From positions 1-64,000 of the forward strand of contig NZ_NEVN01000002.1 in assembly GCF_002261475.1 (NCBI RefSeq): DNA of 64,000 bases. The letters run 5' to 3'. Of this stretch, positions 1-64,000 are shown one piece after another (the stretch's first letter is position 1; each line of letters begins with the position of its first letter). A program made the translations under genes and the position numbers. The notes beneath the pieces are model-generated. The model was not told the origin of the DNA, ran no database searches, and saw only the letters and a list, made by a program, of their open reading frames with translations. This DNA is from Bordetella genomosp. 5 (GTDB taxonomy: Bacteria; Pseudomonadota; Gammaproteobacteria; Burkholderiales; Burkholderiaceae_B).

Positions 1-951
1 GGTGTCCGGGGCATAAACGACGGGCGGCAGAACGCGCGGCATCGTGCGCGGGCTGGGTCGGTATCGTTGCGCAGGCGTTTGCATATCCAGTGCCTGGTGC
101 GGGCGTTCGTGGTTGTAGATCCAGCGCCAGGGATCGAACTGACGCTGGGCATCGTCAAGGTCACGGAAGCGCCGGGTGCCTAGCACTTCCGCCTTGAAGG
201 TGCGATGGAACCGTTCGTCCTTGCCATTGCTCTGCGGATGCGCCGGTCTGTTGTGTGAGAGATCAATGCCGAGCCTGATGAACCAGACGGCCAGCCGCGT
301 CAGCGTGTCCATGCCTGAGGCCGCCCAGGGCGTGCCGTTGTCGGTGTTGATGCGCCTGGGCAGACCGTAGCGGGAGAACGCTTGCACCAGCGCAGCCTGA
401 ACGGGCTCGAAGCGCTCGGCAGCCATGGCCTGCAAAACGATGTTGTAGCGGGAGTGATCGTCGATGACCGTGAGCGGATGGCATCGCTGCCGATCAGTGG
501 CAAAGTGACCCTTGAAGTCCATCTGCCATAGGTCGTTGGGCGCCTCATGCTCGAACCGCTGCCAGGGTCGTCCTGCACCAGAAGACGTATCTGCCAAGCG
601 GCCATGACGGCGAAGTACCTCCGTGACAGTGCTGGGTGCCAGCATCACCCCTTGATCGCGCAGCAATACGTGAGCGATCTTGCGGCCGCCCCAGGCGGGA
701 TGACGCTGCCGGACCTCGAGCACCAGCGCCTCAAGCGCCTCAGATGTGCGCCCAGGCGTACGCCTAGGGCGCCTCGATAAGGGCTCCAGTCCGGCTGACC
801 CCCGCTCTTCGTAGCGGCCCAGCCACTTATATCCGGTCTTGAGACTGATGCCGAAACGTCGGCATAACTCGCTCACGTTGGCGCCGAGCTGTGTGGCTAA
901 CGCCACAAACTCCGTCTTCTGATCGCTCACGGTAACAGCACTCCAAGGCAT
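1..951 (-). CDS. IS481-family transposase, C-terminus beyond window
   Basis: Translating the minus strand from the ATG at 949-951 gives 317 codons to the window edge with no stop, so the frame is intact as far as visible. Residues 10-60 form a helix-turn-helix (VSELCRRFGISLKTGYKWL). The rve integrase core follows, with the acidic triad D145 (WQMDFKGHF), D204 (INTDNGTPW) and E246 (SNGKDERFHRTFK). The C-terminal stretch YNHERPHQALDMQTPAQRY is typical of IS481 and IS3-like enzymes. It should catalyse cut-and-paste or copy-paste transposition of its own element. There is no sign of decay. An IS481 assignment fits the single-ORF layout; IS3 OrfB would need an upstream OrfA, and none is seen. Confidence 0.88.
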   Translation of the reverse strand, partial: MPWSAVTVSDQKTEFVALATQLGANVSELCRRFGISLKTGYKWLGRYEERGSAGLEPLSRRPRRTPGRTSEALEALVLEVRQRHPAWGGRKIAHVLLRDQGVMLAPSTVTEVLRRHGRLADTSSGAGRPWQRFEHEAPNDLWQMDFKGHFATDRQRCHPLTVIDDHSRYNIVLQAMAAERFEPVQAALVQAFSRYGLPRRINTDNGTPWAASGMDTLTRLAVWFIRLGIDLSHNRPAHPQSNGKDERFHRTFKAEVLGTRRFRDLDDAQRQFDPWRWIYNHERPHQALDMQTPAQRYRPSPRTMPRVLPPVVYAPDT

Positions 952-1031
952 GGAACTCTCCCGGGCATCTAGTCCGGAAAAGTGTCACCCATGTCCTCGT
1001 ACACCTGTTACCTATCTGTCCGGTCCATACA
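1..1031 (-). mobile_element. IS481-family insertion sequence, partial (cut by window edge)
   Basis: One transposase frame fills nearly the whole segment on the minus strand. About 80 bp of non-coding DNA follow it upstream. The probable outer end is near position 1031, where the minus strand reads TGTATGGACCGG; IS481-family ends usually begin 5'-TGT. The other end and the target duplication lie outside the window, so the boundary is inferred. The element abuts a dispersed GC-rich intergenic repeat (1034-1077). Confidence 0.6.
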
Positions 1032-1033
1032 CG

Positions 1034-1077
1034 CGCCCGCCTTGAGGCGGCTCGGCGGCGGGCGGGCCCCCCACGCC
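1034..1077. repeat. Dispersed GC-rich intergenic repeat, copy 1
   Basis: The segment reads CGCCCGCCTTGAGGCGG followed by a CGGCGGCGGGCGG block and CCCCCCACGC. A near-identical string with the same order of blocks occurs at 56360-56403. It sits between the IS end and the stop of the siderophore receptor gene and can fold into GC hairpins, so it may also act as that gene's terminator. Confidence 0.5.
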
Positions 1078-1096
1078 GCGCCTCCGGCTTGCTGCC

Positions 1097-3295
1097 TCAG
1101 TACTGATACCGCATGGTGAGCATGGCGCTGCGGCCGGCGCCCCAGGCGCCCTGGTTGTAGAAGCCGATCTGGCTGTAGAACTTGCGGTCGAACACGTTGT
1201 TGACGTTGAGCTGCGCCGAAAGGTTGCGGTTGAAGGTGTAGCGGGCCATCAGGTTGGTGATGGCATAGCTGCCCTGGCTGACGCGCTCTTCGCCGTTGGG
1301 GCCGAAGGCATCGGTGTAGACGTGGCTCTGCCAGTTCACGCCGCCGCCCACGGTCAGGCGGTTGAGCTCGCCCGGCAGGCGATAGCTAGTGAACAGGCGC
1401 ACCAGGCTGCGCGGCTGGTTGGTCTGGATGGCGTTGCCTTCGCCGTCGCGGCCGGTCCAGTGCGACCAGCCCGCGGCGACGTTCCAGCCCGGCGTCACCT
1501 CGCCCGACACTTCGAGGTCGAAGCCGCGCGTGCGCGTGCCCTGCGCGGCCCGGTAGGCCTCGTTGGGCGTGCCCGGCACGAAGAAGCCGGTATCCACCTG
1601 CGCCACGTTGTCCTGCTCCACCTGGAACACGGCGGCGCTGGCGTTGAGCTTGCCGTCCAGCCATTCGCCCTTGATGCCGGCCTCGTATGACTTGCCTTCG
1701 AGCGGGTCGAGCCAGCTGCCGTTGCGGTCCTGATAGGACTGCGGATTGAAGATCCCGGTGTAGCTGACATACGCCGTGTAGTTCTGCGCGAAGTCGTACA
1801 GCAGGCCGGCGTAGGGCGTGAATTCGTTCTTGTCGAACGCGTACTTATTGCCGCCGCCCCAGCCCACCGAATCCGTTTTCCAGGTGCTGTAGCGTCCGCC
1901 CACGATCAGCGTCAGCGGATCGGCGATGCTCAGGCGCAAGGCCCCGTAGATGCCGGCCTGCTTGGTCGTGTAGCGCGAGCCGGTCACGCGTTCGTCGCTC
2001 CAATCGGGCTCGGGGTAGGAGCCGTTCCAGTCGAAGAAGTTGCCCACCGGGCTCGTGCCCAGCGGCGCGCGGTAATCGAAGTTGGCGTATTGGCGGCTGG
2101 CGCTGCCGCCGATCACCACCTCGTGGCGGCGGCCGAACAGGTTGAACGGGCCGGAGGCCTTCACATCGAAGCTGTTCTGCTTGCGGTCGCCCAGATACCA
2201 GGCGGGCGAGGAACCCATGCCTTCGCCGGTGACGCGATCGGGCCACCCGGTCAGGTAGAGCAGCTTGCCGTCCATCTCGTTCTTGCTGTGGCTGGCCACG
2301 GCCTTGATGCGCCAGTCGTTGTCGAAGCGCTGCTCCAGTTGCAGGAAGGCGCCCTGCGTCGTGCTTCCCCACGAGGTCCAGTCGGCGCCGGTGTTGAGCG
2401 AGCGGCGCCAGTCGGTGCGGGTGCCGTCGGCATACCAGAGCGGGAAGCCGCCCCAGCTGCTGCCTTTGGGATCGTTCTTCTGATAGTTGAAGCCCACGCT
2501 CACGGTGGTGCTGTCCGTCACGTCGGCGTCGACCACGCCGTAGAACACCGTCTTCTCGTTCTCGTAGTGGTCGAGGTACGAGTGGTTCTTCTGATAGGCC
2601 GAGACGATGCGGCCGCGCACCGTGCCGCTCTGGTTCAAGGGGGTCTGCAGATCGGCGGTGGCGCGGTAGGTGTCCTGGGTGCCCGCGCCCACGCTCAGGT
2701 CGGCCTTGAACTCGCGCGCGTCGGCATGCTTGCGCACCAAATTGATCGAGGCGGACGGATCGCCGGCGCCGGTGAGCAGGCCCGTGGCGCCACGCACGAC
2801 CTCGACGCGGTCGTAGATGATGGGATCGACGGCGGATTCGCCGCCGGCATAACCGATGTCGAAGCCGGTGGGGATGCCGTCGTACTGATAGTTGGTGATC
2901 GGAAAGCCGCGTGCGTTGAACGAATAGCGTTCGGCGTCGAAGTTCTGCACCGAGATGCCGGGCGTGCTGCTCATGACGTCGACCAGCGAAAGCATGTTCT
3001 CGTCTTCGATGCGCTGGCGCGTCACCACGGTCACCGATTGCGGATTCTCACGCAACGACAACGACAGGCCGGTGCCGGCAGAGGTGGCGCGCGGCGTGTA
3101 GCTGCCCGTGCCCTCGGTGGTGGAGGCGGGCAGCAGATCGCTCTTCACCTCGACCGACGACAGCGTCGGCACGGCGTTGTTCTGCTGAGCCTGGGCCGCG
3201 CCGGCCGCCAGGGCCATCAACACGAGACTGCTCAATTTGCGCAGGGTGGGGTGCGGGGCGGCGTGTGCAACGCGACCGGTCTTGCCGTCGGACAT
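1097..3295 (-). CDS. TonB-dependent ferric-siderophore outer-membrane receptor
   Basis: A 732-residue outer-membrane gated channel that imports ferric siderophores using TonB energy. The N-terminus is an Ala-rich signal peptide (LSSLVLMALAAGAAQA). Next come a plug domain (about residues 60-170, with ENPQSVTVVTRQRIED and VEVVRGATGLLTGAGDPSASINLVRK) and a 22-strand barrel ending in the aromatic residue Tyr (MRYQY). The plug resembles FpvA/FoxA/FhuE-type hydroxamate or pyoverdine receptors. I start it at 3295, not at the further upstream ATG at 3340, because GGGAGAGGAA precedes this codon and because the upstream codon lies inside the Fur box. Fur/iron repression is predicted. The ligand cannot be read from sequence. 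Confidence 0.9.
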   Translation of the reverse strand: MSDGKTGRVAHAAPHPTLRKLSSLVLMALAAGAAQAQQNNAVPTLSSVEVKSDLLPASTTEGTGSYTPRATSAGTGLSLSLRENPQSVTVVTRQRIEDENMLSLVDVMSSTPGISVQNFDAERYSFNARGFPITNYQYDGIPTGFDIGYAGGESAVDPIIYDRVEVVRGATGLLTGAGDPSASINLVRKHADAREFKADLSVGAGTQDTYRATADLQTPLNQSGTVRGRIVSAYQKNHSYLDHYENEKTVFYGVVDADVTDSTTVSVGFNYQKNDPKGSSWGGFPLWYADGTRTDWRRSLNTGADWTSWGSTTQGAFLQLEQRFDNDWRIKAVASHSKNEMDGKLLYLTGWPDRVTGEGMGSSPAWYLGDRKQNSFDVKASGPFNLFGRRHEVVIGGSASRQYANFDYRAPLGTSPVGNFFDWNGSYPEPDWSDERVTGSRYTTKQAGIYGALRLSIADPLTLIVGGRYSTWKTDSVGWGGGNKYAFDKNEFTPYAGLLYDFAQNYTAYVSYTGIFNPQSYQDRNGSWLDPLEGKSYEAGIKGEWLDGKLNASAAVFQVEQDNVAQVDTGFFVPGTPNEAYRAAQGTRTRGFDLEVSGEVTPGWNVAAGWSHWTGRDGEGNAIQTNQPRSLVRLFTSYRLPGELNRLTVGGGVNWQSHVYTDAFGPNGEERVSQGSYAITNLMARYTFNRNLSAQLNVNNVFDRKFYSQIGFYNQGAWGAGRSAMLTMRYQY

Positions 3296-3329
3296 GGAAT
3301 TCCTCTCCCTAGGTAATTTCGTCCGAAAT

Positions 3330-3348
3330 TGTAATGACAACGATTCTC
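3330..3348 (-). promoter_or_regulatory. Fur box upstream of siderophore receptor
   Basis: On the minus strand the 19-mer reads GAGAATCGTTGTCATTACA, close to the classical Fur consensus GATAATGATAATCATTATC. It lies about 35 bp before the receptor start, where bound Fur-Fe would block transcription. Confidence 0.75.
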
Positions 3349-3515
3349 ATAAGCGTTTAATTGGACCGGAATTAATCGGGGACGTTGCAATTCGGGCACA
3401 GCACCACCGGGTGGGCGTAACGACGCGCCGGTCGTGAGGCGGCGCCGATTCAGTGCGCTTTCAGCGCAGGAATTGTTCGGCAATTCATTGCGATAAATAT
3501 CGTTTGCCGGCTGCT

Positions 3516-3542
3516 TAAGTTGGTTCGCGGCGCTGTCGTAAG
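3516..3542 (+). promoter_or_regulatory. Possible FliA (sigma-28) promoter of chemoreceptor gene
   Basis: TAAGTTGG, then 11 bases, then GTCGTAAG. The spacing equals the flagellar sigma-28 consensus TAAAGTTT-N11-GCCGATAA, though both boxes are imperfect. It lies 70 bp before the chemoreceptor ATG. Inference only. Confidence 0.3.
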
Positions 3543-3612
3543 CCGGGTGCGCGGGTGCAGTTTCACGGCCTTGCGTGCGTTCCGTACGAACGCCAACCAA
3601 GCTGGACAGAGC

Positions 3613-5481
3613 ATGAAAAAAACTTCGCTGCGTAACCGGATTCTCTTGATCAGTGGTCTTACCGTCGTGGGAGCGCTGCTGCTCTCCGGCGTGGTGACCT
3701 ATCAGATCGTGCGTGACAACATGATGGCCAGCATCACCAATACGCTGGACGCGGTGGCCAACGGCAACGCGCGCGCGATTGCGCAGTGGTCGGGCGACAA
3801 GGCCACGGCCGTGGTCGCCACGGCGCAGGCCGTCGAGAAGGGCGACCCGACGGGGCTCGTCAAATTGATGGGCGCCACCAACGACTTCCCGATTACGAGC
3901 GTGGGCTGGTCGGACAAGACCTTCTTCTCCACGGCGCCGACGCCGCCCGATTACGATCCCACCGCGCGCCCCTGGTACAAGGCGGCCGTCGCGGCCGGCA
4001 AGCTCAGCATCACCAAGCCGTATGGCGACTCGTCCAGCGGCAAGCCCTACGTGGCATTCACCACGCCCATCCTGCGCAACGGCCAGGCGGTCGGCGCCGT
4101 GAGCGGTGCCGTGGCGCTGGACGGGGTGAAGTCCGTGATCCAGTCGATCCGTCCCACGCCGTCCAGTCTCGCGTTCGTCGTCGCGCTCGACGGCCAGGTG
4201 ATCTCGCATCCCAACGACGCCTTCGCGCTCAAGCCCTCGACCGATCTGGCACCCGGCCTCACCGCCAACAGCCTCGCGCCGCTCGCGCAGGATGAAGCGG
4301 AGCCGGCCGAATTCGTGCTGTCGGGCGCACCCAAGCTGCTGAAGTCCGAGCGCATCGCCGGCACCGACTGGTATCTGGTGGTGGCGCTCGACAAGGCCGA
4401 AGCCACGGTCGCGCTGGGCCAGGTTTTCAACGCCATGGTGATCTCGATGGTGGTGCTGACCGTGCTGGCGCTGCTTGTGGCCGCGCTCTTCACGGCTCAG
4501 GCCTTCAAGCGTCTGTCGGCCGTGCGCGACGCGATGGACACGATCGGTTCGGGCGACGGTGACATGACGCATCGTCTGGCCGTGGTCGGCCGCGACGAGG
4601 TCGCGCAGATCTCCGCGTCGTTCAACGCCTTCGTCGAGAAGATCAGCGGCGTGATGCTGGACGTGCGCACCGGCGTGCAATCGATGGCCACGGCCACGCA
4701 CGAGATCGAGATGGGCAACCGTGACCTGTCGCGCCGCACCGAGACCTCGGCGGCCTCGCTGGAAGAAACCTCGTCGGCACTGACGCAGATGACCTCGAGC
4801 GTGCGCCAGACCGAAGAGACGGCGCAGCATGCCACCCAACTCGCCACCGAGGCGAGCGTGGCGGCCGAGCGCGGCGGTCAGGTCGTGACCGATGCGGTCA
4901 CCACCATGGACACCATCGCCCAGTCGTCCGAGCGCATCACCGAGATCATCAGCGTGATCGACGGCATCGCGTTCCAGACCAACATTCTGGCGCTCAACGC
5001 CGCCGTGGAAGCGGCGCGCGCGGGCGAGCAGGGCCGGGGTTTCGCCGTGGTGGCGGGCGAAGTGCGCACGCTGGCGCAGCGCAGCGCGGCCTCCGCGCAG
5101 GAGATCCGCACGCTGATCCAGGCCTCGGTGGATAACGTGCGCAGCGGCACGCAGCGGGTGCAGGCGGCCGGCGCCACCATGCACGAGATCGTGGACAGCA
5201 TCACGCGCGTGCAGCGTCTGGTGAGTGAGATTCACGGCGCCATGACCGAGCAGAGCGCGGGCATCGGCCAGATCGATCACAGCGTGTCCGACATGGACCA
5301 GGCGACCCAGCAGAACGCGGCACTGGTGGAGCAATCGGCCGCCGCCGCGGCCATGCTGAACGAGCAGGCGGCGACGCTGGCACGCACAGTGGCGCTGTTC
5401 AAGCTGCGCGGCGACGCGCAGACGGTGCAGGCCGAGCCCGTCGTGGGCTGGGCGCAGGCGCCGCGTCTGAGCGCCGCCTGA
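3613..5481 (+). CDS. Methyl-accepting chemotaxis protein, dCache sensor
   Basis: A 622-residue inner-membrane chemoreceptor that relays periplasmic ligand binding to CheA/CheW. TM1 spans about residues 8-31. A periplasmic dCache domain follows ([13 protein letters not shown] and [12 protein letters not shown] are typical). TM2 is near residues 270-298, then HAMP, then the cytoplasmic coiled coil. The hairpin tip ([29 protein letters not shown]) is intact. No NWETF-type C-terminal CheR tether is present; the tail ends PRLSAA. I chose the ATG at 3613 because the 31 residues before it have no membrane or export character and TM1 follows directly. Ligand unknown; dCache receptors often bind amino acids, amines or carboxylates. 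Confidence 0.92.
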
Positions 5482-5494
5482 AGCGGAGTTGAGC

Positions 5495-5531
5495 GGGACG
5501 CCGCGCGCCCGTGCGGGGGGCGCGGCGTCCC
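5495..5531. terminator. GC-rich hairpin between convergent genes
   Basis: GGGACGCCGCG (5495-5505) pairs perfectly with CGCGGCGTCCC (5521-5531), with more GC pairing inside. It lies between the stops of the chemoreceptor (plus) and dedA (minus). It lacks a T-run, so it is a weak or bidirectional terminator candidate. Confidence 0.5.
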
Positions 5532-5541
5532 CGGCCGGGGG

Positions 5542-6060
5542 CTACCAGAGCGCCCGCAGATGTTCCCAGAGGGGCCGGTACCAATGCGCGGCAAGCATGG
5601 GGCCGGCGCCCCACACCAGCGTCCAGGCCAGCGCGCCCACGATGTTGGCGCACAGAAAGCGGTGGAAGGGCATGGCCACCGAGCCCGCCAGCAGGCCGTT
5701 GAGCTGACGCAGCAGCACCACGAAACGCGCCCCGATCACGATGGGCACGCCGTGCGTGCGAAAACGCGTTTCCCATGAGGCGAGACGTTCGGGCGTGAGC
5801 CGTACGCGATGACCGTGGCGCTGCAGCAGCTGCCGGCCGCCGCAGCGGCCGATGGCATAGCCCGTGCAGTCGCCCAGCACCGCGCCCACGAACACCGCCG
5901 CCAGCACGCCTTCGATGGGAAGCTGGCCCTGCGAGGCCAGCACAGACGCCGCGATGACGGCGGACTCGCCCGGTACCGGCACGCCGAACGACTCGAGATA
6001 CACACACACGAACAGCGCGACCGCGCCATACGCAACGAGGTAGTGGTGCAGCAGCTCCAT
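5542..6060 (-). CDS. DedA-family membrane protein
   Basis: A 172-residue polytopic inner-membrane protein. The family signature ESFGVPVPGESAVIAAS is at residues 23-39. The second conserved block (FRTHGVPIVIGARFVVLLRQ) carries the R-x3-R-type basic residues typical of DedA/SNARE-associated proteins. Some DedA members flip phospholipids such as undecaprenyl phosphate and support membrane potential, division and drug resistance; which role applies here is unknown. It lies 8 bases after the DUF2894 gene on the same strand, so it may be the last gene of that operon. It is short for the family (usually about 200 residues) but shows no break. Confidence 0.85.
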   Translation of the reverse strand: MELLHHYLVAYGAVALFVCVYLESFGVPVPGESAVIAASVLASQGQLPIEGVLAAVFVGAVLGDCTGYAIGRCGGRQLLQRHGHRVRLTPERLASWETRFRTHGVPIVIGARFVVLLRQLNGLLAGSVAMPFHRFLCANIVGALAWTLVWGAGPMLAAHWYRPLWEHLRALW

Positions 6061-6068
6061 GGTGTGCC

Positions 6069-7010
6069 TCAGCCGGCGCGCGGCTTGCGCCCGCCCCGCG
6101 CCGTGGCGCGCGCCGCGCCCTTTCTGGCCGCCGGTTCACGCGCCGCGGTCAGCGCGCTGTCGAGCTGCTCCATCCAGGAAAGCGCGTCGGCGTACAGCAG
6201 GAAGCGGCGCAGATACTCGGGGGAGAGTTCGCGCATGAGCGCGAGCGAGCGGTGCACCAGATGGCTGGAGTTGAGCGGGCCGGCGTTGTCCGGCACCAGC
6301 GCCTCGGAGTGGCGGACCTGCTGATCGGCGCTGAGATGCGACCAGAGATCGCGCAGCTTATCCAGCAGCGGCAGCTCGGGATAGCGATGGCCCGGATGGT
6401 CGGCGTGCGCGGCGGGCCGGGCGCCGTCCGCCGCGGCGAAGGCGGCCAGCAGTTGCGCCAGCGGGCCGGGGTCGGGCGCGGAGGGGGCCGGGGTGGCAGG
6501 GGCCGGCGGTGTGGAGTTTGCCGCTACGGCGGCCGCCATGGCGGCGCTCGTCTGCACGTTCGCCGCGGGTGCCGTGCCGTCGGCAGCCGCGTCGTCGTCC
6601 TGCGCGGTCTCGCCGTCCACGGGCTGCGGATCGTTCGATGGCATCTCAGGCGTCTGCGTGGCACCGGCCCGCAGTTCGGCCGCCCGGGCCTCGAGCTGCG
6701 CGCGGGCCTCGCCCTCGAGGGCTTGCGCCCGCCGTTCGAGCGTCTCCGCGAGCTGCCGCCGCAGGGCCGGGCCCAGCGGGCGGCGCGGCGCGGGCGGGGC
6801 GGCGTCGGGCGCCGTGCCTTCGGGCGCCGTGCCTTCGGGCGGCGCGCCTTCGGGCATCGCACCGTCGGGCGGCGTACCGTCGGTCATCGCGCCTCCGGGC
6901 ATCGTGCCTTCGGGCACCGCGTCCTCGGCCTTGGTGCCGTCGGCGGCCTGCCGCGGCGTCTGCACCGTGTCAGGCGTCGCGTCGCTCGAGGTGTCGTGCG
7001 CGTCAGTCAC
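6069..7010 (-). CDS. DUF2894-family protein with pentapeptide-repeat linker
   Basis: A 313-residue protein of unknown function, predicted cytoplasmic. It starts at a GTG (7008-7010) that lies inside the 3' end of the upstream OmpA-like gene, an 8-base overlap that implies coupled translation. Residues about 25-60 are a low-complexity linker of PEGTA/PDGAM-type pentapeptides. A charged coiled-coil helix follows (QLAETLERRAQALEGEARAQ). The conserved C-terminal block holds RYPELPLLDKLRDLWSHLSADQQVR and LVHRSLALMRELSPEYLRRFL, then a basic tail. I recall this block as DUF2894, which accompanies DUF802 and DUF3348 genes in Burkholderiales. No enzyme motif is visible; an adaptor or scaffold role is a guess. 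Confidence 0.8.
   Translation of the reverse strand: MTDAHDTSSDATPDTVQTPRQAADGTKAEDAVPEGTMPGGAMTDGTPPDGAMPEGAPPEGTAPEGTAPDAAPPAPRRPLGPALRRQLAETLERRAQALEGEARAQLEARAAELRAGATQTPEMPSNDPQPVDGETAQDDDAAADGTAPAANVQTSAAMAAAVAANSTPPAPATPAPSAPDPGPLAQLLAAFAAADGARPAAHADHPGHRYPELPLLDKLRDLWSHLSADQQVRHSEALVPDNAGPLNSSHLVHRSLALMRELSPEYLRRFLLYADALSWMEQLDSALTAAREPAARKGAARATARGGRKPRAG
6799..6918. repeat. 15-bp tandem repeat (8 units) inside DUF2894 gene
   Basis: Eight in-frame 15-base units resembling GTGCCTTCGGGCGCC run without gaps and encode the Pro-Glu/Asp-Gly pentapeptide linker. Unit number may vary between strains without a frameshift. Confidence 0.75.
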
Positions 7011-7674
7011 GGGACCGGCCGGATGCGCCGTTGCCGGCGTCCGCGGGTTTGGCGCCGCGGCGCGGCACCGGCGCGATTTCCACGCGGCGGTTCTGTGCGC
7101 GGCCGGCCTCGTCGGCGTTCGACGCCACGGGCTGCTCGGCGCCGAACGCGGCGGCGAAGATGGATGCGGCCGGGATGCCTTCTTCGATCAGCGCGCGCGT
7201 GACCGTGAGCGCGCGTTGCGCCGAGAGATCCCAGTTGTCGGCAAAGCGGCGGTTGTTCTCGCGCACCTGCTGGTCGTCCGTGAAGCCGCTCACCATCAGC
7301 GCCTCTTCGCGCTGGCCGAGGTAGTCGGCCAGCGGCTGGGCCAGGCTCTTGAGGATCTCGCGGCCCTCGGGCTGGAGCTGATCCGAGTTGAGCGCGAACA
7401 GCACGCTGCCGCTGATGCCGATGCGCCCGTCGATGAGCGTGACGCGGCCGGCGGCCAGCGGCACGGCGAGCGCCTGCTCCAGCGTCTGGCGCTGCTGCAC
7501 GGCCTCTTCGCGCTGCTTCACTTCGTCTTCGAGCTTGGCCGAGAGTTCGAGCTGCATGCCGATCACGCCCACGAGGATCAGAACGAAGGCGCCGAGCAGC
7601 ACCGACATCAGATCGCCGAAAACGGTCCAGACCGGCGCGGTCGGCTCGACGCCGGCGTCGAGGTCGTCTCTCAT
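7003..7674 (-). CDS. MotB/ZorB-like OmpA-domain protein, stator partner of DUF802 protein
   Basis: A 223-residue inner-membrane protein with one N-terminal TM helix (about residues 16-40) and a periplasmic OmpA-like peptidoglycan-binding domain (about 75-200). The TM begins VWTVFGDLMSVLLGAF. D21 sits where MotB and ZorB carry the proton-accepting Asp (D-x-M-x-x-L pattern). OmpA motifs are FTDDQQVRENNR (131-142), WDLSAQRALTVTRAL (148-162) and NRRVEI (195-200). Its ATG overlaps the DUF802 stop (ATGA) and its stop overlaps the DUF2894 start. The pairing with a MotA/TolQ-like protein implies an ion-driven complex anchored to the cell wall. It is not the flagellar motB, as no flagellar genes adjoin. 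Confidence 0.88.
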   Translation of the reverse strand: MRDDLDAGVEPTAPVWTVFGDLMSVLLGAFVLILVGVIGMQLELSAKLEDEVKQREEAVQQRQTLEQALAVPLAAGRVTLIDGRIGISGSVLFALNSDQLQPEGREILKSLAQPLADYLGQREEALMVSGFTDDQQVRENNRRFADNWDLSAQRALTVTRALIEEGIPAASIFAAAFGAEQPVASNADEAGRAQNRRVEIAPVPRRGAKPADAGNGASGRSRD

Positions 7675-10600
7675 TCGGCCGCCGCTTCCGCTTCAGTGGC
7701 GGCGATCTCGCGCCGTTCGTTTTCGCGGCGATCATTCAGGTGCTGCAGCTCTTCGAGAATCTGCTTCTGCGACAGCATGCTGAGGTCGACCACTTCGCGT
7801 GCCTGCGCCACGTAGTAGGCGAGCTGCTCGTCGCTGCGGGCGAGCGACTTGTCGAGCGCGCCTTCGATGCGCTGCAGGTGCGCGATGAGGGTTTCGTTGG
7901 CCTCGCCGTACGACTGCACGGCCGAGCCCAGGGCTTCGCCCAGGCTGGCCACTTCGACCGAGCTGGACGTGATCTGCGCGGCCACGCCCGTGAGTTTGCC
8001 GGTTTCGCCTTCGACCTGTTCGGTGAAGCGGCTGCCCACGCGGTCGAAGAGTTCGGCCGAGCTGGAAATCAGGGCATCCACCGCCACGCGCTGTTCCGCG
8101 GAGGCGTGGTTCACGGCCTCGAGCAGCGTGCCCAGGGTCTCGAGCAGACGGGCGCGCTCTTCGAGCATCTCGTTGTCGCGCACCATGCTGTCGGACAGCT
8201 TCTGGCGCAGCTCGGCGACCACCTCGGCGGCCGCTTGCGGCGCCTGCGCCGCCACCTGCACCAGCTGGCCGATCTCGGCGATGGTGGCGCTGGCGTGGGC
8301 TTCGGCCTGCGCGGTGATGTCTTCGGCGGTGCGGGACAGCGTGGTCACGATCTCGCCCTGGCGGCTGGCCTGCTGCTCGGCGGCTTCCTGCCATTGCTGG
8401 CGCAGCGTGTCGGCCATCGTCTGCATCGAATCGGCCCAGGCGGCCAGACGCGCTTCGTCGCGTTCGGCCAGCGCGGTCTGCAGCGACACGTGCGACTCGC
8501 CGAGCGTCGAGAGCAGGGCGTCGGAATGGTTTTCGAAGGTGCTGGCCGCGGCGGCCAGGCTGGTCGAGATGCGGGCCAGTTCTTCGTGCGCCTGGCTGGC
8601 ATGGGCACGGGCCTGCGTGCCGATCTCGTCGGCGGCGCGCGACAGCGAGCTCACGATCTCGTCCTGACGGCTGGCCTGTTGCTCGCCGGCCTGTTGCCAC
8701 TCCTGGCGCAGCGTGTCGGCCAGGCCCTGCATCGAGGCGGCCCAGGCCGCCAGACGCGCCTCGTCGCGCGCGGCGAGCGTGTCCTGCAGCGAGGTATGCG
8801 ATTCGCCCAGCGTGGACAGCAGCGTGTCGGAATGGCTTTCGAAGGTGGCGGCCGCGGTAGCCAGGTGATGCGAGATGCGGGCGAGTTCTTCGTGCGTCTG
8901 GCTCGCCTGTTCGCGGGCCTGGACGCCGAGCTGTTCGGCGGTGCGCGCAAGCGCGTCGCAGATGGCTTGCTGGCGGCTCGCGGTGGACTCGCCGGTTTCC
9001 TGCCATTGCTGACGCAGCGCGTCGGCCAGGCCTTGCAGCGTGCCGGTCCAGGATTGCAGGCGCTGCTCGTCGCCGGCGCTCAGACGCGTCTGCAGTTCGG
9101 TATGCGAAGCGTTGACGCTGGCAATGAGTGAGCCCGCGTGCTGCTCGAAGGCCGTGGTGGTGGCGGCCAGGCGCTCGGCCAGGCTGGTGACCTCGGCCAG
9201 CGTGGTGTTGGCGTGCTCCTGCATGCGGGCCGCCGCGGCGCTGGCGGTCTGCACCAGCGTGTCGCAGATCTCGGCCTGCTGCGTGGCGGTCTGGGCGCCG
9301 GTCTCCTGCCACTGCTGACGCAGCGCGCCCGACATCGCGTGCAGCGACTCGGCCCAGGCGGACAGGCGCTCTTCGTCGCGCGAGGCCAGCGTGTTCTGCA
9401 GCTCGGCGTTGGACTGGTTGACCGCGCCCAGCAGGGCGCCGGCGTGTTCCTGGAACGTGGCGGCGGCGCGTGCGAGCGCCTGCTGGTTGTCGCCGGCCAG
9501 TTGCGCGCCGACGCGCTCCTGGCGCTCGAGCGCTTCGGTCCAGGTGCGCGCGACGGACTCGGTGGCCTGCTGCAGCGTGTCGGTGACGCCCTGCGTGGTG
9601 ACCTCGAGGCGCGTGGACACGCCGTCGAGCAGCGTGGCCGCGCGCGTGTCGAAGGTCTGCGCATAGCCTTCGAGGGCGGCGCGCAGATCGTCGTTGAGCA
9701 CCTGGTTGGCGCGTTGCTGCGCCTCCAGGGCCTGCTTCCAGACATCGGCCATGTCGGTGGCGCTGCGGTCGAAGCGCGCGGTCATGCCATCGAGATGGGC
9801 CTGCGTGGCCTGCGTGACGGTGTCATGCCAGGCGGTCGTGTCGCGCGACAGGCTCGCCAGCGTGGATTCCATCGCCGGACGGATCGCTTCGCCGGCCGCG
9901 CGGGCGCTGGCGGCGGCGCTCTCGCGCGCGCTGTCCTTCATGGTCTGGTCGACGTGCGAAGCCAGGCGCGTGTAGACGCTCTCGGCCTTTTCGTGGAAGG
10001 CGTTCTGGCTGGCGAGCAGTTGCTGGCCCAGCGTCTGTTGATGGCGTTCGAGCGTGTCCATCATGGACTGCAGGCGATCGACCAGGGCAGGCAGCACTTC
10101 GGCCTGGCGCTGCATGAGCTGCTGCGTGTTGTCGCGCTGGTGCGCCGCCGAGTACGGGCGCAGCGTGGTGATGATGCGTGCATCGAGGCGCTGCGACGCG
10201 GCGATGCGCTCGCGGCGGCACAGCGCGCCCAGCAGGCCCAGCATGGCCGAGGTGGCCACGCCGGCGATCGAGGTGCCGAAGGCGAAGCCCAGGCCCTTGA
10301 CCGGGGCGGCCAGCGAGGCGCGGATCGCCTGCAGGTCGGTGGCGCTCTCGAGCGCGATGCCGGTGCCGCGCAGCGTCGCGACCATGCCGAGGAAGGTGCC
10401 CAGCATGCCCAGCAGCACCAGCAGGCCCACGATGTAGGGCGTGAGCGACGGCGCGGGCAGCGCGACGCGCTCGCCCTCGATGCGCTGGCGCACGGCCACG
10501 CGCAGTGCGGCGGGCAGGCTTTCGATCCAGGCGGGCAGGTCGGCGGGCGCTTGCTCCAGGCCGTCGACGGCGCGATTCAGGTGCCTCGTGCCCTGGTGGT

Positions 10601-10757
10601 AGCGCAGCAGTTCGGCGGCGCCCGCGATATAGAACGCGCCGATCACGAGGGTGATGACGAGCGCGAGCGGATTGGTGGCGACATAGCCCGCCCCGATCCA
10701 GACCACGGCCGCGAGGCCCGCCAGAAAAACCACCACGCTGATGAGAGATCGAATCAT
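7671..10757 (-). CDS. DUF802 protein: MotA/TolQ-like channel with giant coiled-coil tail
   Basis: A 1028-residue inner-membrane protein. TM helices lie at about residues 3-26 and 29-50, then 106-128 (PYIVGLLVLLGMLGTFLGMV) and 151-179 (APVKGLGFAFGTSIAGVATS). The last two match the pore helices of MotA/TolQ/ExbB proteins. The remaining ~800 residues are predicted cytoplasmic helix, including four tandem 102-residue units (residues 434-841) with cores like LAARDEARLAAWAASMQGLA, each matching a DUF802-type block. I start at the ATG 10755-10757 (MIRSL), which overlaps the DUF3348 stop as ATGA. The frame is open 642 bases further upstream, but that part only shadows DUF3348. The architecture recalls ZorA of Zorya defence, but no ZorC, ZorD or ZorE is nearby. 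Confidence 0.88.
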   Translation of the reverse strand: MIRSLISVVVFLAGLAAVVWIGAGYVATNPLALVITLVIGAFYIAGAAELLRYHQGTRHLNRAVDGLEQAPADLPAWIESLPAALRVAVRQRIEGERVALPAPSLTPYIVGLLVLLGMLGTFLGMVATLRGTGIALESATDLQAIRASLAAPVKGLGFAFGTSIAGVATSAMLGLLGALCRRERIAASQRLDARIITTLRPYSAAHQRDNTQQLMQRQAEVLPALVDRLQSMMDTLERHQQTLGQQLLASQNAFHEKAESVYTRLASHVDQTMKDSARESAAASARAAGEAIRPAMESTLASLSRDTTAWHDTVTQATQAHLDGMTARFDRSATDMADVWKQALEAQQRANQVLNDDLRAALEGYAQTFDTRAATLLDGVSTRLEVTTQGVTDTLQQATESVARTWTEALERQERVGAQLAGDNQQALARAAATFQEHAGALLGAVNQSNAELQNTLASRDEERLSAWAESLHAMSGALRQQWQETGAQTATQQAEICDTLVQTASAAAARMQEHANTTLAEVTSLAERLAATTTAFEQHAGSLIASVNASHTELQTRLSAGDEQRLQSWTGTLQGLADALRQQWQETGESTASRQQAICDALARTAEQLGVQAREQASQTHEELARISHHLATAAATFESHSDTLLSTLGESHTSLQDTLAARDEARLAAWAASMQGLADTLRQEWQQAGEQQASRQDEIVSSLSRAADEIGTQARAHASQAHEELARISTSLAAAASTFENHSDALLSTLGESHVSLQTALAERDEARLAAWADSMQTMADTLRQQWQEAAEQQASRQGEIVTTLSRTAEDITAQAEAHASATIAEIGQLVQVAAQAPQAAAEVVAELRQKLSDSMVRDNEMLEERARLLETLGTLLEAVNHASAEQRVAVDALISSSAELFDRVGSRFTEQVEGETGKLTGVAAQITSSSVEVASLGEALGSAVQSYGEANETLIAHLQRIEGALDKSLARSDEQLAYYVAQAREVVDLSMLSQKQILEELQHLNDRRENERREIAATEAEAAAE
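8235..9458 (-). repeat. Four tandem 306-bp coding repeats in DUF802 gene
   Basis: Units start (minus strand) at 9458, 9152, 8846 and 8540, exactly 306 bp (102 codons) apart. Each begins with a TFE-x-H or TFQEH-type heptad and holds an R-D-E-x-R-L-x-A-W core. Units 3 and 4 are the most alike and the last unit diverges at its end. The pattern points to expansion by unequal recombination. Confidence 0.85.
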
Positions 10758-11518
10758 GTTTTCTTGTTCAGTGTTTGCTCGCCCGCGCTTGCGCGCAGGG
10801 TGGCGATCAGTCCTTCGACCGGCTGCAGGCGCACGTCGAGCTCGGCCAGCAGCACGCTGCGCATGTCGGCCAGGAAGACGGGCAGCCACGCGTCGATGGC
10901 CGGCACGGGCGCCTGCGCCGCCTCGGCCTCGGCGCGCTCGGCGCGCGCCGCGTTGCGCAGGCGTTCGAAATGTCCTTGCAGCAGAAAGGGCACCGTGCCC
11001 ATCAGACTGCGTTCCCGCGTGATCAGCGCGCGGTCCATGATGGCATCGAGCACCGCGAGGCCGGTGCCTTCCGGCGTCTTGCCGGCCAGCAGACCGCGCA
11101 GCCGGCTGCGCAGATTGCCGATGTTGGTTTCCATCGTGTGCTGCAGCGAGATGTAGCGTTGACGGTACGTGCCGAACTCCGGCTCGGTCGGCTCGGCCGG
11201 CGTCTTGTTGCGCGCATGGCGCAGCGGGGTGGCCGACGGGACCGCGCTGTCGCGCACGATGGCGTCCTGCAGCGCGGCGCGCACGCGTGCGCATTCGCGC
11301 GACTGTTCGTCGTCGAAGGTGCGTGTGTGGGCCGGCACCACCGGGGCGTTGCCATCCAGGGCCGCGGCCAGTGCGATCGCGTCGGTCCAGCCCAGCCATT
11401 GGCTCAGGCGGTCGGACAGCGGCAGCCGCGAAGCGGGTATGTCGGCGCTGCTCAGACGGGCCAGCAGACGAACGAGCGTCGGGCCGCTGATACCGGCGCG
11501 CCGGGTCGGTTGCTCCAT
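10754..11518 (-). CDS. DUF3348-family protein, first gene of stator operon
   Basis: A 254-residue soluble protein with no signal peptide or TM helix. Recognisable blocks are LVRLLARLSSADIPASRLPLSDRLSQWLGW (about 15-45), EFGTYRQRYISLQHTMETNIGNLRSRLR (about 135-162) and DAWLPVFLADMRSVLLAELDVRLQPVEGL (about 210-238), which I recall as DUF3348. The ATG at 11516-11518 was preferred over an open extension to 11617, because the extension is Pro-rich and unlike the family. The ribosome site is weak (CAGG). Its stop overlaps the DUF802 start as ATGA, so the two are made together. It may be a cytosolic partner of the DUF802 tail; function unknown. Confidence 0.82.
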   Translation of the reverse strand: MEQPTRRAGISGPTLVRLLARLSSADIPASRLPLSDRLSQWLGWTDAIALAAALDGNAPVVPAHTRTFDDEQSRECARVRAALQDAIVRDSAVPSATPLRHARNKTPAEPTEPEFGTYRQRYISLQHTMETNIGNLRSRLRGLLAGKTPEGTGLAVLDAIMDRALITRERSLMGTVPFLLQGHFERLRNAARAERAEAEAAQAPVPAIDAWLPVFLADMRSVLLAELDVRLQPVEGLIATLRASAGEQTLNKKT

Positions 11519-11793
11519 GCCTGCAGGATCAAAAAGGCAGCAGTTTACACGCGGGGAGCGGGGCGGCCCCGGGGGCGCGGGCGCCGGCACCCCTCGAATT
11601 GCGCAAAAACTGATCAATCCGGCGTAGCGATCGAAAAATTTCGGAAAATCAGGGGCTTATCCTCCAGGCGGCCGTCCGAGGCGGCGGCGCGGGCGACTGC
11701 GTTGTCGGGGGCTCCTGCGTTATGCTCGCGCCTCATCGCATTCCGGGCCCCGGGCCATCCGCCCGCCGGTCCACTGAAACAAGGATCCAGATC

Positions 11794-13305
11794 TTGGAGA
11801 CCCCCTCCCGCGACGCGCCCCGCGCCGCCACGCCCCCCGCGCAGACGGTGTCCACGCCGAATGGCCTGCGCCGCACGCTGTCCGCCCGCCATCTGTCCAT
11901 GATCGCCGTGGGCGGCTCGATCGGCACCGGTCTGTTCGTGGCGTCCGGCGCCACGATCGCCCAGGCCGGCCCCGGGGGCGCGCTCCTGGCCTACGGCCTG
12001 ATCGGCCTGATGGTGTATTTCCTGATGACGAGCCTGGGCGAGCTCGCCGCGGCCATGCCGGTGTCGGGCTCGTTCTCGACCTACGGCGCACGCTATGTGG
12101 AAGAGGGCTTCGGCTTCGCGCTGGGCTGGAACTATTGGTACAACTGGGCCGTGACGGTCGCGGTGGACCTCGTGGCCGCGCAGCTCGTGATGGCGTATTG
12201 GTTTCCCGACGTGCCGGGCGTGTACTGGAGCGCGTTGTTCCTGGCGCTCACCTTCGGCCTGAACGCGCTGTCGGCGCGCGGCTTCGGCGAGGCCGAGTTC
12301 TGGTTCGCGCTGATCAAAGTGGTCGCCGTGCTGGCCTTCATCGCCATGGGCGTGCTGATGCTGCTGGGCATCATCCGGGGCGGCGAGACGGGCGGGCTGC
12401 ACAACTGGACCATCGGCGACGCGCCTTTCGCGGGCGGCTTTGCCGCGCTGATCGGCGTGGCGATGGTGGTGGGCTTTTCGTTCCAGGGCACGGAGCTGAT
12501 CGGCATCGCCGCCGGCGAGTCCAAGGATCCGGCGCGCAACCTGCCGCGCGCCGTGCGCCAGGTGTTCTGGCGCATTCTGCTGTTTTACGTGTTCGCCATC
12601 CTGGTGATCGGCCTGCTGATTCCTTATACCGATCCGCAACTGCTGCGCAACGACGTGACCGACATCAGCGTGAGCCCGTTCGCGCTGATCTTCGAGCGCG
12701 CCGGCCTGTTGGCGGCCGCCTCGATCATGAACGCCGTGGTGCTGACCTCCGTGCTGTCGGCGGGCAACTCCGGCATGTATGCCGCCACCCGCATGCTCTA
12801 TGCGCTGGCGCGCGACGGCAAGGCGCCTGCCGTGTTCGGCCGGGTCTCGCGCGCGGGCGTGCCGCTGTGGGCGCTGCTGGCCACCACCGCCGTGGCGGCG
12901 CTGTGCTTCTTCACGTTCGTTTTCAGCCCCAACGCGGTGTACATCTGGCTGCTCAATACCTCGGGCATGACCGGGTTCATCGCCTGGCTGGGCATCGCGA
13001 TCAGCCATTACCGCTTCCGCCGTGGCTATCTCGCCCAGGGCGGCAATCTGGCGGACCTGCCGTATGTGTCGCCGTTCTTTCCGTTCGGCCCGATCTTCGC
13101 GTTTGTCCTGTGTCTGGTGATCACGCTGGGACAGAACTACGAGGCCTTCCTGCACGATCGCATCGATTGGGGCGGCGTGGTCGCCACCTACATCGGCATC
13201 CCGCTCTTCCTGCTGATCTGGGCCGGCTACCGCCTCACCCGCGGCTCGCGCTTCGTCCGGCTCAAGGACATGCGCCTGCCGGATCTGCGGGCGCGGGCGG
13301 AATAA
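11794..13305 (+). CDS. lysP: Lysine-specific permease LysP
   Basis: A 503-residue, 12-TM amino-acid:H+ symporter of the APC superfamily. Long stretches match what I recall of E. coli LysP, for example SARHLSMIAVGGSIGTGLF, GFGFALGWNYWYNWAV, FSFQGTELIGIAAGES and NTSGMTGFIAWLGIAISHYR. It should take up L-lysine across the inner membrane. The best start is TTG at 11794, with AAGGA eight bases before it; an ATG at 11722 in the same frame would add 24 residues without a good ribosome site. It is a single gene, with the toxin-antitoxin operator close behind it. Confidence 0.9.
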   Translation: METPSRDAPRAATPPAQTVSTPNGLRRTLSARHLSMIAVGGSIGTGLFVASGATIAQAGPGGALLAYGLIGLMVYFLMTSLGELAAAMPVSGSFSTYGARYVEEGFGFALGWNYWYNWAVTVAVDLVAAQLVMAYWFPDVPGVYWSALFLALTFGLNALSARGFGEAEFWFALIKVVAVLAFIAMGVLMLLGIIRGGETGGLHNWTIGDAPFAGGFAALIGVAMVVGFSFQGTELIGIAAGESKDPARNLPRAVRQVFWRILLFYVFAILVIGLLIPYTDPQLLRNDVTDISVSPFALIFERAGLLAAASIMNAVVLTSVLSAGNSGMYAATRMLYALARDGKAPAVFGRVSRAGVPLWALLATTAVAALCFFTFVFSPNAVYIWLLNTSGMTGFIAWLGIAISHYRFRRGYLAQGGNLADLPYVSPFFPFGPIFAFVLCLVITLGQNYEAFLHDRIDWGGVVATYIGIPLFLLIWAGYRLTRGSRFVRLKDMRLPDLRARAE

Positions 13306-13323
13306 GACGGCGCTGGCTTGTGG

Positions 13324-13344
13324 TGTACGGCGTATCGCCGTACA
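13324..13344. promoter_or_regulatory. Palindromic operator of DUF1778/GNAT toxin-antitoxin operon
   Basis: TGTACGGCG-TAT-CGCCGTACA is a perfect 9+9 inverted repeat with a 3-base spacer, 38 bp before the antitoxin ATG. The position and symmetry fit a dimeric ribbon-helix-helix antitoxin autorepressing its operon. There is no T-run, so it is unlikely to be the lysP terminator. Confidence 0.65.
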
Positions 13345-13382
13345 TTGGGCTTTCGCGCCCTCGCGGGCCCCGGAGCCCCCTT

Positions 13383-13922
13383 ATGCTTAAGTCTTCCACG
13401 CGATCCACGCTCGCGCCGGCCACCGACTCCAGCCCCTCGGTAAACCGAAGTGCCGATATCGAGCACATGCGCGTACGACGCCGGCGCCTTCAGGCCACAC
13501 TGCGCAAGCCGCGGTATATGGAAGGGCCGGGAGTGCGTACGCCGAGTCCGCAAGCCCCACCGCGGCGCAGGCCAGCCGCATCCGCGTTGATCGCCGATGT
13601 CGTCTCCAGCTTGATCGATCAAGGCCGAGAGGCGGCATCGGCTGCTCGATCCGCTCGCCTGGAAGCCCGTCTCACGGAGCAGCAGAGGCAGACGCTGAAA
13701 TTGGCGGCCGATCTCGAGGGCCGATCTTTGTCTGACTACGTCGTACATGCGGCGTATCAGTCAGCCTTGATCAGCATCCAGAACGCCGCCTTGTTGCGCC
13801 TGTCGGCGCGCGATACCGACGTTCTGTTGGCAGCACTCGGCTCACCCCCGCCGCCCAATGCCGCGCTCAAGCGAGCGCACGCCCGCCACCGCAAGCTCAT
13901 CCGGCGAGCGTCGGGCGACTGA
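13383..13922 (+). CDS. DUF1778 (TacA-like) antitoxin with long N-terminal extension
   Basis: The C-terminal half is a typical DUF1778 antitoxin: SARLEARLTEQQRQTLKLAADLEGRSLSDYVVHAA is the ribbon-helix-helix-like core, followed by a tail that would wrap the toxin (RLSARDTDVLLAALGSPPPPNAALKRAHARHRKL). From the ATG at 13383 the protein has 179 residues, about twice the usual length. The first ~75 residues are basic and Ser/Pro-rich and match nothing I know. An internal ATG at 13519 (134 residues) is an alternative start. It should neutralise the acetyltransferase 25 bases downstream and repress the operon through the palindrome at 13324. Confidence 0.75.
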   Translation: MLKSSTRSTLAPATDSSPSVNRSADIEHMRVRRRRLQATLRKPRYMEGPGVRTPSPQAPPRRRPAASALIADVVSSLIDQGREAASAARSARLEARLTEQQRQTLKLAADLEGRSLSDYVVHAAYQSALISIQNAALLRLSARDTDVLLAALGSPPPPNAALKRAHARHRKLIRRASGD

Positions 13923-13947
13923 GGGCGGCGATGCGACACAGGCTTTC

Positions 13948-14448
13948 ATGTCATTCCAGGTGGTGTCTTTCGATCGCCGTTTTCGGCGCGACGGCTTCCG
14001 TTGTGGCGTCGACGCGCTCGATCAGTACCTCCGATCCGGGCTAGGACAAGACGCCGCCCGGCATATCGCTCATGGCTTCCTGCTCATCGATACCGGCGAG
14101 CGAATCGCAGGCTTCTACACGTTGGCGGCGGCCAGCGTAATGCTGCAGGATCTTCCTGTGGCTTGGCTCAGAAGGGTGCCGAAGTATCGTTCGATTCCCG
14201 CGGCGATCATCGGCCGATTTGCACTCGATAGTGCCTTTCAAGGCCTCGGATTGGGCGAAGTCATGCTCGTCGACGCGCTCGAGCGCGTGGTGAGATCGGA
14301 TCTAGCCGCTTGGCTCGTTCTGGTGGAAGCGAAAGATGTCCGCGTTGTGCGGTTCTACCAGAAGTACGGCTTTTTAGCTCTGCACGATCAGGAGCCACTG
14401 CGGTTGTTTCTGCCCACGGCGAGTGTGCGCGCGCTCACGGCGCGTTAA
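13948..14448 (+). CDS. GNAT-family toxin (TacT-like tRNA acetyltransferase)
   Basis: A 166-residue GCN5-type N-acetyltransferase. The acetyl-CoA loop is FQGLGLGE (residues 97-104). FYQKYGF (136-142) places a Tyr at 140, the position and context of the catalytic Tyr of Salmonella TacT. The N-terminal block FRCGVDALDQYLRSGLGQD is characteristic of toxins paired with DUF1778. Relatives acetylate the amino group of charged tRNAs and stop translation. The start is the ATG at 13948; an in-frame start at 13858 would overlap the antitoxin gene and add 30 residues that do not look like the family. Confidence 0.88.
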   Translation: MSFQVVSFDRRFRRDGFRCGVDALDQYLRSGLGQDAARHIAHGFLLIDTGERIAGFYTLAAASVMLQDLPVAWLRRVPKYRSIPAAIIGRFALDSAFQGLGLGEVMLVDALERVVRSDLAAWLVLVEAKDVRVVRFYQKYGFLALHDQEPLRLFLPTASVRALTAR

Positions 14449-14510
14449 GTACCCGGCGCTGGGACGTAGTACACGCTGCATGGGCACGGGCCGAGTCGGG
14501 CATGCGCCCG

Positions 14511-15137
14511 TCACCCCGCCGCGAAAGCGCGGCCGCGTTCCACCACCATCGTGATGGTGGTGGCGAGGGCGGCGCGGGCGTGGGCGGGGGTGAGCTGGCC
14601 GCTGGCGGCGGCTTCGGAGAGCGATTCGGCCGCGCCGTAGATCACCCACAGGCCCGCGGCGTCGAGCGTCTGCGCCGGCGCGAAGGGCTCGAGCGCGACT
14701 CGGCACTTCTCCAGAAAGCCTTCCACATAGGTGCACTTGAGCGCCTCGAGTTCGGGCGAGCCGGCCAGCGCGGCGGCGACGCCGGGAATCTCCTTGCCCT
14801 GTTGCATGACGCAGCCGACATAGGCGCTCGCGATCACGTCGGCGCGCGCGGCCAGCGTGGCCGGGCTGCCGGCGAGGGCCTGGTCCATCTGCGCGGTCTG
14901 GCGCGCGTCGTATTCCTGATAGAGCGCGGCCAGCAGGCCCGGCCGGGTCTTGAAGTGGTCGTAGACCACCGGCTTGGCGACTTCCGCGGCCTCGGCCAGC
15001 CGGCCGAGCGACAACGCGTCGGTGCCTTCTTCGCGCACCAGGCGCCACGCCGTTTCGATCAATTGCGCGCGGCGTTGTTCGCGGCTCAGACGGCGGCGGG
15101 GGGAGGGGGCAGGCGTGGGCATCGGGGCGCTTGACAT
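14511..15137 (-). CDS. TetR-family transcriptional regulator
   Basis: A 208-residue regulator. The N-terminal helix-turn-helix (residues about 20-65: REQRRAQLIETAWRLVREEG, LSLGRLAEAAEVAKPVVYDHF) is canonical TetR. The C-terminal ligand-binding part is all-helical and unspecific. The gene is divergent from the quinone reductase gene, with three related half-sites between them (15145-15183). The simplest reading is a repressor of itself and the reductase, released by an electrophile or quinone. The effector is not readable from sequence. Confidence 0.88.
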   Translation of the reverse strand: MSSAPMPTPAPSPRRRLSREQRRAQLIETAWRLVREEGTDALSLGRLAEAAEVAKPVVYDHFKTRPGLLAALYQEYDARQTAQMDQALAGSPATLAARADVIASAYVGCVMQQGKEIPGVAAALAGSPELEALKCTYVEGFLEKCRVALEPFAPAQTLDAAGLWVIYGAAESLSEAAASGQLTPAHARAALATTITMVVERGRAFAAG

Positions 15138-15144
15138 CGTTATG

Positions 15145-15183
15145 TACTAAAAGTAGGCTACGTTTTGTATATACGAAAAGTAG
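15145..15183. promoter_or_regulatory. TetR operator cluster (three half-sites)
   Basis: TACTAAAAGTAG (15145-15156), one G, then CTACGTTTTGTA (15158-15169) form a 25-bp near-palindrome with two mismatched pairs. A third copy, TACGAAAAGTAG (15172-15183), follows in direct orientation. The cluster begins 7 bp before the tetR ATG and is about 65 bp before the reductase ATG. Confidence 0.7.
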
Positions 15184-15248
15184 GTATGGTCAGTGTAGCG
15201 CTCGCGGGCGCCGCTGCCCACCCCCTAGCCCCCTTTTGGAGTGACCCC

Positions 15249-15842
15249 ATGCGTACCTTGATTGTGATTGCCCATGCCGACCCCGACTCTCTCACGCACG
15301 CCGTCGCCCGCGCGATCGGCGAGCGCCTGCGCGGCGAAGGCGTGGAAACCGAGTTCGCCGATCTGGCCGCCGAGGGTTTCGACCCGCGCTTCGGCCCCGC
15401 CGACCTGGCGGTGCATCGGCGCCAGGTGGCGCCTCCGCCGGATGTGCTGGCCGAGCAGGCACGGGTCGACCGCGCGGATCAGCTGGTGCTGGTGTTCCCG
15501 ATCTATTGGTGGTCCATGCCGGCGCTGTTGAAGGGCTGGATCGATCGCGTGTTCAGCCAGGGCTGGGCCTTCGAGGACAAGGACGGCAAGCTGATCAAGA
15601 AGCTCGGCCGTCTGCGGGTGCAGCTGGTGGCGCTGGGCGGGGCCGACACCGGCCTGCTGGAGCGCCATGGCTACGACACCGCGATACAGACGCAGCTCGC
15701 GCACGGCATCTTCGATTACTGCGGCGCGAAGAACGCCCGTACCGCGCTGCTGATGGAATCGGACACGGGCCGCGCCGAAGAGGCGCTCGCCCGCGCGGAC
15801 GCGCTGGCACAGGAACTGGCCGCGCCGCCGCAAGCCGCGTAA
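15249..15842 (+). CDS. NAD(P)H:quinone oxidoreductase, flavodoxin-fold (MdaB/KefF type)
   Basis: A 197-residue cytosolic flavoprotein expected to make two-electron reductions of quinones with NAD(P)H. The flavodoxin-like fold shows in MRTLIVIAHADPDSLTHAVA at the N-terminus (phosphate-binding loop) and in VLVFPIYWWSMPALLKGWIDRVF, the family signature at about residues 80-102. The later motif LVALGGADTGLLERHGYD is also typical. The ATG at 15249 has GGAG seven bases upstream. Control by the divergent TetR is likely; the role is probably protection from redox-cycling electrophiles. Confidence 0.87.
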   Translation: MRTLIVIAHADPDSLTHAVARAIGERLRGEGVETEFADLAAEGFDPRFGPADLAVHRRQVAPPPDVLAEQARVDRADQLVLVFPIYWWSMPALLKGWIDRVFSQGWAFEDKDGKLIKKLGRLRVQLVALGGADTGLLERHGYDTAIQTQLAHGIFDYCGAKNARTALLMESDTGRAEEALARADALAQELAAPPQAA

Positions 15843-15877
15843 GGCGCGCGAAGGCGAAAAAAATATTTGCGGCGGAC

Positions 15878-15907
15878 TGCATCCATTCTCCTGGCCGGTG
15901 AGTAGTA
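15878..15907 (+). promoter_or_regulatory. ECF-type promoter motif, site A (before DUF3455 gene)
   Basis: TGCATCCATT, 14 bases, then GTAGTA. The same 10-mer (11 with the preceding C) and the same 14-base spacing to GTAG recur at 19279-19308. The layout looks like the -35/-10 boxes of an ECF sigma factor. It is 58 bp before the ATG of the DUF3455 gene, which leads into the first sigma/anti-sigma pair. Confidence 0.6.
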
Positions 15908-15965
15908 CCTGATGACGGCGCGTTGCGCGGCCGTCATCCATCCGACTCTCAGCAGGAGACCTGCC

Positions 15966-16529
15966 ATGAAGAACCGCATGATCCGCCACGCATCCCTCCT
16001 CGGCAGCCTTTGCGCCGTCACCGTTCTTGCCGGTTGCGGCGCGATGTCGCACAGCTCGTCGAAGTACTCGCAATCCAACCTGCCCGCCGAGATTCAGGTT
16101 CCGGCCGGCAATCGCGTGGCCTGGGAAACCGTGGGCACGGGCAAGATCACGTATGAATGCAAGCCCAAGGCCAACATGCCGGGCCAGGTCGAATGGACCT
16201 TCGCGGGCCCCGACGCGGTGCTGAAGGATCGCAGCGGCAAGACCGTGGGCAAGTACTACGGCCCGCCCGCGACCTGGGAAGCGAACGACGGCTCGCGCCT
16301 GACCGCCACGCAGCTCGCCGTGGCGCCGTCCGGCGCCGGCAATCTGCCGTATCAGCTGGTCAAGGCCAATCCCGCGATGGGCGCGGGCGCGCTGAACGGC
16401 GTGACCTACATCCAGCGCGTCGCGCTCAAGGGTGGCGTCGCGCCTACCGCGCCGTGCACGGCCCAATCGACGGGCCAGCGCATGACCGTGCCGTACCAGG
16501 CCGACTACATTTTCTGGAAGGCCAACTGA
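15966..16529 (+). CDS. DUF3455-family lipoprotein
   Basis: A 187-residue predicted lipoprotein: the N-terminal signal ends in the lipobox LAGC (about residues 21-24). The mature part matches DUF3455 as I recall it: IQVPAGNRVAWETVGTGKITYECK, VGKYYGPPATWEANDGSRL, VTYIQRVALKGGVAPTAPC and VPYQADYIFWKAN. Function is unknown. AGGAGA lies just before the ATG. It stands 113 bp before the first ECF sigma gene and behind promoter motif A, so it is probably part of the same regulon and may be cotranscribed. Confidence 0.85.
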   Translation: MKNRMIRHASLLGSLCAVTVLAGCGAMSHSSSKYSQSNLPAEIQVPAGNRVAWETVGTGKITYECKPKANMPGQVEWTFAGPDAVLKDRSGKTVGKYYGPPATWEANDGSRLTATQLAVAPSGAGNLPYQLVKANPAMGAGALNGVTYIQRVALKGGVAPTAPCTAQSTGQRMTVPYQADYIFWKAN

Positions 16530-16642
16530 GCCGGCGAACGGACGAAGGCTGCGAGACCGGCGGATCCTCGGTAATATCCCGGGAATCCTCCGGCGCCGGG
16601 CACCAGGGCGTCGGGCAATTTTGCCCCGATCCCGCTCGCCCC

Positions 16643-17209
16643 ATGCCGACGTCCATCGCCGAGTTCGACTACGAAGCTACCCTGCAGGCGTGCGCCCAGC
16701 AGCGCCGCGACGCGCTTGCGGCGCTCTACGAACAGGAGGGGGCGCGCCTGTATGGCGTGGCCCGCCGCATCGTGGGCGATGGCGCGCGCGCCGAAGATGT
16801 CGTGCACGATGCCTTTGTGCGCATCTGGCAGGGCGCGGCGAGTTTCGATCCCGCGCGCGGTTCGGCGCGGGGCTGGATCTACAGCGTGACCCGCCATCTC
16901 GCGCTCGACCTGGTGCGTGCCCACGGGCGCGAGGCCGTGCTCGACGAGGCGGGCGCCGCGCGCTTCGATGCCGAGCAGGCCTTGGCCGATTGGCAGTCGC
17001 AGCGGGTCGACGGCGGCTGGCGTGACGAGGCGGGCCGCATCGGCCCCTGTCTGGAAGCGCTGCCTGCCGAACGCCGCCGCTGCGTGGTGCATGCTTATGT
17101 CGAGGGCCTGTCGCATCCCGAGATCGCGCGCCGTGTCGGTGCGCCGCTCGGCACGGTCAAGGCCTGGATCACGCGCAGCCTGAAAGCGCTGCGGGAGTGC
17201 CTGTCATGA
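16643..17209 (+). CDS. ECF sigma factor 1
   Basis: A 188-residue sigma-70 family protein with only regions 2 and 4. Region 2 holds GDGARAEDVVHDAFVRIWQGAASFDPARGSARGWIYSVTRHLALDLVR, the core-binding and -10 recognition part. Region 4 (AYVEGLSHPEIARRVGAPLGTVKAWITRSLKALRECL) reads the -35 box. Its stop overlaps the anti-sigma start (ATGA), as expected for a sigma held by its partner. It is closest to the groups paired with RskA-type anti-sigma factors. Target promoters are probably of the CTGCATCCATT-N14-GTAG type seen on both sides. Confidence 0.9.
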   Translation: MPTSIAEFDYEATLQACAQQRRDALAALYEQEGARLYGVARRIVGDGARAEDVVHDAFVRIWQGAASFDPARGSARGWIYSVTRHLALDLVRAHGREAVLDEAGAARFDAEQALADWQSQRVDGGWRDEAGRIGPCLEALPAERRRCVVHAYVEGLSHPEIARRVGAPLGTVKAWITRSLKALRECLS

Positions 17210-17928
17210 TGCCCTCCGACACCGACGACGATCATCTCTATACCCTGGCGGGCGAGTACGTGCTGGGCACGCTCGACGCGCCCGAGCGACGCTACGTCGA
17301 AGAGCGCTTGCCTCACGACGCGGCCTTGCGCGCCGCCGTGGCCTACTGGGACGCGCGCCTCGCGCCCCTGACCGCGCTGATCGCGCCTGAGACGCCGCCG
17401 CCTTCCTTGTGGCGGCGCATCAGCGCCACCCTCGACGGCGCCACGCGTCCGGCGGCACGATCCGGACGCACCAGCGCCGGCAGCGGCTGGTGGCACAGCC
17501 TCGCCTTCTGGCGCGGACTGACCGCGGCGGGCCTGTCGGCCGCGATGATTCTGGCCGGCGTGCTCGTGACGCGACCGCCCGCCGGCGCGCCGCAATACGT
17601 GGTGGTGCTGGTCGGGCCGCAATCGCAGGCGCCGGGCTGGGTGGTGCAGGCAAGCGCCAGCGACGCGGTGCATCTGGTGCCGCTGGCCGCGATGCAGGTG
17701 CCGGCCGACCGCGCGCTGCAGTTCTGGACCAAGGCCGACGACTGGTCGGGTCCGGTGTCGCTCGGGCTGGTCAAGCCGGGCGAGACGGTGCGCGTGCCGC
17801 TGGCCGACCTGCCGCCGCTGGTGCCCAACCAGCTCTTCGAGCTCACGCTCGAACCGCCCACGGGCTCGCCCACCGGGCGTCCCACGGGGCCGATTCAGTT
17901 CATCGGCCGCGCGGTTCGGGTGATGTAG
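17206..17928 (+). CDS. RskA-type anti-sigma factor 1
   Basis: A 240-residue membrane anti-sigma factor. The N-terminal cytoplasmic domain (DHLYTLAGEYVLGTLDAPERRYVEERL) is the sigma-binding helix bundle. One TM helix lies near residues 104-123 (LTAAGLSAAMILAGVLV). The periplasmic C-terminal domain ends with the RskA hallmark EPPTGSPTGRPTGPI. It should hold sigma 1 at the membrane and free it on an envelope signal, usually by proteolysis. It lacks the Zn-binding HxxxCxxC motif of ChrR/ZAS-type anti-sigmas. Confidence 0.87.
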   Translation: MMPSDTDDDHLYTLAGEYVLGTLDAPERRYVEERLPHDAALRAAVAYWDARLAPLTALIAPETPPPSLWRRISATLDGATRPAARSGRTSAGSGWWHSLAFWRGLTAAGLSAAMILAGVLVTRPPAGAPQYVVVLVGPQSQAPGWVVQASASDAVHLVPLAAMQVPADRALQFWTKADDWSGPVSLGLVKPGETVRVPLADLPPLVPNQLFELTLEPPTGSPTGRPTGPIQFIGRAVRVM

Positions 17929-18020
17929 GGGCGCGCCGTGCTTCTGGCGCGGCGCGGGCTGGGCTAGTATGAGGGGCCAGACCCCGCATGATGCGTCAGC
18001 TGCCCCTACGGAAGCCATCC

Positions 18021-18566
18021 ATGCCTGATCCCAAACACCTGGAATCTCTGCTCCAGGACTGCGCGCGCGGCCAGGAGGCCGCGCTCGCCGAGCTGTATCG
18101 CACCTGCGCCCCGCATCTGTTTGCCCTCGCCACTCGTATGTTGAGACGTAGCGACTGGGCAGAGGAGGTGCTCCAGGAAAGCTTCGTCAGTGTCTGGCGC
18201 AACGCGGGGCAGTATTCCGCCCAGCAAAGCCAGCCCATGACCTGGATGACGCGTATCGTGCGCAACCGTTGCATCGACCTGCTGCGCCGCCCGGATATCG
18301 AGCGGCCGGACCCCGACGGGGCGGTCGAAGCGGCGTGGGCCGACGATGCGCCCGGCCCCTTCGAACGCCTGCAGACGGGCGAGGATGGCCGCAGGCTGGC
18401 GGACTGCATGAAGCAACTGGAGTCGCAGCAGCGCATGGCGATCGCGCTGTCGTTCTTCGATGACCTCAGTCATGGCGATATCGCGCGCCGGCTGGAAACC
18501 CCGCTCGGCACGATCAAGAGCTGGGTGCGCCGCGGCATGGAGCGCCTCAAGAGGTGTTTGTCATGA
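18021..18566 (+). CDS. ECF sigma factor 2
   Basis: A 181-residue ECF sigma factor with region 2 (RSDWAEEVLQESFVSVWRNAGQYSAQQSQPMTWMTRIVRNRCIDLLR) and region 4 (FFDDLSHGDIARRLETPLGTIKSWVRRGMERLKRCL). It resembles sigma 1 in layout and in the LGT-(V/I)-K-(A/S)-W recognition helix, so the two loci probably arose by duplication. The ATG at 18021 has GGAAG eight bases upstream. Its stop overlaps the next start (ATGA). It is the nearer sigma gene to the lipid-modification operon. Confidence 0.9.
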   Translation: MPDPKHLESLLQDCARGQEAALAELYRTCAPHLFALATRMLRRSDWAEEVLQESFVSVWRNAGQYSAQQSQPMTWMTRIVRNRCIDLLRRPDIERPDPDGAVEAAWADDAPGPFERLQTGEDGRRLADCMKQLESQQRMAIALSFFDDLSHGDIARRLETPLGTIKSWVRRGMERLKRCLS

Positions 18567-19240
18567 ATTACGGAAATCCTCAATTACGCGAGCGCCTGGC
18601 GGCCGAGTACGTCTCGGGCGCGATGCGCGGCGGCGCGCGGCGCCGCTTCGAAGGGCTGATGGCCGCCGACGCCAATCTGCGCCGTCAGGTGCGCGATTGG
18701 GAAGGCGACATCTATCCGCTGGTCTGGTCGCTGCCGCCAAGCACACCGCCGCAGCGCGTCTGGCGCGCCATTCAGGCGCGGCTGCGCATTGCCGCGCCTT
18801 CGCGCTGGGGCTGGAGCGGCCTGTATTTCTGGCGGCTGCTGAGCGGCGGGCTGGCGGCGTTGCTGATCGCCGGCGTGGTCATCTTCCCGGGGCAGGTGGA
18901 TCGCGCCGCCCAGGAGCAGATGATGGCGGTGCTGCAGACGCCCAAGTCCGAAGCCATGCTGGTGGTGCGCGCCGACGGTACGGGCGCGGTGCATGTGCAC
19001 ACGCTGCAGAACCTGTTGCCCTATAGCGATGGCAAGGCGCTCGAGCTGTGGGTGATCTCGCCGGGCCAGGCGCCGGTGTCGCTGGGCCTGGTGCAGCCGC
19101 AAGGCCTGACGGCCTTCTCGCGGCCGCGCGGTCTGGCGGGCGTCGGCCAGCTGGCCGTCAGTCTGGAGCCGCCCGGCGGCTCGCCCACGGGTTCGCCGAC
19201 CGGCCCGGTCATCATGAGCGGGGACGTGCTGGAGATCTGA
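18563..19240 (+). CDS. RskA-type anti-sigma factor 2
   Basis: A 225-residue anti-sigma factor. The N-terminal sigma-binding part (RERLAAEYVSGAMRGGARRRFEGLM) is followed by one TM helix near residues 93-111 (LLSGGLAALLIAGVVIF) and a periplasmic domain ending in EPPGGSPTGSPTGPVIMSG, the RskA-family signature. Start codon and sigma-2 stop overlap as ATGA. Like its neighbour it has no Zn motif. Confidence 0.87.
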   Translation: MNYGNPQLRERLAAEYVSGAMRGGARRRFEGLMAADANLRRQVRDWEGDIYPLVWSLPPSTPPQRVWRAIQARLRIAAPSRWGWSGLYFWRLLSGGLAALLIAGVVIFPGQVDRAAQEQMMAVLQTPKSEAMLVVRADGTGAVHVHTLQNLLPYSDGKALELWVISPGQAPVSLGLVQPQGLTAFSRPRGLAGVGQLAVSLEPPGGSPTGSPTGPVIMSGDVLEI

Positions 19241-19278
19241 GTCCGCGCGGGGGCGGCGGGTGACGCACGCGCACCCGC

Positions 19279-19308
19279 TGCATCCATTGCGGGGCGTGGT
19301 CCGTAGAT
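19279..19308 (+). promoter_or_regulatory. ECF-type promoter motif, site B (before esterase/lipid operon)
   Basis: TGCATCCATT, 14 bases, then GTAGAT, matching site A at 15878 in both boxes and in exact spacing. It lies 64 bp before the esterase gene that heads the lipid-modification run. Predicted target of sigma 1 or sigma 2. Confidence 0.6.
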
Positions 19309-19372
19309 CAGGGTATGTGCCCTGAACGAGGATGCGCCATGGCGCCCGGATGGACGATCGGCGGGGTCTCGC

Positions 19373-20338
19373 ATGCGTGAGACCCTGATGGCGGCGCTGT
19401 GCGCCGCGGTATTGCCGCCGCTACTGGCGGCATGTTCTCCCTTCACCGTGCTCAACGCCACCGGCGATGGCGGCCGGCTGCGCGCCGAAGGCGTGCCGTA
19501 CGGCCCGGAGCCGGGGCAGCTGCTGGATGTGTATGGACCGGAGGCGGCCGCCGGAGCGCCGGCCGCCGGATCGCCGGCCGCCGGATCGCCATCCGCATCT
19601 CCCACCGGCGGGGCGCCGGTCGTGGTGTTCTTCTACGGCGGCAGCTGGCGCAGCGGCAGCCGCGCCGACTATGCCTTCGTGGGCGCGGCGCTGGCCGCGC
19701 GCGGCATCGTCACGATGGTGGCCGATTACCGCCGCTATCCGCAGGTCGTCTACCCCGCCTTTCTGCAGGACAGCGCCCGGGCCGTGGCCTGGACGCTCGC
19801 GCATGCCGCCCGTTATGGCGGCGACGCCCGCCGGGTGTTCGTGGCCGGCCACAGCGCCGGGGCCTACAACGCGGCGATGGTCGCGCTGGACCCGCGCTGG
19901 CTGGGCGCCTGCGACGTCACGCCCGCCGCGCTGGCCGGCTGGATCGGCATGGCCGGTCCGTACGACTTCCTGCCGCTCACCTCGCGCTCGCTCCAGGCGG
20001 TGTTTCCGTACCCCGATACGCCGGCCGATACGCAGCCGATCCGGCATGTGAGCGCGAGCGCGCCGCCCGCGCTGCTGCTGGCGGGGCGCGCCGACACCAC
20101 CGTGGATCCCGTGCGCAACACCGACGGCCTGGCGCGTGCCCTGCGCGAGGCGGGCGCCGAGGTGCAGACGACCGGCTATGAACGCCTCGGGCACGGGCTG
20201 CTGGTGGGGGCCCTGGCACCCGGCCTGCGCTGGCGCGCGCCGGTGCTGGAGGATCTCGCGCGGTTCGTGGCCGCGACGCCGGCGTCGCGGACCGCCCCGG
20301 CCTCGGGACCCTGCGCGGCTACGGGTTTACCCCAGTGA
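19373..20338 (+). CDS. Alpha/beta-hydrolase (carboxylesterase-like) lipoprotein
   Basis: A 321-residue predicted lipoprotein: the signal ends with the lipobox LLAAC near residue 21. The esterase fold shows the oxyanion segment VVVFFYGGSWRSGSRADY (HGG replaced by YGG), the nucleophile elbow GHSAG and, near the C-terminus, RADTTVDP and LGHG for the acid and His. An Ala-Gly-Ser-Pro linker (about residues 60-77) is encoded by short direct repeats. Such enzymes hydrolyse acyl esters; here the membrane anchoring and the neighbouring lipid genes suggest a lipid substrate. It is 60 bp before the desaturase gene and behind promoter motif B. Confidence 0.82.
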   Translation: MRETLMAALCAAVLPPLLAACSPFTVLNATGDGGRLRAEGVPYGPEPGQLLDVYGPEAAAGAPAAGSPAAGSPSASPTGGAPVVVFFYGGSWRSGSRADYAFVGAALAARGIVTMVADYRRYPQVVYPAFLQDSARAVAWTLAHAARYGGDARRVFVAGHSAGAYNAAMVALDPRWLGACDVTPAALAGWIGMAGPYDFLPLTSRSLQAVFPYPDTPADTQPIRHVSASAPPALLLAGRADTTVDPVRNTDGLARALREAGAEVQTTGYERLGHGLLVGALAPGLRWRAPVLEDLARFVAATPASRTAPASGPCAATGLPQ

Positions 20339-20398
20339 ATCCAGATGGCGCGCTGCCACGTAGATGAAGACAGAGAGCCACGCATCAGGAACATCACC

Positions 20399-21391
20399 AT
20401 GTCTTCGCGTCACACCTCCTCGATTTCCCAGACGCCGCCGCCCGGTCGCCGCCGCGCCTGGACCGCGATCGTGCGCTGGGTCGACACGCAGCCGTCGGAC
20501 ACGGAAGCGGTCGGTTCGACCCGCGACGAGCGGCGCAGCGCCGGCCGCCAGATCGATTGGACCCGCGCGGTGCCGTTCGTGCTGCTGCACCTGGGCTGCC
20601 TCGGCGTGTTCTGGACCGGCGTCTCGCCGGTCGCGGCGGGCGTGGCGCTGCTGCTGTACGCGGTCCGCATGTTCGCGCTCACCGGTTTCTATCACCGCTA
20701 TTTCTCGCATCGCGCCTTCCGCACCTCTCGGCCCATGCAGTTCGTGTTCGCCGTGTTGGGGGCATCGTGCGCGCAGCGCGGGCCGCTCTGGTGGGCCGCG
20801 CACCACCGCCATCACCATCGTCATGCCGATACCGGGCAGGATCTGCATGCGCCGTCGCAGGTCGGCTTTCTGCACAGTCACATGGGCTGGTTCCTCACGC
20901 ATCGCGCCTTCGCCACCGATCTCGCGCGCGTGCCGGATCTGCGCGACTACCCGGAACTGCGCTGGCTCGACCGCTACGACGTGGCCGTGCCGGCCGCGCT
21001 CGGCGCGCTGCTCTACGGCCTGGGCGCGCTGCTCGAGAGCGTAGCGCCGCAATGGGGCACCAGCGGCGCGCAGATGCTGGTGTGGGGATTCTTCATCTCG
21101 ACCGTGGTGCTGTTTCACGCCACCGTCACGATCAACTCGCTCGCCCATCGTTATGGCCGGCGCCGCTACGAGACCAACGACGACAGCCGCAACAACGTCT
21201 GGCTGGCGCTGCTCACGTTCGGCGAGGGCTGGCACAACAACCATCATTTCTATCCCGGCTCGGCGCGCCAGGGCTTCCGTGCGCGCGAGATCGACATCAC
21301 CTGGTACGGCCTGCGCCTGCTGGCGGCCTGCGGCCTGATCTGGGATCTCAAATCCGTACCTGCGTGGGTGCTGGCCCGCGCCAAGGAGTGA
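20399..21391 (+). CDS. Membrane fatty-acid (acyl-CoA/acyl-lipid) desaturase
   Basis: A 330-residue integral-membrane di-iron enzyme that introduces a double bond into an acyl chain. The three His boxes are present: HRYFSH (about residues 99-104), HHRHHHRH (about 135) and HNNHH (about 279). This is the delta-9/Ole1-type pattern. Hydrophobic helices flank the boxes. I prefer the ATG at 20399 (AGGA upstream) to one at 20345. It is the first gene of an overlapping run of lipid genes and ends 2 bases before the FAD oxidoreductase. Confidence 0.87.
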   Translation: MSSRHTSSISQTPPPGRRRAWTAIVRWVDTQPSDTEAVGSTRDERRSAGRQIDWTRAVPFVLLHLGCLGVFWTGVSPVAAGVALLLYAVRMFALTGFYHRYFSHRAFRTSRPMQFVFAVLGASCAQRGPLWWAAHHRHHHRHADTGQDLHAPSQVGFLHSHMGWFLTHRAFATDLARVPDLRDYPELRWLDRYDVAVPAALGALLYGLGALLESVAPQWGTSGAQMLVWGFFISTVVLFHATVTINSLAHRYGRRRYETNDDSRNNVWLALLTFGEGWHNNHHFYPGSARQGFRAREIDITWYGLRLLAACGLIWDLKSVPAWVLARAKE

Positions 21392-21393
21392 GC

Positions 21394-22695
21394 ATGCGCA
21401 TCGCCGTCATCGGAGCCGGGATCGCCGGGCTCACCAGTGCGTATCTGCTGTCGCGCCGCCACGAGGTGACGCTGTTCGAGGCCAACGACTATCTGGGCGG
21501 GCACACGCACACGCATCAGATCGAGCGCGGCGCGCATTATTACGCGGTCGACACGGGCTTCATCGTGCACAACCCGGCGCACTATCCGCTCTTCACGCGG
21601 CTGCTCGACGAGCTCGGCGTGGCCTCGCAGCCGACGACGATGAGCTTTTCGGTGCAGAACGCCGCCTCGGGGCTCGAATACAACGCGACCAATCTCGATG
21701 GTCTGTTCTGCCAGCGCCGCAACCTGTTGTCGCTGCGCTTCGCGGGCATGGTGCGCGACCTGCTGCGCTTCTACCGCGAGGCGCCCGCGCTGCTGCACGA
21801 CACCGGCCCGGGCCCGACCCTGGGCGAGTATCTCGACGAGCACGGCTATGGCGCGGCCTTTCGCGACGACCATCTGGTGCCGATGGCGTCGGCGCTGTGG
21901 TCGGCGCCGCCCGCGGGCATCCTGGCCTTTCCCGCGCGCTATCTCGTGCAGTTCATGGCCAACCACCAGATGCTGCAGGCCTCGGGGCGGCCCGAGTGGC
22001 GCGTGGTGCAGGGCGGCTCGTCGACCTACATCCGCGCGATGCGGCGGCGCTGGAACGTGACCGAGCGGATCGGCTGCCCGGTGCAGCAGGTGCTGCGCCT
22101 GCCCGATGGCGTGCTGGTGCAGGCCGACCATCGCTCCGAGGTCTACGATCACGTTGTGTTCGGCTGCCACAGCGATCAGGCGCTTGCGCTGCTGGGCGAC
22201 GCGTCGGCCGCCGAACGCGAGATCCTGGGCGCGATCACGTATCAGCCCAACGACGTGGTCCTGCACACCGATGCCTCGCTGCTGCCGTCGCGCCGCAAGG
22301 CCTGGGCGGCCTGGAACGCCTACGTGCCCGCCGACCGCGACCAGCCCTGCACGGTGAGCTATTGCATGAATCTGCTGCAGGGCCTGGACGCGCCCGAGCC
22401 CTTCATCGTGACGCTGAACCGCAGCGATGCGATCGATCCGGGCCGGGTGCTGCGGCGCATGCGTTACCACCATCCCGTGTACACGCTGGAGTCGGTCGCC
22501 GCGCAGGCCCGCCGGCACGAGATATCGGGCCGGCGCCACACCTGGTTCGCCGGCGCGTATTGGGGCTGGGGCTTTCATGAGGACGGCGTGCGCAGCGCCG
22601 TGGACGTGGCGCGTGCGCTGGGCGCGGAGCCCGTCTGGACGCCCGGCGCGCGCCTGCGCTCGGCCTTCATGCAACCCGACGAGGCCGCCGCATGA
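21394..22695 (+). CDS. FAD/NAD(P)-binding oxidoreductase (amine-oxidase superfamily)
   Basis: A 433-residue flavoprotein. The N-terminus has the dinucleotide-binding fold GAGIAGLTSAYLL (residues 7-19) followed by the acidic strand end LFEAND and GGHTHTH. Its C-terminal FAD contact is in FAGAYWGWGFHEDGVRSA. I recall this as the COG2907-type oxidoreductase that stands next to DUF1365 and Cfa genes in many proteobacteria. Its position suggests it oxidises or desaturates a modified acyl chain. AAGGAG precedes the ATG. The gene overlaps the next one by ATGA. Confidence 0.85.
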   Translation: MRIAVIGAGIAGLTSAYLLSRRHEVTLFEANDYLGGHTHTHQIERGAHYYAVDTGFIVHNPAHYPLFTRLLDELGVASQPTTMSFSVQNAASGLEYNATNLDGLFCQRRNLLSLRFAGMVRDLLRFYREAPALLHDTGPGPTLGEYLDEHGYGAAFRDDHLVPMASALWSAPPAGILAFPARYLVQFMANHQMLQASGRPEWRVVQGGSSTYIRAMRRRWNVTERIGCPVQQVLRLPDGVLVQADHRSEVYDHVVFGCHSDQALALLGDASAAEREILGAITYQPNDVVLHTDASLLPSRRKAWAAWNAYVPADRDQPCTVSYCMNLLQGLDAPEPFIVTLNRSDAIDPGRVLRRMRYHHPVYTLESVAAQARRHEISGRRHTWFAGAYWGWGFHEDGVRSAVDVARALGAEPVWTPGARLRSAFMQPDEAAA

Positions 22696-23477
22696 ACGCC
22701 CCGCTGCACAGCGCCGTGTACGAGGGGCGCGTGACGCATACCCGGCATCTGCCGGTGCCGCACGCCTTCGGCTACCGCATGGCCCAGCTCTACCTCGACC
22801 TGGACGAGATCGACCGGGTGTTCGATCGCCGCTGGCTGTGGTCGGTGAATCGTTCCAACCTGGCGCAATGGCGCCGCGCGGATTATCTCGGGGACCCCGC
22901 GCAGCCGCTGGCCGATGCCGTGCGCGAGCGCATCCGTGCCGTGCGTGGCGTCGCGCCGTCCGGCCCGATCCGCATGCTGGCGCACCTGCGCTATGGCGGC
23001 CATGTGTTCAACCCCGTCAGCTTCTATTACTGCTTCGGCCCGGACGGCCACGAGCTCGACTGCATCGTGGCCGAGGTGACCAATACGCCGTGGCGCGAAC
23101 GCCATGCCTACGTGCTGCCGCGCGACGACGCCGAGCGGCACGGCCGGGTGTGGTCGTGGCGCTTCGACAAGCGCTTCCATGTGTCGCCGTTCATGGGCAT
23201 GGAGCGCGGCTATGACTGGCGTTTCACCGAGCCGGGCGACGACCTGCGCGTGCACATGAAGGTGCTGCGCGGCGCGCGCGCCGAGTTCGACGCGGACCTG
23301 GCATTGCAGCGGCGTGCGCTCGACGGCGCCGCGCTGGCCCGCGTGCTGTGGCGCTATCCGCTCATGACGCTGCAGGTCATGGGCGCCATTCACTGGCAGG
23401 CGTTGCGCCTGTGGCTCAAACACACCCCTGTTCACGATCATCCTCGCCATAGTGGCGGGGGCAAGGAGCTGTCATGA
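22692..23477 (+). CDS. DUF1365-family protein
   Basis: A 261-residue protein matching DUF1365: SAVYEGRVTHTRHLPVPHAFGYRMAQLYLDLDE at the N-terminus, HLRYGGHVFNPVSFYYCF in the middle, and VTNTPWRERHAYVLP and KRFHVSPFMGMERGYDWRF after it. The biochemical function is unknown, though the family nearly always sits between this oxidoreductase and a Cfa-like methyltransferase. Both ends overlap neighbours by ATGA, so it is made in step with them. No TM helix or signal peptide is evident. Confidence 0.87.
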   Translation: MNAPLHSAVYEGRVTHTRHLPVPHAFGYRMAQLYLDLDEIDRVFDRRWLWSVNRSNLAQWRRADYLGDPAQPLADAVRERIRAVRGVAPSGPIRMLAHLRYGGHVFNPVSFYYCFGPDGHELDCIVAEVTNTPWRERHAYVLPRDDAERHGRVWSWRFDKRFHVSPFMGMERGYDWRFTEPGDDLRVHMKVLRGARAEFDADLALQRRALDGAALARVLWRYPLMTLQVMGAIHWQALRLWLKHTPVHDHPRHSGGGKELS

Positions 23478-24775
23478 AACCCACCTCACGCCCCGAGCAC
23501 CGTGCACTCGATGCGGCGGCGCGCCAGGTCGGCACCGGCGGCGCGCTCGATCGCATGCTGCGCAAGCGCGTCATCGAAACCCTCTCGGCCCTGCGCGGCG
23601 GCGCGCTCGTGATCGACGACCCGGTCGACCGCGTGCTGCTGGGCGAGGCCGTCGTGGGGCAGGCGCCCGTCTGGTTGCGCGTGCACGATCTGGCGTTCTA
23701 CCGCGTGCTGGCCATGCAGGGCAGCGTGGGGGCGGGCGAGGCCTACGGCGACGGCCTGTGGCAGACCGATGATCTGGTCGGCCTGGTGCGGTTGCTGGTG
23801 CGCAATCGCGCGCTGCTCGACGGCATGGAGACCGGCATGGCCCGCGTGGCCGGGCTCTTGCTCAAGGCCTGGCACGCACGCCGCGCCAACACCAAGCAGG
23901 GCAGCCGCCGCAACATTGCCGCGCACTACGATCTGGGCAATCCGTTCTTCGCCTTGTTTCTCTCGTCCGATCTGATGTATTCGTCGGCGCTGTGGGACGG
24001 TCCGCAGGACACGCTGGAGGCGGCGTCGCGGCGCAAGCTCGACACCATCTGCCGCAAGCTCGATCTGAAGCCGGGCGAGCACGTCGTGGAAATCGGCACG
24101 GGGTGGGGCGGCTTCGCGCTGCACGCCGCGCGCGAGTACGGCTGCAAGGTCACCACCGCGACCATCTCGCGCGAGCAGTACACGCTGGCACGCGAACGCG
24201 TGGCCGAGGCGGGCCTGGGCGATCGCGTCGATGTGCAGCTGTGCGACTACCGCGATCTGCAGGGCCAGTACGACAAGCTCGTATCGATCGAGATGATCGA
24301 AGCCATCGGCGCCGACTACCAGGAAACCTATTTCGCCAAGATCGAGTCGCTGCTCAAGCCGCGCGGCAGCGCGCTGATCCAGGCCATCACGATCGAAGAC
24401 CACCGCTATGCGCAGGCCGTGCGCTCGGTCGACTTCATCAAGCGCCATATTTTTCCGGGCAGCTTCATTCCCTCCGTGCAGGGCATGCTCGCGGCCAAGA
24501 CGCGCGCCACCGAGTTGGCGCTGGTGCACCTCGAAGACTTCGGCCTGTCGTATGCCCGGACGCTGGCCGCCTGGCGCGCGCGCTTTCTGGTGAACGTGGC
24601 CGAGGTGCAGGCGCAGGGCTTCGACGCGCGCTTCATCCGGCTGTGGGAGTTCTACCTGGCCTATTGCGAAGGTGGCTTTGCGGAACGCGCCATCGGCGTG
24701 TCGCACCTGCTGCTGACGCGGCCCGGTGCGCGGCCGAGCCAGGCACGCTGGACGGCGTGCGAGGGAGCGGTGTGA
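23474..24775 (+). CDS. Cyclopropane-fatty-acid-synthase-type methyltransferase (first copy)
   Basis: A 433-residue SAM-dependent enzyme. The SAM motif I is VVEIGTGWGGFALHAA (about residues 204-219). The N-terminal half has the substrate-side block GEAYGDGLWQTDDLVGLVRLL and YDLGNPFFALFLSSDLMYSSALW, typical of CfaA. QAITIEDHRY and VDFIKRHIFPGSFIPS match the lid region with catalytic acid and His-Tyr residues. It should transfer a methylene or methyl group to the double bond of a phospholipid acyl chain. It overlaps DUF1365 (ATGA) and DUF2878 (TGATG). Confidence 0.88.
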   Translation: MKPTSRPEHRALDAAARQVGTGGALDRMLRKRVIETLSALRGGALVIDDPVDRVLLGEAVVGQAPVWLRVHDLAFYRVLAMQGSVGAGEAYGDGLWQTDDLVGLVRLLVRNRALLDGMETGMARVAGLLLKAWHARRANTKQGSRRNIAAHYDLGNPFFALFLSSDLMYSSALWDGPQDTLEAASRRKLDTICRKLDLKPGEHVVEIGTGWGGFALHAAREYGCKVTTATISREQYTLARERVAEAGLGDRVDVQLCDYRDLQGQYDKLVSIEMIEAIGADYQETYFAKIESLLKPRGSALIQAITIEDHRYAQAVRSVDFIKRHIFPGSFIPSVQGMLAAKTRATELALVHLEDFGLSYARTLAAWRARFLVNVAEVQAQGFDARFIRLWEFYLAYCEGGFAERAIGVSHLLLTRPGARPSQARWTACEGAV

Positions 24776-25314
24776 TGGCGTTGTGGCTCAACCTGATCGG
24801 CTACCAGGCCGTGTGGTTCGCGGCCGTCATGGGCGCGGGACAGGGGTTGACCTGGCCGGCCGTGATCGCGGCGGGCGTGTTCGTGGCCTTGCAACTGGCC
24901 TGGTCCCGACACTGGCGAGCCGACCTGTGGCTGGTCCTCGCCGCACTGGTGTGCGGCCTGCTGCTCGACGGGGCGCTGACGGCCAGCGGTTTGCTGCGTC
25001 ATACCGCCTCCTCGCCGGCGTTGCCTCCTGGCGGCGCGCCGGTCTGGATCCTGGCGGTGTGGATCGCCTTTGCCTTGACGCTGAACCATTCGATGGGCTG
25101 GTTGCGCCGACGCCCGGTGCTGGCCTGGCTGGCGGGCGCGGTCGGCGGCCCGCTGGCGTACTGGGGTGCGGCGCGTGGTTGGCGTGCCGTGATTTTCGAG
25201 ACGCCGGTGATCTACACCGTCGCCTGGCTGAGCGCCGGCTGGAGCATTGCCCTCGTGCTGTTGACCACGGTGGCGCGGCACATGAGCGACGAGCAACGGG
25301 AGACAGCCGCATGA
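24775..25314 (+). CDS. DUF2878-family membrane protein
   Basis: A 179-residue protein with five or six predicted TM helices, including LWLNLIGYQAVWFAAVMGA at the N-terminus and LVLAALVCGLLLDGAL, where the LGLLxD-type block is a family mark. The motif VWIAFALTLNHSMGWL also fits DUF2878. Function unknown; it always travels with this lipid gene set. It begins within the cfa stop (TGATG) and ends within the DUF1295 start (ATGA). Confidence 0.82.
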   Translation: MALWLNLIGYQAVWFAAVMGAGQGLTWPAVIAAGVFVALQLAWSRHWRADLWLVLAALVCGLLLDGALTASGLLRHTASSPALPPGGAPVWILAVWIAFALTLNHSMGWLRRRPVLAWLAGAVGGPLAYWGAARGWRAVIFETPVIYTVAWLSAGWSIALVLLTTVARHMSDEQRETAA

Positions 25315-26114
25315 CCTGGTTCGAACAACTCCTGGTGCTTGCCGTGCTGATGGCAGGCGCGATGTCGGTGGCCTGGGCCTGGCAGCGGCGCCATCGCAAC
25401 GCGGGCATCGTCGATGCCGTCTGGGCTGCCGGCGTCGGCGGCGGGGCGCTGCTGGCCGCGCTCACGGGCGTGGGCACCGCCGGCACCCGCGTGCTGCTCG
25501 CGCTGCTGGCCGGCATCTGGTCGGCGCGGCTGGCCTGGCACATCTGGCGCCGCGTGCGCGCCGAAGAAGAAGACGGACGCTACCGCGCCCTGCGCGCGCA
25601 CTGGAACGGCCACCAGGGCAAGTTCTACGGCTTCTTCCTGTTCCAGGCGGGTCTGGTCGTGCTGTTTGCCCTGCCGTTCGTGGCGGTGGCCGCAAACACG
25701 GCCCCGCTCTCGCCCGCGCGCGCCGTGCTGGCGCTCGTCGTGTGGCTGGCCGCGGTGGCGGGCGAGACCCTGGCCGACCGGCAACTGGCCGCGTGGCGCG
25801 CGAACCCCGCGAACCGGGGCAAGACCTGCCGCGCCGGGCTGTGGCGCTATTCGCGGCATCCCAACTATTTCTTCGAATGGTGTCACTGGTTCGCCTACGT
25901 GGTGCTCGCCTGGGGCTCGCCGCTGTTCTGGCTGAGCCTGAGCGGGCCGGTGATCATGTACGTGTTCCTGCGCTGGGTGAGCGGCATTCCGTTCACCGAG
26001 AAGCAGGCCCTGCGCACGCGTGGCGACGACTATCGCGCGTATCAGCGCGAGACCGCCATGTTCTTTCCCTGGTTTCCCAAGTCTCATTCGACCCACAGGC
26101 AGGATCGCTCATGA
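25311..26114 (+). CDS. DUF1295 membrane protein (steroid 5-alpha-reductase-like)
   Basis: A 267-residue polytopic membrane protein. The C-terminal block CRAGLWRYSRHPNYFFEWCHWFAY is the hallmark of DUF1295 and of the isoprenylcysteine-methyltransferase/steroid-reductase fold, where it binds a nucleotide cofactor. GIPFTEKQALRTRGDDYRAYQRETAMFFP closes the domain. An NAD(P)H-dependent reduction or methylation of a lipid is a reasonable inference; the true reaction is not known. Coupled at both ends by ATGA overlaps. Confidence 0.86.
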   Translation: MTWFEQLLVLAVLMAGAMSVAWAWQRRHRNAGIVDAVWAAGVGGGALLAALTGVGTAGTRVLLALLAGIWSARLAWHIWRRVRAEEEDGRYRALRAHWNGHQGKFYGFFLFQAGLVVLFALPFVAVAANTAPLSPARAVLALVVWLAAVAGETLADRQLAAWRANPANRGKTCRAGLWRYSRHPNYFFEWCHWFAYVVLAWGSPLFWLSLSGPVIMYVFLRWVSGIPFTEKQALRTRGDDYRAYQRETAMFFPWFPKSHSTHRQDRS

Positions 26115-27196
26115 ATACGCGCTTGATGCAGGATATCGAACTCGCCCTCGACCGGCCGGCGCCCGGCGTCCTGGGCCTGGCCGAACGTGGCTGGTTGCCG
26201 GACGCGGTGGTGCGCGCGGGCATTCGCCGCTTGTGCGCGCAACGGTTGAACGACGAAATGGCGGACGATCCGCGCCATCAGGCGGAACGGCAGCAGTCGC
26301 TCACCGAAGCGTTGCGCCGTGCGCCGCTCGCCATCCACACCGATACCGCCAACGCGCAGCATTACGAGCTGCCGGCGGCGTTCTTTCGTCTGTGCCTCGG
26401 CGCACGCCTCAAGTATTCCGGCTGCCTGTATCCGGAGGGAGTGGAGTCGCTCGATACGGCGGAGGAGGCCATGCTGAAGCTCTATGGCGTGCGCGCCGGT
26501 CTGGCCAACGGGCAGGACGTGCTCGAGCTGGGCTGCGGCTGGGGCTCGCTCACGCTGTGGATGGCCGAGCACTACCCGGCCTCGCGCATCACCGCGGTGT
26601 CCAACTCCGCGTCGCAGCGCCAGCATATCGAAGCGCAATGCCGCGAGCGCGGGCTGGACAACGTGCGCGTGATCACCTGCGACGTGAACACGCTGCAACT
26701 GCCCCAGGCCGCCTACGACCGCTGCGTGTCGGTCGAGATGTTCGAGCACATGCGCAACTACCAGACCCTGCTCGGCTCGATCGCCGGCTGGCTGCGGCCG
26801 GGCGGAAAACTGTTCGTGCATATCTTCGCGCACCGCACGCTGATGTACCCGTTCGAGACCGAAGGCGCCGACAACTGGCTGGGCCGTCACTTCTTCACGG
26901 GCGGCATCATGCCGGCGGCCGACACCCTGCTTTGGTTCCAGCGCGACCTGCGGCTCGAATCGCGCTGGCTGGTGGACGGCACCCACTATGAGCGCACGGC
27001 CAATCACTGGCTCGCCAATCAGGATGCGAACAAGGCCGAGGTGATGCGCGTGCTGAGCGAGGCCTATGGCCCCGACCTCGCGCCGCTGTGGTTCCAGCGC
27101 TGGCGCATGTTCTGGATGGCGTGCGCCGAACTCTTCGGCTACCGCCAGGGTCGCGAGTGGCTGGTGGCCCATTACCGCTTCGTGCGGCCCGACTGA
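26111..27196 (+). CDS. Cfa-like SAM-dependent methyltransferase (second copy)
   Basis: A 361-residue methyltransferase of the Cfa superfamily but of a different branch from the first copy. SAM motif I is VLELGCGWGSLTLWMAE (about residues 137-153), and SVEMFEHMRNYQTLL and GGKLFVHIFAHR are later motifs. It lacks the long N-terminal Cfa domain. Enzymes of this short type beside a desaturase and an FAD oxidoreductase are linked, in my recollection, to methylated or furan fatty acids in alphaproteobacteria. Its start overlaps the DUF1295 stop (ATGA). Confidence 0.85.
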   Translation: MNTRLMQDIELALDRPAPGVLGLAERGWLPDAVVRAGIRRLCAQRLNDEMADDPRHQAERQQSLTEALRRAPLAIHTDTANAQHYELPAAFFRLCLGARLKYSGCLYPEGVESLDTAEEAMLKLYGVRAGLANGQDVLELGCGWGSLTLWMAEHYPASRITAVSNSASQRQHIEAQCRERGLDNVRVITCDVNTLQLPQAAYDRCVSVEMFEHMRNYQTLLGSIAGWLRPGGKLFVHIFAHRTLMYPFETEGADNWLGRHFFTGGIMPAADTLLWFQRDLRLESRWLVDGTHYERTANHWLANQDANKAEVMRVLSEAYGPDLAPLWFQRWRMFWMACAELFGYRQGREWLVAHYRFVRPD

Positions 27197-27208
27197 AGGA
27201 GAATTCGT

Positions 27209-27739
27209 ATGCGCAAGCAACGCTGGCATCGCTGGCTGACTTTCCTCCCGCTGTCCCTGCTGGCGGCGTGCTCGTCGCCGCCGCCCTTACCCCCGGTGCC
27301 GCAGGTGGATCTGCCGCGCTTCATGGGCGATTGGTATGTGATCGCGCACATCCCGAGCTGGCCCGAGCGCAACGCCTACAACGCGCTGGAGCGTTATACC
27401 CTGCGCCCCGATGGCAAGGTCCAGACCGACTTCGAGTACCGGGACGGCAGCTTCGAGGCGCCGGTCGACACCATGCATCCGGTCGGGACGGTGCGCCCCG
27501 ATACCGGCAACGCGGTGTGGGGCATGCAGTTCATCTGGCCGATCAAGGCGGAATATGTGATCGCCTGGCTCGACGCGGACTACCAGCGCACGATCGTAGG
27601 CCGCAGCAAGCGCGACTATGTCTGGATCATGGCACGCACGCCCACGCTACCCGACGACGTGTACGCCGAGCTGGTGGAACGCGTGCGCGGCATGGGCTAC
27701 GACACGGCCGAGCTGCGCAAGGTCCCGCAGCGCTGGTGA
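27209..27739 (+). CDS. Lipocalin (Blc-like) outer-membrane lipoprotein
   Basis: A 176-residue lipoprotein: the signal ends at LLAAC (about residues 17-21). The lipocalin barrel opens with FMGDWYVIAHIPSWPERN (G-x-W motif) and closes with DYVWIMARTPTLPDDVY, as in E. coli Blc. Such proteins bind fatty acids or lysophospholipids and are induced by membrane stress. AAGGAG is seven bases before the ATG. As last gene of the lipid operon it may carry or store the modified lipids. Confidence 0.87.
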   Translation: MRKQRWHRWLTFLPLSLLAACSSPPPLPPVPQVDLPRFMGDWYVIAHIPSWPERNAYNALERYTLRPDGKVQTDFEYRDGSFEAPVDTMHPVGTVRPDTGNAVWGMQFIWPIKAEYVIAWLDADYQRTIVGRSKRDYVWIMARTPTLPDDVYAELVERVRGMGYDTAELRKVPQRW

Positions 27740-27800
27740 GTAGAGGGCGGTGCGCAGGGCCCCGCGCCGGAAGCGGCACGTCGCGCCATCACGCTCACGC

Positions 27801-27831
27801 AAAAAAATGGGGCGGTCCGTAGACCGCCCCA
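27801..27831 (-). terminator. Rho-independent terminator of katE operon
   Basis: On the minus strand TGGGGCGGTC pairs with GACCGCCCCA around a 4-base loop and is followed by seven T. It sits 20 bp after the catalase stop. It may also end transcription from the lipocalin side. Confidence 0.85.
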
Positions 27832-27850
27832 CTGCCTGCGCGACGGGGTA

Positions 27851-30331
27851 TTACACCGCCGGAGGATCGGTCTCGCGCTCCGGATGACGGTGCGCGGCGA
27901 TCGCCTCGATGAAGGCCTGCGCGGCCGACTCGTCCCAGCCGCCGGCCACGATCAGGCCCTTGTCGGCCTGCTCGATGGGCAGGCCCGCGGCCTCGAACAG
28001 CGCGGCGCCGCTGCCGATGGCCAGCAGCGTCTTGCCATGACGGAAGGCATCGCGCACGTACTCGAGTGCGCGGCCGTCGCGTTGCAGTGCCGCCACCGCC
28101 TCGTCGCCACCGGGAACCGCCACCGCGTCGAACACCACGCTGGGCTGATTCTCGAGCGAGCCGTCGGCGTCCAGCATATTGCCTTCGCGGTCGGCGAGGG
28201 TGCCGATGCGCGGGCCGATCAGGCGCACGACGGCGCCGGCGTCGATCAGGGTCTGGGCCAGCGCGCGCGTCGCGGCGCCGTCCACGCCGGGCGCGGCAAG
28301 CAGCGCCACCTTGCGGGTGGCGATGCCGGCGTCACCCGGGCGGAAGGTCAGCGACAGCGCCGGGGATTGCGTGACCTCCGGCTCGGGCGGGTTGGGCATC
28401 GCGCGCGGCAGCGGCTCGGGCAGGTCCATGCCCAGGCCATCGGCGACCGCCTGCGCCAGCGTGTCGGACACGTTGCGCAGCGACGCCACCATGCGCTCGC
28501 GGATCGCGGGCACGGTCACCTTGCTCAGTTCGAACGCGAAGGCCGAGATGATGTGCTGCTGCTCCCACTCGGTCTGGCTCTCGAAGAACAGCGTGGCCTG
28601 TGCATAGTGCTCGGCGAACTTCTCGGGCTTGCCGCGCAGCTCATCGCTCTGCACCGGCTCGGGGAACGACACGAACCCGGCCGATCCGGCCTGGAACGGA
28701 CAGCCGCCCGCCAGCGAGTTGGGCTCGTAGGCCACCTTGCCGCGATTGATGGTCTGCCGGTGCATGCCGTCGCGCTGGTTGTTGTGCACGGGCGCGAGCG
28801 GGGCGTTGATCGGGATCTCGTGGAAGTTCGGTCCGCCCAGGCGCGAGATCTGCGTGTCCACGTAGGAGTGGATGCGGCCCGCGAGCAGGGGATCGTTCGT
28901 GAAATCCAGACCCGGCACGATGTGCGCCGCGCAGAACGCGGCCTGCTCGGTCTCGGCGAAGAAGTTGTCCGGGTTGCGGTCCAGCACCATGCGGCCGATC
29001 GGGCGGATCGGCACGAGTTCCTCGGGCACGATCTTGGTCGGATCCAGCACGTCGAAGCTGAACTCGTCGGCCTGCTCGTCGGTGAAGATCTGCACGCCGA
29101 GTTCCCACTCGGGCGGATTGCCGGAGTCGATCGCTTCCCACAGATCGCGGCGATGGAAGTCGGGATCGGCGCCGGACACCTTCACGGCCTCGTCCCACAC
29201 TTGCGAGTGCGTGCCGAGCACCGGCGTCCAATGGAACTTCACCAGATGCGACACGCCCTGCGCGTTCACGAAGCGGAAGGTATGCACGCCGAAGCCCTGC
29301 ATCATGCGGTAGCTGCGCGGGATCGCGCGGTCCGACATGGCCCACATCATCATGTGCGTGGACTCGGGGCTCAGCGAAATGAAGTCCCAGAACGTATCGT
29401 GCGCCGAGGCGGCCTGCGGCATGCCGTGGTGCGGCTCGGGCTTGACGGCGTGCACGAGGTCGGGGAACTTCATCGCATCCTGGATGAAGAAGACGGGCAT
29501 GTTGTTGCCCACCAGATCCCAGTTGCCTTCGTCGGTGTAGAACTTGACCGCGAAGCCGCGCACGTCGCGCGCGGTGTCCTTCGAACCGCGCTCGCCCGCC
29601 ACCGTCGAGAAGCGCACGAACACCGGCGTGCGCTTGCCGGCCTCGGCGAACAGCGACGCGGCCGTGATTTCGGTGAGGGGCTCATAGCACTCGAAGTAGC
29701 CGTGCGCGGCCGAGCCGCGCGCATGCACGATGCGCTCGGGAATGCGCTCGTGATCGAAGTGCGTGATCTTCTCGCGCAGGATGAAGTCCTTGAGCAGCGC
29801 GGGGCCACGCAGCCCGGCCTTTAGCGAATTCTGGTTGTCCGCTACCGGCACGCCCTGGTTGGTCGTGAGGCGCTGGCCGGTGCTGTCGGCGCGCACGCGT
29901 GCCAGTCGGCCATCGGCGGCATTCACGCCGGGTTCGGCGGCGCCGTTGGTCTTGGGCGACTGCACCTGTTCCGACAGCGAGCTCGCGCCCACGCTGTCGT
30001 CGGCCGGCGGCACCTGCGCGCCGGTGTACGGGCAGCGCGCGGCTTCGCCGTACTCGGCCGCCTTGTCGTCGTTGTGCGGACGGCCGGCGACCGTGGCCTG
30101 GGTGGCCGAGGCACGCTGCAGCGCCGGGTGCGCGGCATCCGGCGCGGGGCCCGTGGCGGGGCCGCTGTCGGTGTTGAGGAAGGCCGTGTCCAGCGCGAGC
30201 TGGCTCTGGCCGTCGGCGCCGCCCGCCTTGGCACGCTTGGCGGCGGGTTTGGCCGCGCTCTTGGTGGCCGTCTTGGCGGGGCTCTTGGCCGCCGGCTTGG
30301 CGGTGGACGTCGTGGTTTTCTTGCCGGGCAT
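27851..30331 (-). CDS. katE: Large-subunit catalase (HPII/KatE type) with Ala/Lys-rich N-terminal tail
   Basis: An 826-residue haem catalase that splits hydrogen peroxide. The core shows [20 protein letters not shown] with the essential His (about residue 195), the Asn in [13 protein letters not shown], and the haem-ligand Tyr in [18 protein letters not shown] (about residue 487). The C-terminal DJ-1/PfpI-like domain typical of large catalases starts near residue 670 ([20 protein letters not shown]). It is longer than E. coli HPII (753). The first ~40 residues are a KPAAK/TATK-type basic tail like histone H1-like proteins, which is unusual. Start ATG 30329-30331 has GGAG upstream. It follows a ferritin-like gene by 17 bases. 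Confidence 0.93.
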
Positions 30332-30348
30332 CGATATCTCCGTGCGGA

Positions 30349-30966
30349 TCAGTGGCGGCGCAACATGCTGTCGCGGGCCTGTTCGGCGCGGGATGCGCCA
30401 ATGGCGGTTTCGACTTTCTTCACTTCTTCGGGCGGGGGCAGCACGGCCGGCAGGCCCAGCGACTCGATCCACAGCTCACGGGACCAGCCCATGGTGTGAT
30501 AGAGGTGATGGTCCTCGTCGGTGGCCACGGCGTCGTACGCCTGCTTGAGCACGTCGGCCTGCTTGCCGCTGCCTTTCTCGGCGAGCAGCCCGATCAGGGC
30601 CCAATTGCTGTGATCCTTGGTCTCGGCCAGCACCACGCATTCGGTGGCGACCAATTCGGCCGCCTGGGGGTTGCCGGCGGCCTGTGCCATGCGCATCGCG
30701 CGCACGAGCGACTCACCCAGATGCCGCACGACCTTGCGGCCGTCGGTCTCGAGCTCGGGGTCCAGACCCAGCTGCTCGAAGACGGTCAGCAACACACGGC
30801 GGTGCGTGCGCGTCTCTTCCAGGTATTCCTTCCATTCCTTCTTCAGGTCTTCGTTCAGCGCACAGCTCACGGCGGTCTCGTAGACCTGCAGCCCACCGAT
30901 CTCGGTTTCCAGGGCTTGATACAGCAGTTCCTTGGTTTGCTGGGCATCGGGTGCACGACGGCTCAT
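30349..30966 (-). CDS. Ferritin-like four-helix protein upstream of catalase
   Basis: A 205-residue, all-helical soluble protein. The acidic/His repeats LYQALETEIGGLQVYE, YLEETRTHRRVLLTVF, CVVLAETKDHSNWALI and ATDEDHHLYHTMGW look like the metal-binding helices of the ferritin/rubrerythrin superfamily, though the spacing is not the strict ExxH. The start is the ATG at 30964-30966 with GAGGAGG before it. It is cotranscribed with katE, so iron sequestration or peroxide handling is a fair guess. No DUF was identified with confidence. Confidence 0.75.
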   Translation of the reverse strand: MSRRAPDAQQTKELLYQALETEIGGLQVYETAVSCALNEDLKKEWKEYLEETRTHRRVLLTVFEQLGLDPELETDGRKVVRHLGESLVRAMRMAQAAGNPQAAELVATECVVLAETKDHSNWALIGLLAEKGSGKQADVLKQAYDAVATDEDHHLYHTMGWSRELWIESLGLPAVLPPPEEVKKVETAIGASRAEQARDSMLRRH

Positions 30967-31044
30967 GGCGGCCTCCTCGCATGGCAGACAGTTGGCGGAA
31001 CCCGGCCTGCGGTCGGCTGGCGCGGGGAGCGCCTCCTGCAGCAA

Positions 31045-31971
31045 CTACCGTTCCCGTGGCCGGCGCGCCAGGTCGGGAGGCGCCTGGCGCAGGCGTTGCT
31101 CGAGGAATTGAAGGAACACGCGCGCCAGGGCGGGCAGGGTGCTGCCGGCCAGCGTGAGCACCTGCACGCTGCGCTGCTGCATCTCGACATTGCTGAACGG
31201 CAGGGCGACGAGACCGGCGTGCTCGAGCTTGTCGGCCAGGGTCAGGTAGCCGGACAGGGCCACGATCGGGCTGTCGGGCAGCAGGGGCAGGAACGCGGCC
31301 GAGTAGTTGGAGACGTAGGAGGGCTCGAGGTGCAGGCCGGCGTTGGCGCAGGCGACGTCGAAAAGCTGGCGCACGGTGGTGTCGCGATCGCCCAGCGCGA
31401 GGGGCAGTTTGCGCAGATCGCGCACGCTCACGCTGCGGCGGCTGGCCAGCGCGTGGCGGCGGCACATGACCGCATAGACCGGGGCGCGGCTCACGAGCTC
31501 GGTGCGCAGCCGCTCATCGGTGGCCAGCGTGTAGCGCAGGGCCATCTGGGAGTGCCCATCGAGCACGCGCTGATTCACGGCCTCGGGACGGTCCACGTGC
31601 AGATGAAAGCGCGTCTGCGGGTGCAGCTGCTTGAAGTCGGCCATGCTCTGCGGAATGAAGCGGTGCGCGAAGCCCTCGGTACAGGCGATCCGCAGTGTCA
31701 CGTCGCCCAGGGTGCTGCGCTCGCGCAGCTCGTCGGCCACGCGCTCGGCCTCGAGCGTGGCGGCGTTGGCGTAGGCGGCCAGCTGCCGGCCGGCCTCGCT
31801 CAGCGTCATGCCGCGCGCCTGGCGCTCGAACAGCGTGACGCCGAGCTGGTCTTCGAGCTTGCTGATCTGGCGGCTGATCGCGGAGGCGGCCACGTGCTGG
31901 GTCTGGGCGGCCGCGGCGACCGAGCCACGGCGCGCCACCTCGAGGAAGTAACGCAATGACAGCGAAATCAT
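31045..31971 (-). CDS. LysR-family regulator, divergent from M20 peptidase
   Basis: A 308-residue LysR-type regulator. The N-terminal winged helix-turn-helix is RYFLEVARRGSVAAAAQTQHVAASAISRQISKLEDQLGVTLFER. The effector-binding domain covers residues about 90-295. It is transcribed away from the peptidase and Bug-receptor genes, the standard layout for a LysR controlling its neighbours. The inducer may be the peptide or carboxylate handled by those proteins. Confidence 0.88.
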   Translation of the reverse strand: MISLSLRYFLEVARRGSVAAAAQTQHVAASAISRQISKLEDQLGVTLFERQARGMTLSEAGRQLAAYANAATLEAERVADELRERSTLGDVTLRIACTEGFAHRFIPQSMADFKQLHPQTRFHLHVDRPEAVNQRVLDGHSQMALRYTLATDERLRTELVSRAPVYAVMCRRHALASRRSVSVRDLRKLPLALGDRDTTVRQLFDVACANAGLHLEPSYVSNYSAAFLPLLPDSPIVALSGYLTLADKLEHAGLVALPFSNVEMQQRSVQVLTLAGSTLPALARVFLQFLEQRLRQAPPDLARRPRER

Positions 31972-32125
31972 GGGGTGTCGGTGGACCGGGTGGGAACGAG
32001 GGGACGGGAGCCGGAAGCCGATGCGCTGCTATTGCGAAAAAGGCAACGCAAGCCTGCGATTTAGCTGATTGTGGCATGCCTGACGCCGTAATAATGTTGT
32101 GCCTTTCCCTAATAAGGCCTTCGTC

Positions 32126-33550
32126 GTGACCCGAGCCCTCGCCATTGCGCACACCCTGGAACAGTTCGACAGCGGCGCGTTTCAGGCCGTGCTGGCGCGG
32201 CGCGTGGCCCATGCCACCGAAAGCGAAGAGCCCTCTCAGGCGCCCGCGCAACACGCCTATCTCGACCAGGAGATGGTGCCGTTGCTCACGCGCCTCGGTT
32301 TCGAGACCCGTGTTTTCCCTAATCCCGCCGGCGCCGACCTGCCGATTCTGGTGGCGCGCCGCATCGAGGATCCGGCCTTGCCGACCGTGCTGATGTACGG
32401 CCACGGCGATGTGGTGCGAGGCAACGCCGCCCGCTGGAGCGAAGGACGCGACCCCTGGCGGCTGCGCGTCGAAGGTGACCGCTGGTATGGCCGCGGCACC
32501 GCCGACAACAAGGGCCAGCACTCCATCAATCTCTGTGCGCTCGAACAGGTGCTGGCGGCCCGCGGCGGCCGGCTGGGCCTGAACGTGACCTGGCTGATCG
32601 AGACCGGCGAAGAGGCCGGCTCGCCGGGCCTGGCCGCGTTCTGCGATGCACAGCGCGAGCTGCTGCGCGCCGATCTGTTCCTCGCCAGCGACGGGCCGCG
32701 GCTCGCGGCCGCCCGTCCCACGCTGTTCATGGGCTCGCGCGGCGCCGTCAACTTCGAATTGCGGCTGGCGCTGCGCGAGCGCGGCTATCACTCGGGCAAC
32801 TGGGGTGGTCTGCTGTCCAACCCGGCCATCGTGCTGTCGCACGCGATCGCCAGCATGGTCGATGCGCGCGGGCGCATCCTGGTGCCGGGCCTGCGTCCGC
32901 CCGAGATTCCCGAGGCGGTCCGCGCCGCGCTGGCCGACCTGCAAGTCGGCGGCGACGTCGATGATCCCGAGATCGATCCCTATTGGGGCGAGCCGGGCCT
33001 GTCGCCCAGCGAACAAGTGTTCGGCTGGAACAGCCTGGACGTCCTGACCTTCGGCGCGGGCGATCCCGCTAAGCCGGTCAATGCCATCCCGCCGCAGGCG
33101 GTGGCCTGGTGCCAGTTGCGCTTCGTGGTCGGCACCGACTGGCGCAGCCTCGAAGGCACGGTGCGCGCGCATCTCGAGCACGCCGGCTTCGGCGGCATCG
33201 AGGTGACGCTGGGCGCGCAGGCCGGCGCCACCCGGCTCTCGCCCGACAATCCCTGGGTGCGCTGGGCGGCCGACTCGGTCGAGGCGACCACCGGCAAGGC
33301 GCCCGCGCTGTTGCCCAATCTCGGCGGCTCGCTGCCGAACGACATCTTCGCCGATCTGCTGGGGCTGCCCACGATCTGGGTGCCGCATTCTTACCCGGCG
33401 TGCGCGCAGCATGCCCCCAACGAACACCTGCTCGGTTCGGTCGCTCGCGAAGGCTTGGCGATCATGGCCGGGCTGCTCTGGGATCTGGCCGAGCAGGGGC
33501 CCGCGCTGTGCGCCGGTCAACGCGACGCGGAACCCGTCTCCGCCATCTGA
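32126..33550 (+). CDS. M20-family metallopeptidase (ArgE/DapE/dipeptidase-like)
   Basis: A 474-residue zinc hydrolase. The metal-binding motifs are VLMYGHGDVV (His, about residue 92), WYGRGTADNKGQHS (bridging Asp) and LIETGEEAGSPGL (catalytic Glu pair). PHSYPACAQHAPNEHL near the end supplies the last His ligand. Family members cut dipeptides, N-acyl amino acids or carbamoyl compounds. I chose the GTG at 32126 because TAAGG lies about nine bases before it; a GTG at 32099 in frame has no ribosome site. Followed after 19 bases by the Bug receptor gene. Confidence 0.85.
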   Translation: MTRALAIAHTLEQFDSGAFQAVLARRVAHATESEEPSQAPAQHAYLDQEMVPLLTRLGFETRVFPNPAGADLPILVARRIEDPALPTVLMYGHGDVVRGNAARWSEGRDPWRLRVEGDRWYGRGTADNKGQHSINLCALEQVLAARGGRLGLNVTWLIETGEEAGSPGLAAFCDAQRELLRADLFLASDGPRLAAARPTLFMGSRGAVNFELRLALRERGYHSGNWGGLLSNPAIVLSHAIASMVDARGRILVPGLRPPEIPEAVRAALADLQVGGDVDDPEIDPYWGEPGLSPSEQVFGWNSLDVLTFGAGDPAKPVNAIPPQAVAWCQLRFVVGTDWRSLEGTVRAHLEHAGFGGIEVTLGAQAGATRLSPDNPWVRWAADSVEATTGKAPALLPNLGGSLPNDIFADLLGLPTIWVPHSYPACAQHAPNEHLLGSVAREGLAIMAGLLWDLAEQGPALCAGQRDAEPVSAI

Positions 33551-33569
33551 CCTCTTTCCGGGTTCTTTC

Positions 33570-34571
33570 ATGAAACGCTGTCTTTCCGGTTTCACCCCCG
33601 TTCGCCGTGTCGCCGCCGCGGCGCTGGCCCTGTCCTGCAGCCTGATCGGCACCGCGGCCCACGCCGCCTGGCCCGAACAGCCCTTGCGCCTGGTCGTGCC
33701 GTTCACGCCGGGCGGCGCCACGGACGCGGTCGCGCGCCTGATGGCGAGCAAGCTCGGTCCCAAGCTCGGCCAGCCCGTCATCGTGGAAAACCGCCCCGGC
33801 GCGTCGACCGTGATCGGCGCCGATGCGGTGGCCCGGGCCCAGCCCAACGGCTACACGCTGATGATTTCGGGCAGCACCACGTATTCTGTGTTGCCGGCGC
33901 TGAAGTCCGCGCTGCCCTACGATCCGGTCAGGTCCTATGCGCACGTGGCCATCGTGGCGATCGCGCCGGTGGTGCTGCTGGCCAAAAACGATCTGCCCGT
34001 AAAGACCGCGGGCGAGGCCGCCAAGCTGGCGCGCGAGCGCAGCGGCAAGGGCGGCCTCATGTACGGCACCTTCGGTCCGGGCTCTGCGCCGCACCTCACC
34101 GGCGAGATGTTCGCGATGGCGGCGGACGCCCGCATGACCCCCGTGCCGTACAAGGGTAGCGCGCAACTGGTCACCGCCATGATCGGCGGCGAGGTCGATC
34201 TGGGCGTGGACACCGTCTCGTCGGCGGCCGCGCAGGCGCGTGCCGGCAAGGTGCGCGCGCTGGCCGTGACCGGCACGCAGCGCATGCCGCAACTGCCCGA
34301 CGTGCCGACCTTCACCGAAGCGGGCCTGCCCAACGTGTCGTTCGTGGGCTGGTACGGCATGGTCGCGCCGGCGGGCACCCCCGCGGATATCGTCCAGCGT
34401 CTGAGCGCCGCGGTCGAAGAGGTGATGGCCGATCCCGAGGTGCGCAAGTCCGTGGGCGATCTGGCGCTCGAGCCGGTCTACCTGCCGGGCGAGAAGTTCC
34501 GCACGCAGATCGAGACCGAGGTGGCCGAGTTCCGCGCGATCGGCGAGCGCGCCGGGATCTCGATGGATTGA
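33570..34571 (+). CDS. Bug-family (TctC-like) periplasmic solute receptor
   Basis: A 333-residue periplasmic binding protein. After a Sec signal peptide (ALALSCSLIGTAAHA) come the Bug hallmarks WPEQPLRLVVPFTPGGATDAVARLMA, IVENRPGASTVIGADAVARAQPNGYTL and YKGSAQLVTAMIGGEVDLGVD. These proteins bind carboxylates or amino acids for tripartite tricarboxylate transporters. No TctA/TctB genes are in the window, so it is an orphan receptor, which is common in Bordetella-type genomes. Likely coexpressed with the M20 hydrolase, whose product or substrate it may bind. Confidence 0.92.
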   Translation: MKRCLSGFTPVRRVAAAALALSCSLIGTAAHAAWPEQPLRLVVPFTPGGATDAVARLMASKLGPKLGQPVIVENRPGASTVIGADAVARAQPNGYTLMISGSTTYSVLPALKSALPYDPVRSYAHVAIVAIAPVVLLAKNDLPVKTAGEAAKLARERSGKGGLMYGTFGPGSAPHLTGEMFAMAADARMTPVPYKGSAQLVTAMIGGEVDLGVDTVSSAAAQARAGKVRALAVTGTQRMPQLPDVPTFTEAGLPNVSFVGWYGMVAPAGTPADIVQRLSAAVEEVMADPEVRKSVGDLALEPVYLPGEKFRTQIETEVAEFRAIGERAGISMD

Positions 34572-34595
34572 GCCTTGCCCAGGCAGGCCCAAAAG

Positions 34596-34627
34596 AAAAA
34601 TGCCGCTTCCGGGGAAGCGGCATTTTT
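34596..34627. terminator. Bidirectional Rho-independent terminator
   Basis: AAAAATGCCGCTTCC, GG, GGAAGCGGCATTTTT: a perfect 15-bp stem with A/T runs on both sides. It serves the Bug receptor gene (plus) and the converging chemoreceptor gene (minus). Confidence 0.93.
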
Positions 34628-34628
34628 A

Positions 34629-36263
34629 TTAGGCGGGGAGCGCCAGTGGCACGCCCGACGGCCTGCCACGCGCGTGCGATTCCTCCACGACCTGGCCCGG
34701 CTGACCCGGCAGACGGAACAGGCTGACCGAGGTGCGCAGACGGTCGGCCTGCGTTTCGAGCGAAGCGGCCGCCGCGGCGGATTGCTCGACCAGCGCGGCG
34801 TTCTGCTGCGTGACCTGATCGATCTGCGTGACGGCGGTATTGACCTGGTCGATCCCGCTCACCTGCTCGCCCGAGGCGGACGAGATTTCGCTCACCAGCG
34901 TGGCGAGGTTATCGATGGTGCGCAGGATGTCGGCCATGGTGCGGCCCGCGGCTTCCACCTGGGCCGAGCCGGCCTGCACCGTATCGCCGGAGGCGGCGAT
35001 CAGCTGCTTGATCTCCTTCGCGGCCGCGGCGCTGCGCTGTGCCAGCGAGCGCACCTCGCCGGCCACCACGGCGAAGCCCTTGCCCTCTTCACCGGCCCGT
35101 GCGGCCTCGACCGCCGCGTTCAGCGCGAGGATGTTGGTCTGGAACGCGATGCCCTCGATCACGCCCACGATGTCGCCGATGCGGCTGGCGTCGGTGGCGA
35201 TCTCGCGCATGGTCACCACGGCCTGGTCCACGGCCTCGCCGCCGGCCCGCGCCACCTGCGAGGCCTGGGCCGCGCTTGCCTGCGCCTGGCGGGCGTTCTC
35301 GGCATTGTTGGTCACGGTGGACAGCAGTTCCTCCATGCTGGCGGCGGTCTCTTCCAGCGAGGCCGCCTGTTCTTCCGTGCGGCTGGACAGGTCCAGATTG
35401 CCGGCCGCGATCTCGCTCGAGCCGGCATGGATCTGCACCACGCCGTCGCGCACGGACTGAACGGTGCGCACCAGCGAACTCTGCATCTCCTGCAGATACG
35501 GAATGATCTGGCCGACACAGTTCTTGCCGAAGTCGGCGCATTGCGTCGTCAGGTCGCCCGAAGCGATGCGGCGAAAGTGCGCGCGCACGTCTTCGAGCGG
35601 ACGCTTCACGTACATCACCACGTAGCGATCGCCCAGGAAGATCAGCAGCAGGCTGATGCCCAGCACGATGGCGGTGCTCAGGTAGGCGCGCTCACGCTGC
35701 ACGGCGGCATTGCTGGACAGATCCCGTGCCCGTTGCTCGGCGTAGTTTTCGTAGTCCTGCATGTGCTTGCCGAACGCGCGGCTGGCCTGCACCACCGGGC
35801 CTGCGGCGTGCGCGCGCGCGGCGGCCACACCCTGCGTGGCGAGCAGCTGGCGCTGCGTGGCCAGGCCTTGATTCACCAGCGTATCGAAGTCGGTGCGCAA
35901 CGGCCCCGTGATCGCGGTCGGGGTCTCGCCCGCGTCGATCTCGAAAAAGCGATCGAAGTGCTTGCGGGCTTCGGCGAGCGCGCTGTCCACGCCCTGGCCT
36001 TCGTCCGCGGCCTGGCGGGCATTGCCCTCGGCCGCGTATTCCAGCTGGCGGTTCAGCCGCAGCCGGGCGCGCATGACCTGATCGTTCACGCGTGCCATGA
36101 GGGAGACTTCCTGGAGCAACTTGTCTTTCGCGGCGAGTGCCTGGCCCGAGCTGTTCAGACCGGAAACGCTGATGTAGGAGAGGAGGGAAACGAGACCGCA
36201 GATCAGGAGCAGCGTCCACAGAATCATGCGTCGTACGGTGATGTCTTTCAGAAACTGGTTCAT
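34629..36263 (-). CDS. Methyl-accepting chemotaxis protein, four-helix-bundle sensor
   Basis: A 544-residue chemoreceptor. TM1 lies at about residues 12-34, a periplasmic four-helix Tar-like domain at 35-190, TM2 at about 193-218 ([15 protein letters not shown]), then HAMP and signalling coiled coil. The hairpin tip [29 protein letters not shown] is intact. No C-terminal CheR-binding pentapeptide is seen. The stop codon lies 2 bases from the shared terminator. A FliA-like promoter may precede it (36301-36328). Ligand unknown. Confidence 0.92.
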
Positions 36264-36300
36264 GCGCGGGATGCTCGGGTTGGGAACGATTTCATAGGTA

Positions 36301-36328
36301 ACAACGGCGTCCTATATGCTGGGATTTA
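36301..36328 (-). promoter_or_regulatory. Possible FliA (sigma-28) promoter of second chemoreceptor
   Basis: Minus strand: TAAATCCC, 12 bases, GCCGTTGT; consensus TAAAGTTT-N11-GCCGATAA. The -10 half begins well (GCCG) and the spacer is one base long. It lies about 40 bp before the start codon. Confidence 0.3.
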
Positions 36329-36554
36329 GTGTCTGTTTCACTTATTTCGGGGTATGTCCCTAAACGGAAATCAAACGACATTTACCGTAATAAAGACCCT
36401 TTTTGCAGGTAAATCGACCCATCTGGCGGGCAAAATGCGCCTCAGGGGGACAGGGTTAAGTAACAGGAAATCCTGCCGTTAACCGGTCATCAGGAAGTGG
36501 GACGCTGCTTTGCCGCGGCCCCGCTTCGCTCCTTTACCGATTACCGGCGCGCCC

Positions 36555-38135
36555 ATGACCCAGATCTCAGCGACTTCCGTTTCGACGCCAGCCTGGCCCA
36601 CGGCCACGGCTGTCCAGCCCGCGCCCGCCGTGTCGGCCGCCCCTGCCGCGGCCGCGCCCGTCCAGACGGCGCAGGCGGTCAGCGGCACGGCCGTCAGCGT
36701 GGGCCTGGGCGGCACCGATTCCGGGCTCTATCGCGCCCCGAGCGCTTTACCCTCGATGCAATCGGCGGTGTGGGAGCAGAACGGCGGCGATGCGATTTCC
36801 ACCCAGATGGCGGGCAACTTCGTGTCGCCCACGCTGGCGGGCCGCTTCAAGGACCTCGGCGCCACGGTGCTCGAACGCTTCCGCGAGGACGGTTCCAACT
36901 TCTCGCAGTCCATCCTGCAGTCCCGTCCCGGCAACGTCGGCGGCGCGTCGCTGCATGCCCGCCAGCACACGGACGCCGACAATCAGGCCAGGCTGGCCAT
37001 CACGACGGCGGGCGGCGCCCGCGTCGAGGTGTCGATCGGCAGCGATGCCAACGGCCTGGCGGTGTCCATCAGCGTGAGCGAGGGCGAGGTGTCCGACGAG
37101 GAGCGCGCCGCGATCGCGAATCTGGCGGGCGCCTTCCAGGAGGCGCTCGACGGTCTGGCCTCGGAACCGCCCCGTCTCAATCTCGGCAAGCTGGGCAGCT
37201 TCGATACCAGCCTGTTGCGCAACGTCGACCTGCAGGCGACGGTCAGCCTGGGCAATCAGCACAGCCAGACCGTGTCGTTCAAGGCCGATGCGACCGCGCG
37301 CAGCATCACCTCCACCGGCCCCGCCGGCACGGTCAGCGTCGATGTGGACCTGAGCCAGCCGTCGACGTTCGGCACCGCGGCCCAGCGGGGCGCCGCGGTC
37401 GAAGCCTATCTGCGCCAGTTCGATGCGGCGCAGACGCGCGGCCAGGGCGATGCGCAGACCATGTCGCTCTTCAAGGACGCGTTCGCGTCGCTGCACGCGG
37501 ACTACGGCGACGCGGCCCGCGCGCGCACCGGCGTGGTCGGCGCGAACGCGCTGAATCAGGCGGATCGCAGCGTGCTGAGCGGCCTGGCCGACTTCAACGC
37601 CTCGGTGCGGCAGAACACGCTCACGCTCAACCTGCGCCGCAAGGAAGAGATCGAGAGCTTCATCTACACGGTTTCGCAACGCACCTCGGTCTCCGGCACG
37701 GACGCGCTCAACCGCGGCATCGTGCAGCAGCTCGACAGCCGTCTCTCGGCCAGCTATCACAAGCCGCTGTCGCCCGAGCTGACGCTGGCGCTCTCCGACG
37801 ATCGCGAGTCGCAGAACTATTACTACTACCAGATCGAAGACAAGAGCAGCAGCCGTACCGAGCTGGGGTACCAGCAGGGCCAGCTGACGCTGGCGCGCCT
37901 CACGGCCAGCCGCACCCAGTCCACGCACATGCAGAAGTATGTGATGGGCGAGCTGGTGGCCGAATCCACGCTGCCCACCGGCAGCACGCGCACCGAAGAC
38001 CTCAGCCGTCTGGTGCGCGAGGCCACCACCGAGGAGCGCGGCGCCGGCCTGAACCCGCGCGATCAGGTCGAAGCCATCCGCGAACGCAAATACGCCAATC
38101 TGGCGGCCTCGGTGGCGCGTCTGCGCGACCTGTAA
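36555..38135 (+). CDS. Unrecognised 526-residue protein
   Basis: I do not recognise this protein. From the ATG at 36555 it has an Ala/Pro/Val-rich N-terminal 50 residues with no signal peptide or TM helix, then a mixed domain. Visible stretches are LAGRFKDLGATVLERFREDGSNFSQSIL (about 95-122), a beta-looking region with VSLGNQHSQTVSFKADATARSI and GTVSVDVDLSQPSTFG, and helical AVEAYLRQFDAAQTRGQGDAQTMSLFKDAFASL. The C-terminus is basic-helical (VEAIRERKYANLAASVARLRDL). A TTG at 36510 is an alternative start. Composition is that of a secreted or filament-associated protein lacking Cys; that is a guess. Confidence 0.7.
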   Translation: MTQISATSVSTPAWPTATAVQPAPAVSAAPAAAAPVQTAQAVSGTAVSVGLGGTDSGLYRAPSALPSMQSAVWEQNGGDAISTQMAGNFVSPTLAGRFKDLGATVLERFREDGSNFSQSILQSRPGNVGGASLHARQHTDADNQARLAITTAGGARVEVSIGSDANGLAVSISVSEGEVSDEERAAIANLAGAFQEALDGLASEPPRLNLGKLGSFDTSLLRNVDLQATVSLGNQHSQTVSFKADATARSITSTGPAGTVSVDVDLSQPSTFGTAAQRGAAVEAYLRQFDAAQTRGQGDAQTMSLFKDAFASLHADYGDAARARTGVVGANALNQADRSVLSGLADFNASVRQNTLTLNLRRKEEIESFIYTVSQRTSVSGTDALNRGIVQQLDSRLSASYHKPLSPELTLALSDDRESQNYYYYQIEDKSSSRTELGYQQGQLTLARLTASRTQSTHMQKYVMGELVAESTLPTGSTRTEDLSRLVREATTEERGAGLNPRDQVEAIRERKYANLAASVARLRDL

Positions 38136-38144
38136 ACCCGCCCG

Positions 38145-38987
38145 TCAGCCGTCGCAGCGGCTCACGAGCGGCTGCGCGGCGGCGCGGGACTGATCGGCCG
38201 CCGTTGCGCCGTCCTTGTGATCGTGGGCGGCGAACTCGATCCGCACGCGCATGCTGCGACCCGAGGCGTCGCGCAGATCGCTCAGGCCCTCGTACAGACG
38301 CAACCGGCGCTGCTCCAGATCGTAGAGCAGCTGGATCGACGGGGCCGCGAAGCCATACCAGGCATCGAGCTTCAGACGCAGCCGCAACATGCGGCTGCCT
38401 TCGTACTGGCGTTGGCCGGTGTCCACCTCGAGTTCGTAGTCGCGCAGGCGTGACGGCACCAGGAACGCGATCACGGGATCCTCGCTCGCGGTGAGCTGGC
38501 TCCAGTGCTCGCGTACATAGGCATCGAAACCCGCGTCGATGATCTGGTTGGGCCGGGGCGAGAGCGCCGCCGTGCGCAAGGGCTCGGCGGTATTGCGCTG
38601 GCTGTACATCTCGCGCGTGGCGCCCTGCGTGCGCACCCCCTGGCGCATGCCGTTGCGCCGGTCCTCGAGCTCGAAGTCGGGCGCGGGATCATCGATCGCG
38701 CCACGCACCCATTTGCGCGCGAACGGCGCGCCATTGGGGCATTGATACAGCACCAGCCGCGTCATGCGCGCCGCCTCGACCACCACCCAGTGCTCTTCGC
38801 GATACAGCAGCCGGCCGTCTTCCTGATCGTAGGCCGCGCCCACGAAATGTTCGGAGACGGGCGGGCCGCCCGGCGCGCGGGTGGCGTGCGAGGGCTGCGT
38901 GGCGAGCGCCGCGCAGGCGAGGGCGAACAGGGAGGCCAGCCAGCGTGGCCCGTTGCGCAGGGCCGTGCAGGAACGCGGATCGGACAT
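38145..38987 (-). CDS. Exported protein of unknown function
   Basis: A 280-residue protein with a Sec-type signal peptide (WLASLFALACAALATQPSHA, cleavage near residue 35) and no TM helix after it. The mature part includes GRLLYREEHWVVVEAARMTRLVLYQCPNGAPFARKWV and a later LYDLEQRRLRLYEGLSDLRDASGRSMRVRIEF. It is predicted periplasmic. I recognise no family with confidence. It converges with the 526-residue unknown and stands alone. Confidence 0.75.
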   Translation of the reverse strand: MSDPRSCTALRNGPRWLASLFALACAALATQPSHATRAPGGPPVSEHFVGAAYDQEDGRLLYREEHWVVVEAARMTRLVLYQCPNGAPFARKWVRGAIDDPAPDFELEDRRNGMRQGVRTQGATREMYSQRNTAEPLRTAALSPRPNQIIDAGFDAYVREHWSQLTASEDPVIAFLVPSRLRDYELEVDTGQRQYEGSRMLRLRLKLDAWYGFAAPSIQLLYDLEQRRLRLYEGLSDLRDASGRSMRVRIEFAAHDHKDGATAADQSRAAAQPLVSRCDG

Positions 38988-39186
38988 GATGCGGTCACTC
39001 CGAGGCGAAGCAGATGAGACGGCGGGCGCGCGTGGCCGGCCGGGCTAAGGTCTCCCCTCGTGGCGCATGCGTCATTCGGCGCGTGACCGCGCAGGGGCAT
39101 GCCGGGTTATACGGATCCGGCTGGGCTTCGGATGCATGCGATATCGAAGATAGCGCGCGGCTTTCGATTCGGTTGGTGCAAGATGT

Positions 39187-39213
39187 AAAAGGACGCGGCG
39201 CTTCGCTGCCGCG
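39187..39213 (-). terminator. Probable terminator of GGDEF gene
   Basis: On the minus strand CGCGGC pairs with GCCGCG around an 8-base loop, followed by TCC and TTTT. It lies about 60 bp after the cyclase stop. The stem is short, so strength is doubtful. Confidence 0.4.
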
Positions 39214-39272
39214 CCCATGCGCGTACGTTAGGCGCAGGCCGCAGGGACGCGGGTTATACGGCGCCGCGCCGA

Positions 39273-40310
39273 TCAGCCGTTCAGATGCTTGCGCGTGCGC
39301 TTGATCTCGTACATGCGCGTGTCGGCCATGCGCACGGCGGTCTCGGCATCCATGTTGAGCGGCTCGACCGACACCATGCCCACGCTGGCGCCCGGATACT
39401 CGATCACCTGCTCGCCCAGGCGGTAGGTGCCGGCCGTGGCGGCGGCCGTGCGCAATTGCAGCGTGAGCGCGGCCTGCAGCGGATCGCCGGCGGCCGCCTC
39501 GGCCAGGGTCGGGTCGTGCTGCGGGCCCGGGCCCACCAGCAGAAACTCATCGCCGCCCACGCGGCCCACCACGTCCGAGGCACGCAGGCTTTCGGTGAGG
39601 CGGCGGCCCACGGCCTGCAGAAATTCATCGCCGGCCTGGTGGCCGTAGGTGTCGTTGATCATCTTGAAACCGTCGAGATCGATCACGCCCACCAGCACCG
39701 AACCCCCGCTGCGCGCGGCGCGGTCGAGCAGACGCTCGAGCTCTTCGTACACGGCGCGCCGATTGGGCAGCCCGGTGAGCATGTCGGTCATGGCGTACGA
39801 CGTGAGGCGGGCATTGGCCTCTTGCAGGCTGTTCATCAGCTGCTCACGTTCGATGAAGCTCGCCACCAGATTGGAGAACAGCTTGAGCAGCGCGTTGGCG
39901 TCGGGCGCGAGCTTGCGCTTGTCGGCGCTCGCCGCGCACAGCGTGCCGAGCAGCACGCCGTCGTCGGTGCGAATGGGCGTGCTGACGTAGGTCTTGATGC
40001 CGAGCGCGCGCGCCGCCGCCGAATCGCCCCAGCAGTTGGCGACGTCGTCGGTGTAGAGGCGGTCTTCGTCGAGCGCGCGCTTGCAGAGCGTTTCCGACCA
40101 GGTGACCGTGAGCCCCTCGGGAATGACCATTTCGCCGGTGTTGCGCGCGAAACGCACGAGCTGCTCGTTGCGCTCGAGATCGATCGAGGTGAGGTAGGTG
40201 GATTCCATTCCTGTCACGGCGCTCAGCATCTCGAGCAAGGGGCGCGTGAGTTCTTCGATGGATTTGGCCGCCGGCACTGCGGTGGCGAGCTTCGACAGGA
40301 TCGGGTCCAC
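39273..40310 (-). CDS. GAF-GGDEF diguanylate cyclase
   Basis: A 345-residue soluble signalling enzyme. A GAF domain covers about residues 15-150 (LGIKTYVSTPIRTDDGVLLGTLCAAS is typical). A GGDEF domain follows (TDMLTGLPNRRAVYEELERLL through DTRMYEIKR). The active-site signature is exact, VGRVGGDEFLLV near residue 250, so it should make cyclic di-GMP from GTP. The inhibitory I-site RxxD (RASD) sits five residues before it, so product feedback is expected. The GAF input could sense a small molecule or redox state. It is monocistronic. Confidence 0.92.
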   Translation of the reverse strand: MDPILSKLATAVPAAKSIEELTRPLLEMLSAVTGMESTYLTSIDLERNEQLVRFARNTGEMVIPEGLTVTWSETLCKRALDEDRLYTDDVANCWGDSAAARALGIKTYVSTPIRTDDGVLLGTLCAASADKRKLAPDANALLKLFSNLVASFIEREQLMNSLQEANARLTSYAMTDMLTGLPNRRAVYEELERLLDRAARSGGSVLVGVIDLDGFKMINDTYGHQAGDEFLQAVGRRLTESLRASDVVGRVGGDEFLLVGPGPQHDPTLAEAAAGDPLQAALTLQLRTAAATAGTYRLGEQVIEYPGASVGMVSVEPLNMDAETAVRMADTRMYEIKRTRKHLNG

Positions 40311-40415
40311 GGTTCAGCCTCGAATCAGAGCGCGCCCGGGATGGCGCGCGCGCCTGTCATCCTAGCCCGTGAGGGATGACGGCGGCAAGCGCGTGCCGCC
40401 GTCATGAGCCCGCGC

Positions 40416-43301
40416 TCAGGGCTCGCAGTAGTCGGGCAAGGTCTTGGGCCACAGGCGCGCGCCGGTTTCGCCGTACAGCACGCGCATGCCGCACTCCATG
40501 CCCACGCGCGCGAGCACCTTGCCCTGCGTGTCGATCAGCATCGAGTCCGAATCGGTCGAGACCACGGCGCGCTGGCCCACGAACGGCGAGGCCGCGAGAT
40601 AGGCCGGCGCGATGGCGAACGCCCCACGCGCGTCGAGATAGCCCAGCCGGTCGCCCGCGTTGGCGAGCGCCAGCCCGTCGTGACGCGCGCCCAGATAGCG
40701 GTAGGCGGCCGGCGGCACCGGCGTGCCGGCCGTGAGCGGCACGACGCGGGCCTTGCCCTGATCGCCCTGCACCACCGCCACGCCTTCGGAGGGCGCCTCG
40801 CCATAACCCGGAACCGTGTGCAGGATGTTGCCATTCAGATCGGCATAGCGCGTGACCGTCGTGTCTTCGATGGCCTGCGACACAAGCCATTGGCCGTCGG
40901 GCGAGAGGCTCCAGTCGCCTTCGGGAAGCGCGGTGACGGTCTTGCCGCTCGCGTCGATCAACACCGGGTCGTTCGAGTAGGCGGCGGGCATGACGGCGCG
41001 CGCGGGTTGGCCGCGGAAGGGCGTGCCCGCCATGCCGTGCGTGCGGATCTGCCATTGGCCCTGGGCATCGATATAGCCGGACAGCGGCTCGCGGCTGATC
41101 TGCGTCCAGCGGCCCACCTTCAGGTGGTAGGCATTGTCCATCGGCGCGGCTTCGCTGCCGTCCATGGCCACCCGCCAGCGCTTGTCGCCCGCCACCGCGG
41201 TCAGGCCGTCCTCGTCCGGGCCATAGACGTCCAGCCCGGGCTGCCAATCGATGAGCACCTTGCCGTCCGCATTGACGAGCCTGCGGTCGGGCGAGGGCGC
41301 ATCGTCGGACCCCGCGAGCGTATCCACGGCCTGTTGCACCCGCCACACGGCAGCGGTCAGGCGGCGCACCTCACCATGCTCGGGCGCGATGCGCCAGCGG
41401 CCTTGGCTGTCGATCACGCCGCTGCGTCCGGCGCCCAGCGTGGCGACGGCCAGACCGTTCTCGAACGGCTCGATCGCCGTGAACTGCGGCGGCAGCACCA
41501 CGGTGCCGCGTTCGATGTCGTAAAGACCCCAGGGCTCGCCTTCGGCCGCGCCGAGCACGTAGCGTGCGAGGCCGTTGCCGATGGGCTCGAACGTGAAGTG
41601 CGCCGGCAGGGCGCGCGGCTTGCCGGCGCGGTCGATCAGTTGCACCTTGTCGTCCTGATAGACGAAGGCATAGCCGTACTGGAACGCGCTGATGTGTTTC
41701 TGCGGCGGCAGCCCGAGCGGCTCGCCGCGGGCGTCCAGCAGCACCATGCCGTCGGCCGTCTGGGCGGCAAAGCGCAGCGACTCGGCGGCGACGGGCGGCT
41801 CGCCCTCGGGACGTTCGTCATCGCCGGGATCGAGCGCGATCAGATCGGTCCAGGTGTCCTTGCCGATCAGCGTGCCGTCGGCGAGCAGCAGCGTCGGCAG
41901 GTCGCCGCATTGGCAGTGCGTGTCGCGGCTGATGCCCATGGGGGCATTGGCATCGTTCCAACCCAGACGACGGATCGGGATGCTCTCGAGCGCCGTGCGC
42001 TGTTCGTCGGTGAAGCGCGACTTGCCGTCGGCATCCAGGATGTCGAGCAGGCGGCCGTTGTCGCCCAGCAGCCAGAGGCGGCCCTGATGCACCCGGATCT
42101 CGCGCAGCTGGGTGAGCGCCGCGGGGGCGTCGTCACCAAAGACCCAGGTGCCATTCGGCGTGAGCACGCCATAGCGGTCCTGTGCCGTGTCGTGCACCAG
42201 CACATAGCCGTCGGTTTCGTCGCTGGGCTGCAGCGTGTCGGCCGAGCCGAGCGCGAGCGGCTGCGGCTGGCCCGGCACGAATGCCGTCAGGGTCCGGTCC
42301 TGCAGGTAGAACAGCGCGCGGCCGTGCATCCGGGCGTCGCCGGCCTGGCGGGAATCGAGCGTCAGCCGCTCGGCGCCGGTGTCGTCGAGCACCACATAGC
42401 CCTTGCGCGCCACCTTGGCCAGCCAGAATTCGTCTCCCAGCCGGTCGATCCGCTCGTAGCCGCGGCCTTCGCCGTGGACCTTGCCGGTCGGGTCGATCAG
42501 CACGACCTCTTCGTCGCCCACGCCGAGCGCCACCTTCGAGCCCTGGATGAGCGAGATGTCGTGGTAGGCGGGCTCGAGGACCCAGTTCAGGTCGGTGTCG
42601 AGCAGGCCGTAAAGGCCCAGTTCGTTGCTGCCGATATATCGATCGTCGGACAGGGCCTTGTGCAGCTGCAGGCTCGCGTCCGCATGGCGGCTCATGCCGT
42701 CGTCCCGATGCAGGGTTTCGTGAAAAATCATCCATGCCAGCGCGGGCGTGCCCTCGCCGATCTTCAGCTCCTTGATGTCGGCGCCGAACGGCTCGCCCAC
42801 GGGCTTGCCCTGGCGATCGACGAGGTGCCGGTCATTGCCCGAGGTGACGAGCGCAAGACCGATGGAGACGTAGTCTTCGACCGCATCGTAGCGGGCCGGC
42901 ACGACCACGCGGCCCCGCGCGTCGATGAAGCCCCATTTGCCGCGTTGCTTGACGGCGGCGCGGCCATTGTGGAAGTCGCGCACCTCGTCGAATCGCGGTG
43001 TCACCGCGAGCTGGCCGTTCTGGTCGACGAAGCCCCAGGCGTGGCGGCGCAGACTGTGATCGGCCGGCACGCGCTCGATCTCGGCATGGGCCGAGGGGAG
43101 CAGGATGGCGGCACGTTGTTCGGAGAGCGCGCGCATGCAGCCGTTGACCTTGCCGTGCGGCATCTTGCTGTCGATGTCGAACTCGGCTTCGGCGGCGCAT
43201 GACACATGCTCGGGATACTGGGCGTGCGCGGGCGCGGCCAGGCCCAGCAACGCCAGGGCGAACAGGGTGGGGCGCAGGGAAACAGGGAGCGTGTTGAGCA
43301 T
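40416..43301 (-). CDS. WG-repeat exported protein 1 (961 residues)
   Basis: A 961-residue protein with a signal peptide (LFALALLGLAAPAHAQ) followed by many WG repeats, the ~30-residue beta modules of the form W-G-F/Y-I/V-D-x-x-G-x-x-V-I-P-P-x-F-D. Examples are HAWGFVDQNGQLAVTPRFDEVRDF, KWGFIDARGRVVVPARYDAVEDY and GRWRIAPEHGEVRRL. The repeats should form a long solenoid or propeller in the periplasm or on the surface; the role is unknown. Its ATG overlaps the stop of the upstream WG gene (TGATG), so the pair is translated together. Confidence 0.85.
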   Translation of the reverse strand: MLNTLPVSLRPTLFALALLGLAAPAHAQYPEHVSCAAEAEFDIDSKMPHGKVNGCMRALSEQRAAILLPSAHAEIERVPADHSLRRHAWGFVDQNGQLAVTPRFDEVRDFHNGRAAVKQRGKWGFIDARGRVVVPARYDAVEDYVSIGLALVTSGNDRHLVDRQGKPVGEPFGADIKELKIGEGTPALAWMIFHETLHRDDGMSRHADASLQLHKALSDDRYIGSNELGLYGLLDTDLNWVLEPAYHDISLIQGSKVALGVGDEEVVLIDPTGKVHGEGRGYERIDRLGDEFWLAKVARKGYVVLDDTGAERLTLDSRQAGDARMHGRALFYLQDRTLTAFVPGQPQPLALGSADTLQPSDETDGYVLVHDTAQDRYGVLTPNGTWVFGDDAPAALTQLREIRVHQGRLWLLGDNGRLLDILDADGKSRFTDEQRTALESIPIRRLGWNDANAPMGISRDTHCQCGDLPTLLLADGTLIGKDTWTDLIALDPGDDERPEGEPPVAAESLRFAAQTADGMVLLDARGEPLGLPPQKHISAFQYGYAFVYQDDKVQLIDRAGKPRALPAHFTFEPIGNGLARYVLGAAEGEPWGLYDIERGTVVLPPQFTAIEPFENGLAVATLGAGRSGVIDSQGRWRIAPEHGEVRRLTAAVWRVQQAVDTLAGSDDAPSPDRRLVNADGKVLIDWQPGLDVYGPDEDGLTAVAGDKRWRVAMDGSEAAPMDNAYHLKVGRWTQISREPLSGYIDAQGQWQIRTHGMAGTPFRGQPARAVMPAAYSNDPVLIDASGKTVTALPEGDWSLSPDGQWLVSQAIEDTTVTRYADLNGNILHTVPGYGEAPSEGVAVVQGDQGKARVVPLTAGTPVPPAAYRYLGARHDGLALANAGDRLGYLDARGAFAIAPAYLAASPFVGQRAVVSTDSDSMLIDTQGKVLARVGMECGMRVLYGETGARLWPKTLPDYCEP

Positions 43302-46300
43302 CACGGATTCTTCGCGGCGTTGGAGGAAACGGGCTCGGCACGCGCCAGCCCCTCGGCGTCCTTGCAGGTGAGCGGCGTGGCCGGCCAGGTGATGCGGCCA
43401 TCGGCGTCCTGCAGGACCGGCGCGCCGCACAGGGCGCGCAATTGGAACTGCGGTTTGCCCGCGGTGTCGATGTACTGGATCGCACCCGCGAGGCGTACGC
43501 GTGCGCGGCCCTCGCTGAAGGCATGCGCCTCGAGGTAGCGCGGCGGGATCGCAAAGTGACCGTCCGGCGCGATGTAGCCGATCCAGGCGCCGGTGCGCGC
43601 TTCGCGGGTCGCGACGGCGCGGCCCTGCTTCATGGGGCCGATCAGACTGAAATGCGGACCCACCACGCGTCGGCCCGACGCATCGATGAGACCCCAGTTG
43701 CCGTTATCCCCGCGGTACGGCACCACGCCCTCGCTCGCTGAACTCTCGTGCAGCGTATACGTGCCGCGCACGCGCGTAATTTCTCGGCCCTGCAGGTCCG
43801 TGATGCGCGTCTCGCCCCGCTGCTCGTCGCGGAACGAGATCCGCTGCATCGAGGCGAGCGGCGTGCCGTCGCCCAGCTGCGCCAGTACCTTGCGCCCCTG
43901 TTGGTCCATGACCGAGTACCGGCCCGCGTGATACACGCGCGCCAGGCCCTCGGGCTGCACGAAGAAGGGATTGAAATCGCCGAGCTCCGGCGGGACGCGC
44001 CAGTTGCCGCGCGCATCCAGCACGCCGGTGCCGCCGTCGAAGCGCAGGTGCAGCCAATCGCCGAGCACGTCCTGGTGGGTGGGGTCGCTGCGCGCGATCG
44101 TGATGCTGGTGCCGATCGGGGCGATCAGGACCGCGCTGGCGTCGTCGCGCCGGCCCAGGTAGCGGCCCGGGCCGAGCTTGCGCGGCTCTCGCTCGAAGCT
44201 GTCGGTGCCGCGACCGGTGCGCAGATCGACCAGCCGATAGCGGTCATCCTCCCCTCGCACCCGCATGACGCCGTCCTTCTCGTAGTTGAAGGCGTAGGCG
44301 TTTTCCTGCGTGGCGGGGATCACCCATTTGCCTTGCAGGTCGATCACGCCCCATCGATCGCCTTGACGTGCGATGGCCCAGTCGTCGGAGAACTCCTGGA
44401 TCTCCTGGTAGCGCTCGTTGTTGACCGGGGCGTTGCGGGCGATGCTCCACAGGCCCCACGGACCGTTGCGACGCTCCTCGAGCCGATAGCGCAGCACCGT
44501 GCCGCGCATCCGGTTGCCCTGGGCCGCGACCGCTGCCGGCAGGGGCACGGGCTTGCCGTGCAGGTCGATCAGTTCTGGCTCGCCCTCGTAGCGTTGCGAC
44601 CAGGCCCAGGTGTACGGCCCCGCGTAGGCTTCCAGCCGCGCGTAGCGCGGCGGCACCAGCCATTCGCCTTCGGCGTCCACCGTGCCGATCCTGCCTTCGC
44701 GATCGAGTACGCGCGCGGGCGCCTGGTCTTCGTTGCCCTGGATGTCCTGCCATTCGGGCCGCGACACGATTTTGCCGCTCAGCGTAAGCAGGGCGGGCGC
44801 GGCGTCGCTATCGCGTCCGCTCAGATGCGCCAGTGGCAGGCGCTGGCCGTGGTTGTCGCCTTCCGGGTCGCCGGGGCTGCCATCGGCCCACACGCGATAG
44901 CCCGCGAGCGCCTGCACCACCTCGGGGCCCAGCAGGGCTTCGCCGCGCGCGGTGTAGATCTGGCGCAGGCTCGGTTCGTCGCCGAAGTCCAGCGTGGCGG
45001 TCGGATCTTCCGCGACGCCGCCGGCCTCGAGGGCCACGTCGGCGGCGTCGGCCGCTGCGGCATCGACAGCGGCTTCGGCCGCCGCGGCACCGGCCGCCGC
45101 AGCATCGACCGCCGCAGCATCGGCTGCCGCAGCATCGGCTGCCGCGGCCCTGGCCATGTCGTTCGGGCCGGCGCGGTCCACGGCCGGGGGCGCGGGCGTC
45201 GCGATATCGGCGGTCACCGTGTCGGCGGCGTCGGCTTCCTCGGGCGCGGCATCGGCATTCGTATCGGGCGCCGGCGGCGCCGGCACCGACGGCGGCGCGG
45301 GCACCATCGGCGGTGCAGGCACCATCGGCGGCGGCGGCACCATCGGCGGCGGCGGCACCATCGGCGGCGCGACGTCGGCATCTCTGGCCGCGCGTGCGGG
45401 ATCGTGATGCACCCAGGCCATGCCGCGGCGGTATTCCACGCTGAGCCCCGGCGCATCGAGCTCGATGGGCGCGCCCCGAGGCGGAATCAGCAGGGCGCGG
45501 GCCTCGCCGCGAATCAGGTGCCAGCCATCGGTCGGGCGCGACGATTCGGGATAACGGCCCGGGTCGCGCAGCACCACCTCGAGGGAGGCATCGCGCACTT
45601 CGAAGCCGCGGCGGCCGGGCAGGGTGAAAAGCCACAGGCCGGGACCGGCGGCGCGCACGCCCTCGAAGCGCGTCGCCTCGATCTCTTTACCGGCCGCGTC
45701 CACGAGCTGCCACGTCTGATCGCGCAACACGGCGTACGCGCGCCCGATACGCACCGGCGCGTCCTGCGCACGCAGCACCTCCGGTGCGACGGCCCACTTG
45801 CCCTGTGCGTCGAGCATGCCCCAATTGCCGCCGTAGCGCGAGTCGCGCCGTTGTGCGGGTATTTGTCCGTCCTGCGGTTCGCCCAGGGCCATGATGCCTT
45901 CGGGCAGCGGGCGCGAGCGGCCCGTGCGCATGTCGAGCAGCAGGGCGGTGTCGGGGCCCTCCATCTCGGCCAGACGCTGGCCGGGCTGGAATCCGCGCGT
46001 GCGCGTGCCCAGCGGGAAGGTCTTGAGCACTTTGCCCTGACGGTCGATCAGGACGTCGTGTTCGTCCTGCACCGCGAGGGCGGTGCCTTCGGTATTGAAG
46101 CCGGTCGCATAAGTGAATCGGGGCTCGACGGCCCAGGCGCCCTGGCGATCGATGTAGCCCCACACGCCCTCGAGCGCTGCAGGCGCGAGCCCATTCTGGA
46201 AGGGTTCGACATCGTCATAGCGCGGCGCGATTACGACCCGGCCCGAGGCATTCACGAAGCCCCAGCGCCCGCGCTCGGCGTCGATGCTCTCGAGCTGGAT

Positions 46301-46606
46301 CGCGGCCAGGCCTTCCTGGAAATCGCGCGCGCATTCACTGCCCTGATGCCCGGCCACGCAGCCATCGGCCCAGGTCCAGGTGCGCGGTTCTTCTTCGGCG
46401 TTCGCGGACCGGGCCGCGTCAGCCTCGGGGCTGGCATCCACGGCGACCGGCGGGCCCGGCGGGTCGGCGGCGGGCGGGCTCGGCTGTGCGGCGGCGGCCT
46501 GCCAGAAGGCGCTCGCCACCACGAGCGTGGCCCAGGCGAGCGGATAGGCCGGAGCGCCAGCGGAAATCCGGCGGGTGCGCCGATGCGTTCGTTCTGCCGT
46601 TCTCAT
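43301..46606 (-). CDS. WG-repeat exported protein 2 (1101 residues) with Pro- and Ala-rich linkers
   Basis: A 1101-residue WG-repeat protein. The N-terminal hydrophobic stretch (LAWATLVVASAFWQAAAAQ) is a signal peptide. WG units include GRWGFVNASGRVVIAPRYDDVEPF, GVWGYIDRQGAWAVEPRFTYATG and GNWGLIDASGRRVVGPHFSLIG. Between repeat blocks (about residues 412-530) lies a PPMVPPP-type proline spacer followed by Ala/Asp low complexity, both encoded by DNA tandem repeats. The ATG at 46604-46606 follows GGGGGGA. The spacer suggests two repeat arms joined by a stiff rod. Function unknown; partner of the next gene. Confidence 0.83.
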   Translation of the reverse strand: MRTAERTHRRTRRISAGAPAYPLAWATLVVASAFWQAAAAQPSPPAADPPGPPVAVDASPEADAARSANAEEEPRTWTWADGCVAGHQGSECARDFQEGLAAIQLESIDAERGRWGFVNASGRVVIAPRYDDVEPFQNGLAPAALEGVWGYIDRQGAWAVEPRFTYATGFNTEGTALAVQDEHDVLIDRQGKVLKTFPLGTRTRGFQPGQRLAEMEGPDTALLLDMRTGRSRPLPEGIMALGEPQDGQIPAQRRDSRYGGNWGMLDAQGKWAVAPEVLRAQDAPVRIGRAYAVLRDQTWQLVDAAGKEIEATRFEGVRAAGPGLWLFTLPGRRGFEVRDASLEVVLRDPGRYPESSRPTDGWHLIRGEARALLIPPRGAPIELDAPGLSVEYRRGMAWVHHDPARAARDADVAPPMVPPPPMVPPPPMVPAPPMVPAPPSVPAPPAPDTNADAAPEEADAADTVTADIATPAPPAVDRAGPNDMARAAAADAAAADAAAVDAAAAGAAAAEAAVDAAAADAADVALEAGGVAEDPTATLDFGDEPSLRQIYTARGEALLGPEVVQALAGYRVWADGSPGDPEGDNHGQRLPLAHLSGRDSDAAPALLTLSGKIVSRPEWQDIQGNEDQAPARVLDREGRIGTVDAEGEWLVPPRYARLEAYAGPYTWAWSQRYEGEPELIDLHGKPVPLPAAVAAQGNRMRGTVLRYRLEERRNGPWGLWSIARNAPVNNERYQEIQEFSDDWAIARQGDRWGVIDLQGKWVIPATQENAYAFNYEKDGVMRVRGEDDRYRLVDLRTGRGTDSFEREPRKLGPGRYLGRRDDASAVLIAPIGTSITIARSDPTHQDVLGDWLHLRFDGGTGVLDARGNWRVPPELGDFNPFFVQPEGLARVYHAGRYSVMDQQGRKVLAQLGDGTPLASMQRISFRDEQRGETRITDLQGREITRVRGTYTLHESSASEGVVPYRGDNGNWGLIDASGRRVVGPHFSLIGPMKQGRAVATREARTGAWIGYIAPDGHFAIPPRYLEAHAFSEGRARVRLAGAIQYIDTAGKPQFQLRALCGAPVLQDADGRITWPATPLTCKDAEGLARAEPVSSNAAKNP
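45282..45371. repeat. 18-bp tandem repeat (5 units) encoding PPMVPP spacer
   Basis: Five contiguous 18-base units like GGCACCATCGGCGGCGGC, in frame on the minus strand. A 15-bp GCCGCAGCATCGGCT-type repeat encoding Ala/Asp runs lies near 45090-45150. Confidence 0.8.
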
Positions 46607-46856
46607 GCAGTCCCCCCGGACGCTGGCGCGTCCGGCCTCCAACATTTGATTGTGCGCGGCGCGCGCTGGACGGGCGCACACGCATGACGGACGCTCGCCG
46701 ATGCGGGGCACGACACGCATCAGCGTGGCCGGCGGCCGCAGGACGGGCAATGACGTGCGCGGGAAGTGTACCGATTCAGCGCGCGTCGGCGACGCGCAGG
46801 CGTGACCAAACTTGTCTGAACCGTGACGAGGTTTTGCGGCGAGAGACCGGGCGGCC

Positions 46857-49271
46857 TCAGGCCAGTGCGCGCAGGCGGCTCAGCGCCTCGAACAGCTGTT
46901 CGCTGCGATAGGGCTTGGGCAGGTAATCGAAGCGGCGGTCGCCGTCGAAGCGCTGCTGCAGCGAGGGCAGCGGCGCGCCGCTCACCATCAGCAGCGGCAG
47001 GGCCGGGTGACGGTCGCGCAGTTCGCAGGCGAGATCGGCGCCGCTCATGTCGGGCAGGCCCAGATCGATGAGCGCGGCGCTGAAGCCGAGCGCCGCGCCG
47101 TCGGTCATGACGCGCAGGGCTTCACCCCCGCTCGCCGCCAGCGTGGCGTCGTAGCCTTCGCCGTCCAGCATTTCGGCGGTGAGCTCGCGCAGCAGTTCGT
47201 CGTCTTCGACCACCAGCACGCGCGGTCGGTCCGAGCCGGCCGTGGCGCCGTCGGGCGCCGTGGGCGCGGCATGGCGTTCATCGTCGGTGTCGTTGAGCCC
47301 ACGCGCGGGCGCCTCGCCCGGCGCCTCGTCGAGCCGGGCGCGCACCTGGCGCGCGAGATCCGGCAGGGCGTAGGGCTTGGCCAGCAGCGATACGTCGGGC
47401 GCGAGGCGGCCCTGGCGCAGCAGCGACTCGGCGGCGTAGGCCGAGGTGTAGAGCACCGGCAGCCACGGGCGGCGTGTGCGGGTGGCTTCGGCCAGCTGGC
47501 GCCCGTTCATGCCGGGCAGTCCCACGTCGGTGAACAGCAGGTCGATGCGCACCGGTGTGTCGATCAGGGCCAGCGCGGCGTCGGCGTGCGCGGCGGCCAG
47601 CGTGTGATAGCCCAGCTCGCGCAGCACATGCAGCGCATGCTCGCGTACGCCGTCGTTGTCTTCGACCACCAGCACCGTCTCGCCTTCGCGTGCACGCGGC
47701 AGCGGCGCCTCGTCCTGGCAGCCCGGCGTCGTCTGGGCGGGCAGGGCGGCGGAGGCACGCGGCAGGAAGATATCGATGGCCGTGCCCTGCTGCGGGGTCG
47801 AGTCGATGCGGACGTGGCCGCCGGACTGCGCCACGAAGCCATACACCTGGCTCAGGCCCAGGCCCGTGCCATGGCCGGCCGCCTTGGTCGTGAAGAAGGG
47901 CTCGAACACCTTGGCCATCGTGGCCTCATCCATGCCCACGCCCGTGTCGGACACGCGCAGCAGCAGGTATTCGCCCGGCGTCACGCCTTCCTGGCGCGCG
48001 CAGTATTCGGCGTCGAGCGAGGTATTGACGGTGCGCAGGCGCAGCGTGCCGCCGTTGGGCATCGCGTCGCGCGCATTCACCGCCAGATTGATGATCGCGT
48101 TTTCGAGCTGATTGGGATCGGCCTCCACCGGCCAGGCGTCGTCGGCCAGCGAGAAATCGAGCGAGACGTGCTCGCCCAGCGTACGCGCCAGCAGATCCGA
48201 CAGACCGCGCGCCAGCGCGTTGAGATCGAGGCGGCGCGGCGCGAGCGGCTGGCGTCGCGAGAAGGCGAGCAGGCTGCCGGTGAGCTCGGCGGCACGGCGT
48301 GCGCCGCGCGCGGCGTTGGCCAGCGCATCGATCTGGGCCTGCGCCAACGGCACCTGCGAACGCTGCACGCGTTCGAGGTTGCCGAGGATGATGGTCAGCA
48401 GATTGTTGAAGTCGTGGGCGACTCCGCCGGTGAGCTGCCCCAGCGATTCCATCTTTTGCACCTGCCGCAGCCGCGACTCGAGTTCGCGGCGGTCGTCCAT
48501 GTCGCGGCCGGCCGCATAGAAATTGCCGTCTTCGGTCGGGACGAAGGTCCAGGCATACCAGCGCGGGCGGCCGTCGATGGTCAGGCGCAGATCGACATCG
48601 CGCACGACCTCGCCGCGCGCGCAGCGGGTCATGGCTTCGCGCGCCGCGCTGCGATCGGCGTCGCCGATCAGATCGAGCAGCACGTGGCCGCGCAGGTCGG
48701 GAATGGCCAGCGTGTGCTGGCTGGCCGGGTTGGCGCTGGCAATGACGCCCGAGGGGTCGCAGATCAGGAACAGATCCTGGCTCAGGCGCCAGACCACGTC
48801 GCGTTCGCGCGTGCGCGCCTGCACGGTGGCCTCGAGCGTGGCATTGATGGCCTGCAGACTCGCCTCGGCCGCGCGGCGCGCCTGGCGCTCGCGCGATTCG
48901 GCCAGGGCGCGCTCCACGGCGGCGGGCAGCCGCGTCAGGCGCTGCTTCACGACGTAGTCGGTGGCGCCGCGCTTGAGCGATTCGATAGCCACTTCTTCGC
49001 CGAGCGTGCCCGACACGAAGATGAATGGCACATTCGGCGCGATCGCGTGCGCCATGTCGAGCGCGCTCAGGCCATCGAAGGCCGGCAGCACGTAGTCGGC
49101 CAGGATCAGATCGTAGTCGCGTTCTTCCAGCAAACGCGTGAACTCGGCACGGGTCCAGACGCGATCCACCGTGGCGTCCAGGCCGCCACGGCGCAGGTAT
49201 TCCTGGACCAGTTCGGCGTCGAGGTCGCTGTCTTCGAGCAACAGGATGGATAGGGGCGTCGGCGCTCTCAT
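46857..49271 (-). CDS. Hybrid histidine kinase (REC-PAS-HisKA-HATPase-REC-REC)
   Basis: An 804-residue cytosolic kinase. The N-terminal receiver has acceptor D59 (DLILADYVLPAFDG). A PAS domain spans about 160-260. The H-box is GGVAHDFNNLL with H286, followed by the ATPase boxes (NLAVNARDAM, DTGVGMD, GTGLGLSQVYG). Two receiver domains close the protein (LLFTDVGLPGMNG and ALIDLGLPDMSG). The starting receiver probably accepts phosphate from another kinase. The gene begins 4 bases after the response regulator, in the phytochrome operon. Confidence 0.9.
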   Translation of the reverse strand: MRAPTPLSILLLEDSDLDAELVQEYLRRGGLDATVDRVWTRAEFTRLLEERDYDLILADYVLPAFDGLSALDMAHAIAPNVPFIFVSGTLGEEVAIESLKRGATDYVVKQRLTRLPAAVERALAESRERQARRAAEASLQAINATLEATVQARTRERDVVWRLSQDLFLICDPSGVIASANPASQHTLAIPDLRGHVLLDLIGDADRSAAREAMTRCARGEVVRDVDLRLTIDGRPRWYAWTFVPTEDGNFYAAGRDMDDRRELESRLRQVQKMESLGQLTGGVAHDFNNLLTIILGNLERVQRSQVPLAQAQIDALANAARGARRAAELTGSLLAFSRRQPLAPRRLDLNALARGLSDLLARTLGEHVSLDFSLADDAWPVEADPNQLENAIINLAVNARDAMPNGGTLRLRTVNTSLDAEYCARQEGVTPGEYLLLRVSDTGVGMDEATMAKVFEPFFTTKAAGHGTGLGLSQVYGFVAQSGGHVRIDSTPQQGTAIDIFLPRASAALPAQTTPGCQDEAPLPRAREGETVLVVEDNDGVREHALHVLRELGYHTLAAAHADAALALIDTPVRIDLLFTDVGLPGMNGRQLAEATRTRRPWLPVLYTSAYAAESLLRQGRLAPDVSLLAKPYALPDLARQVRARLDEAPGEAPARGLNDTDDERHAAPTAPDGATAGSDRPRVLVVEDDELLRELTAEMLDGEGYDATLAASGGEALRVMTDGAALGFSAALIDLGLPDMSGADLACELRDRHPALPLLMVSGAPLPSLQQRFDGDRRFDYLPKPYRSEQLFEALSRLRALA

Positions 49272-49275
49272 GCGT

Positions 49276-49755
49276 TCAGGCAGGCGTAACCTTCATGGGT
49301 TGCTGGGGATGGGGGGCACGACCGGGATGGGGCTCGTTGAGCACCGCCCAGAACATGCCGAGTTCGCGGATCGCGCGAAAGAAATCCTGAAAATCCACCG
49401 GTTTGACCACGAAGGCGTTCACGCCCAGGTCGTAGCTTTTGACGAGGTCGGATTCCTCGCGCGAAGCCGTGAGCATCACCACCGGGATGTGACGCGTGTC
49501 GGGATTCTGCTTGATGCGCTCGAGCACCTCGAGTCCATCGATCTTGGGCAATTTCAGGTCGAGCAACACCACGGCCGGGTCGCCGTCGTTGCGGCCCTTG
49601 TGCGCACCCTCGGCCATCAGCCAATCAAGGGCTTCGACGCCGTCGCGCGCCGTGACCACCTCGTTGGCAAGGAGACTGCGCTCCAGCGCCACCAGGGTGA
49701 GCTCGAGGTCCTTCGGATTGTCCTCGACCAGCAAAATCTTCTTCAATGCGCTCAT
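49276..49755 (-). CDS. Single-domain response regulator (Rcp1-like)
   Basis: A 159-residue receiver with no output domain. The acidic pocket is LLVEDN, the acceptor Asp is in AVVLLDLKLPKIDG, and the Thr and Lys switch residues are in MLTASREESD and FVVKPVDF. The extra insert GAHKGRNDGDPA is typical of regulators paired with bacteriophytochromes. Its start overlaps the phytochrome stop (ATGA), so it is the likely phosphate acceptor of the photoreceptor kinase. Confidence 0.92.
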   Translation of the reverse strand: MSALKKILLVEDNPKDLELTLVALERSLLANEVVTARDGVEALDWLMAEGAHKGRNDGDPAVVLLDLKLPKIDGLEVLERIKQNPDTRHIPVVMLTASREESDLVKSYDLGVNAFVVKPVDFQDFFRAIRELGMFWAVLNEPHPGRAPHPQQPMKVTPA

Positions 49756-52013
49756 AAGCGTATTTCCTGCTTGTCTGGTAATGAGAAATAAAACGTCGCG
49801 CCCTTGCCGACCTCGCCTTCGGCCCAGGCACGACCAGCGTGGCGCTCTGCGATACGTCGTACGTTCGCGAGGCCAATGCCGGTTCCTTCGAATTCTTCCA
49901 TGCGATGCAGACGCTGGAACACGCCGAACAGTTTGCCGACGTATTCCATGTCGAAACCGACGCCATTATCCTGCACGCAATATATGAGTTCGCCGTCGCG
50001 GCGCTCACTGTACACGCGGATGATGGCGGGATCGCGCGGACGCGTGTATTTGATCGCGTTCGCGAGCAGATTTTGCATCACCTGGCGCATCATGCCGCCA
50101 TCGGCCATGGCGGGCGGGAGGTCTTCGACCTGCCATTCGATGTTGCGGCCGGCGGCGCTGGGCGACAGCATCTCGCGGGTGTCGCGCACCAGGCGGTTCA
50201 TGTCGACCATCACGGGCGCGAGCGTGGAACGTCCGACCTGCGAGAAGCCCAGCAGATCGTCCACCAGCTGGCCAGCCGTGAATGCCGATTCGATGATGGT
50301 ATCGATGTAGCGCGCGGCCCGGGTATCGGCGCGCACGGCGTCGGTGTCCTTGAGCAGCTCGGCAAAGCCCACGATATGGCGGAACGGCGCCCGCAGATCG
50401 TGCGACACCGAATACGAGAACGCCTCGAGTTCGCGATTGCTGCGTCGCAGCTCGTCGGTCAGGGCCGCCAGCTCTTCGGCCTTGCGCATCACGATGCTCA
50501 GGATGGCCGTGCGCAGCGAGGTGGCCGTGTCGATCTCGGGCTGGCTCCAGGGCTGGGCCTGGTCGCGCAGGATTTCTTTCCAGGTTTCGAACGAGTTGCG
50601 CGGATGCAGCTTGCCGCCCGGCTCGGCGGGCGCCGGCTTGCGCGGATCGCCGCCCCAATTGACGGTCTGGACCTGTTCGGGGCGGAACCACAGCACATAG
50701 CTGTTGTGCATCTGCGAAATCGGGATCGCCAGCAGGCCGCTGGCGCAGTCCGACCACTCGGCAGCCTGAGGCAGGTCGTCTTTCAGGGTCTGGGTGTAGT
50801 AGCGCTCCGCCGTGGGATGCTCGCGCGCCAGCCAGTCGGCGATCAAGCGGATCTGCGCCTCTTGCGGTGTCTTGCCGACGGTGCGCACCTCGCCGGCGAA
50901 CAGCACGGCGGCGCCCTTGGCGCGTGCCAGGGCCAGCAGCTCGTCGGGATGCGCCACCAGGCCATCGACGAAGTGTTTCTCGGCCGCCATGTCGGCCAGC
51001 AGACCGGCCTGGATACCTTGCAGGGAGACACGCTCGACCGCATCGGCGGCGCGCGACCGGCGCGAGAGCTGCATGCCCAGCACCTGGGCGATCAGGTCGC
51101 AGGCGGTGCGGATGTGCAGCGGCGCGCGGCGCGCCTCGGCGTGATGGCACGACATCAGCCCCCACAGGCGGCCGTCTTCCATGATGGAGAAGGACATCGA
51201 CGAGGGAGTGCCCATGTTGCGCATGTATCGCACATGGACGGGCGAGACGCTGCGCAGCGTGGAATAGGTCAGGTCCAGCGGCTCGCCGGTGGCGGGATCC
51301 AGCGTGGGCTCGATCGGCACCGGCGTGTAGGTGGCATCGGGAATCAGGCGGACCCGGTTCAACCGATACAGCTCGCGAGCCTGGGCGGGAATGTCGCTGG
51401 CCGGAAAACGCAGGCCGAGGTAGGCCGGCAGATTGTCGTTGCGCGACTCGCCCACCACCGTGCTGTGGCCCTGCTCATCGAAGCTGTAGATCATCACCCG
51501 GTCGAAGCCGGTGATGCGGCGCACTTCGGCGGCCGTGTATTCGTGCAGCTCTTCGAACGACTCGGTGGCGGGCACCCGCTCCATATAGTCGCGAATATGC
51601 GGATAAAGCGTGTCGAGCGAGCCCGACGGCGCGCCGGCCTGGAATTCGAGCTCCAGCACCAGGGTGCCCGGCGAGGCGTTGAACAACATCGCGTGGAACG
51701 ACGTCCCGGCGCACTCGAAGGGGCCGAGATACACCGCGGAGTCGGTGTTGCGCTGGGTCGACAGCAGGGCCCCGGCGGTCGGGCCGAGCACCTTGCGGAT
51801 GTCCTGACCCAGGATGCCGGCATTCTCCTGCCCGAGCGCCGCGCCGGCGTTCTGACTGAGGTGCGTGACGATGAAGGAATGCGCGTCGAAGGCCAGGAGC
51901 AGGCCGTGCGGCTGAATGCTGCCCGGGACCCGGATCGGCTCGTTCTCGCAAGCCGACAGGTCGAGGCCGGGTGCGTGCGAAGACGAAGCGGGACGGGGCG
52001 ACACCATGGGCAT
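49752..52013 (-). CDS. Bacteriophytochrome histidine kinase
   Basis: A 753-residue red/far-red photoreceptor. The N-terminal PAS segment LSACENEPIRVPGSIQPHG puts the biliverdin-binding Cys at residue 22. The GAF domain carries FPASDIPAQARELY. The PHY domain has its tongue (VNWGGDP and PRNSFETWKE, the PRxSF motif). The kinase part has the H-box AFSYSVSHDLRAPFRHI and ATPase boxes NLLANAIKYTR, DNGVGFD and GTGIGLANVRR. Light should alter kinase activity toward the adjoining response regulator. No haem oxygenase gene (bphO) is in the window, so biliverdin must come from elsewhere. Confidence 0.95.
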   Translation of the reverse strand: MPMVSPRPASSSHAPGLDLSACENEPIRVPGSIQPHGLLLAFDAHSFIVTHLSQNAGAALGQENAGILGQDIRKVLGPTAGALLSTQRNTDSAVYLGPFECAGTSFHAMLFNASPGTLVLELEFQAGAPSGSLDTLYPHIRDYMERVPATESFEELHEYTAAEVRRITGFDRVMIYSFDEQGHSTVVGESRNDNLPAYLGLRFPASDIPAQARELYRLNRVRLIPDATYTPVPIEPTLDPATGEPLDLTYSTLRSVSPVHVRYMRNMGTPSSMSFSIMEDGRLWGLMSCHHAEARRAPLHIRTACDLIAQVLGMQLSRRSRAADAVERVSLQGIQAGLLADMAAEKHFVDGLVAHPDELLALARAKGAAVLFAGEVRTVGKTPQEAQIRLIADWLAREHPTAERYYTQTLKDDLPQAAEWSDCASGLLAIPISQMHNSYVLWFRPEQVQTVNWGGDPRKPAPAEPGGKLHPRNSFETWKEILRDQAQPWSQPEIDTATSLRTAILSIVMRKAEELAALTDELRRSNRELEAFSYSVSHDLRAPFRHIVGFAELLKDTDAVRADTRAARYIDTIIESAFTAGQLVDDLLGFSQVGRSTLAPVMVDMNRLVRDTREMLSPSAAGRNIEWQVEDLPPAMADGGMMRQVMQNLLANAIKYTRPRDPAIIRVYSERRDGELIYCVQDNGVGFDMEYVGKLFGVFQRLHRMEEFEGTGIGLANVRRIAERHAGRAWAEGEVGKGATFYFSLPDKQEIRL

Positions 52014-52189
52014 TTTCCTGATTGCGAACGCCTAGTATTGCACGAGCATTCAACGGGGGACGGTCACGCGATGTGTCGGGGCGGCCGCTTTGTTACGGTT
52101 TTGAGAGGCATTCGCTGGCGTAGAAACATCGTGTGACGCGCTACGCGGCGCTGCGCAGTATACGTGAGCGCCAGAGCATCACTCTACCG

Positions 52190-53896
52190 TCACCCGGGCA
52201 GCCCGCAGGCCAGGCGGCAGATACGTGCGACCAGGTCGTCGAAGTCGAAGGGTTTGCTGACCAGTTCCACGCCCTGCTCACGTTCGATATCGCTGAGGGC
52301 TTCCTCGCCATAACCGCTGATATACAGCACGGGCAGACCCGGTCGCAGACGGCTGGCCGCCGCGGCCACGTCGCGCCCGCTCATCCGGCCCGGCAGGCCC
52401 AGGTCGGTGACCAGAAGCTCGATGGGTGTGGTGCTGCTGAGCTGCACGAGGGCATCGGGGCCGTCGACGGCTTCGATGACGCGCAGGCCCAGGTCGCGCA
52501 ACACTTCGGCGACCAGCGAGCGCACGGCGGCCTCGTCGTCCACCAGCAGAATCGTCTCGCCGTGCCCCGCGACAGGCCCGAGCCGCGCTTCGACCGGCGC
52601 GGGTGACGCGACCTCGTCGGGAAGCACGAAGCGGGGCAGGTACAGCACGACCTCCGTGCCCGCGCCCGGCTGCGAGTGCACCCGGATGTAGCCCAGCGAC
52701 TCCCGCATGAAGCGATGGAGGATCGACATGCCGAGCCCGGTGCCGCGGCCCGGGGCCTTGGTCGTGAAAAACGGTTCGAAAATGCGCGCCACCGTGTCGG
52801 GCGCCATGCCGCAGCCGGAGTCGGTCACGCCGAATTCGAGATAGTCGCCCGGGAGCGCACCGATCACGGCGGCCGGCGTGCCGTCCAGATGCACGTTGCG
52901 CGTGCGCACGCGCAGATCGCCGCCGTCGGGCATGGCATCACGCGAATTGAGGCAGAGATTGAGCAGCGCGTTTTCGAGTTGGTGCGGATCCACCAGGGTG
53001 GTCCAGGGCGCCGGCGCGAGTTGCAGTTGCAGCGCGATCGAGGGGCCGATGCTGCGTGTGATGAGCTCGGCCATGCCCGCGATCAGATGGTTCGGATCGG
53101 TCGGGCGCGGCGCCAGGGTCTGTGGCCGCGAAAAGGCCAGCAGCCGGTGCGTGAGGGTCGACGCCCGCTTGATGCCGCTCTGCGCGATCTCGATGTAGCG
53201 CTCGACGTTGGCGGTGTTGTCGCGCGCGAGGCGCATCCCGATCAGATCGAGGCTGCCCGCCACGCTGGACAGCAGGTTGTTGAAATCGTGCGCCAGGCCG
53301 CCGGCAAGCTGGCCGACCGCGTCCATCTTTTGACTCTGCAGCAGGATGTCTTCGGCCTCGCGCAGGCTGCGCGCCTGTTCGCGTTCGGCGGCGACGCGCT
53401 TGGTGGTCTCGATCACGGTGTCCAGCATGCCCACGACCCGGCCGTGCTCGTCGCGCACCGGGCTGTAGCAGAAGGTGAACGCCGCGTCCTCCTCCATGCC
53501 ATTGCGTTCGATGCGCAGCGGAAAGTCTTCGATGAAGGTCGGCTCACCGGCCAGGGCGCGGTCCGCAATCGGACCGATGATGTGCCAGGCCTCCTGCCAG
53601 ACCTCGCTGAACGGGCGGCCCATGGCTTCGGGCTTTTGCCCGAGGATGGGGCGAAACGCCTCGTTGTAGATCGTGATGAGCTGGGAGCCCCATGTGAGGC
53701 AGCAGGGGAAGGCCGAGGCGGACACCATCTGGGCCGCGATGCGCAGCGAATTCGGCCAGCCGTCGATCGGGCCCAGCGGCGTGGCGGCCCAATCGTGATC
53801 CCGCATGCGCGGCGTCAGGGTGGGCTGTCCCCGCGAAGCGTCTCCCGGAGTCGACGCTCCGGAAGGCGTGCGCGCAATATCTGCGGAATGCGGCAT
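52190..53896 (-). CDS. Hybrid histidine kinase (PAS-HisKA-HATPase-REC)
   Basis: A 568-residue cytosolic hybrid kinase. A PAS domain covers about residues 30-165 (ITIYNEAFRPILGQKPEAMGRPFSEVW and RDEHGRVVGMLDTVIETTKR are typical). The H-box is GGLAHDFNNLLSSVAG. The ATPase boxes are NLCLNSRDAMPDGG, DSGCGMAPD and GTGLGMSILHR. The C-terminal receiver has its acceptor in LLVTDLGLPGRMSG. It lies 176 bp upstream of bphP on the same strand and shares its HisKA type with the third kinase gene, so a common network is likely. Confidence 0.9.
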   Translation of the reverse strand: MPHSADIARTPSGASTPGDASRGQPTLTPRMRDHDWAATPLGPIDGWPNSLRIAAQMVSASAFPCCLTWGSQLITIYNEAFRPILGQKPEAMGRPFSEVWQEAWHIIGPIADRALAGEPTFIEDFPLRIERNGMEEDAAFTFCYSPVRDEHGRVVGMLDTVIETTKRVAAEREQARSLREAEDILLQSQKMDAVGQLAGGLAHDFNNLLSSVAGSLDLIGMRLARDNTANVERYIEIAQSGIKRASTLTHRLLAFSRPQTLAPRPTDPNHLIAGMAELITRSIGPSIALQLQLAPAPWTTLVDPHQLENALLNLCLNSRDAMPDGGDLRVRTRNVHLDGTPAAVIGALPGDYLEFGVTDSGCGMAPDTVARIFEPFFTTKAPGRGTGLGMSILHRFMRESLGYIRVHSQPGAGTEVVLYLPRFVLPDEVASPAPVEARLGPVAGHGETILLVDDEAAVRSLVAEVLRDLGLRVIEAVDGPDALVQLSSTTPIELLVTDLGLPGRMSGRDVAAAASRLRPGLPVLYISGYGEEALSDIEREQGVELVSKPFDFDDLVARICRLACGLPG

Positions 53897-53980
53897 GAGG
53901 TGCTGGCGGCCTGCGGTGACGGGGTAGCTGATTCTGTTCCCTTATACACCGCAGGTCTCGGGCTCCACCATCAGGCGGAA

Positions 53981-55210
53981 TCAGGATGCCCGTTGCGGCG
54001 CGAAGCGCAACGCCAGGGCGCCGAGCGCGGCCAGCATGGCCAGCGCGGTCACGCCGGTCCAGCCCGCGTGGGTTAGCGCCAGGCTGCCCAGCGCCGCGCC
54101 CACCGCCATGCCGATGAACATGCTGACCATCAACACTGCGTTGAGGCGGCTGCGGGCGGCCGGATCCAGGCCATACACGATGCTCTGATGCGCGATCAGG
54201 GTCACCTGGACGCCCAGGTCGAAACCGAGCGCGGCCACGGCCAGCAGCACCAGGCCGGCGCTGGGCGACAGCGCGGGCAGCGCGAACATGGTGGCGAAGG
54301 ACACGGCGGTCAGGGCGGCGCCGATCCGCGTGACCAGCACCGGGCCGCGACGGTCGGCTAGACGGCCGGCCAGCGGCGCGGCCAGGGCACCGGCGGCGCC
54401 GGCGAGCCCGAACGCGCCCGCTGCGCCGGCGCCCAGATGGAACGGCGCATCGTGCAGCATCACGGCCAGCGTCGACCAGAAGGCGCTGAAGCCGATCGAC
54501 AGCATGCCTTGCGCGAGGGCCGCGCGGCGCAGCCGCGGGTACATGCGCCACAGCGAGGCCAGCGAACGCAGCAGCGCGCCGTAGGGCAGTTTCGAGGTGG
54601 GGGCGAAGCTCGGCAGGCCGCGCCACAGCGCCGCGCCCAGCAGCGCCACGCTCAGCGCGGCGGCGAAGAACATGCTGCGCCAGCCGAAATGCTCCGCCAC
54701 GAAGCCGCTCACCACGCGCGAGAGCAGGATGCCAAGCAGCAGGCCGGTCATGACCACGCCCACGGTCTTGCCGCGTACCGCTTCGGGCGCCAGCGTGGCG
54801 GCTGCCGGCACGATGTCCTGGGCCAGCGTGGCCGACAGCCCCACCACGAAGCTCGCCGCCAGCAGCATGCCGATGCCGGGCGCTGCGCCGCTGGCCAGCA
54901 GGGCGGCGACCAGCAGGCCGCTCTTGATCAGGATGATGCGCTTGCGGTCGTAGCGGTCGCCCAGCGGTGCGAGCAGCAGGATGCCGGCGGCGTAGCCGAG
55001 CTGGGTCAGCGTGGGCATCCAGCCGAGCGCGCCGGCGCTGGCCTGAATGTCGCTGCCCAGGATGCCGAGCATCGGCTGGCTGTAATAGATAGAGGCGACG
55101 GCCAGGCCCGCGCCGATGGCCAGCAGCAGGAGCAGGGTGGCCGGCATGGGCCGGCTGTCGCCGGCCGGCAGTGGCACGGCCGTCGTATGCGTTTGTTGAA
55201 TGGTGGACAT
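53981..55210 (-). CDS. MFS transporter (12 TM, drug-exporter-like)
   Basis: A 409-residue major-facilitator protein. The motif A loop is LAPLGDRYDRKRIILIKSG between TM2 and TM3, and its counterpart after TM8 is LAGRLADRRGPVLVTRIG. The N-terminal sequence ASIYYSQPMLGILGSDIQAS recalls exporters of small metabolites or drugs. The substrate is unknown. It is divergent from a LysR gene that probably controls it. Confidence 0.87.
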   Translation of the reverse strand: MSTIQQTHTTAVPLPAGDSRPMPATLLLLLAIGAGLAVASIYYSQPMLGILGSDIQASAGALGWMPTLTQLGYAAGILLLAPLGDRYDRKRIILIKSGLLVAALLASGAAPGIGMLLAASFVVGLSATLAQDIVPAAATLAPEAVRGKTVGVVMTGLLLGILLSRVVSGFVAEHFGWRSMFFAAALSVALLGAALWRGLPSFAPTSKLPYGALLRSLASLWRMYPRLRRAALAQGMLSIGFSAFWSTLAVMLHDAPFHLGAGAAGAFGLAGAAGALAAPLAGRLADRRGPVLVTRIGAALTAVSFATMFALPALSPSAGLVLLAVAALGFDLGVQVTLIAHQSIVYGLDPAARSRLNAVLMVSMFIGMAVGAALGSLALTHAGWTGVTALAMLAALGALALRFAPQRAS

Positions 55211-55311
55211 GATGGGATACCCCGGTGTGCAAGAGTGACGAACCGGATTTTGCGCCGCACCAATGGCGTTGTGTAGACGCTATTGGGGTAGATGGGTTAT
55301 ACGTTTGGAGT

Positions 55312-56277
55312 ATGGCAACACCTCCCAAGACCCGTTCCGATACCGCGCTCGACGCCCCGGGCGGCGCCGATCGCATGATGCTGATCGAGACCTTCGTGCG
55401 CATCGTCGAGGCCGGCAGCCTGTCGGCCGCCGCGCAGCAGCTGGGCAGTACGCAACCCACGATCAGCAGGCGGCTGCAGTCGCTCGAGCGCTCGCTGGGC
55501 GTGCGGCTGCTGCAGCGCTCCACGCACGGCATGAACCTCACCGAAGACGGTGTGCGCTGCTATGACCGCGCCAAGGATCTGATCGCCAGCTGGCAGTCGT
55601 TCGAGAGCACGGTGCGCGGCGCCAACGACGAGCCCGTGGGCACGCTGCGCGTGGTCGCGCCGCATGCTTTCGGCCAGCGTCAGTTCATCAAGCCGCTCGC
55701 CGAGTATCTGAAACGCTATCCCCGCATGAGCGTCGATTGGTCGCTGCATGACCGGTCGCCCGATTTCATCGCCGACGGCATCGATTGCGCGATTCAGGTC
55801 GGGCTGCCGCCCGATCCCGACGTGGTCGCGCTGCGGCTGGGCGAGGTGCCCCGCATCGTGGTGGCGGCGCCCGAACTGCTGGCCGGGCGGCCGGTGCCTT
55901 GCCAGCCGCATGAGCTGGGCGGTTTGCCGTGGGTGGCGCTACGCATGTTCTACCGCGACGAGGTGACGCTCACGCATGTGGCGTCCGGCGACACCGTGAC
56001 CTTCCCGATCGCGCCTCGCCTCTCCACCGACGGCCTCTACGCGGCGCGCACCGCCGCTCTGCTGGGCGTGGGCGCGGGCATCGTGTCGGCCTGGGCGGTC
56101 GCCGACGAGCTGGCCGAAGGCAGGCTCGTACAGCTGGCGCCCGAATGGCGCGCCGCGCCGCTGGCGGTGCATCTCGTCTATCCGCCCGCGCGCTTCTATC
56201 CGGCGCGGCTGCGCCGTTTCATCGAGATCATGCGCGAGGGGGCGTCGGAGGCCCTTCGGGACCCCTTGGAAAAATGA
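55312..56277 (+). CDS. LysR-family regulator, divergent from MFS transporter
   Basis: A 321-residue LysR regulator. The helix-turn-helix is ETFVRIVEAGSLSAAAQQLGSTQPTISRRLQSLERSLGVRLLQRSTHGMNLTEDG. The C-terminal effector domain resembles the CrgA/AaeR-like group (IADGIDCAIQVGLPPDPDVVALRLGEVPR). The ATG at 55312 has GGAG too close for ideal initiation, so an internal Met at 55375-55380 is possible. Probably controls the divergent exporter gene. Confidence 0.85.
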   Translation: MATPPKTRSDTALDAPGGADRMMLIETFVRIVEAGSLSAAAQQLGSTQPTISRRLQSLERSLGVRLLQRSTHGMNLTEDGVRCYDRAKDLIASWQSFESTVRGANDEPVGTLRVVAPHAFGQRQFIKPLAEYLKRYPRMSVDWSLHDRSPDFIADGIDCAIQVGLPPDPDVVALRLGEVPRIVVAAPELLAGRPVPCQPHELGGLPWVALRMFYRDEVTLTHVASGDTVTFPIAPRLSTDGLYAARTAALLGVGAGIVSAWAVADELAEGRLVQLAPEWRAAPLAVHLVYPPARFYPARLRRFIEIMREGASEALRDPLEK

Positions 56278-56278
56278 A

Positions 56279-56322
56279 GTTGGCCCCCACGCTGCGCGCG
56301 CGTGATGTTGGCCCCCACGCTG
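56279..56322. repeat. Short direct repeat (28-bp period)
   Basis: GTTGGCCCCCACGCTG occurs at 56279-56294 and again at 56307-56322, and a related CCCCCACGCTGCACGCG string follows near 56395. The block sits directly after the LysR stop and next to the dispersed repeat copy 2. Confidence 0.7.
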
Positions 56323-56359
56323 CACGCGCTTCGCGCGCTTGCTGCCCCTCGAGGGGGCT

Positions 56360-56403
56360 CGCCCGCCTTGGGGCGGCCCGGCGGCGGGCGGCTGCCCCCA
56401 CGC
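56360..56403. repeat. Dispersed GC-rich intergenic repeat, copy 2
   Basis: CGCCCGCCTTGGGGCGG, then a CGGCGGCGGGCGG block and CCCCCACGC, matching copy 1 at 1034-1077 in order and spacing. A CCCCTCGAGGGGG palindrome stands just before it (from 56345). It looks like a family of intergenic elements rather than coding DNA. Confidence 0.6.
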
Positions 56404-56476
56404 TGCACGCGCGGGGCGCCCGCGGCTGGCCACCGTTGCATGTACGCGACGCGCGGTGTTTCCGTTTGCTAATCTA

Positions 56477-56495
56477 ATTGCGAATGATTTGTAGT
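56477..56495 (+). promoter_or_regulatory. Probable Fur box before second siderophore receptor
   Basis: ATTGCGAATGATTTGTAGT, about 46 bp before the GTG start. It shares the GAATGATT core and A/T pattern of betaproteobacterial Fur sites but fits the 19-bp consensus only partly. Confidence 0.5.
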
Positions 56496-56540
56496 AAGAA
56501 TACGATCGCGCCGATTCCATTCGATTGATCCGGAGCGCGC

Positions 56541-58715
56541 GTGGCCTTTTCTCGTCTGTCCTTCCAACCGTCCGCCGGTTCGCCGTGCGGTGTGCGTCGT
56601 TCCCTGCCGGCGCGTACGGCGCTGGCCCTGGCCCTCGCCGCGGGGTTCGCGGGGCAGGCGGCCGCGCAGAATGACGTGCGCCAGCTGCCCTCGGTGACGG
56701 TGACCGCGACGCCGCAGGCCGAGGACACGCTCGTCAAGCTCAATACGCCGGTCAACAGCGGCGCGCTGGGCAGCCGCACGCAGCTCGAGACGCCGTTCTC
56801 CAGCACGGTGGTGAGCAATGTGCAGCTCGAAGACGCGAACCCGGCCAAGCTCGGCGACGTGTTCTTCAACGACGCCTCCGTCTCCGACAACAGCGCCAGC
56901 TACGGCGCCTTCGCCAGCTATCTGACGGTGCGCGGCCTGCCGCTCGATTGGCAGAACTCGTATCGCATCGACGGCAATCCCTTCCTCAGTTACGTCACGA
57001 CGCTGCCGTACGAGCAGTTCGACCAGATCGAGCTGCGCAAGGGCGCCTCCGGCTTCATGTACGGCTTCGGTTCGCCGGGCGGCCTGATCAATTACGTGAC
57101 CAAGAAGCCCACCGATACGCCGGTGCGCAGCATCGACCTGGGCTACACCAGCAAGGGCATCCTGCGCGAGCATGCCGACATCGGCGGCCGGCTGGGTGAC
57201 AGCGGCGCGTTCGGGTATCGCCTGAACGCCACGCACGAAGAGGGCAATACCTACAACAACGGCTCGATCTATCGCACCTCGGTGTCCGTGGCGCTGGACG
57301 CGCGGCTGACCGACAAGCTGACCTGGGGCTTCCAGTCGATCTACCAGGATCGCAAGGCGACGGGCATCGAGCCCGCCATCACGACGCGGAGCCTGGCGAG
57401 CGGCGGCCTGCCGTCGCCGGTGCGCAACGACGACAGCAAGCTCGTGGGCGGCGGCAGCGTTGCCGACAACGATTTCCGCTACTACGCCACCGGGCTGAAG
57501 TACCAGTTCAACGACGACTGGTCGGCCCGCGCGGTGTACAGCTACAGCACCTCGGAGACGCGCCGCAACGAGTCGGTGCTGCGTCTGCTGGATCAGGCCG
57601 GCAACTACGAGAACGATCGCTCCGACTACGGCGAAGCCTACGCGTTCAACAACTGGACCGGCATGGTCCAGGGCAAGTTCGCGACCGGCGCGCTCACGCA
57701 CGACGTCGTGCTCGGCGCCAGCTGGCAGAAACAGAAGAACGATTACTCGTCGAACGGCTTCTACGGCCTGGTCGGCAGCGGCAACCTGCATCGCCAGAAT
57801 CCCTACGACTACTACGGCGTCGACGATATGCATCTGTATCGCGCCGCCGAGATCACCCAGAAGTCGGTGTTCGCCAGCGACACCATCGACCTCACGCACG
57901 GCTGGTCGTTCCTGGGCGGGGCGCGGCTGACGAACTACACGCAGCGCGGCTTCGGCGTCGATGGTGCGACCACGCAGGATTACGAGAAGAACGGCGTGGT
58001 CACGCCGACCCTGGCGCTGATGTACAAGGTCACGCCGCGCACCATGGTCTATGGCAGCTACATCGAGTCGCTCGAGCCCGGCACGGTGGTCGGCAATTTC
58101 TACGCCAACCAGGGCGAGGTGACCAAGCCGCTCAAAAGCCGTCAGTACGAGCTCGGGATCAAGACCGATCAGGATGGCTGGGCCGCCACCGCGGCGCTGT
58201 TCCGCATCGAGAAGAAGGCGGAGATCGATCAGGAGACGGGGGCGGCGCTGCCCACGCTCGTCCAGGACGGCAAATCGATTTACCAGGGCCTGGAACTCGG
58301 CGCCTCCACGCGGCTGGGCACGAACTGGAATCTGGGCGGCAGCCTGATGCTGCTGGACTCGGAGTACAAGCGCGCGGCGGCCAACGTGGGCAATCGGGTG
58401 GCGGGCGCGCCGAAGTTCATCGCCGCGGCCCAGGTGGCCTACAGCGTGCCCCAGGTGCAGGGTCTCAAGCTGCGCGCCGACGTGAAGTACACCGGCGCCA
58501 CCATGCTCGACGCCGGCAACGACGTCGAGGTGGACAACTACACGCTGGTGAACATCGGCGCGACCTACGACACGCGGATCGCCGGCTACGACACCACCTG
58601 GCGCGCCGGCATCAACAACCTGTTCGACAAAAAGTACTGGCTATATCAATCGGCCAACTACGTGAAGGCGGGCGATCCGCGCACGTATATGGTCAGCGCC
58701 ACGCTGCGCTTCTGA
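56541..58715 (+). CDS. TonB-dependent siderophore receptor (FhuE/ferrichrome-type)
   Basis: A 724-residue outer-membrane receptor. The signal peptide (ALALALAAGFAGQAAAQ) is followed by a TonB-box-like LPSVTVTATP, a plug domain (FASYLTVRGLPLDWQNSYRIDG, QIELRKGASGFMYGFGSPGGLINYVTKKP) and a barrel ending in Phe (MVSATLRF). The GTG start at 56541 has CGGAG six bases upstream. Together with the probable Fur box it should be iron-regulated. The ligand is unknown. It belongs to a different branch from the receptor at 1097. Confidence 0.9.
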   Translation: MAFSRLSFQPSAGSPCGVRRSLPARTALALALAAGFAGQAAAQNDVRQLPSVTVTATPQAEDTLVKLNTPVNSGALGSRTQLETPFSSTVVSNVQLEDANPAKLGDVFFNDASVSDNSASYGAFASYLTVRGLPLDWQNSYRIDGNPFLSYVTTLPYEQFDQIELRKGASGFMYGFGSPGGLINYVTKKPTDTPVRSIDLGYTSKGILREHADIGGRLGDSGAFGYRLNATHEEGNTYNNGSIYRTSVSVALDARLTDKLTWGFQSIYQDRKATGIEPAITTRSLASGGLPSPVRNDDSKLVGGGSVADNDFRYYATGLKYQFNDDWSARAVYSYSTSETRRNESVLRLLDQAGNYENDRSDYGEAYAFNNWTGMVQGKFATGALTHDVVLGASWQKQKNDYSSNGFYGLVGSGNLHRQNPYDYYGVDDMHLYRAAEITQKSVFASDTIDLTHGWSFLGGARLTNYTQRGFGVDGATTQDYEKNGVVTPTLALMYKVTPRTMVYGSYIESLEPGTVVGNFYANQGEVTKPLKSRQYELGIKTDQDGWAATAALFRIEKKAEIDQETGAALPTLVQDGKSIYQGLELGASTRLGTNWNLGGSLMLLDSEYKRAAANVGNRVAGAPKFIAAAQVAYSVPQVQGLKLRADVKYTGATMLDAGNDVEVDNYTLVNIGATYDTRIAGYDTTWRAGINNLFDKKYWLYQSANYVKAGDPRTYMVSATLRF

Positions 58716-58813
58716 GCACCCGCGTCCGGCTTGATCCCGGCGAGCACGCGGCGTATGGTGAACAGGCAGTTGGCGCAGGAAGAATGGCCGGGTGCTCGCA
58801 GGTTTGCGACCAC

Positions 58814-58841
58814 GCGCCAACGCCTTTTTGCGCGTTGGCGC
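58814..58841. other. Strong hairpin downstream of siderophore receptor
   Basis: GCGCCAACGC and GCGTTGGCGC form a perfect 10-bp stem around an 8-base loop containing five T. It lies in the 292-bp spacer between the receptor and the APC permease. There is no T-run behind it. It may be a processing or termination element; nothing else was seen in the spacer. Confidence 0.4.
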
Positions 58842-59007
58842 AAGCGCTGCCCGGGCTGCCGCCACAAGCGGTAGCACTTCCAATGCCCGGCCAACAACTT
58901 AGACAGACTGTTGCATTCGCATTTGTAACTCAGCAACGCTTACCCCATAGACTTTTCCCACAGACCGCATCCAAGCGGTCGATACCAGGTTTCAGTGGAG
59001 AAGCGAA

Positions 59008-60420
59008 ATGGCACATAACAACTCAATACAGACCGCCGCCCCTGCCAGCGGCGACGCGCCGCTCAAGCGCGTGATGGGACCCAAACTGCTGTTGCTGTTC
59101 ATCGTGGGCGACATTCTCGGTACCGGCGTGTATGCGCTCACGGGCCAGGTGGCCGCCGAGGTCGGTGGCGCGGCCTGGCTGCCGTTTCTGGTGGCCTTCG
59201 GCGTGGCGCTGCTGACGGCGCTGTCGTACCTCGAGCTGGTCACGAAGTATCCCAAGGCCGCCGGCGCCGCGCTCTACGTGCACAAGGCGTTCGGCGTGCA
59301 CTTCCTCACGTTCATCGTGTGTTTCACCGTCATGTGTTCGGGCCTGACCTCCGCGGCCACGGCGTCGCAGGCGTTCGCGGCCAATCTCTTTGCCGCCTTC
59401 GGCATGGAAGCCGAGAAGTGGTGGATCACCTTGGGCGCGCTCGGCTTCATGACGCTGGTGATGCTGATCAACTTCCGCGGCGCTTCCGAGAGCGTGAAGG
59501 CCAACGTGGTGCTCACGGTCATCGAGCTCACCGGTCTACTCATGGTGATCGTGCTGGGCTTCTACGCCATGTCGAACGGCCAGGCCGATTTCTCGCGCGT
59601 CGTGGCCTTCGAGACGCCCGAAGACAAGAGCGTGTTCCTGGCCGTGACCTCGGCCACCGCGCTGGCCTTCTTCGCCATGGTCGGGTTCGAAGACTCGGTC
59701 AACATGGCGGAAGAGACGCACGAACCCAACCGCATCTTCCCCAAAGTGATGCTGACGGGTCTGGGCATCACCGCGGTGATCTATGTGCTGGTGTCGATCT
59801 GCGCCGTGGCGCTGGTGCCGGTGGGCGAGCTGGCCAAGACCTCGACCCCGCTGGTGCTGGTGGTCAAGACCGCCGCGCCGGGCCTGCCCACCGAGTACAT
59901 CATGCCGGTGATCTCGATGTTCGCCGTGGCCAACTCCGCGCTCATCAACATGATGATGGCGAGCCGTCTGCTCTACGGCATGTCGCGTCAGGGCGTACTG
60001 CCGTCGTTCCTCGCGCACGTGCACAAGCGCAACCAGACGCCCTGGACCGCCATCCTGTTCACCACCGCGATGGCCTTCGCGCTCATCATTCTGGTGTCGC
60101 TGAGCGACTCCGAAGCCATCCGCGCGCTGGGTGGCACGACGGCGCTGCTGCTGCTCGGCGTGTTCGCCTTCGTGAACGTGGCGGTGCTGGTGCTGCGCCG
60201 CCAGACCGTCAAGCACGAGCATTTCCGTATCAACCGTGCCGTGCCCATCGCGGGCGCCGCGTTCTGCCTGTTCCTGGTGCTCCCGGTCACTGGCCGCGAC
60301 GTGATCCAGTATCAGGTGGCGGGCTGGCTGCTGCTGTTGGGCGTGGTACTTTGGGGTGTCACCTGGCTGGCCCACCGCAACAAGAAGATGCGGCTCGATC
60401 CGGCCGAAATCGAAACCTGA
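59008..60420 (+). CDS. APC-family amino-acid permease
   Basis: A 470-residue, 12-TM inner-membrane transporter. The substrate-binding unwound helix 1 is FIVGDILGTGVYALTGQVAAEVGG, and the helix 6 region has FFAMVGFEDSVNMAEETHEPNRIFP. These match the amino acid/polyamine/organocation superfamily, near the YhdG/CAT-like branch. The substrate cannot be set. GTGGAGAAG precedes the ATG. nadE follows after 71 bp. Confidence 0.87.
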   Translation: MAHNNSIQTAAPASGDAPLKRVMGPKLLLLFIVGDILGTGVYALTGQVAAEVGGAAWLPFLVAFGVALLTALSYLELVTKYPKAAGAALYVHKAFGVHFLTFIVCFTVMCSGLTSAATASQAFAANLFAAFGMEAEKWWITLGALGFMTLVMLINFRGASESVKANVVLTVIELTGLLMVIVLGFYAMSNGQADFSRVVAFETPEDKSVFLAVTSATALAFFAMVGFEDSVNMAEETHEPNRIFPKVMLTGLGITAVIYVLVSICAVALVPVGELAKTSTPLVLVVKTAAPGLPTEYIMPVISMFAVANSALINMMMASRLLYGMSRQGVLPSFLAHVHKRNQTPWTAILFTTAMAFALIILVSLSDSEAIRALGGTTALLLLGVFAFVNVAVLVLRRQTVKHEHFRINRAVPIAGAAFCLFLVLPVTGRDVIQYQVAGWLLLLGVVLWGVTWLAHRNKKMRLDPAEIET

Positions 60421-60491
60421 GAGGCGGCGCCGCCGCACTGACCGACGATGGCGTGGCGCAGGCCGCGCCATCGCGTTTTCCGGAGCAAGGC

Positions 60492-61328
60492 ATGACACTG
60501 CAAGCGCAACAACATCAGATCGGCGCCGAGCTCGGCGTCGCCGCGCACTTCGACCCGGCCACCGAGATCGAGCGGCGCGTGGCCTTCCTGGCGGACTATC
60601 TCGTCAACACCGGCCTGCGCGCCTACGTGCTCGGCATCAGCGGCGGCGTGGATTCGCTGGTGGCCGGCCGGCTGGCGCAGCTCGCCGTGCAGCGGGTGCG
60701 CGAACGCGGCCACGACGCGACATTCATCGCGGTGCGTCTGCCCTATGGCAATCAGCGTGACGAGGCCGAGGCCGCGCGCGCGCTCGAATTCATTGCGCCC
60801 GACGAGTCGCTGCGCGTGGACATCGCGGGTCCGGTGGATGCGCAGCGCGAGGCATTGCGGGCCGCCGGCCTGCAATACCGCGACGAGGCCCAGGAAGACT
60901 TCGTGATCGGCAACGTCAAGGCGCGCCAGCGCATGATCGTGCAGTACGCGATCGCCGGCGCGCGGGGCGGCATCGTGATCGGCACCGACCACGCGGCCGA
61001 GGCGCTGATGGGCTTCTTCACGAAGTTCGGCGACGGAGCGGCCGACGTCGTGCCGCTCTCGGGACTCACCAAGCGCCGCGTGCGCGCGGTGGGCGCGGCG
61101 CTCGGCGCGCCCCAGGACCTCGTCATGAAGGTCCCGACCGCCGACCTCGAAACCCTCTCCCCGGGCCGCCCCGACGAAGACGCGTTCGGCATCACCTATG
61201 CCCAGATCGACGACTTCCTCGAAGGCAACGCGGTCGAGCAGGACGTGGCCGAACGGCTGGTTCAGGTCTACGCGAACACGGCGCACAAGCGCGCGCTGCC
61301 GGTGGCCCCGGCGTCGGATCCCGTCTGA
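60492..61328 (+). CDS. nadE: NH3-dependent NAD(+) synthetase
   Basis: A 278-residue cytosolic enzyme that amidates nicotinic-acid adenine dinucleotide to NAD+. The ATP-pyrophosphatase P-loop is LGISGGVDSLVAGRLAQ (about residues 48-64). The substrate loops FVIGNVKARQRMIVQYAIA, GTDHAAEALMGFFTKFGDGAADVVPLSGLTKR and KVPTADLETLSPGRPDEDAFG are characteristic. It lacks the N-terminal glutaminase domain of the long form, so ammonia is the nitrogen donor. The ATG at 60492 follows GCAAGG. Confidence 0.95.
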   Translation: MTLQAQQHQIGAELGVAAHFDPATEIERRVAFLADYLVNTGLRAYVLGISGGVDSLVAGRLAQLAVQRVRERGHDATFIAVRLPYGNQRDEAEAARALEFIAPDESLRVDIAGPVDAQREALRAAGLQYRDEAQEDFVIGNVKARQRMIVQYAIAGARGGIVIGTDHAAEALMGFFTKFGDGAADVVPLSGLTKRRVRAVGAALGAPQDLVMKVPTADLETLSPGRPDEDAFGITYAQIDDFLEGNAVEQDVAERLVQVYANTAHKRALPVAPASDPV

Positions 61329-61540
61329 TCGGGCGCGCGGCGGCGGCTGCGGCGACGAGCGTCGCCGGGCCGCGGCAGGCCGCGCGCGGCCGACCCGATC
61401 CGCGCGACACGCGGACGATGCGCCGCGCGGCCGCACCGTGGCCATTTGCACGGTCCGCGCTGTAGTCGATTGCGCGCGCAACTGTTAGACTGCGGCCCCA
61501 TCGGGGCGTCCGCAGCGGCGCCCGCTTCCTTTTGCACGAG

Positions 61541-62611
61541 ATGAAAAACAGCAGAGGTAGTGGCTCCGTGACGGTCGACCACGTGGCCGCGCATGCGGGC
61601 GTGTCGATCAAGACGGTATCGCGCGTACTCAACAACGAAGCCAACATCAGCGCCAGGACGCGCGAACGGGTGCAGGCCTCGATGGCCGAGCTCAAGTATC
61701 ACCCCAACCCTTCGGCACGACGCCTGGCGAGCAAGCGCTCGGACCTCATCGTGCTGCTCTACGACGATCCCAACGACAGCCATCTGGTGCAGCTGCAGCA
61801 CGGCGCGCTCGATGCGTGCCGCCGCAGCTTCCACAGCCTGTTGCTGCATCCCGTCGATTATCGCTCGCCGACCCTGGCCGACGATGTGCTGCAGCTGGTG
61901 CGCCAACGTGCCTGCGCCGGCCTCGTGCTGACGGCGCCCGTATGCGATGTGCCGGCACTGGTGCGCGCGCTCGACGCGAGCGATGTGCCGTTCGCGCGGC
62001 TCGCACCCTTTACGCCGAGCGCCCGTGGCCACGCCGTGCGTGCGCCGGACCGCCTCGCCGCGCAGGCCATGACCGCGCATCTGCTCGGGCTGGGCCACCG
62101 GCGCATCGGCTTCGTGCGGGGCCACACCGACCATGGCGTCATGCACGAAAGGCTTCATGGCTATCGCGATGCGTTGGACGACGCGGGCGTGGCGGCGGAC
62201 GAGTCCCTGATCGAGGCGGGGTCGAACACCTTCGAGTCCGGGGTGCAGGCCGGCCGCCGGCTGCTGGCCCGGGCGGCACGGCCCAGCGCCATTTTCGCGA
62301 GCAACGACGAGATGGCGGCGGGCGTGCTGTACGCCGCGCACGCGCTGGGCATCGACGTGCCCGCGGCGCTGTCCGTGGCGGGTTGCGACGACACGCCGAT
62401 ATCGCGCCAGACCTGGCCCGCGCTCTCGAGCGTGCGGCTGCCGGTGCGCGAAATGGCGCGCGCGGCCGTGGAGCAGCTCGTCGCGCGGGGCGCGCCGGTG
62501 CCGGCGGCCCGGCTCGACTACGCGCTGGTGCCGCGCGAATCCACCGCGCCCGCGGCGGCGCGGCGCTCGAGCCCGCCGGCCAGGACGTTCGCCGACGCGC
62601 TCGACGCTTAG
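61541..62611 (+). CDS. LacI-family transcriptional regulator
   Basis: A 356-residue repressor-type regulator. The N-terminal DNA-binding domain is VTVDHVAAHAGVSIKTVSRVLNNEANISARTRERV with hinge helix NPSARRLASKRS. The periplasmic-binding-protein-like core (about residues 65-330) has the usual sugar-binding layout and the GHRRIGFVRG and AIFASNDEMAAGVLYAAHALGIDVP motifs. The start is the ATG at 61541; a TTG three codons earlier is possible. It converges with the lactonase gene, so sugar-acid metabolism is a plausible target. Confidence 0.88.
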   Translation: MKNSRGSGSVTVDHVAAHAGVSIKTVSRVLNNEANISARTRERVQASMAELKYHPNPSARRLASKRSDLIVLLYDDPNDSHLVQLQHGALDACRRSFHSLLLHPVDYRSPTLADDVLQLVRQRACAGLVLTAPVCDVPALVRALDASDVPFARLAPFTPSARGHAVRAPDRLAAQAMTAHLLGLGHRRIGFVRGHTDHGVMHERLHGYRDALDDAGVAADESLIEAGSNTFESGVQAGRRLLARAARPSAIFASNDEMAAGVLYAAHALGIDVPAALSVAGCDDTPISRQTWPALSSVRLPVREMARAAVEQLVARGAPVPAARLDYALVPRESTAPAAARRSSPPARTFADALDA

Positions 62612-62621
62612 GCTCGGGCGC

Positions 62622-63695
62622 TCAGCGCGAGGCGGGCAAGGGGCAGAGGCAGGCGGGCGAGGCCAGGTCGAGGCTTGCGCCCGCGCGCAGCTCGCCCTCG
62701 GCCCCCACCGCATGGACGACGATGCGATCGTCGTCCTGCAAGCCCGCCAGCAGAAACCGGCCATCCGGCGTGAGGGCGATATCGCGGGGCGTGCGGCCAC
62801 CGGCGTCGTACCAGCGCGGCGCACCCGGCAGGCCGTCCTTGTCCAGAGGCCAGCACACGATCGTGTCGGCGCCCCGCACGCTGGCGTAGAGCCAGCGGCC
62901 GCCGGGGTGCAGACGCAGCGCGGCCGCCAGCGCCGATCCCTGCGCTGGTGCGGCGCCGTTCTTCCTGTCATTCGTGCCCGGCAAGGCCGGCACCGAGGCC
63001 AGCGCCTGTGCGCTCTCGCCGGCGAGGTCGTGCACCGCCAGGGTATTGTCCAGCTCGTTGATCACGTACAGCCGGGTTCCGTTCACGACCGCATGCCGCG
63101 GCCCGGCGCCGGGCGTCACCGCATACGCACGGCGCGGTGCGCCGTCGCCGTCGAGCGCGTGATGCGTGACGCGATCCGCGCCCAGATCGCAGGCCACGAT
63201 GCCATCGCCCGCCGGGATCGCGCAATGCAGATGCGCCGCCTCCTGGCGGCTGCGTTCGGGGCCGCTGCCCAGCGCCTGATACTGCCAGGCGGGGCCGGCG
63301 GGCATGCCGTCAGCGTCGAGCCGCAGGCACAGCAGCTCGCCCGAGCCGTAATGCGAAATGCACAGCCGCCGCGCGGGGGCATGCAGCGAGACATGGCAGG
63401 GATCGGCGCCCGCCAGCGGCAAGCGTTGCAGCAGACGGGGCGCCGCTGCGCCGGCGTCGAGCGCATAGACGCCGAGTTCGGCGTCGCGGGCGCGTTCGCT
63501 CACGGCATAGAGCCGCGTGCCGGTGGGGTCGGCGCAGAGATAGGACGGGTTGGCGAGGCTGCCCTCGTGGCCGAGCGCGTGGGGCACGCCGTCACTGTCG
63601 ATGGCGATCAGATGAATGCCGAGCCCGTGTCCCGCCACATGGGCGAGGTGCTGGGTATAGGTGCCCACGGCGAGGCGATGCGTGGCGGTCGTCAT
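62622..63695 (-). CDS. Beta-propeller lactonase (6-phosphogluconolactonase-like)
   Basis: A 357-residue seven-bladed propeller of the Pgl/3-carboxymuconate-cyclase family. Signature stretches are LAVGTYTQHL at the start, NPSYLCADPTGTRLYAVSE, GADPCHVSLHAPARRLCISHYGSGEL, GPRHAVVNGTRLYVINELDNTLAVHDL and TPRDIALTPDGRFLLAGLQDDD, with the conserved His residues of the family. No signal peptide, so cytosolic. The likely substrate is a sugar lactone. The 3' end meets the LacI gene 10 bases away. Confidence 0.85.
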   Translation of the reverse strand: MTTATHRLAVGTYTQHLAHVAGHGLGIHLIAIDSDGVPHALGHEGSLANPSYLCADPTGTRLYAVSERARDAELGVYALDAGAAAPRLLQRLPLAGADPCHVSLHAPARRLCISHYGSGELLCLRLDADGMPAGPAWQYQALGSGPERSRQEAAHLHCAIPAGDGIVACDLGADRVTHHALDGDGAPRRAYAVTPGAGPRHAVVNGTRLYVINELDNTLAVHDLAGESAQALASVPALPGTNDRKNGAAPAQGSALAAALRLHPGGRWLYASVRGADTIVCWPLDKDGLPGAPRWYDAGGRTPRDIALTPDGRFLLAGLQDDDRIVVHAVGAEGELRAGASLDLASPACLCPLPASR

Positions 63696-63810
63696 GGCGT
63701 CTCCGGAAGGGTCCGCGCGCGCCGCCTGCGGCAGCCGGGGCGGGGCGCACGATACGAGTGTGCCCCTTCAGCATGCCGCATGCCATAGCCCCGCGGGGCG
63801 GGCCGCCCGA

Positions 63811-64000
63811 TTACTTGAAGCGCGCGGCGTTGTCCTGCAGCGCGGTATCGGCGCATTGCGCGTCGAAATGTCCGCCCGGGGCACCGGCCACGCCGATCGC
63901 GCCGATCACCGCGTCGCCCGCCTTGACCGGCACGCCGCCGCCCAGCAACAGGAAGCCGGGAATGTCGGTGAGGTTGGCCGCGCCGGGGTTCTTCTGCGCG
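63811..64000 (-). CDS. GlcG/HbpS-family haem-binding protein, C-terminal part
   Basis: The minus strand ends a gene here (TAA at 63811-63813); the start lies beyond the window. The visible 62 residues include FLLLGGGVPVKAGDAVIGAIGVAGAPGG and the ending CADTALQDNAARFK, which match the GlcG/HbpS (DUF336) domain. This family includes haem-binding and glycolate-operon proteins. Partial, so length and role are unknown. Confidence 0.8.
   Translation of the reverse strand, partial: AQKNPGAANLTDIPGFLLLGGGVPVKAGDAVIGAIGVAGAPGGHFDAQCADTALQDNAARFK

Follow-up and report, generated by a model that had tools for sequence, protein, structure and literature searches.

A probable Zorya type III operon in Bordetella genomosp. 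5, with phase-preserving repeats in its ZorA tail

Zorya types I (ZorABCD) and II (ZorABE) have the ZorA/ZorB body plan in common with the type III operon, but carry ZorC and ZorD (helicase) or ZorE (nickase) where type III has a DUF3348 and a DUF2894 protein instead. For types I and II, structures and mutants reported in the accessible part of PMC11890865 describe 5:2 complexes that require the Asp residue, peptidoglycan binding and the tail. Type III was named in 2021 (PADLOC), and one copy protected Escherichia coli from phage, lowering the plating of at least one of the phages tested (PMC8565338, available portion); it was described again in PMC11890865, in the part of the text available. 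This published protection was obtained with one system in a foreign host and not with the copy dealt with here, which lies in a 64,000-nucleotide stretch of Bordetella genomosp. 5 DNA (the window) and comprises four consecutive genes on the minus strand (Table 1).

All four proteins matched the PADLOC models for Zorya type III strongly, and the set is very probably a complete type III anti-phage operon, that is, an ion-driven ZorAB motor with two companions. The locus has the same four-gene set as the published type III (PMC8565338, available portion) and matches each of its models. Compared in gene content and model matches with this system, whose tested copy comes from Stenotrophomonas nitritireducens, the locus showed no essential difference; the ZorA tail of the window carries a 102-aa repeat. 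The features of type III are all present: a MotA/ExbB/TolQ-type pore with a long C-terminal tail, a membrane Asp with an OmpA/MotB domain, and flanking DUF3348 and DUF2894. Both companions matched only the DUF3348 and DUF2894 type III models, and neither ZorC plus ZorD nor ZorE was found beside ZorAB. Counting against the assignment, the four NCBIfam antiphage ZorA models gave matches only below their cutoffs (best, 32.5 bits versus 100). Type I ZorA, searched with a single model (PDLC00601, E<=1e-30), gave matches in 4 of the 369 genomes of the class. The operon as such is already known, as type III Zorya, a named defense system. The original prediction had described an uncharacterized machine with no assigned function; this part of it fails, since a function for this DUF set has been published (PMC8565338 and PMC11890865, as far as the accessible texts go), and the name removes a false "unknown machine." Phage defense, one of the roles proposed, agrees with what the available part of PMC8565338 reports for type III.

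Table 1. Position and annotation of the operon genes and of the ZorA tail repeat in the window
Feature	Position	Strand	Description
DUF3348 protein gene	11518-10754	minus	254 aa; Pfam PF11828 1.5e-83; PADLOC ZorG3 3.6e-96
ZorA3 / DUF802 gene	10757-7671	minus	1028 aa; PADLOC ZorA3, E-value printed as 0
ZorB3 (OmpA/MotB-like) gene	7674-7003	minus	223 aa; PADLOC ZorB3 9e-116
DUF2894 protein gene	7010-6069	minus	313 aa, GTG start; Pfam PF11445 2.3e-38; PADLOC ZorF3 1e-48
Tandem repeat within ZorA tail	8289..9052	minus	306-bp (102-aa) unit, 2.5 copies, 78% matches; Tandem Repeats Finder

The order of the four genes was identical in all 19 relatives that had the whole operon on a single contig; in the twentieth relative fetched (L035), the contig ended inside ZorA. 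Among named genomes, represented by the best 80 of 544 confirmed candidates, the same order was found at 75 of 80 loci, the remaining five being interrupted by contig ends. Strains of Cupriavidus necator other than H16 also carry the operon. Since this order is kept across both relatives and named genomes, the four-gene arrangement is not due to chance. In the window (11518 to 6069, minus strand), the coordinates bear out the overlaps of 4 (DUF3348/ZorA), 4 (ZorA/ZorB) and 8 (ZorB/DUF2894) bases that had been claimed, and of these three, the 4-base ZorA-ZorB overlap alone is the rule (72 of 75 named loci and 19 of 19 complete relatives). At the junction between DUF3348 and ZorA, the commonest state among the named loci was a 10-base gap (56 of 73). 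The counts for the ZorB-DUF2894 overlap are biased, given that start codons were picked by their closeness to the expected position, and were not used as evidence. Because the DUF3348-ZorA junction is mostly gapped, the overlaps do not mean that all four proteins are made in a fixed ratio, and the survey of junctions at the named loci led us to reject the proposed fixed-ratio translation as a general rule.

The distribution of DUF3348 was close to all-or-none by genus. One genus had DUF3348 in 41 of 43 genomes, the two exceptions being incomplete genomes (78% and 57% complete), and several other genera had it in every genome or almost every one. No match was obtained in 26 of 43 genera. In the window's genus, nine of ten genomes had one shared neighborhood for the operon, and a genome without DUF3348 (G014) had a decayed operon in that neighborhood, beside a permease (L152), so that a clean empty site in this genome was rejected. 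DUF3348 had no match among 50,697 phage records, and the plasmid records that contained it were all of 366 kb or more. Several genera thus keep the operon in the manner of an inherited chromosomal locus; we found no earlier description of this behavior in the portions of the Zorya literature available. High conservation of type III has been noted for Ralstonia solanacearum (PMC13064858, accessible part). Few defense models were found among the neighbors: in the 150 of 151 listed flank genes that were scanned, 10 PADLOC models matched, with at most three members each. Five were AAA-type (RtcR three times, BrxL and TRIP13), which we took for cross-matches, and the others were mad1, mad3, PDC-M37B (two models) and DolB. 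Of the families matched in the flanks (110 from Pfam and 48 from PHROG), the first 25 of each kind were considered, and mobile genes may occur at single loci.

Near fixation in some genera, together with so few neighboring defense models, is unusual for a defense system and counts against that reading, raising the question of why a "defense" system with such a core-like presence is not lost. An alternative would be that the same ZorAB machine has a main job in these lineages other than phage defense, for example sensing or working the wall and passing a signal down the tail, with the protection of E. coli as a side effect. We consider this unlikely. It would fit the near-fixed presence by genus, the shared neighborhood, the lack of matches in phage records and the large size of the plasmids with DUF3348, and a single clade for the window's genus was not rejected in the tree; however, that clade was recovered for Zor in none of 200 bootstrap trees. 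Also against it are the genera lacking DUF3348, the decayed operon in the related genome and the low sharing of flanks upstream in Cupriavidus (6 of 136 pairs), in Caballeronia and in Trinickia. Moreover, E. coli was protected from phage by a type III system (PMC8565338, available portion), and core defense systems do exist, type III Zorya in R. solanacearum being one example (PMC13064858, accessible part). In the tree, the RpoB row of G027 was in the wrong frame (end branch of about 5 to 10) and the ZorA of G023 was trimmed of its first 100 residues; the genus clades were independent of either row. Alignment A1 lacks the DUF3348 rows of L045 and L046; the tree keeps L045 (G029) and omits L046 (G035, no RpoB row) and G003, whose ZorB was not on its contig.

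Comparison with solved structures places the motor closest to ZorAB. With a profile of the first 300 residues of ZorA, the sole PDB match at E<=0.1 was the type I ZorA (8vvn_C, 2.9e-5), and positions 7 to 213 of the ZorB profile matched the type I ZorB (8vvn_B, 1.4e-8). By E-value, MotB chains beat the type I ZorB over the OmpA domain, which counts against Zorya, but among the 60 PDB matches listed, the type I ZorB structure was the one match in which the profile covered the N-terminal helix, and for both ZorA and ZorB, it was with the solved type I chains that the match took in the membrane part. The predicted one-helix partner with Asp21 and a peptidoglycan-binding domain was confirmed: Asp21, within WTVFGDLMS, was conserved without exception in the 20 aligned rows, one of which is the window's, and the OmpA domain matched at 2.4e-20. 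Flagellar MotAB, TolQR and ExbBD have in common with the operon the MotA/TolQ-type pore, the single-helix partner with a membrane Asp and the OmpA domain; unlike MotAB, the operon combines a ZorA tail of about 800 residues with two companion proteins. A motor pair of the flagellar (MotAB) or Tol/Ton kind, to which the MotB-family and OmpA profile matches of the ZorB C-terminal domain and the MotB chains among the best PDB matches would point, is highly improbable, being contradicted by the gene content (long cytosolic tail, own companions), by the lack of any Pfam MotA_ExbB row at E<=1 and by the fact that, among the 25 of 42 NCBIfam matches listed, every MotB/MotD model fell below its cutoff and the sole model above it was a "hypothetical protein" (PRK09040). 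The stator with a long cytosolic tail that the original prediction had proposed is thus upheld by the PADLOC models and by the profile matches to type I ZorA and ZorB.

It is by sequence, gene order, the conserved Asp21 and the phase-preserving tail repeats that the locus is placed within type III. By analogy with types I and II, we infer for the window's copy a 5:2 stoichiometry and rotation: ZorA and ZorB would form an ion-driven rotary unit (ZorA5B2) in the inner membrane, anchored in the cell wall, with ions passing at ZorB Asp21 and the OmpA domains gripping peptidoglycan, and the pore would turn a pentameric helical ZorA tail that extends into the cytoplasm. DUF3348 and DUF2894 may contact this tail, acting on or through it in place of ZorC/D or ZorE, and would stop incoming phage in the native host. 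A point against comes from an infection transcriptome in which, in the accessible part of PMC12584637, expression changes in the Zorya III operon were confined to its first gene or first two genes. The two cytosolic companions, predicted as unknown proteins in place of effectors, do replace ZorC/D or ZorE, but had already been named: DUF3348 is ZorF in papers and ZorG3 in PADLOC-DB, and DUF2894 is ZorG in papers and ZorF3 in PADLOC-DB. In the alignment, the DUF2894 protein had a low-complexity Pro/Ala-rich front and a conserved C-terminal region (NAGPLNS...). Neither companion showed a nuclease or other effector domain, with Pfam giving no further family at E<=1, and the PDB search gave one weak match each (E of 0.044 and 0.35), none usable; hence, nothing visible here corresponds to the step by which types I and II kill, which also weighs against the explanation.

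ZorA3 consists of an N-terminal MotA/TolQ-type pore region followed by a long, probably helical tail. The predicted pore motifs, GMLGTFLGMV and APVKGLGFAFGTSIAG, were both located in the protein, its Ser/Thr-bearing pore segment was invariant in the alignment, and DUF802 matched over three stretches (Pfam, 1.6e-26). In the window's ZorA, protein autocorrelation peaked at lag 102. The tail unit varied by lineage (87, 131, 102, 80, 69 aa and others), and a single 87-aa step for every tail was dropped. Of the 12 unit lengths selected by a repeat-score threshold of 30, which was set after the score table had been inspected, 11 came to whole numbers of helical turns (3.64 residues per turn); a second set, of nine lengths chosen by hand, was also run and left unused. 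The tail repeats are phase preserving, and the ZorA arm appears, from its sequence, to grow in whole-turn steps. We found no earlier description of these units in the available parts of the Zorya literature.

The type III ZorAs thus offer a natural series of one motor, from 643 to 1,229 aa, lengthened largely by register-keeping units, and such variants would allow a test of the role of the Zorya tail (reach, torque or recruitment). A broader and rather doubtful reading is that Zorya III may be an ancestral motor linking wall and cytoplasm, passed down vertically in Burkholderiales and some gammaproteobacteria, with a continuous helical rod as its tail; the reach of this rod would be set in each lineage by whole-turn coil units (33 to 153 aa) on a basic protein of ca. 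697 aa. If this were true, the tail would act as a ruler or drive shaft of tuned length, locked in register, and the first role of the machine may have been broader than phage defense. Lineage-specific tandem units were found in 64 of 88 ZorA3 tails, versus none of five type I open reading frames, one of them cut by its locus, with a repeat score of at least 30 (best, 27).

We compared the products of the operon with the defence models of PADLOC, in which the DUF3348 protein matched ZorG3 (3.6e-96), the 1028-aa protein ZorA3 (E-value printed as 0), the 223-aa protein ZorB3 (9e-116) and the DUF2894 protein ZorF3 (1e-48); NCBIfam ZorA models matched the window's protein below their cut-off only. 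The anti-phage system Zorya III was defined in PMC8565338 from 6,401 gene pairs with DUF3348 and DUF2894 genes on their flanks, a definition that PMC11890865 gives again. Together, the PADLOC matches and this definition indicate, at the level of sequence, that the operon belongs to a system already described, Zorya III. The original prediction had read the set as an unknown machine, a reading superseded by the published system (PMC8565338); the gene overlaps of 4, 4 and 8 bases that it described were borne out by the coordinates, and its motifs and Asp21 were found at the places stated. In PMC8565338, E. coli carrying a cloned representative of Zorya III, taken from Stenotrophomonas nitritireducens, showed reduced plaquing by at least one of the tested phages, and its liquid cultures were guarded against one phage at an MOI below 0.1.

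Genes of the operon, the adjoining DedA/VTT gene and repeat tracts, in window coordinates
Feature	Position	Strand	Length	Remarks
Four-gene operon	11518 down to 6069	minus		order DUF3348, DUF802 protein, OmpA protein, DUF2894
DUF3348 protein		minus	254 aa	first gene of operon
DUF802-repeat membrane protein (ZorA3)		minus	1028 aa	
OmpA protein, one helix (ZorB3)		minus	223 aa	
DUF2894 protein		minus	313 aa	GTG start; last gene
15/30/45-bp repeats	6791-6928			encode low-complexity, Pro/Gly/Glu-rich front part of DUF2894
ZorA3 tail repeat in DNA	8289-9052			306-bp unit, 2.5 copies, 78% matches
DedA/VTT gene	6060-5542			starts 8 bases past DUF2894

DUF802 gave two domain matches in the window's genome, both of them at this locus. 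The DedA-type gene is not counted as part of the operon, since such a gene lay near it in only one of 20 relatives, the nearest one (locus L034). The ZorF and ZorG labels are swapped between sources: DUF3348 is ZorF and DUF2894 is ZorG in PMC8565338 and PMC11890865, with the reverse in PADLOC-DB 2.0.0. The DUF2894 model also scored above its cut-off in a control genome, Corynebacterium glutamicum, where DUF3348 was not matched.

The likeness to ZorA and ZorB that had been proposed was supported by profile searches of the PDB, in which the profiles of the ZorA pore and of ZorB, helix included, matched solved chains of type I Zorya. For the ZorA N-terminus (19 rows), the sole match at an E-value of ≤0.1 was the pore of type I ZorA (8vvn_C, 2.9e-5). 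The ZorB profile (20 rows) matched type I ZorB (8vvn_B, 1.4e-8) over positions 7 to 213, including the N-terminal helix; the other 59 matches listed began at position 50 or later, and among them MotB chains outscored 8vvn_B by E-value (to 7e-19). Asp21 of ZorB was invariant in 20/20 rows, as were the pore stretches GMLGTFLGM and AFGTS of ZorA in 19/19. Cryo-EM structures in PMC11890865 show types I and II as 5:2 complexes in which five ZorA C-termini bundle into an elongated tail; defence by these types requires this tail as well as the ZorB Asp and binding to peptidoglycan. For DUF3348 and DUF2894, we found no further Pfam family at an E-value of ≤1, no useful relative in the PDB profile search and no match among nickase and helicase models; the two proteins may act as tail cap, sensor or effector.

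The new interest of the operon lies in the stepwise tail of ZorA. At the named loci (the best 80 of 544 confirmed candidates from named genomes), ZorA lengths peaked at 697-700, 785, 871-874, 958-962 and 1045 aa, a single protein measured 1132 aa, and the Achromobacter lengths were mainly 1098-1099, 1200 and 1229 aa. Among 88 ZorA3 proteins of at least 600 aa (from 91 collected, known duplicates removed), 64 had a strong internal repeat (score of ≥30; shuffles of up to 25 proteins scored ≤6). Ten of the 24 remaining proteins were 697-700 aa long and the others reached up to 1043 aa, so a recent repeat does not account for every long tail. The unit differed by lineage. A unit of 87 aa was found in 26 proteins from Cupriavidus, Paraburkholderia and relatives, one of 131 aa in 19 Achromobacter proteins, and one of 102 aa in the window, whose repeat was also seen in DNA, and in Bordetella genomosp. 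1; further units were 33, 40, 44, 51, 62, 69, 80, 103 and 153 aa. Among the 27 proteins with a best lag of 87, 23 had lengths that equal 697 aa with whole 87-aa steps added, or exceed this by one residue. The Achromobacter proteins of 1098 and 1229 aa are one 131-aa unit apart, and the 1200-aa group falls outside this spacing. Of the 12 unit lengths, which are not fully independent (related lineages may share a unit's origin), eleven fell within 0.1 of whole turns in a helix of 3.64 residues per turn, the exception being 103; this fit was equalled by 1 in 5,000 random sets of 12 lengths with the period scanned. The simplest reading is that the tail is a continuous helical rod lengthened via in-register duplications. 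With a helix rise of about 0.15 nm per residue, a tail of roughly 820 residues could have a maximum extended length of about 120 nm. Repeat scores stayed below 30 in all five type I ZorA ORFs examined, one of them cut by its locus (highest score, 27). We found no description of the tail repeats in the portions consulted of the literature on DUF802, DUF3348, DUF2894 and Zorya III, with type I structural work covered in part.

The other new interest is a core-like presence in some genera. DUF3348 was found in 98/268 genomes and 17/43 genera of the window's family, and the control HSDR_N (type I restriction) in 121/268 genomes and 36/43 genera. One genus had DUF3348 in 41/43 genomes (the two without it were 78% and 57% complete) and HSDR_N in 18/43. 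Taking blocks of consecutive genomes with checked edges as denominators, other genera showed high presence (5/5, 9/9, 6/6, 4/4, 10/11, 2/2 and 2/2) or low presence (1/5, 2/3 and 1 of at least 8). DUF3348 was present in 10/15 genomes of the genus to which the window belongs (10/13 good ones) and in 20/398 of a phylum sample, one of the 20 being below cut-off. This pattern fits the high conservation of type III Zorya in Ralstonia solanacearum stated in PMC13064858, and widens it to genera.

Eight genomes of the window's genus carried a permease orthologue (≥87% identity). Seven of them also had the operon, which lay no more than about 13 kb from the permease in six; in genome G003, the permease and DUF2894 were ca. 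175 kb apart on one contig. Genomes G004, G010 and G011 were tied to the window's neighbourhood through other window genes, and one neighbourhood was found in 9/10 operon-bearing genomes. At the same address in G014, scored without DUF3348, the permease lies near a decayed operon (locus L152, 11758-14951) with a long ZorA match, about the first 112 residues of ZorB and the last 39 of DUF2894; DUF3348 was not found at these remains. In trees of 19 genomes (ZorA-N, ZorB and DUF3348 versus RpoB), the Zor tree had three sub-clades in the genus, two supported by RpoB and the third (G004, G010 and G011) left unresolved by it. The genus as one clade was not rejected (p-AU of 0.34 for Zor and 0.25 for RpoB). 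The operon may have been transferred between genera, given that this clade was recovered in none of the 200 bootstrap trees for Zor and in 15% of those for RpoB.

Among the named genomes, flank genes were common to 111/210 Achromobacter pairs upstream and 126/190 downstream, with corresponding values of 47/91 and 39/91 in Paraburkholderia, 6/136 and 52/153 in Cupriavidus, 6/15 and 3/15 in Ralstonia, 2/10 on each side in Caballeronia and 0/3 on both sides in Trinickia; between genera, sharing was 102/4,908 pairs. Because sharing varies by genus, a fixed address holds for some genera only. The flank genes scanned (150 of 151 listed; a partial view, the simple gene caller having called few genes in loci L043 and L044) were led in Pfam by chemotaxis, TonB-receptor, transport and regulator families, and matched ten PADLOC models with at most three members each. 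They also matched 48 phage protein (PHROG) families, with at most five members each among the 25 listed, mostly unnamed or transporters and including one "head maturation protease". DUF3348 itself was matched in none of 50,697 phage records, had no relative among 133 pattern matches in viral contigs, and was present in 27/72,556 plasmid records, all of at least 366 kb. Its matches were split in two or three pieces in genomes G029, G035, G138, G139, G229, G234 and G235, seemingly in one open frame, like an insert within the domain, except in G138, where the pieces lay on two contigs.
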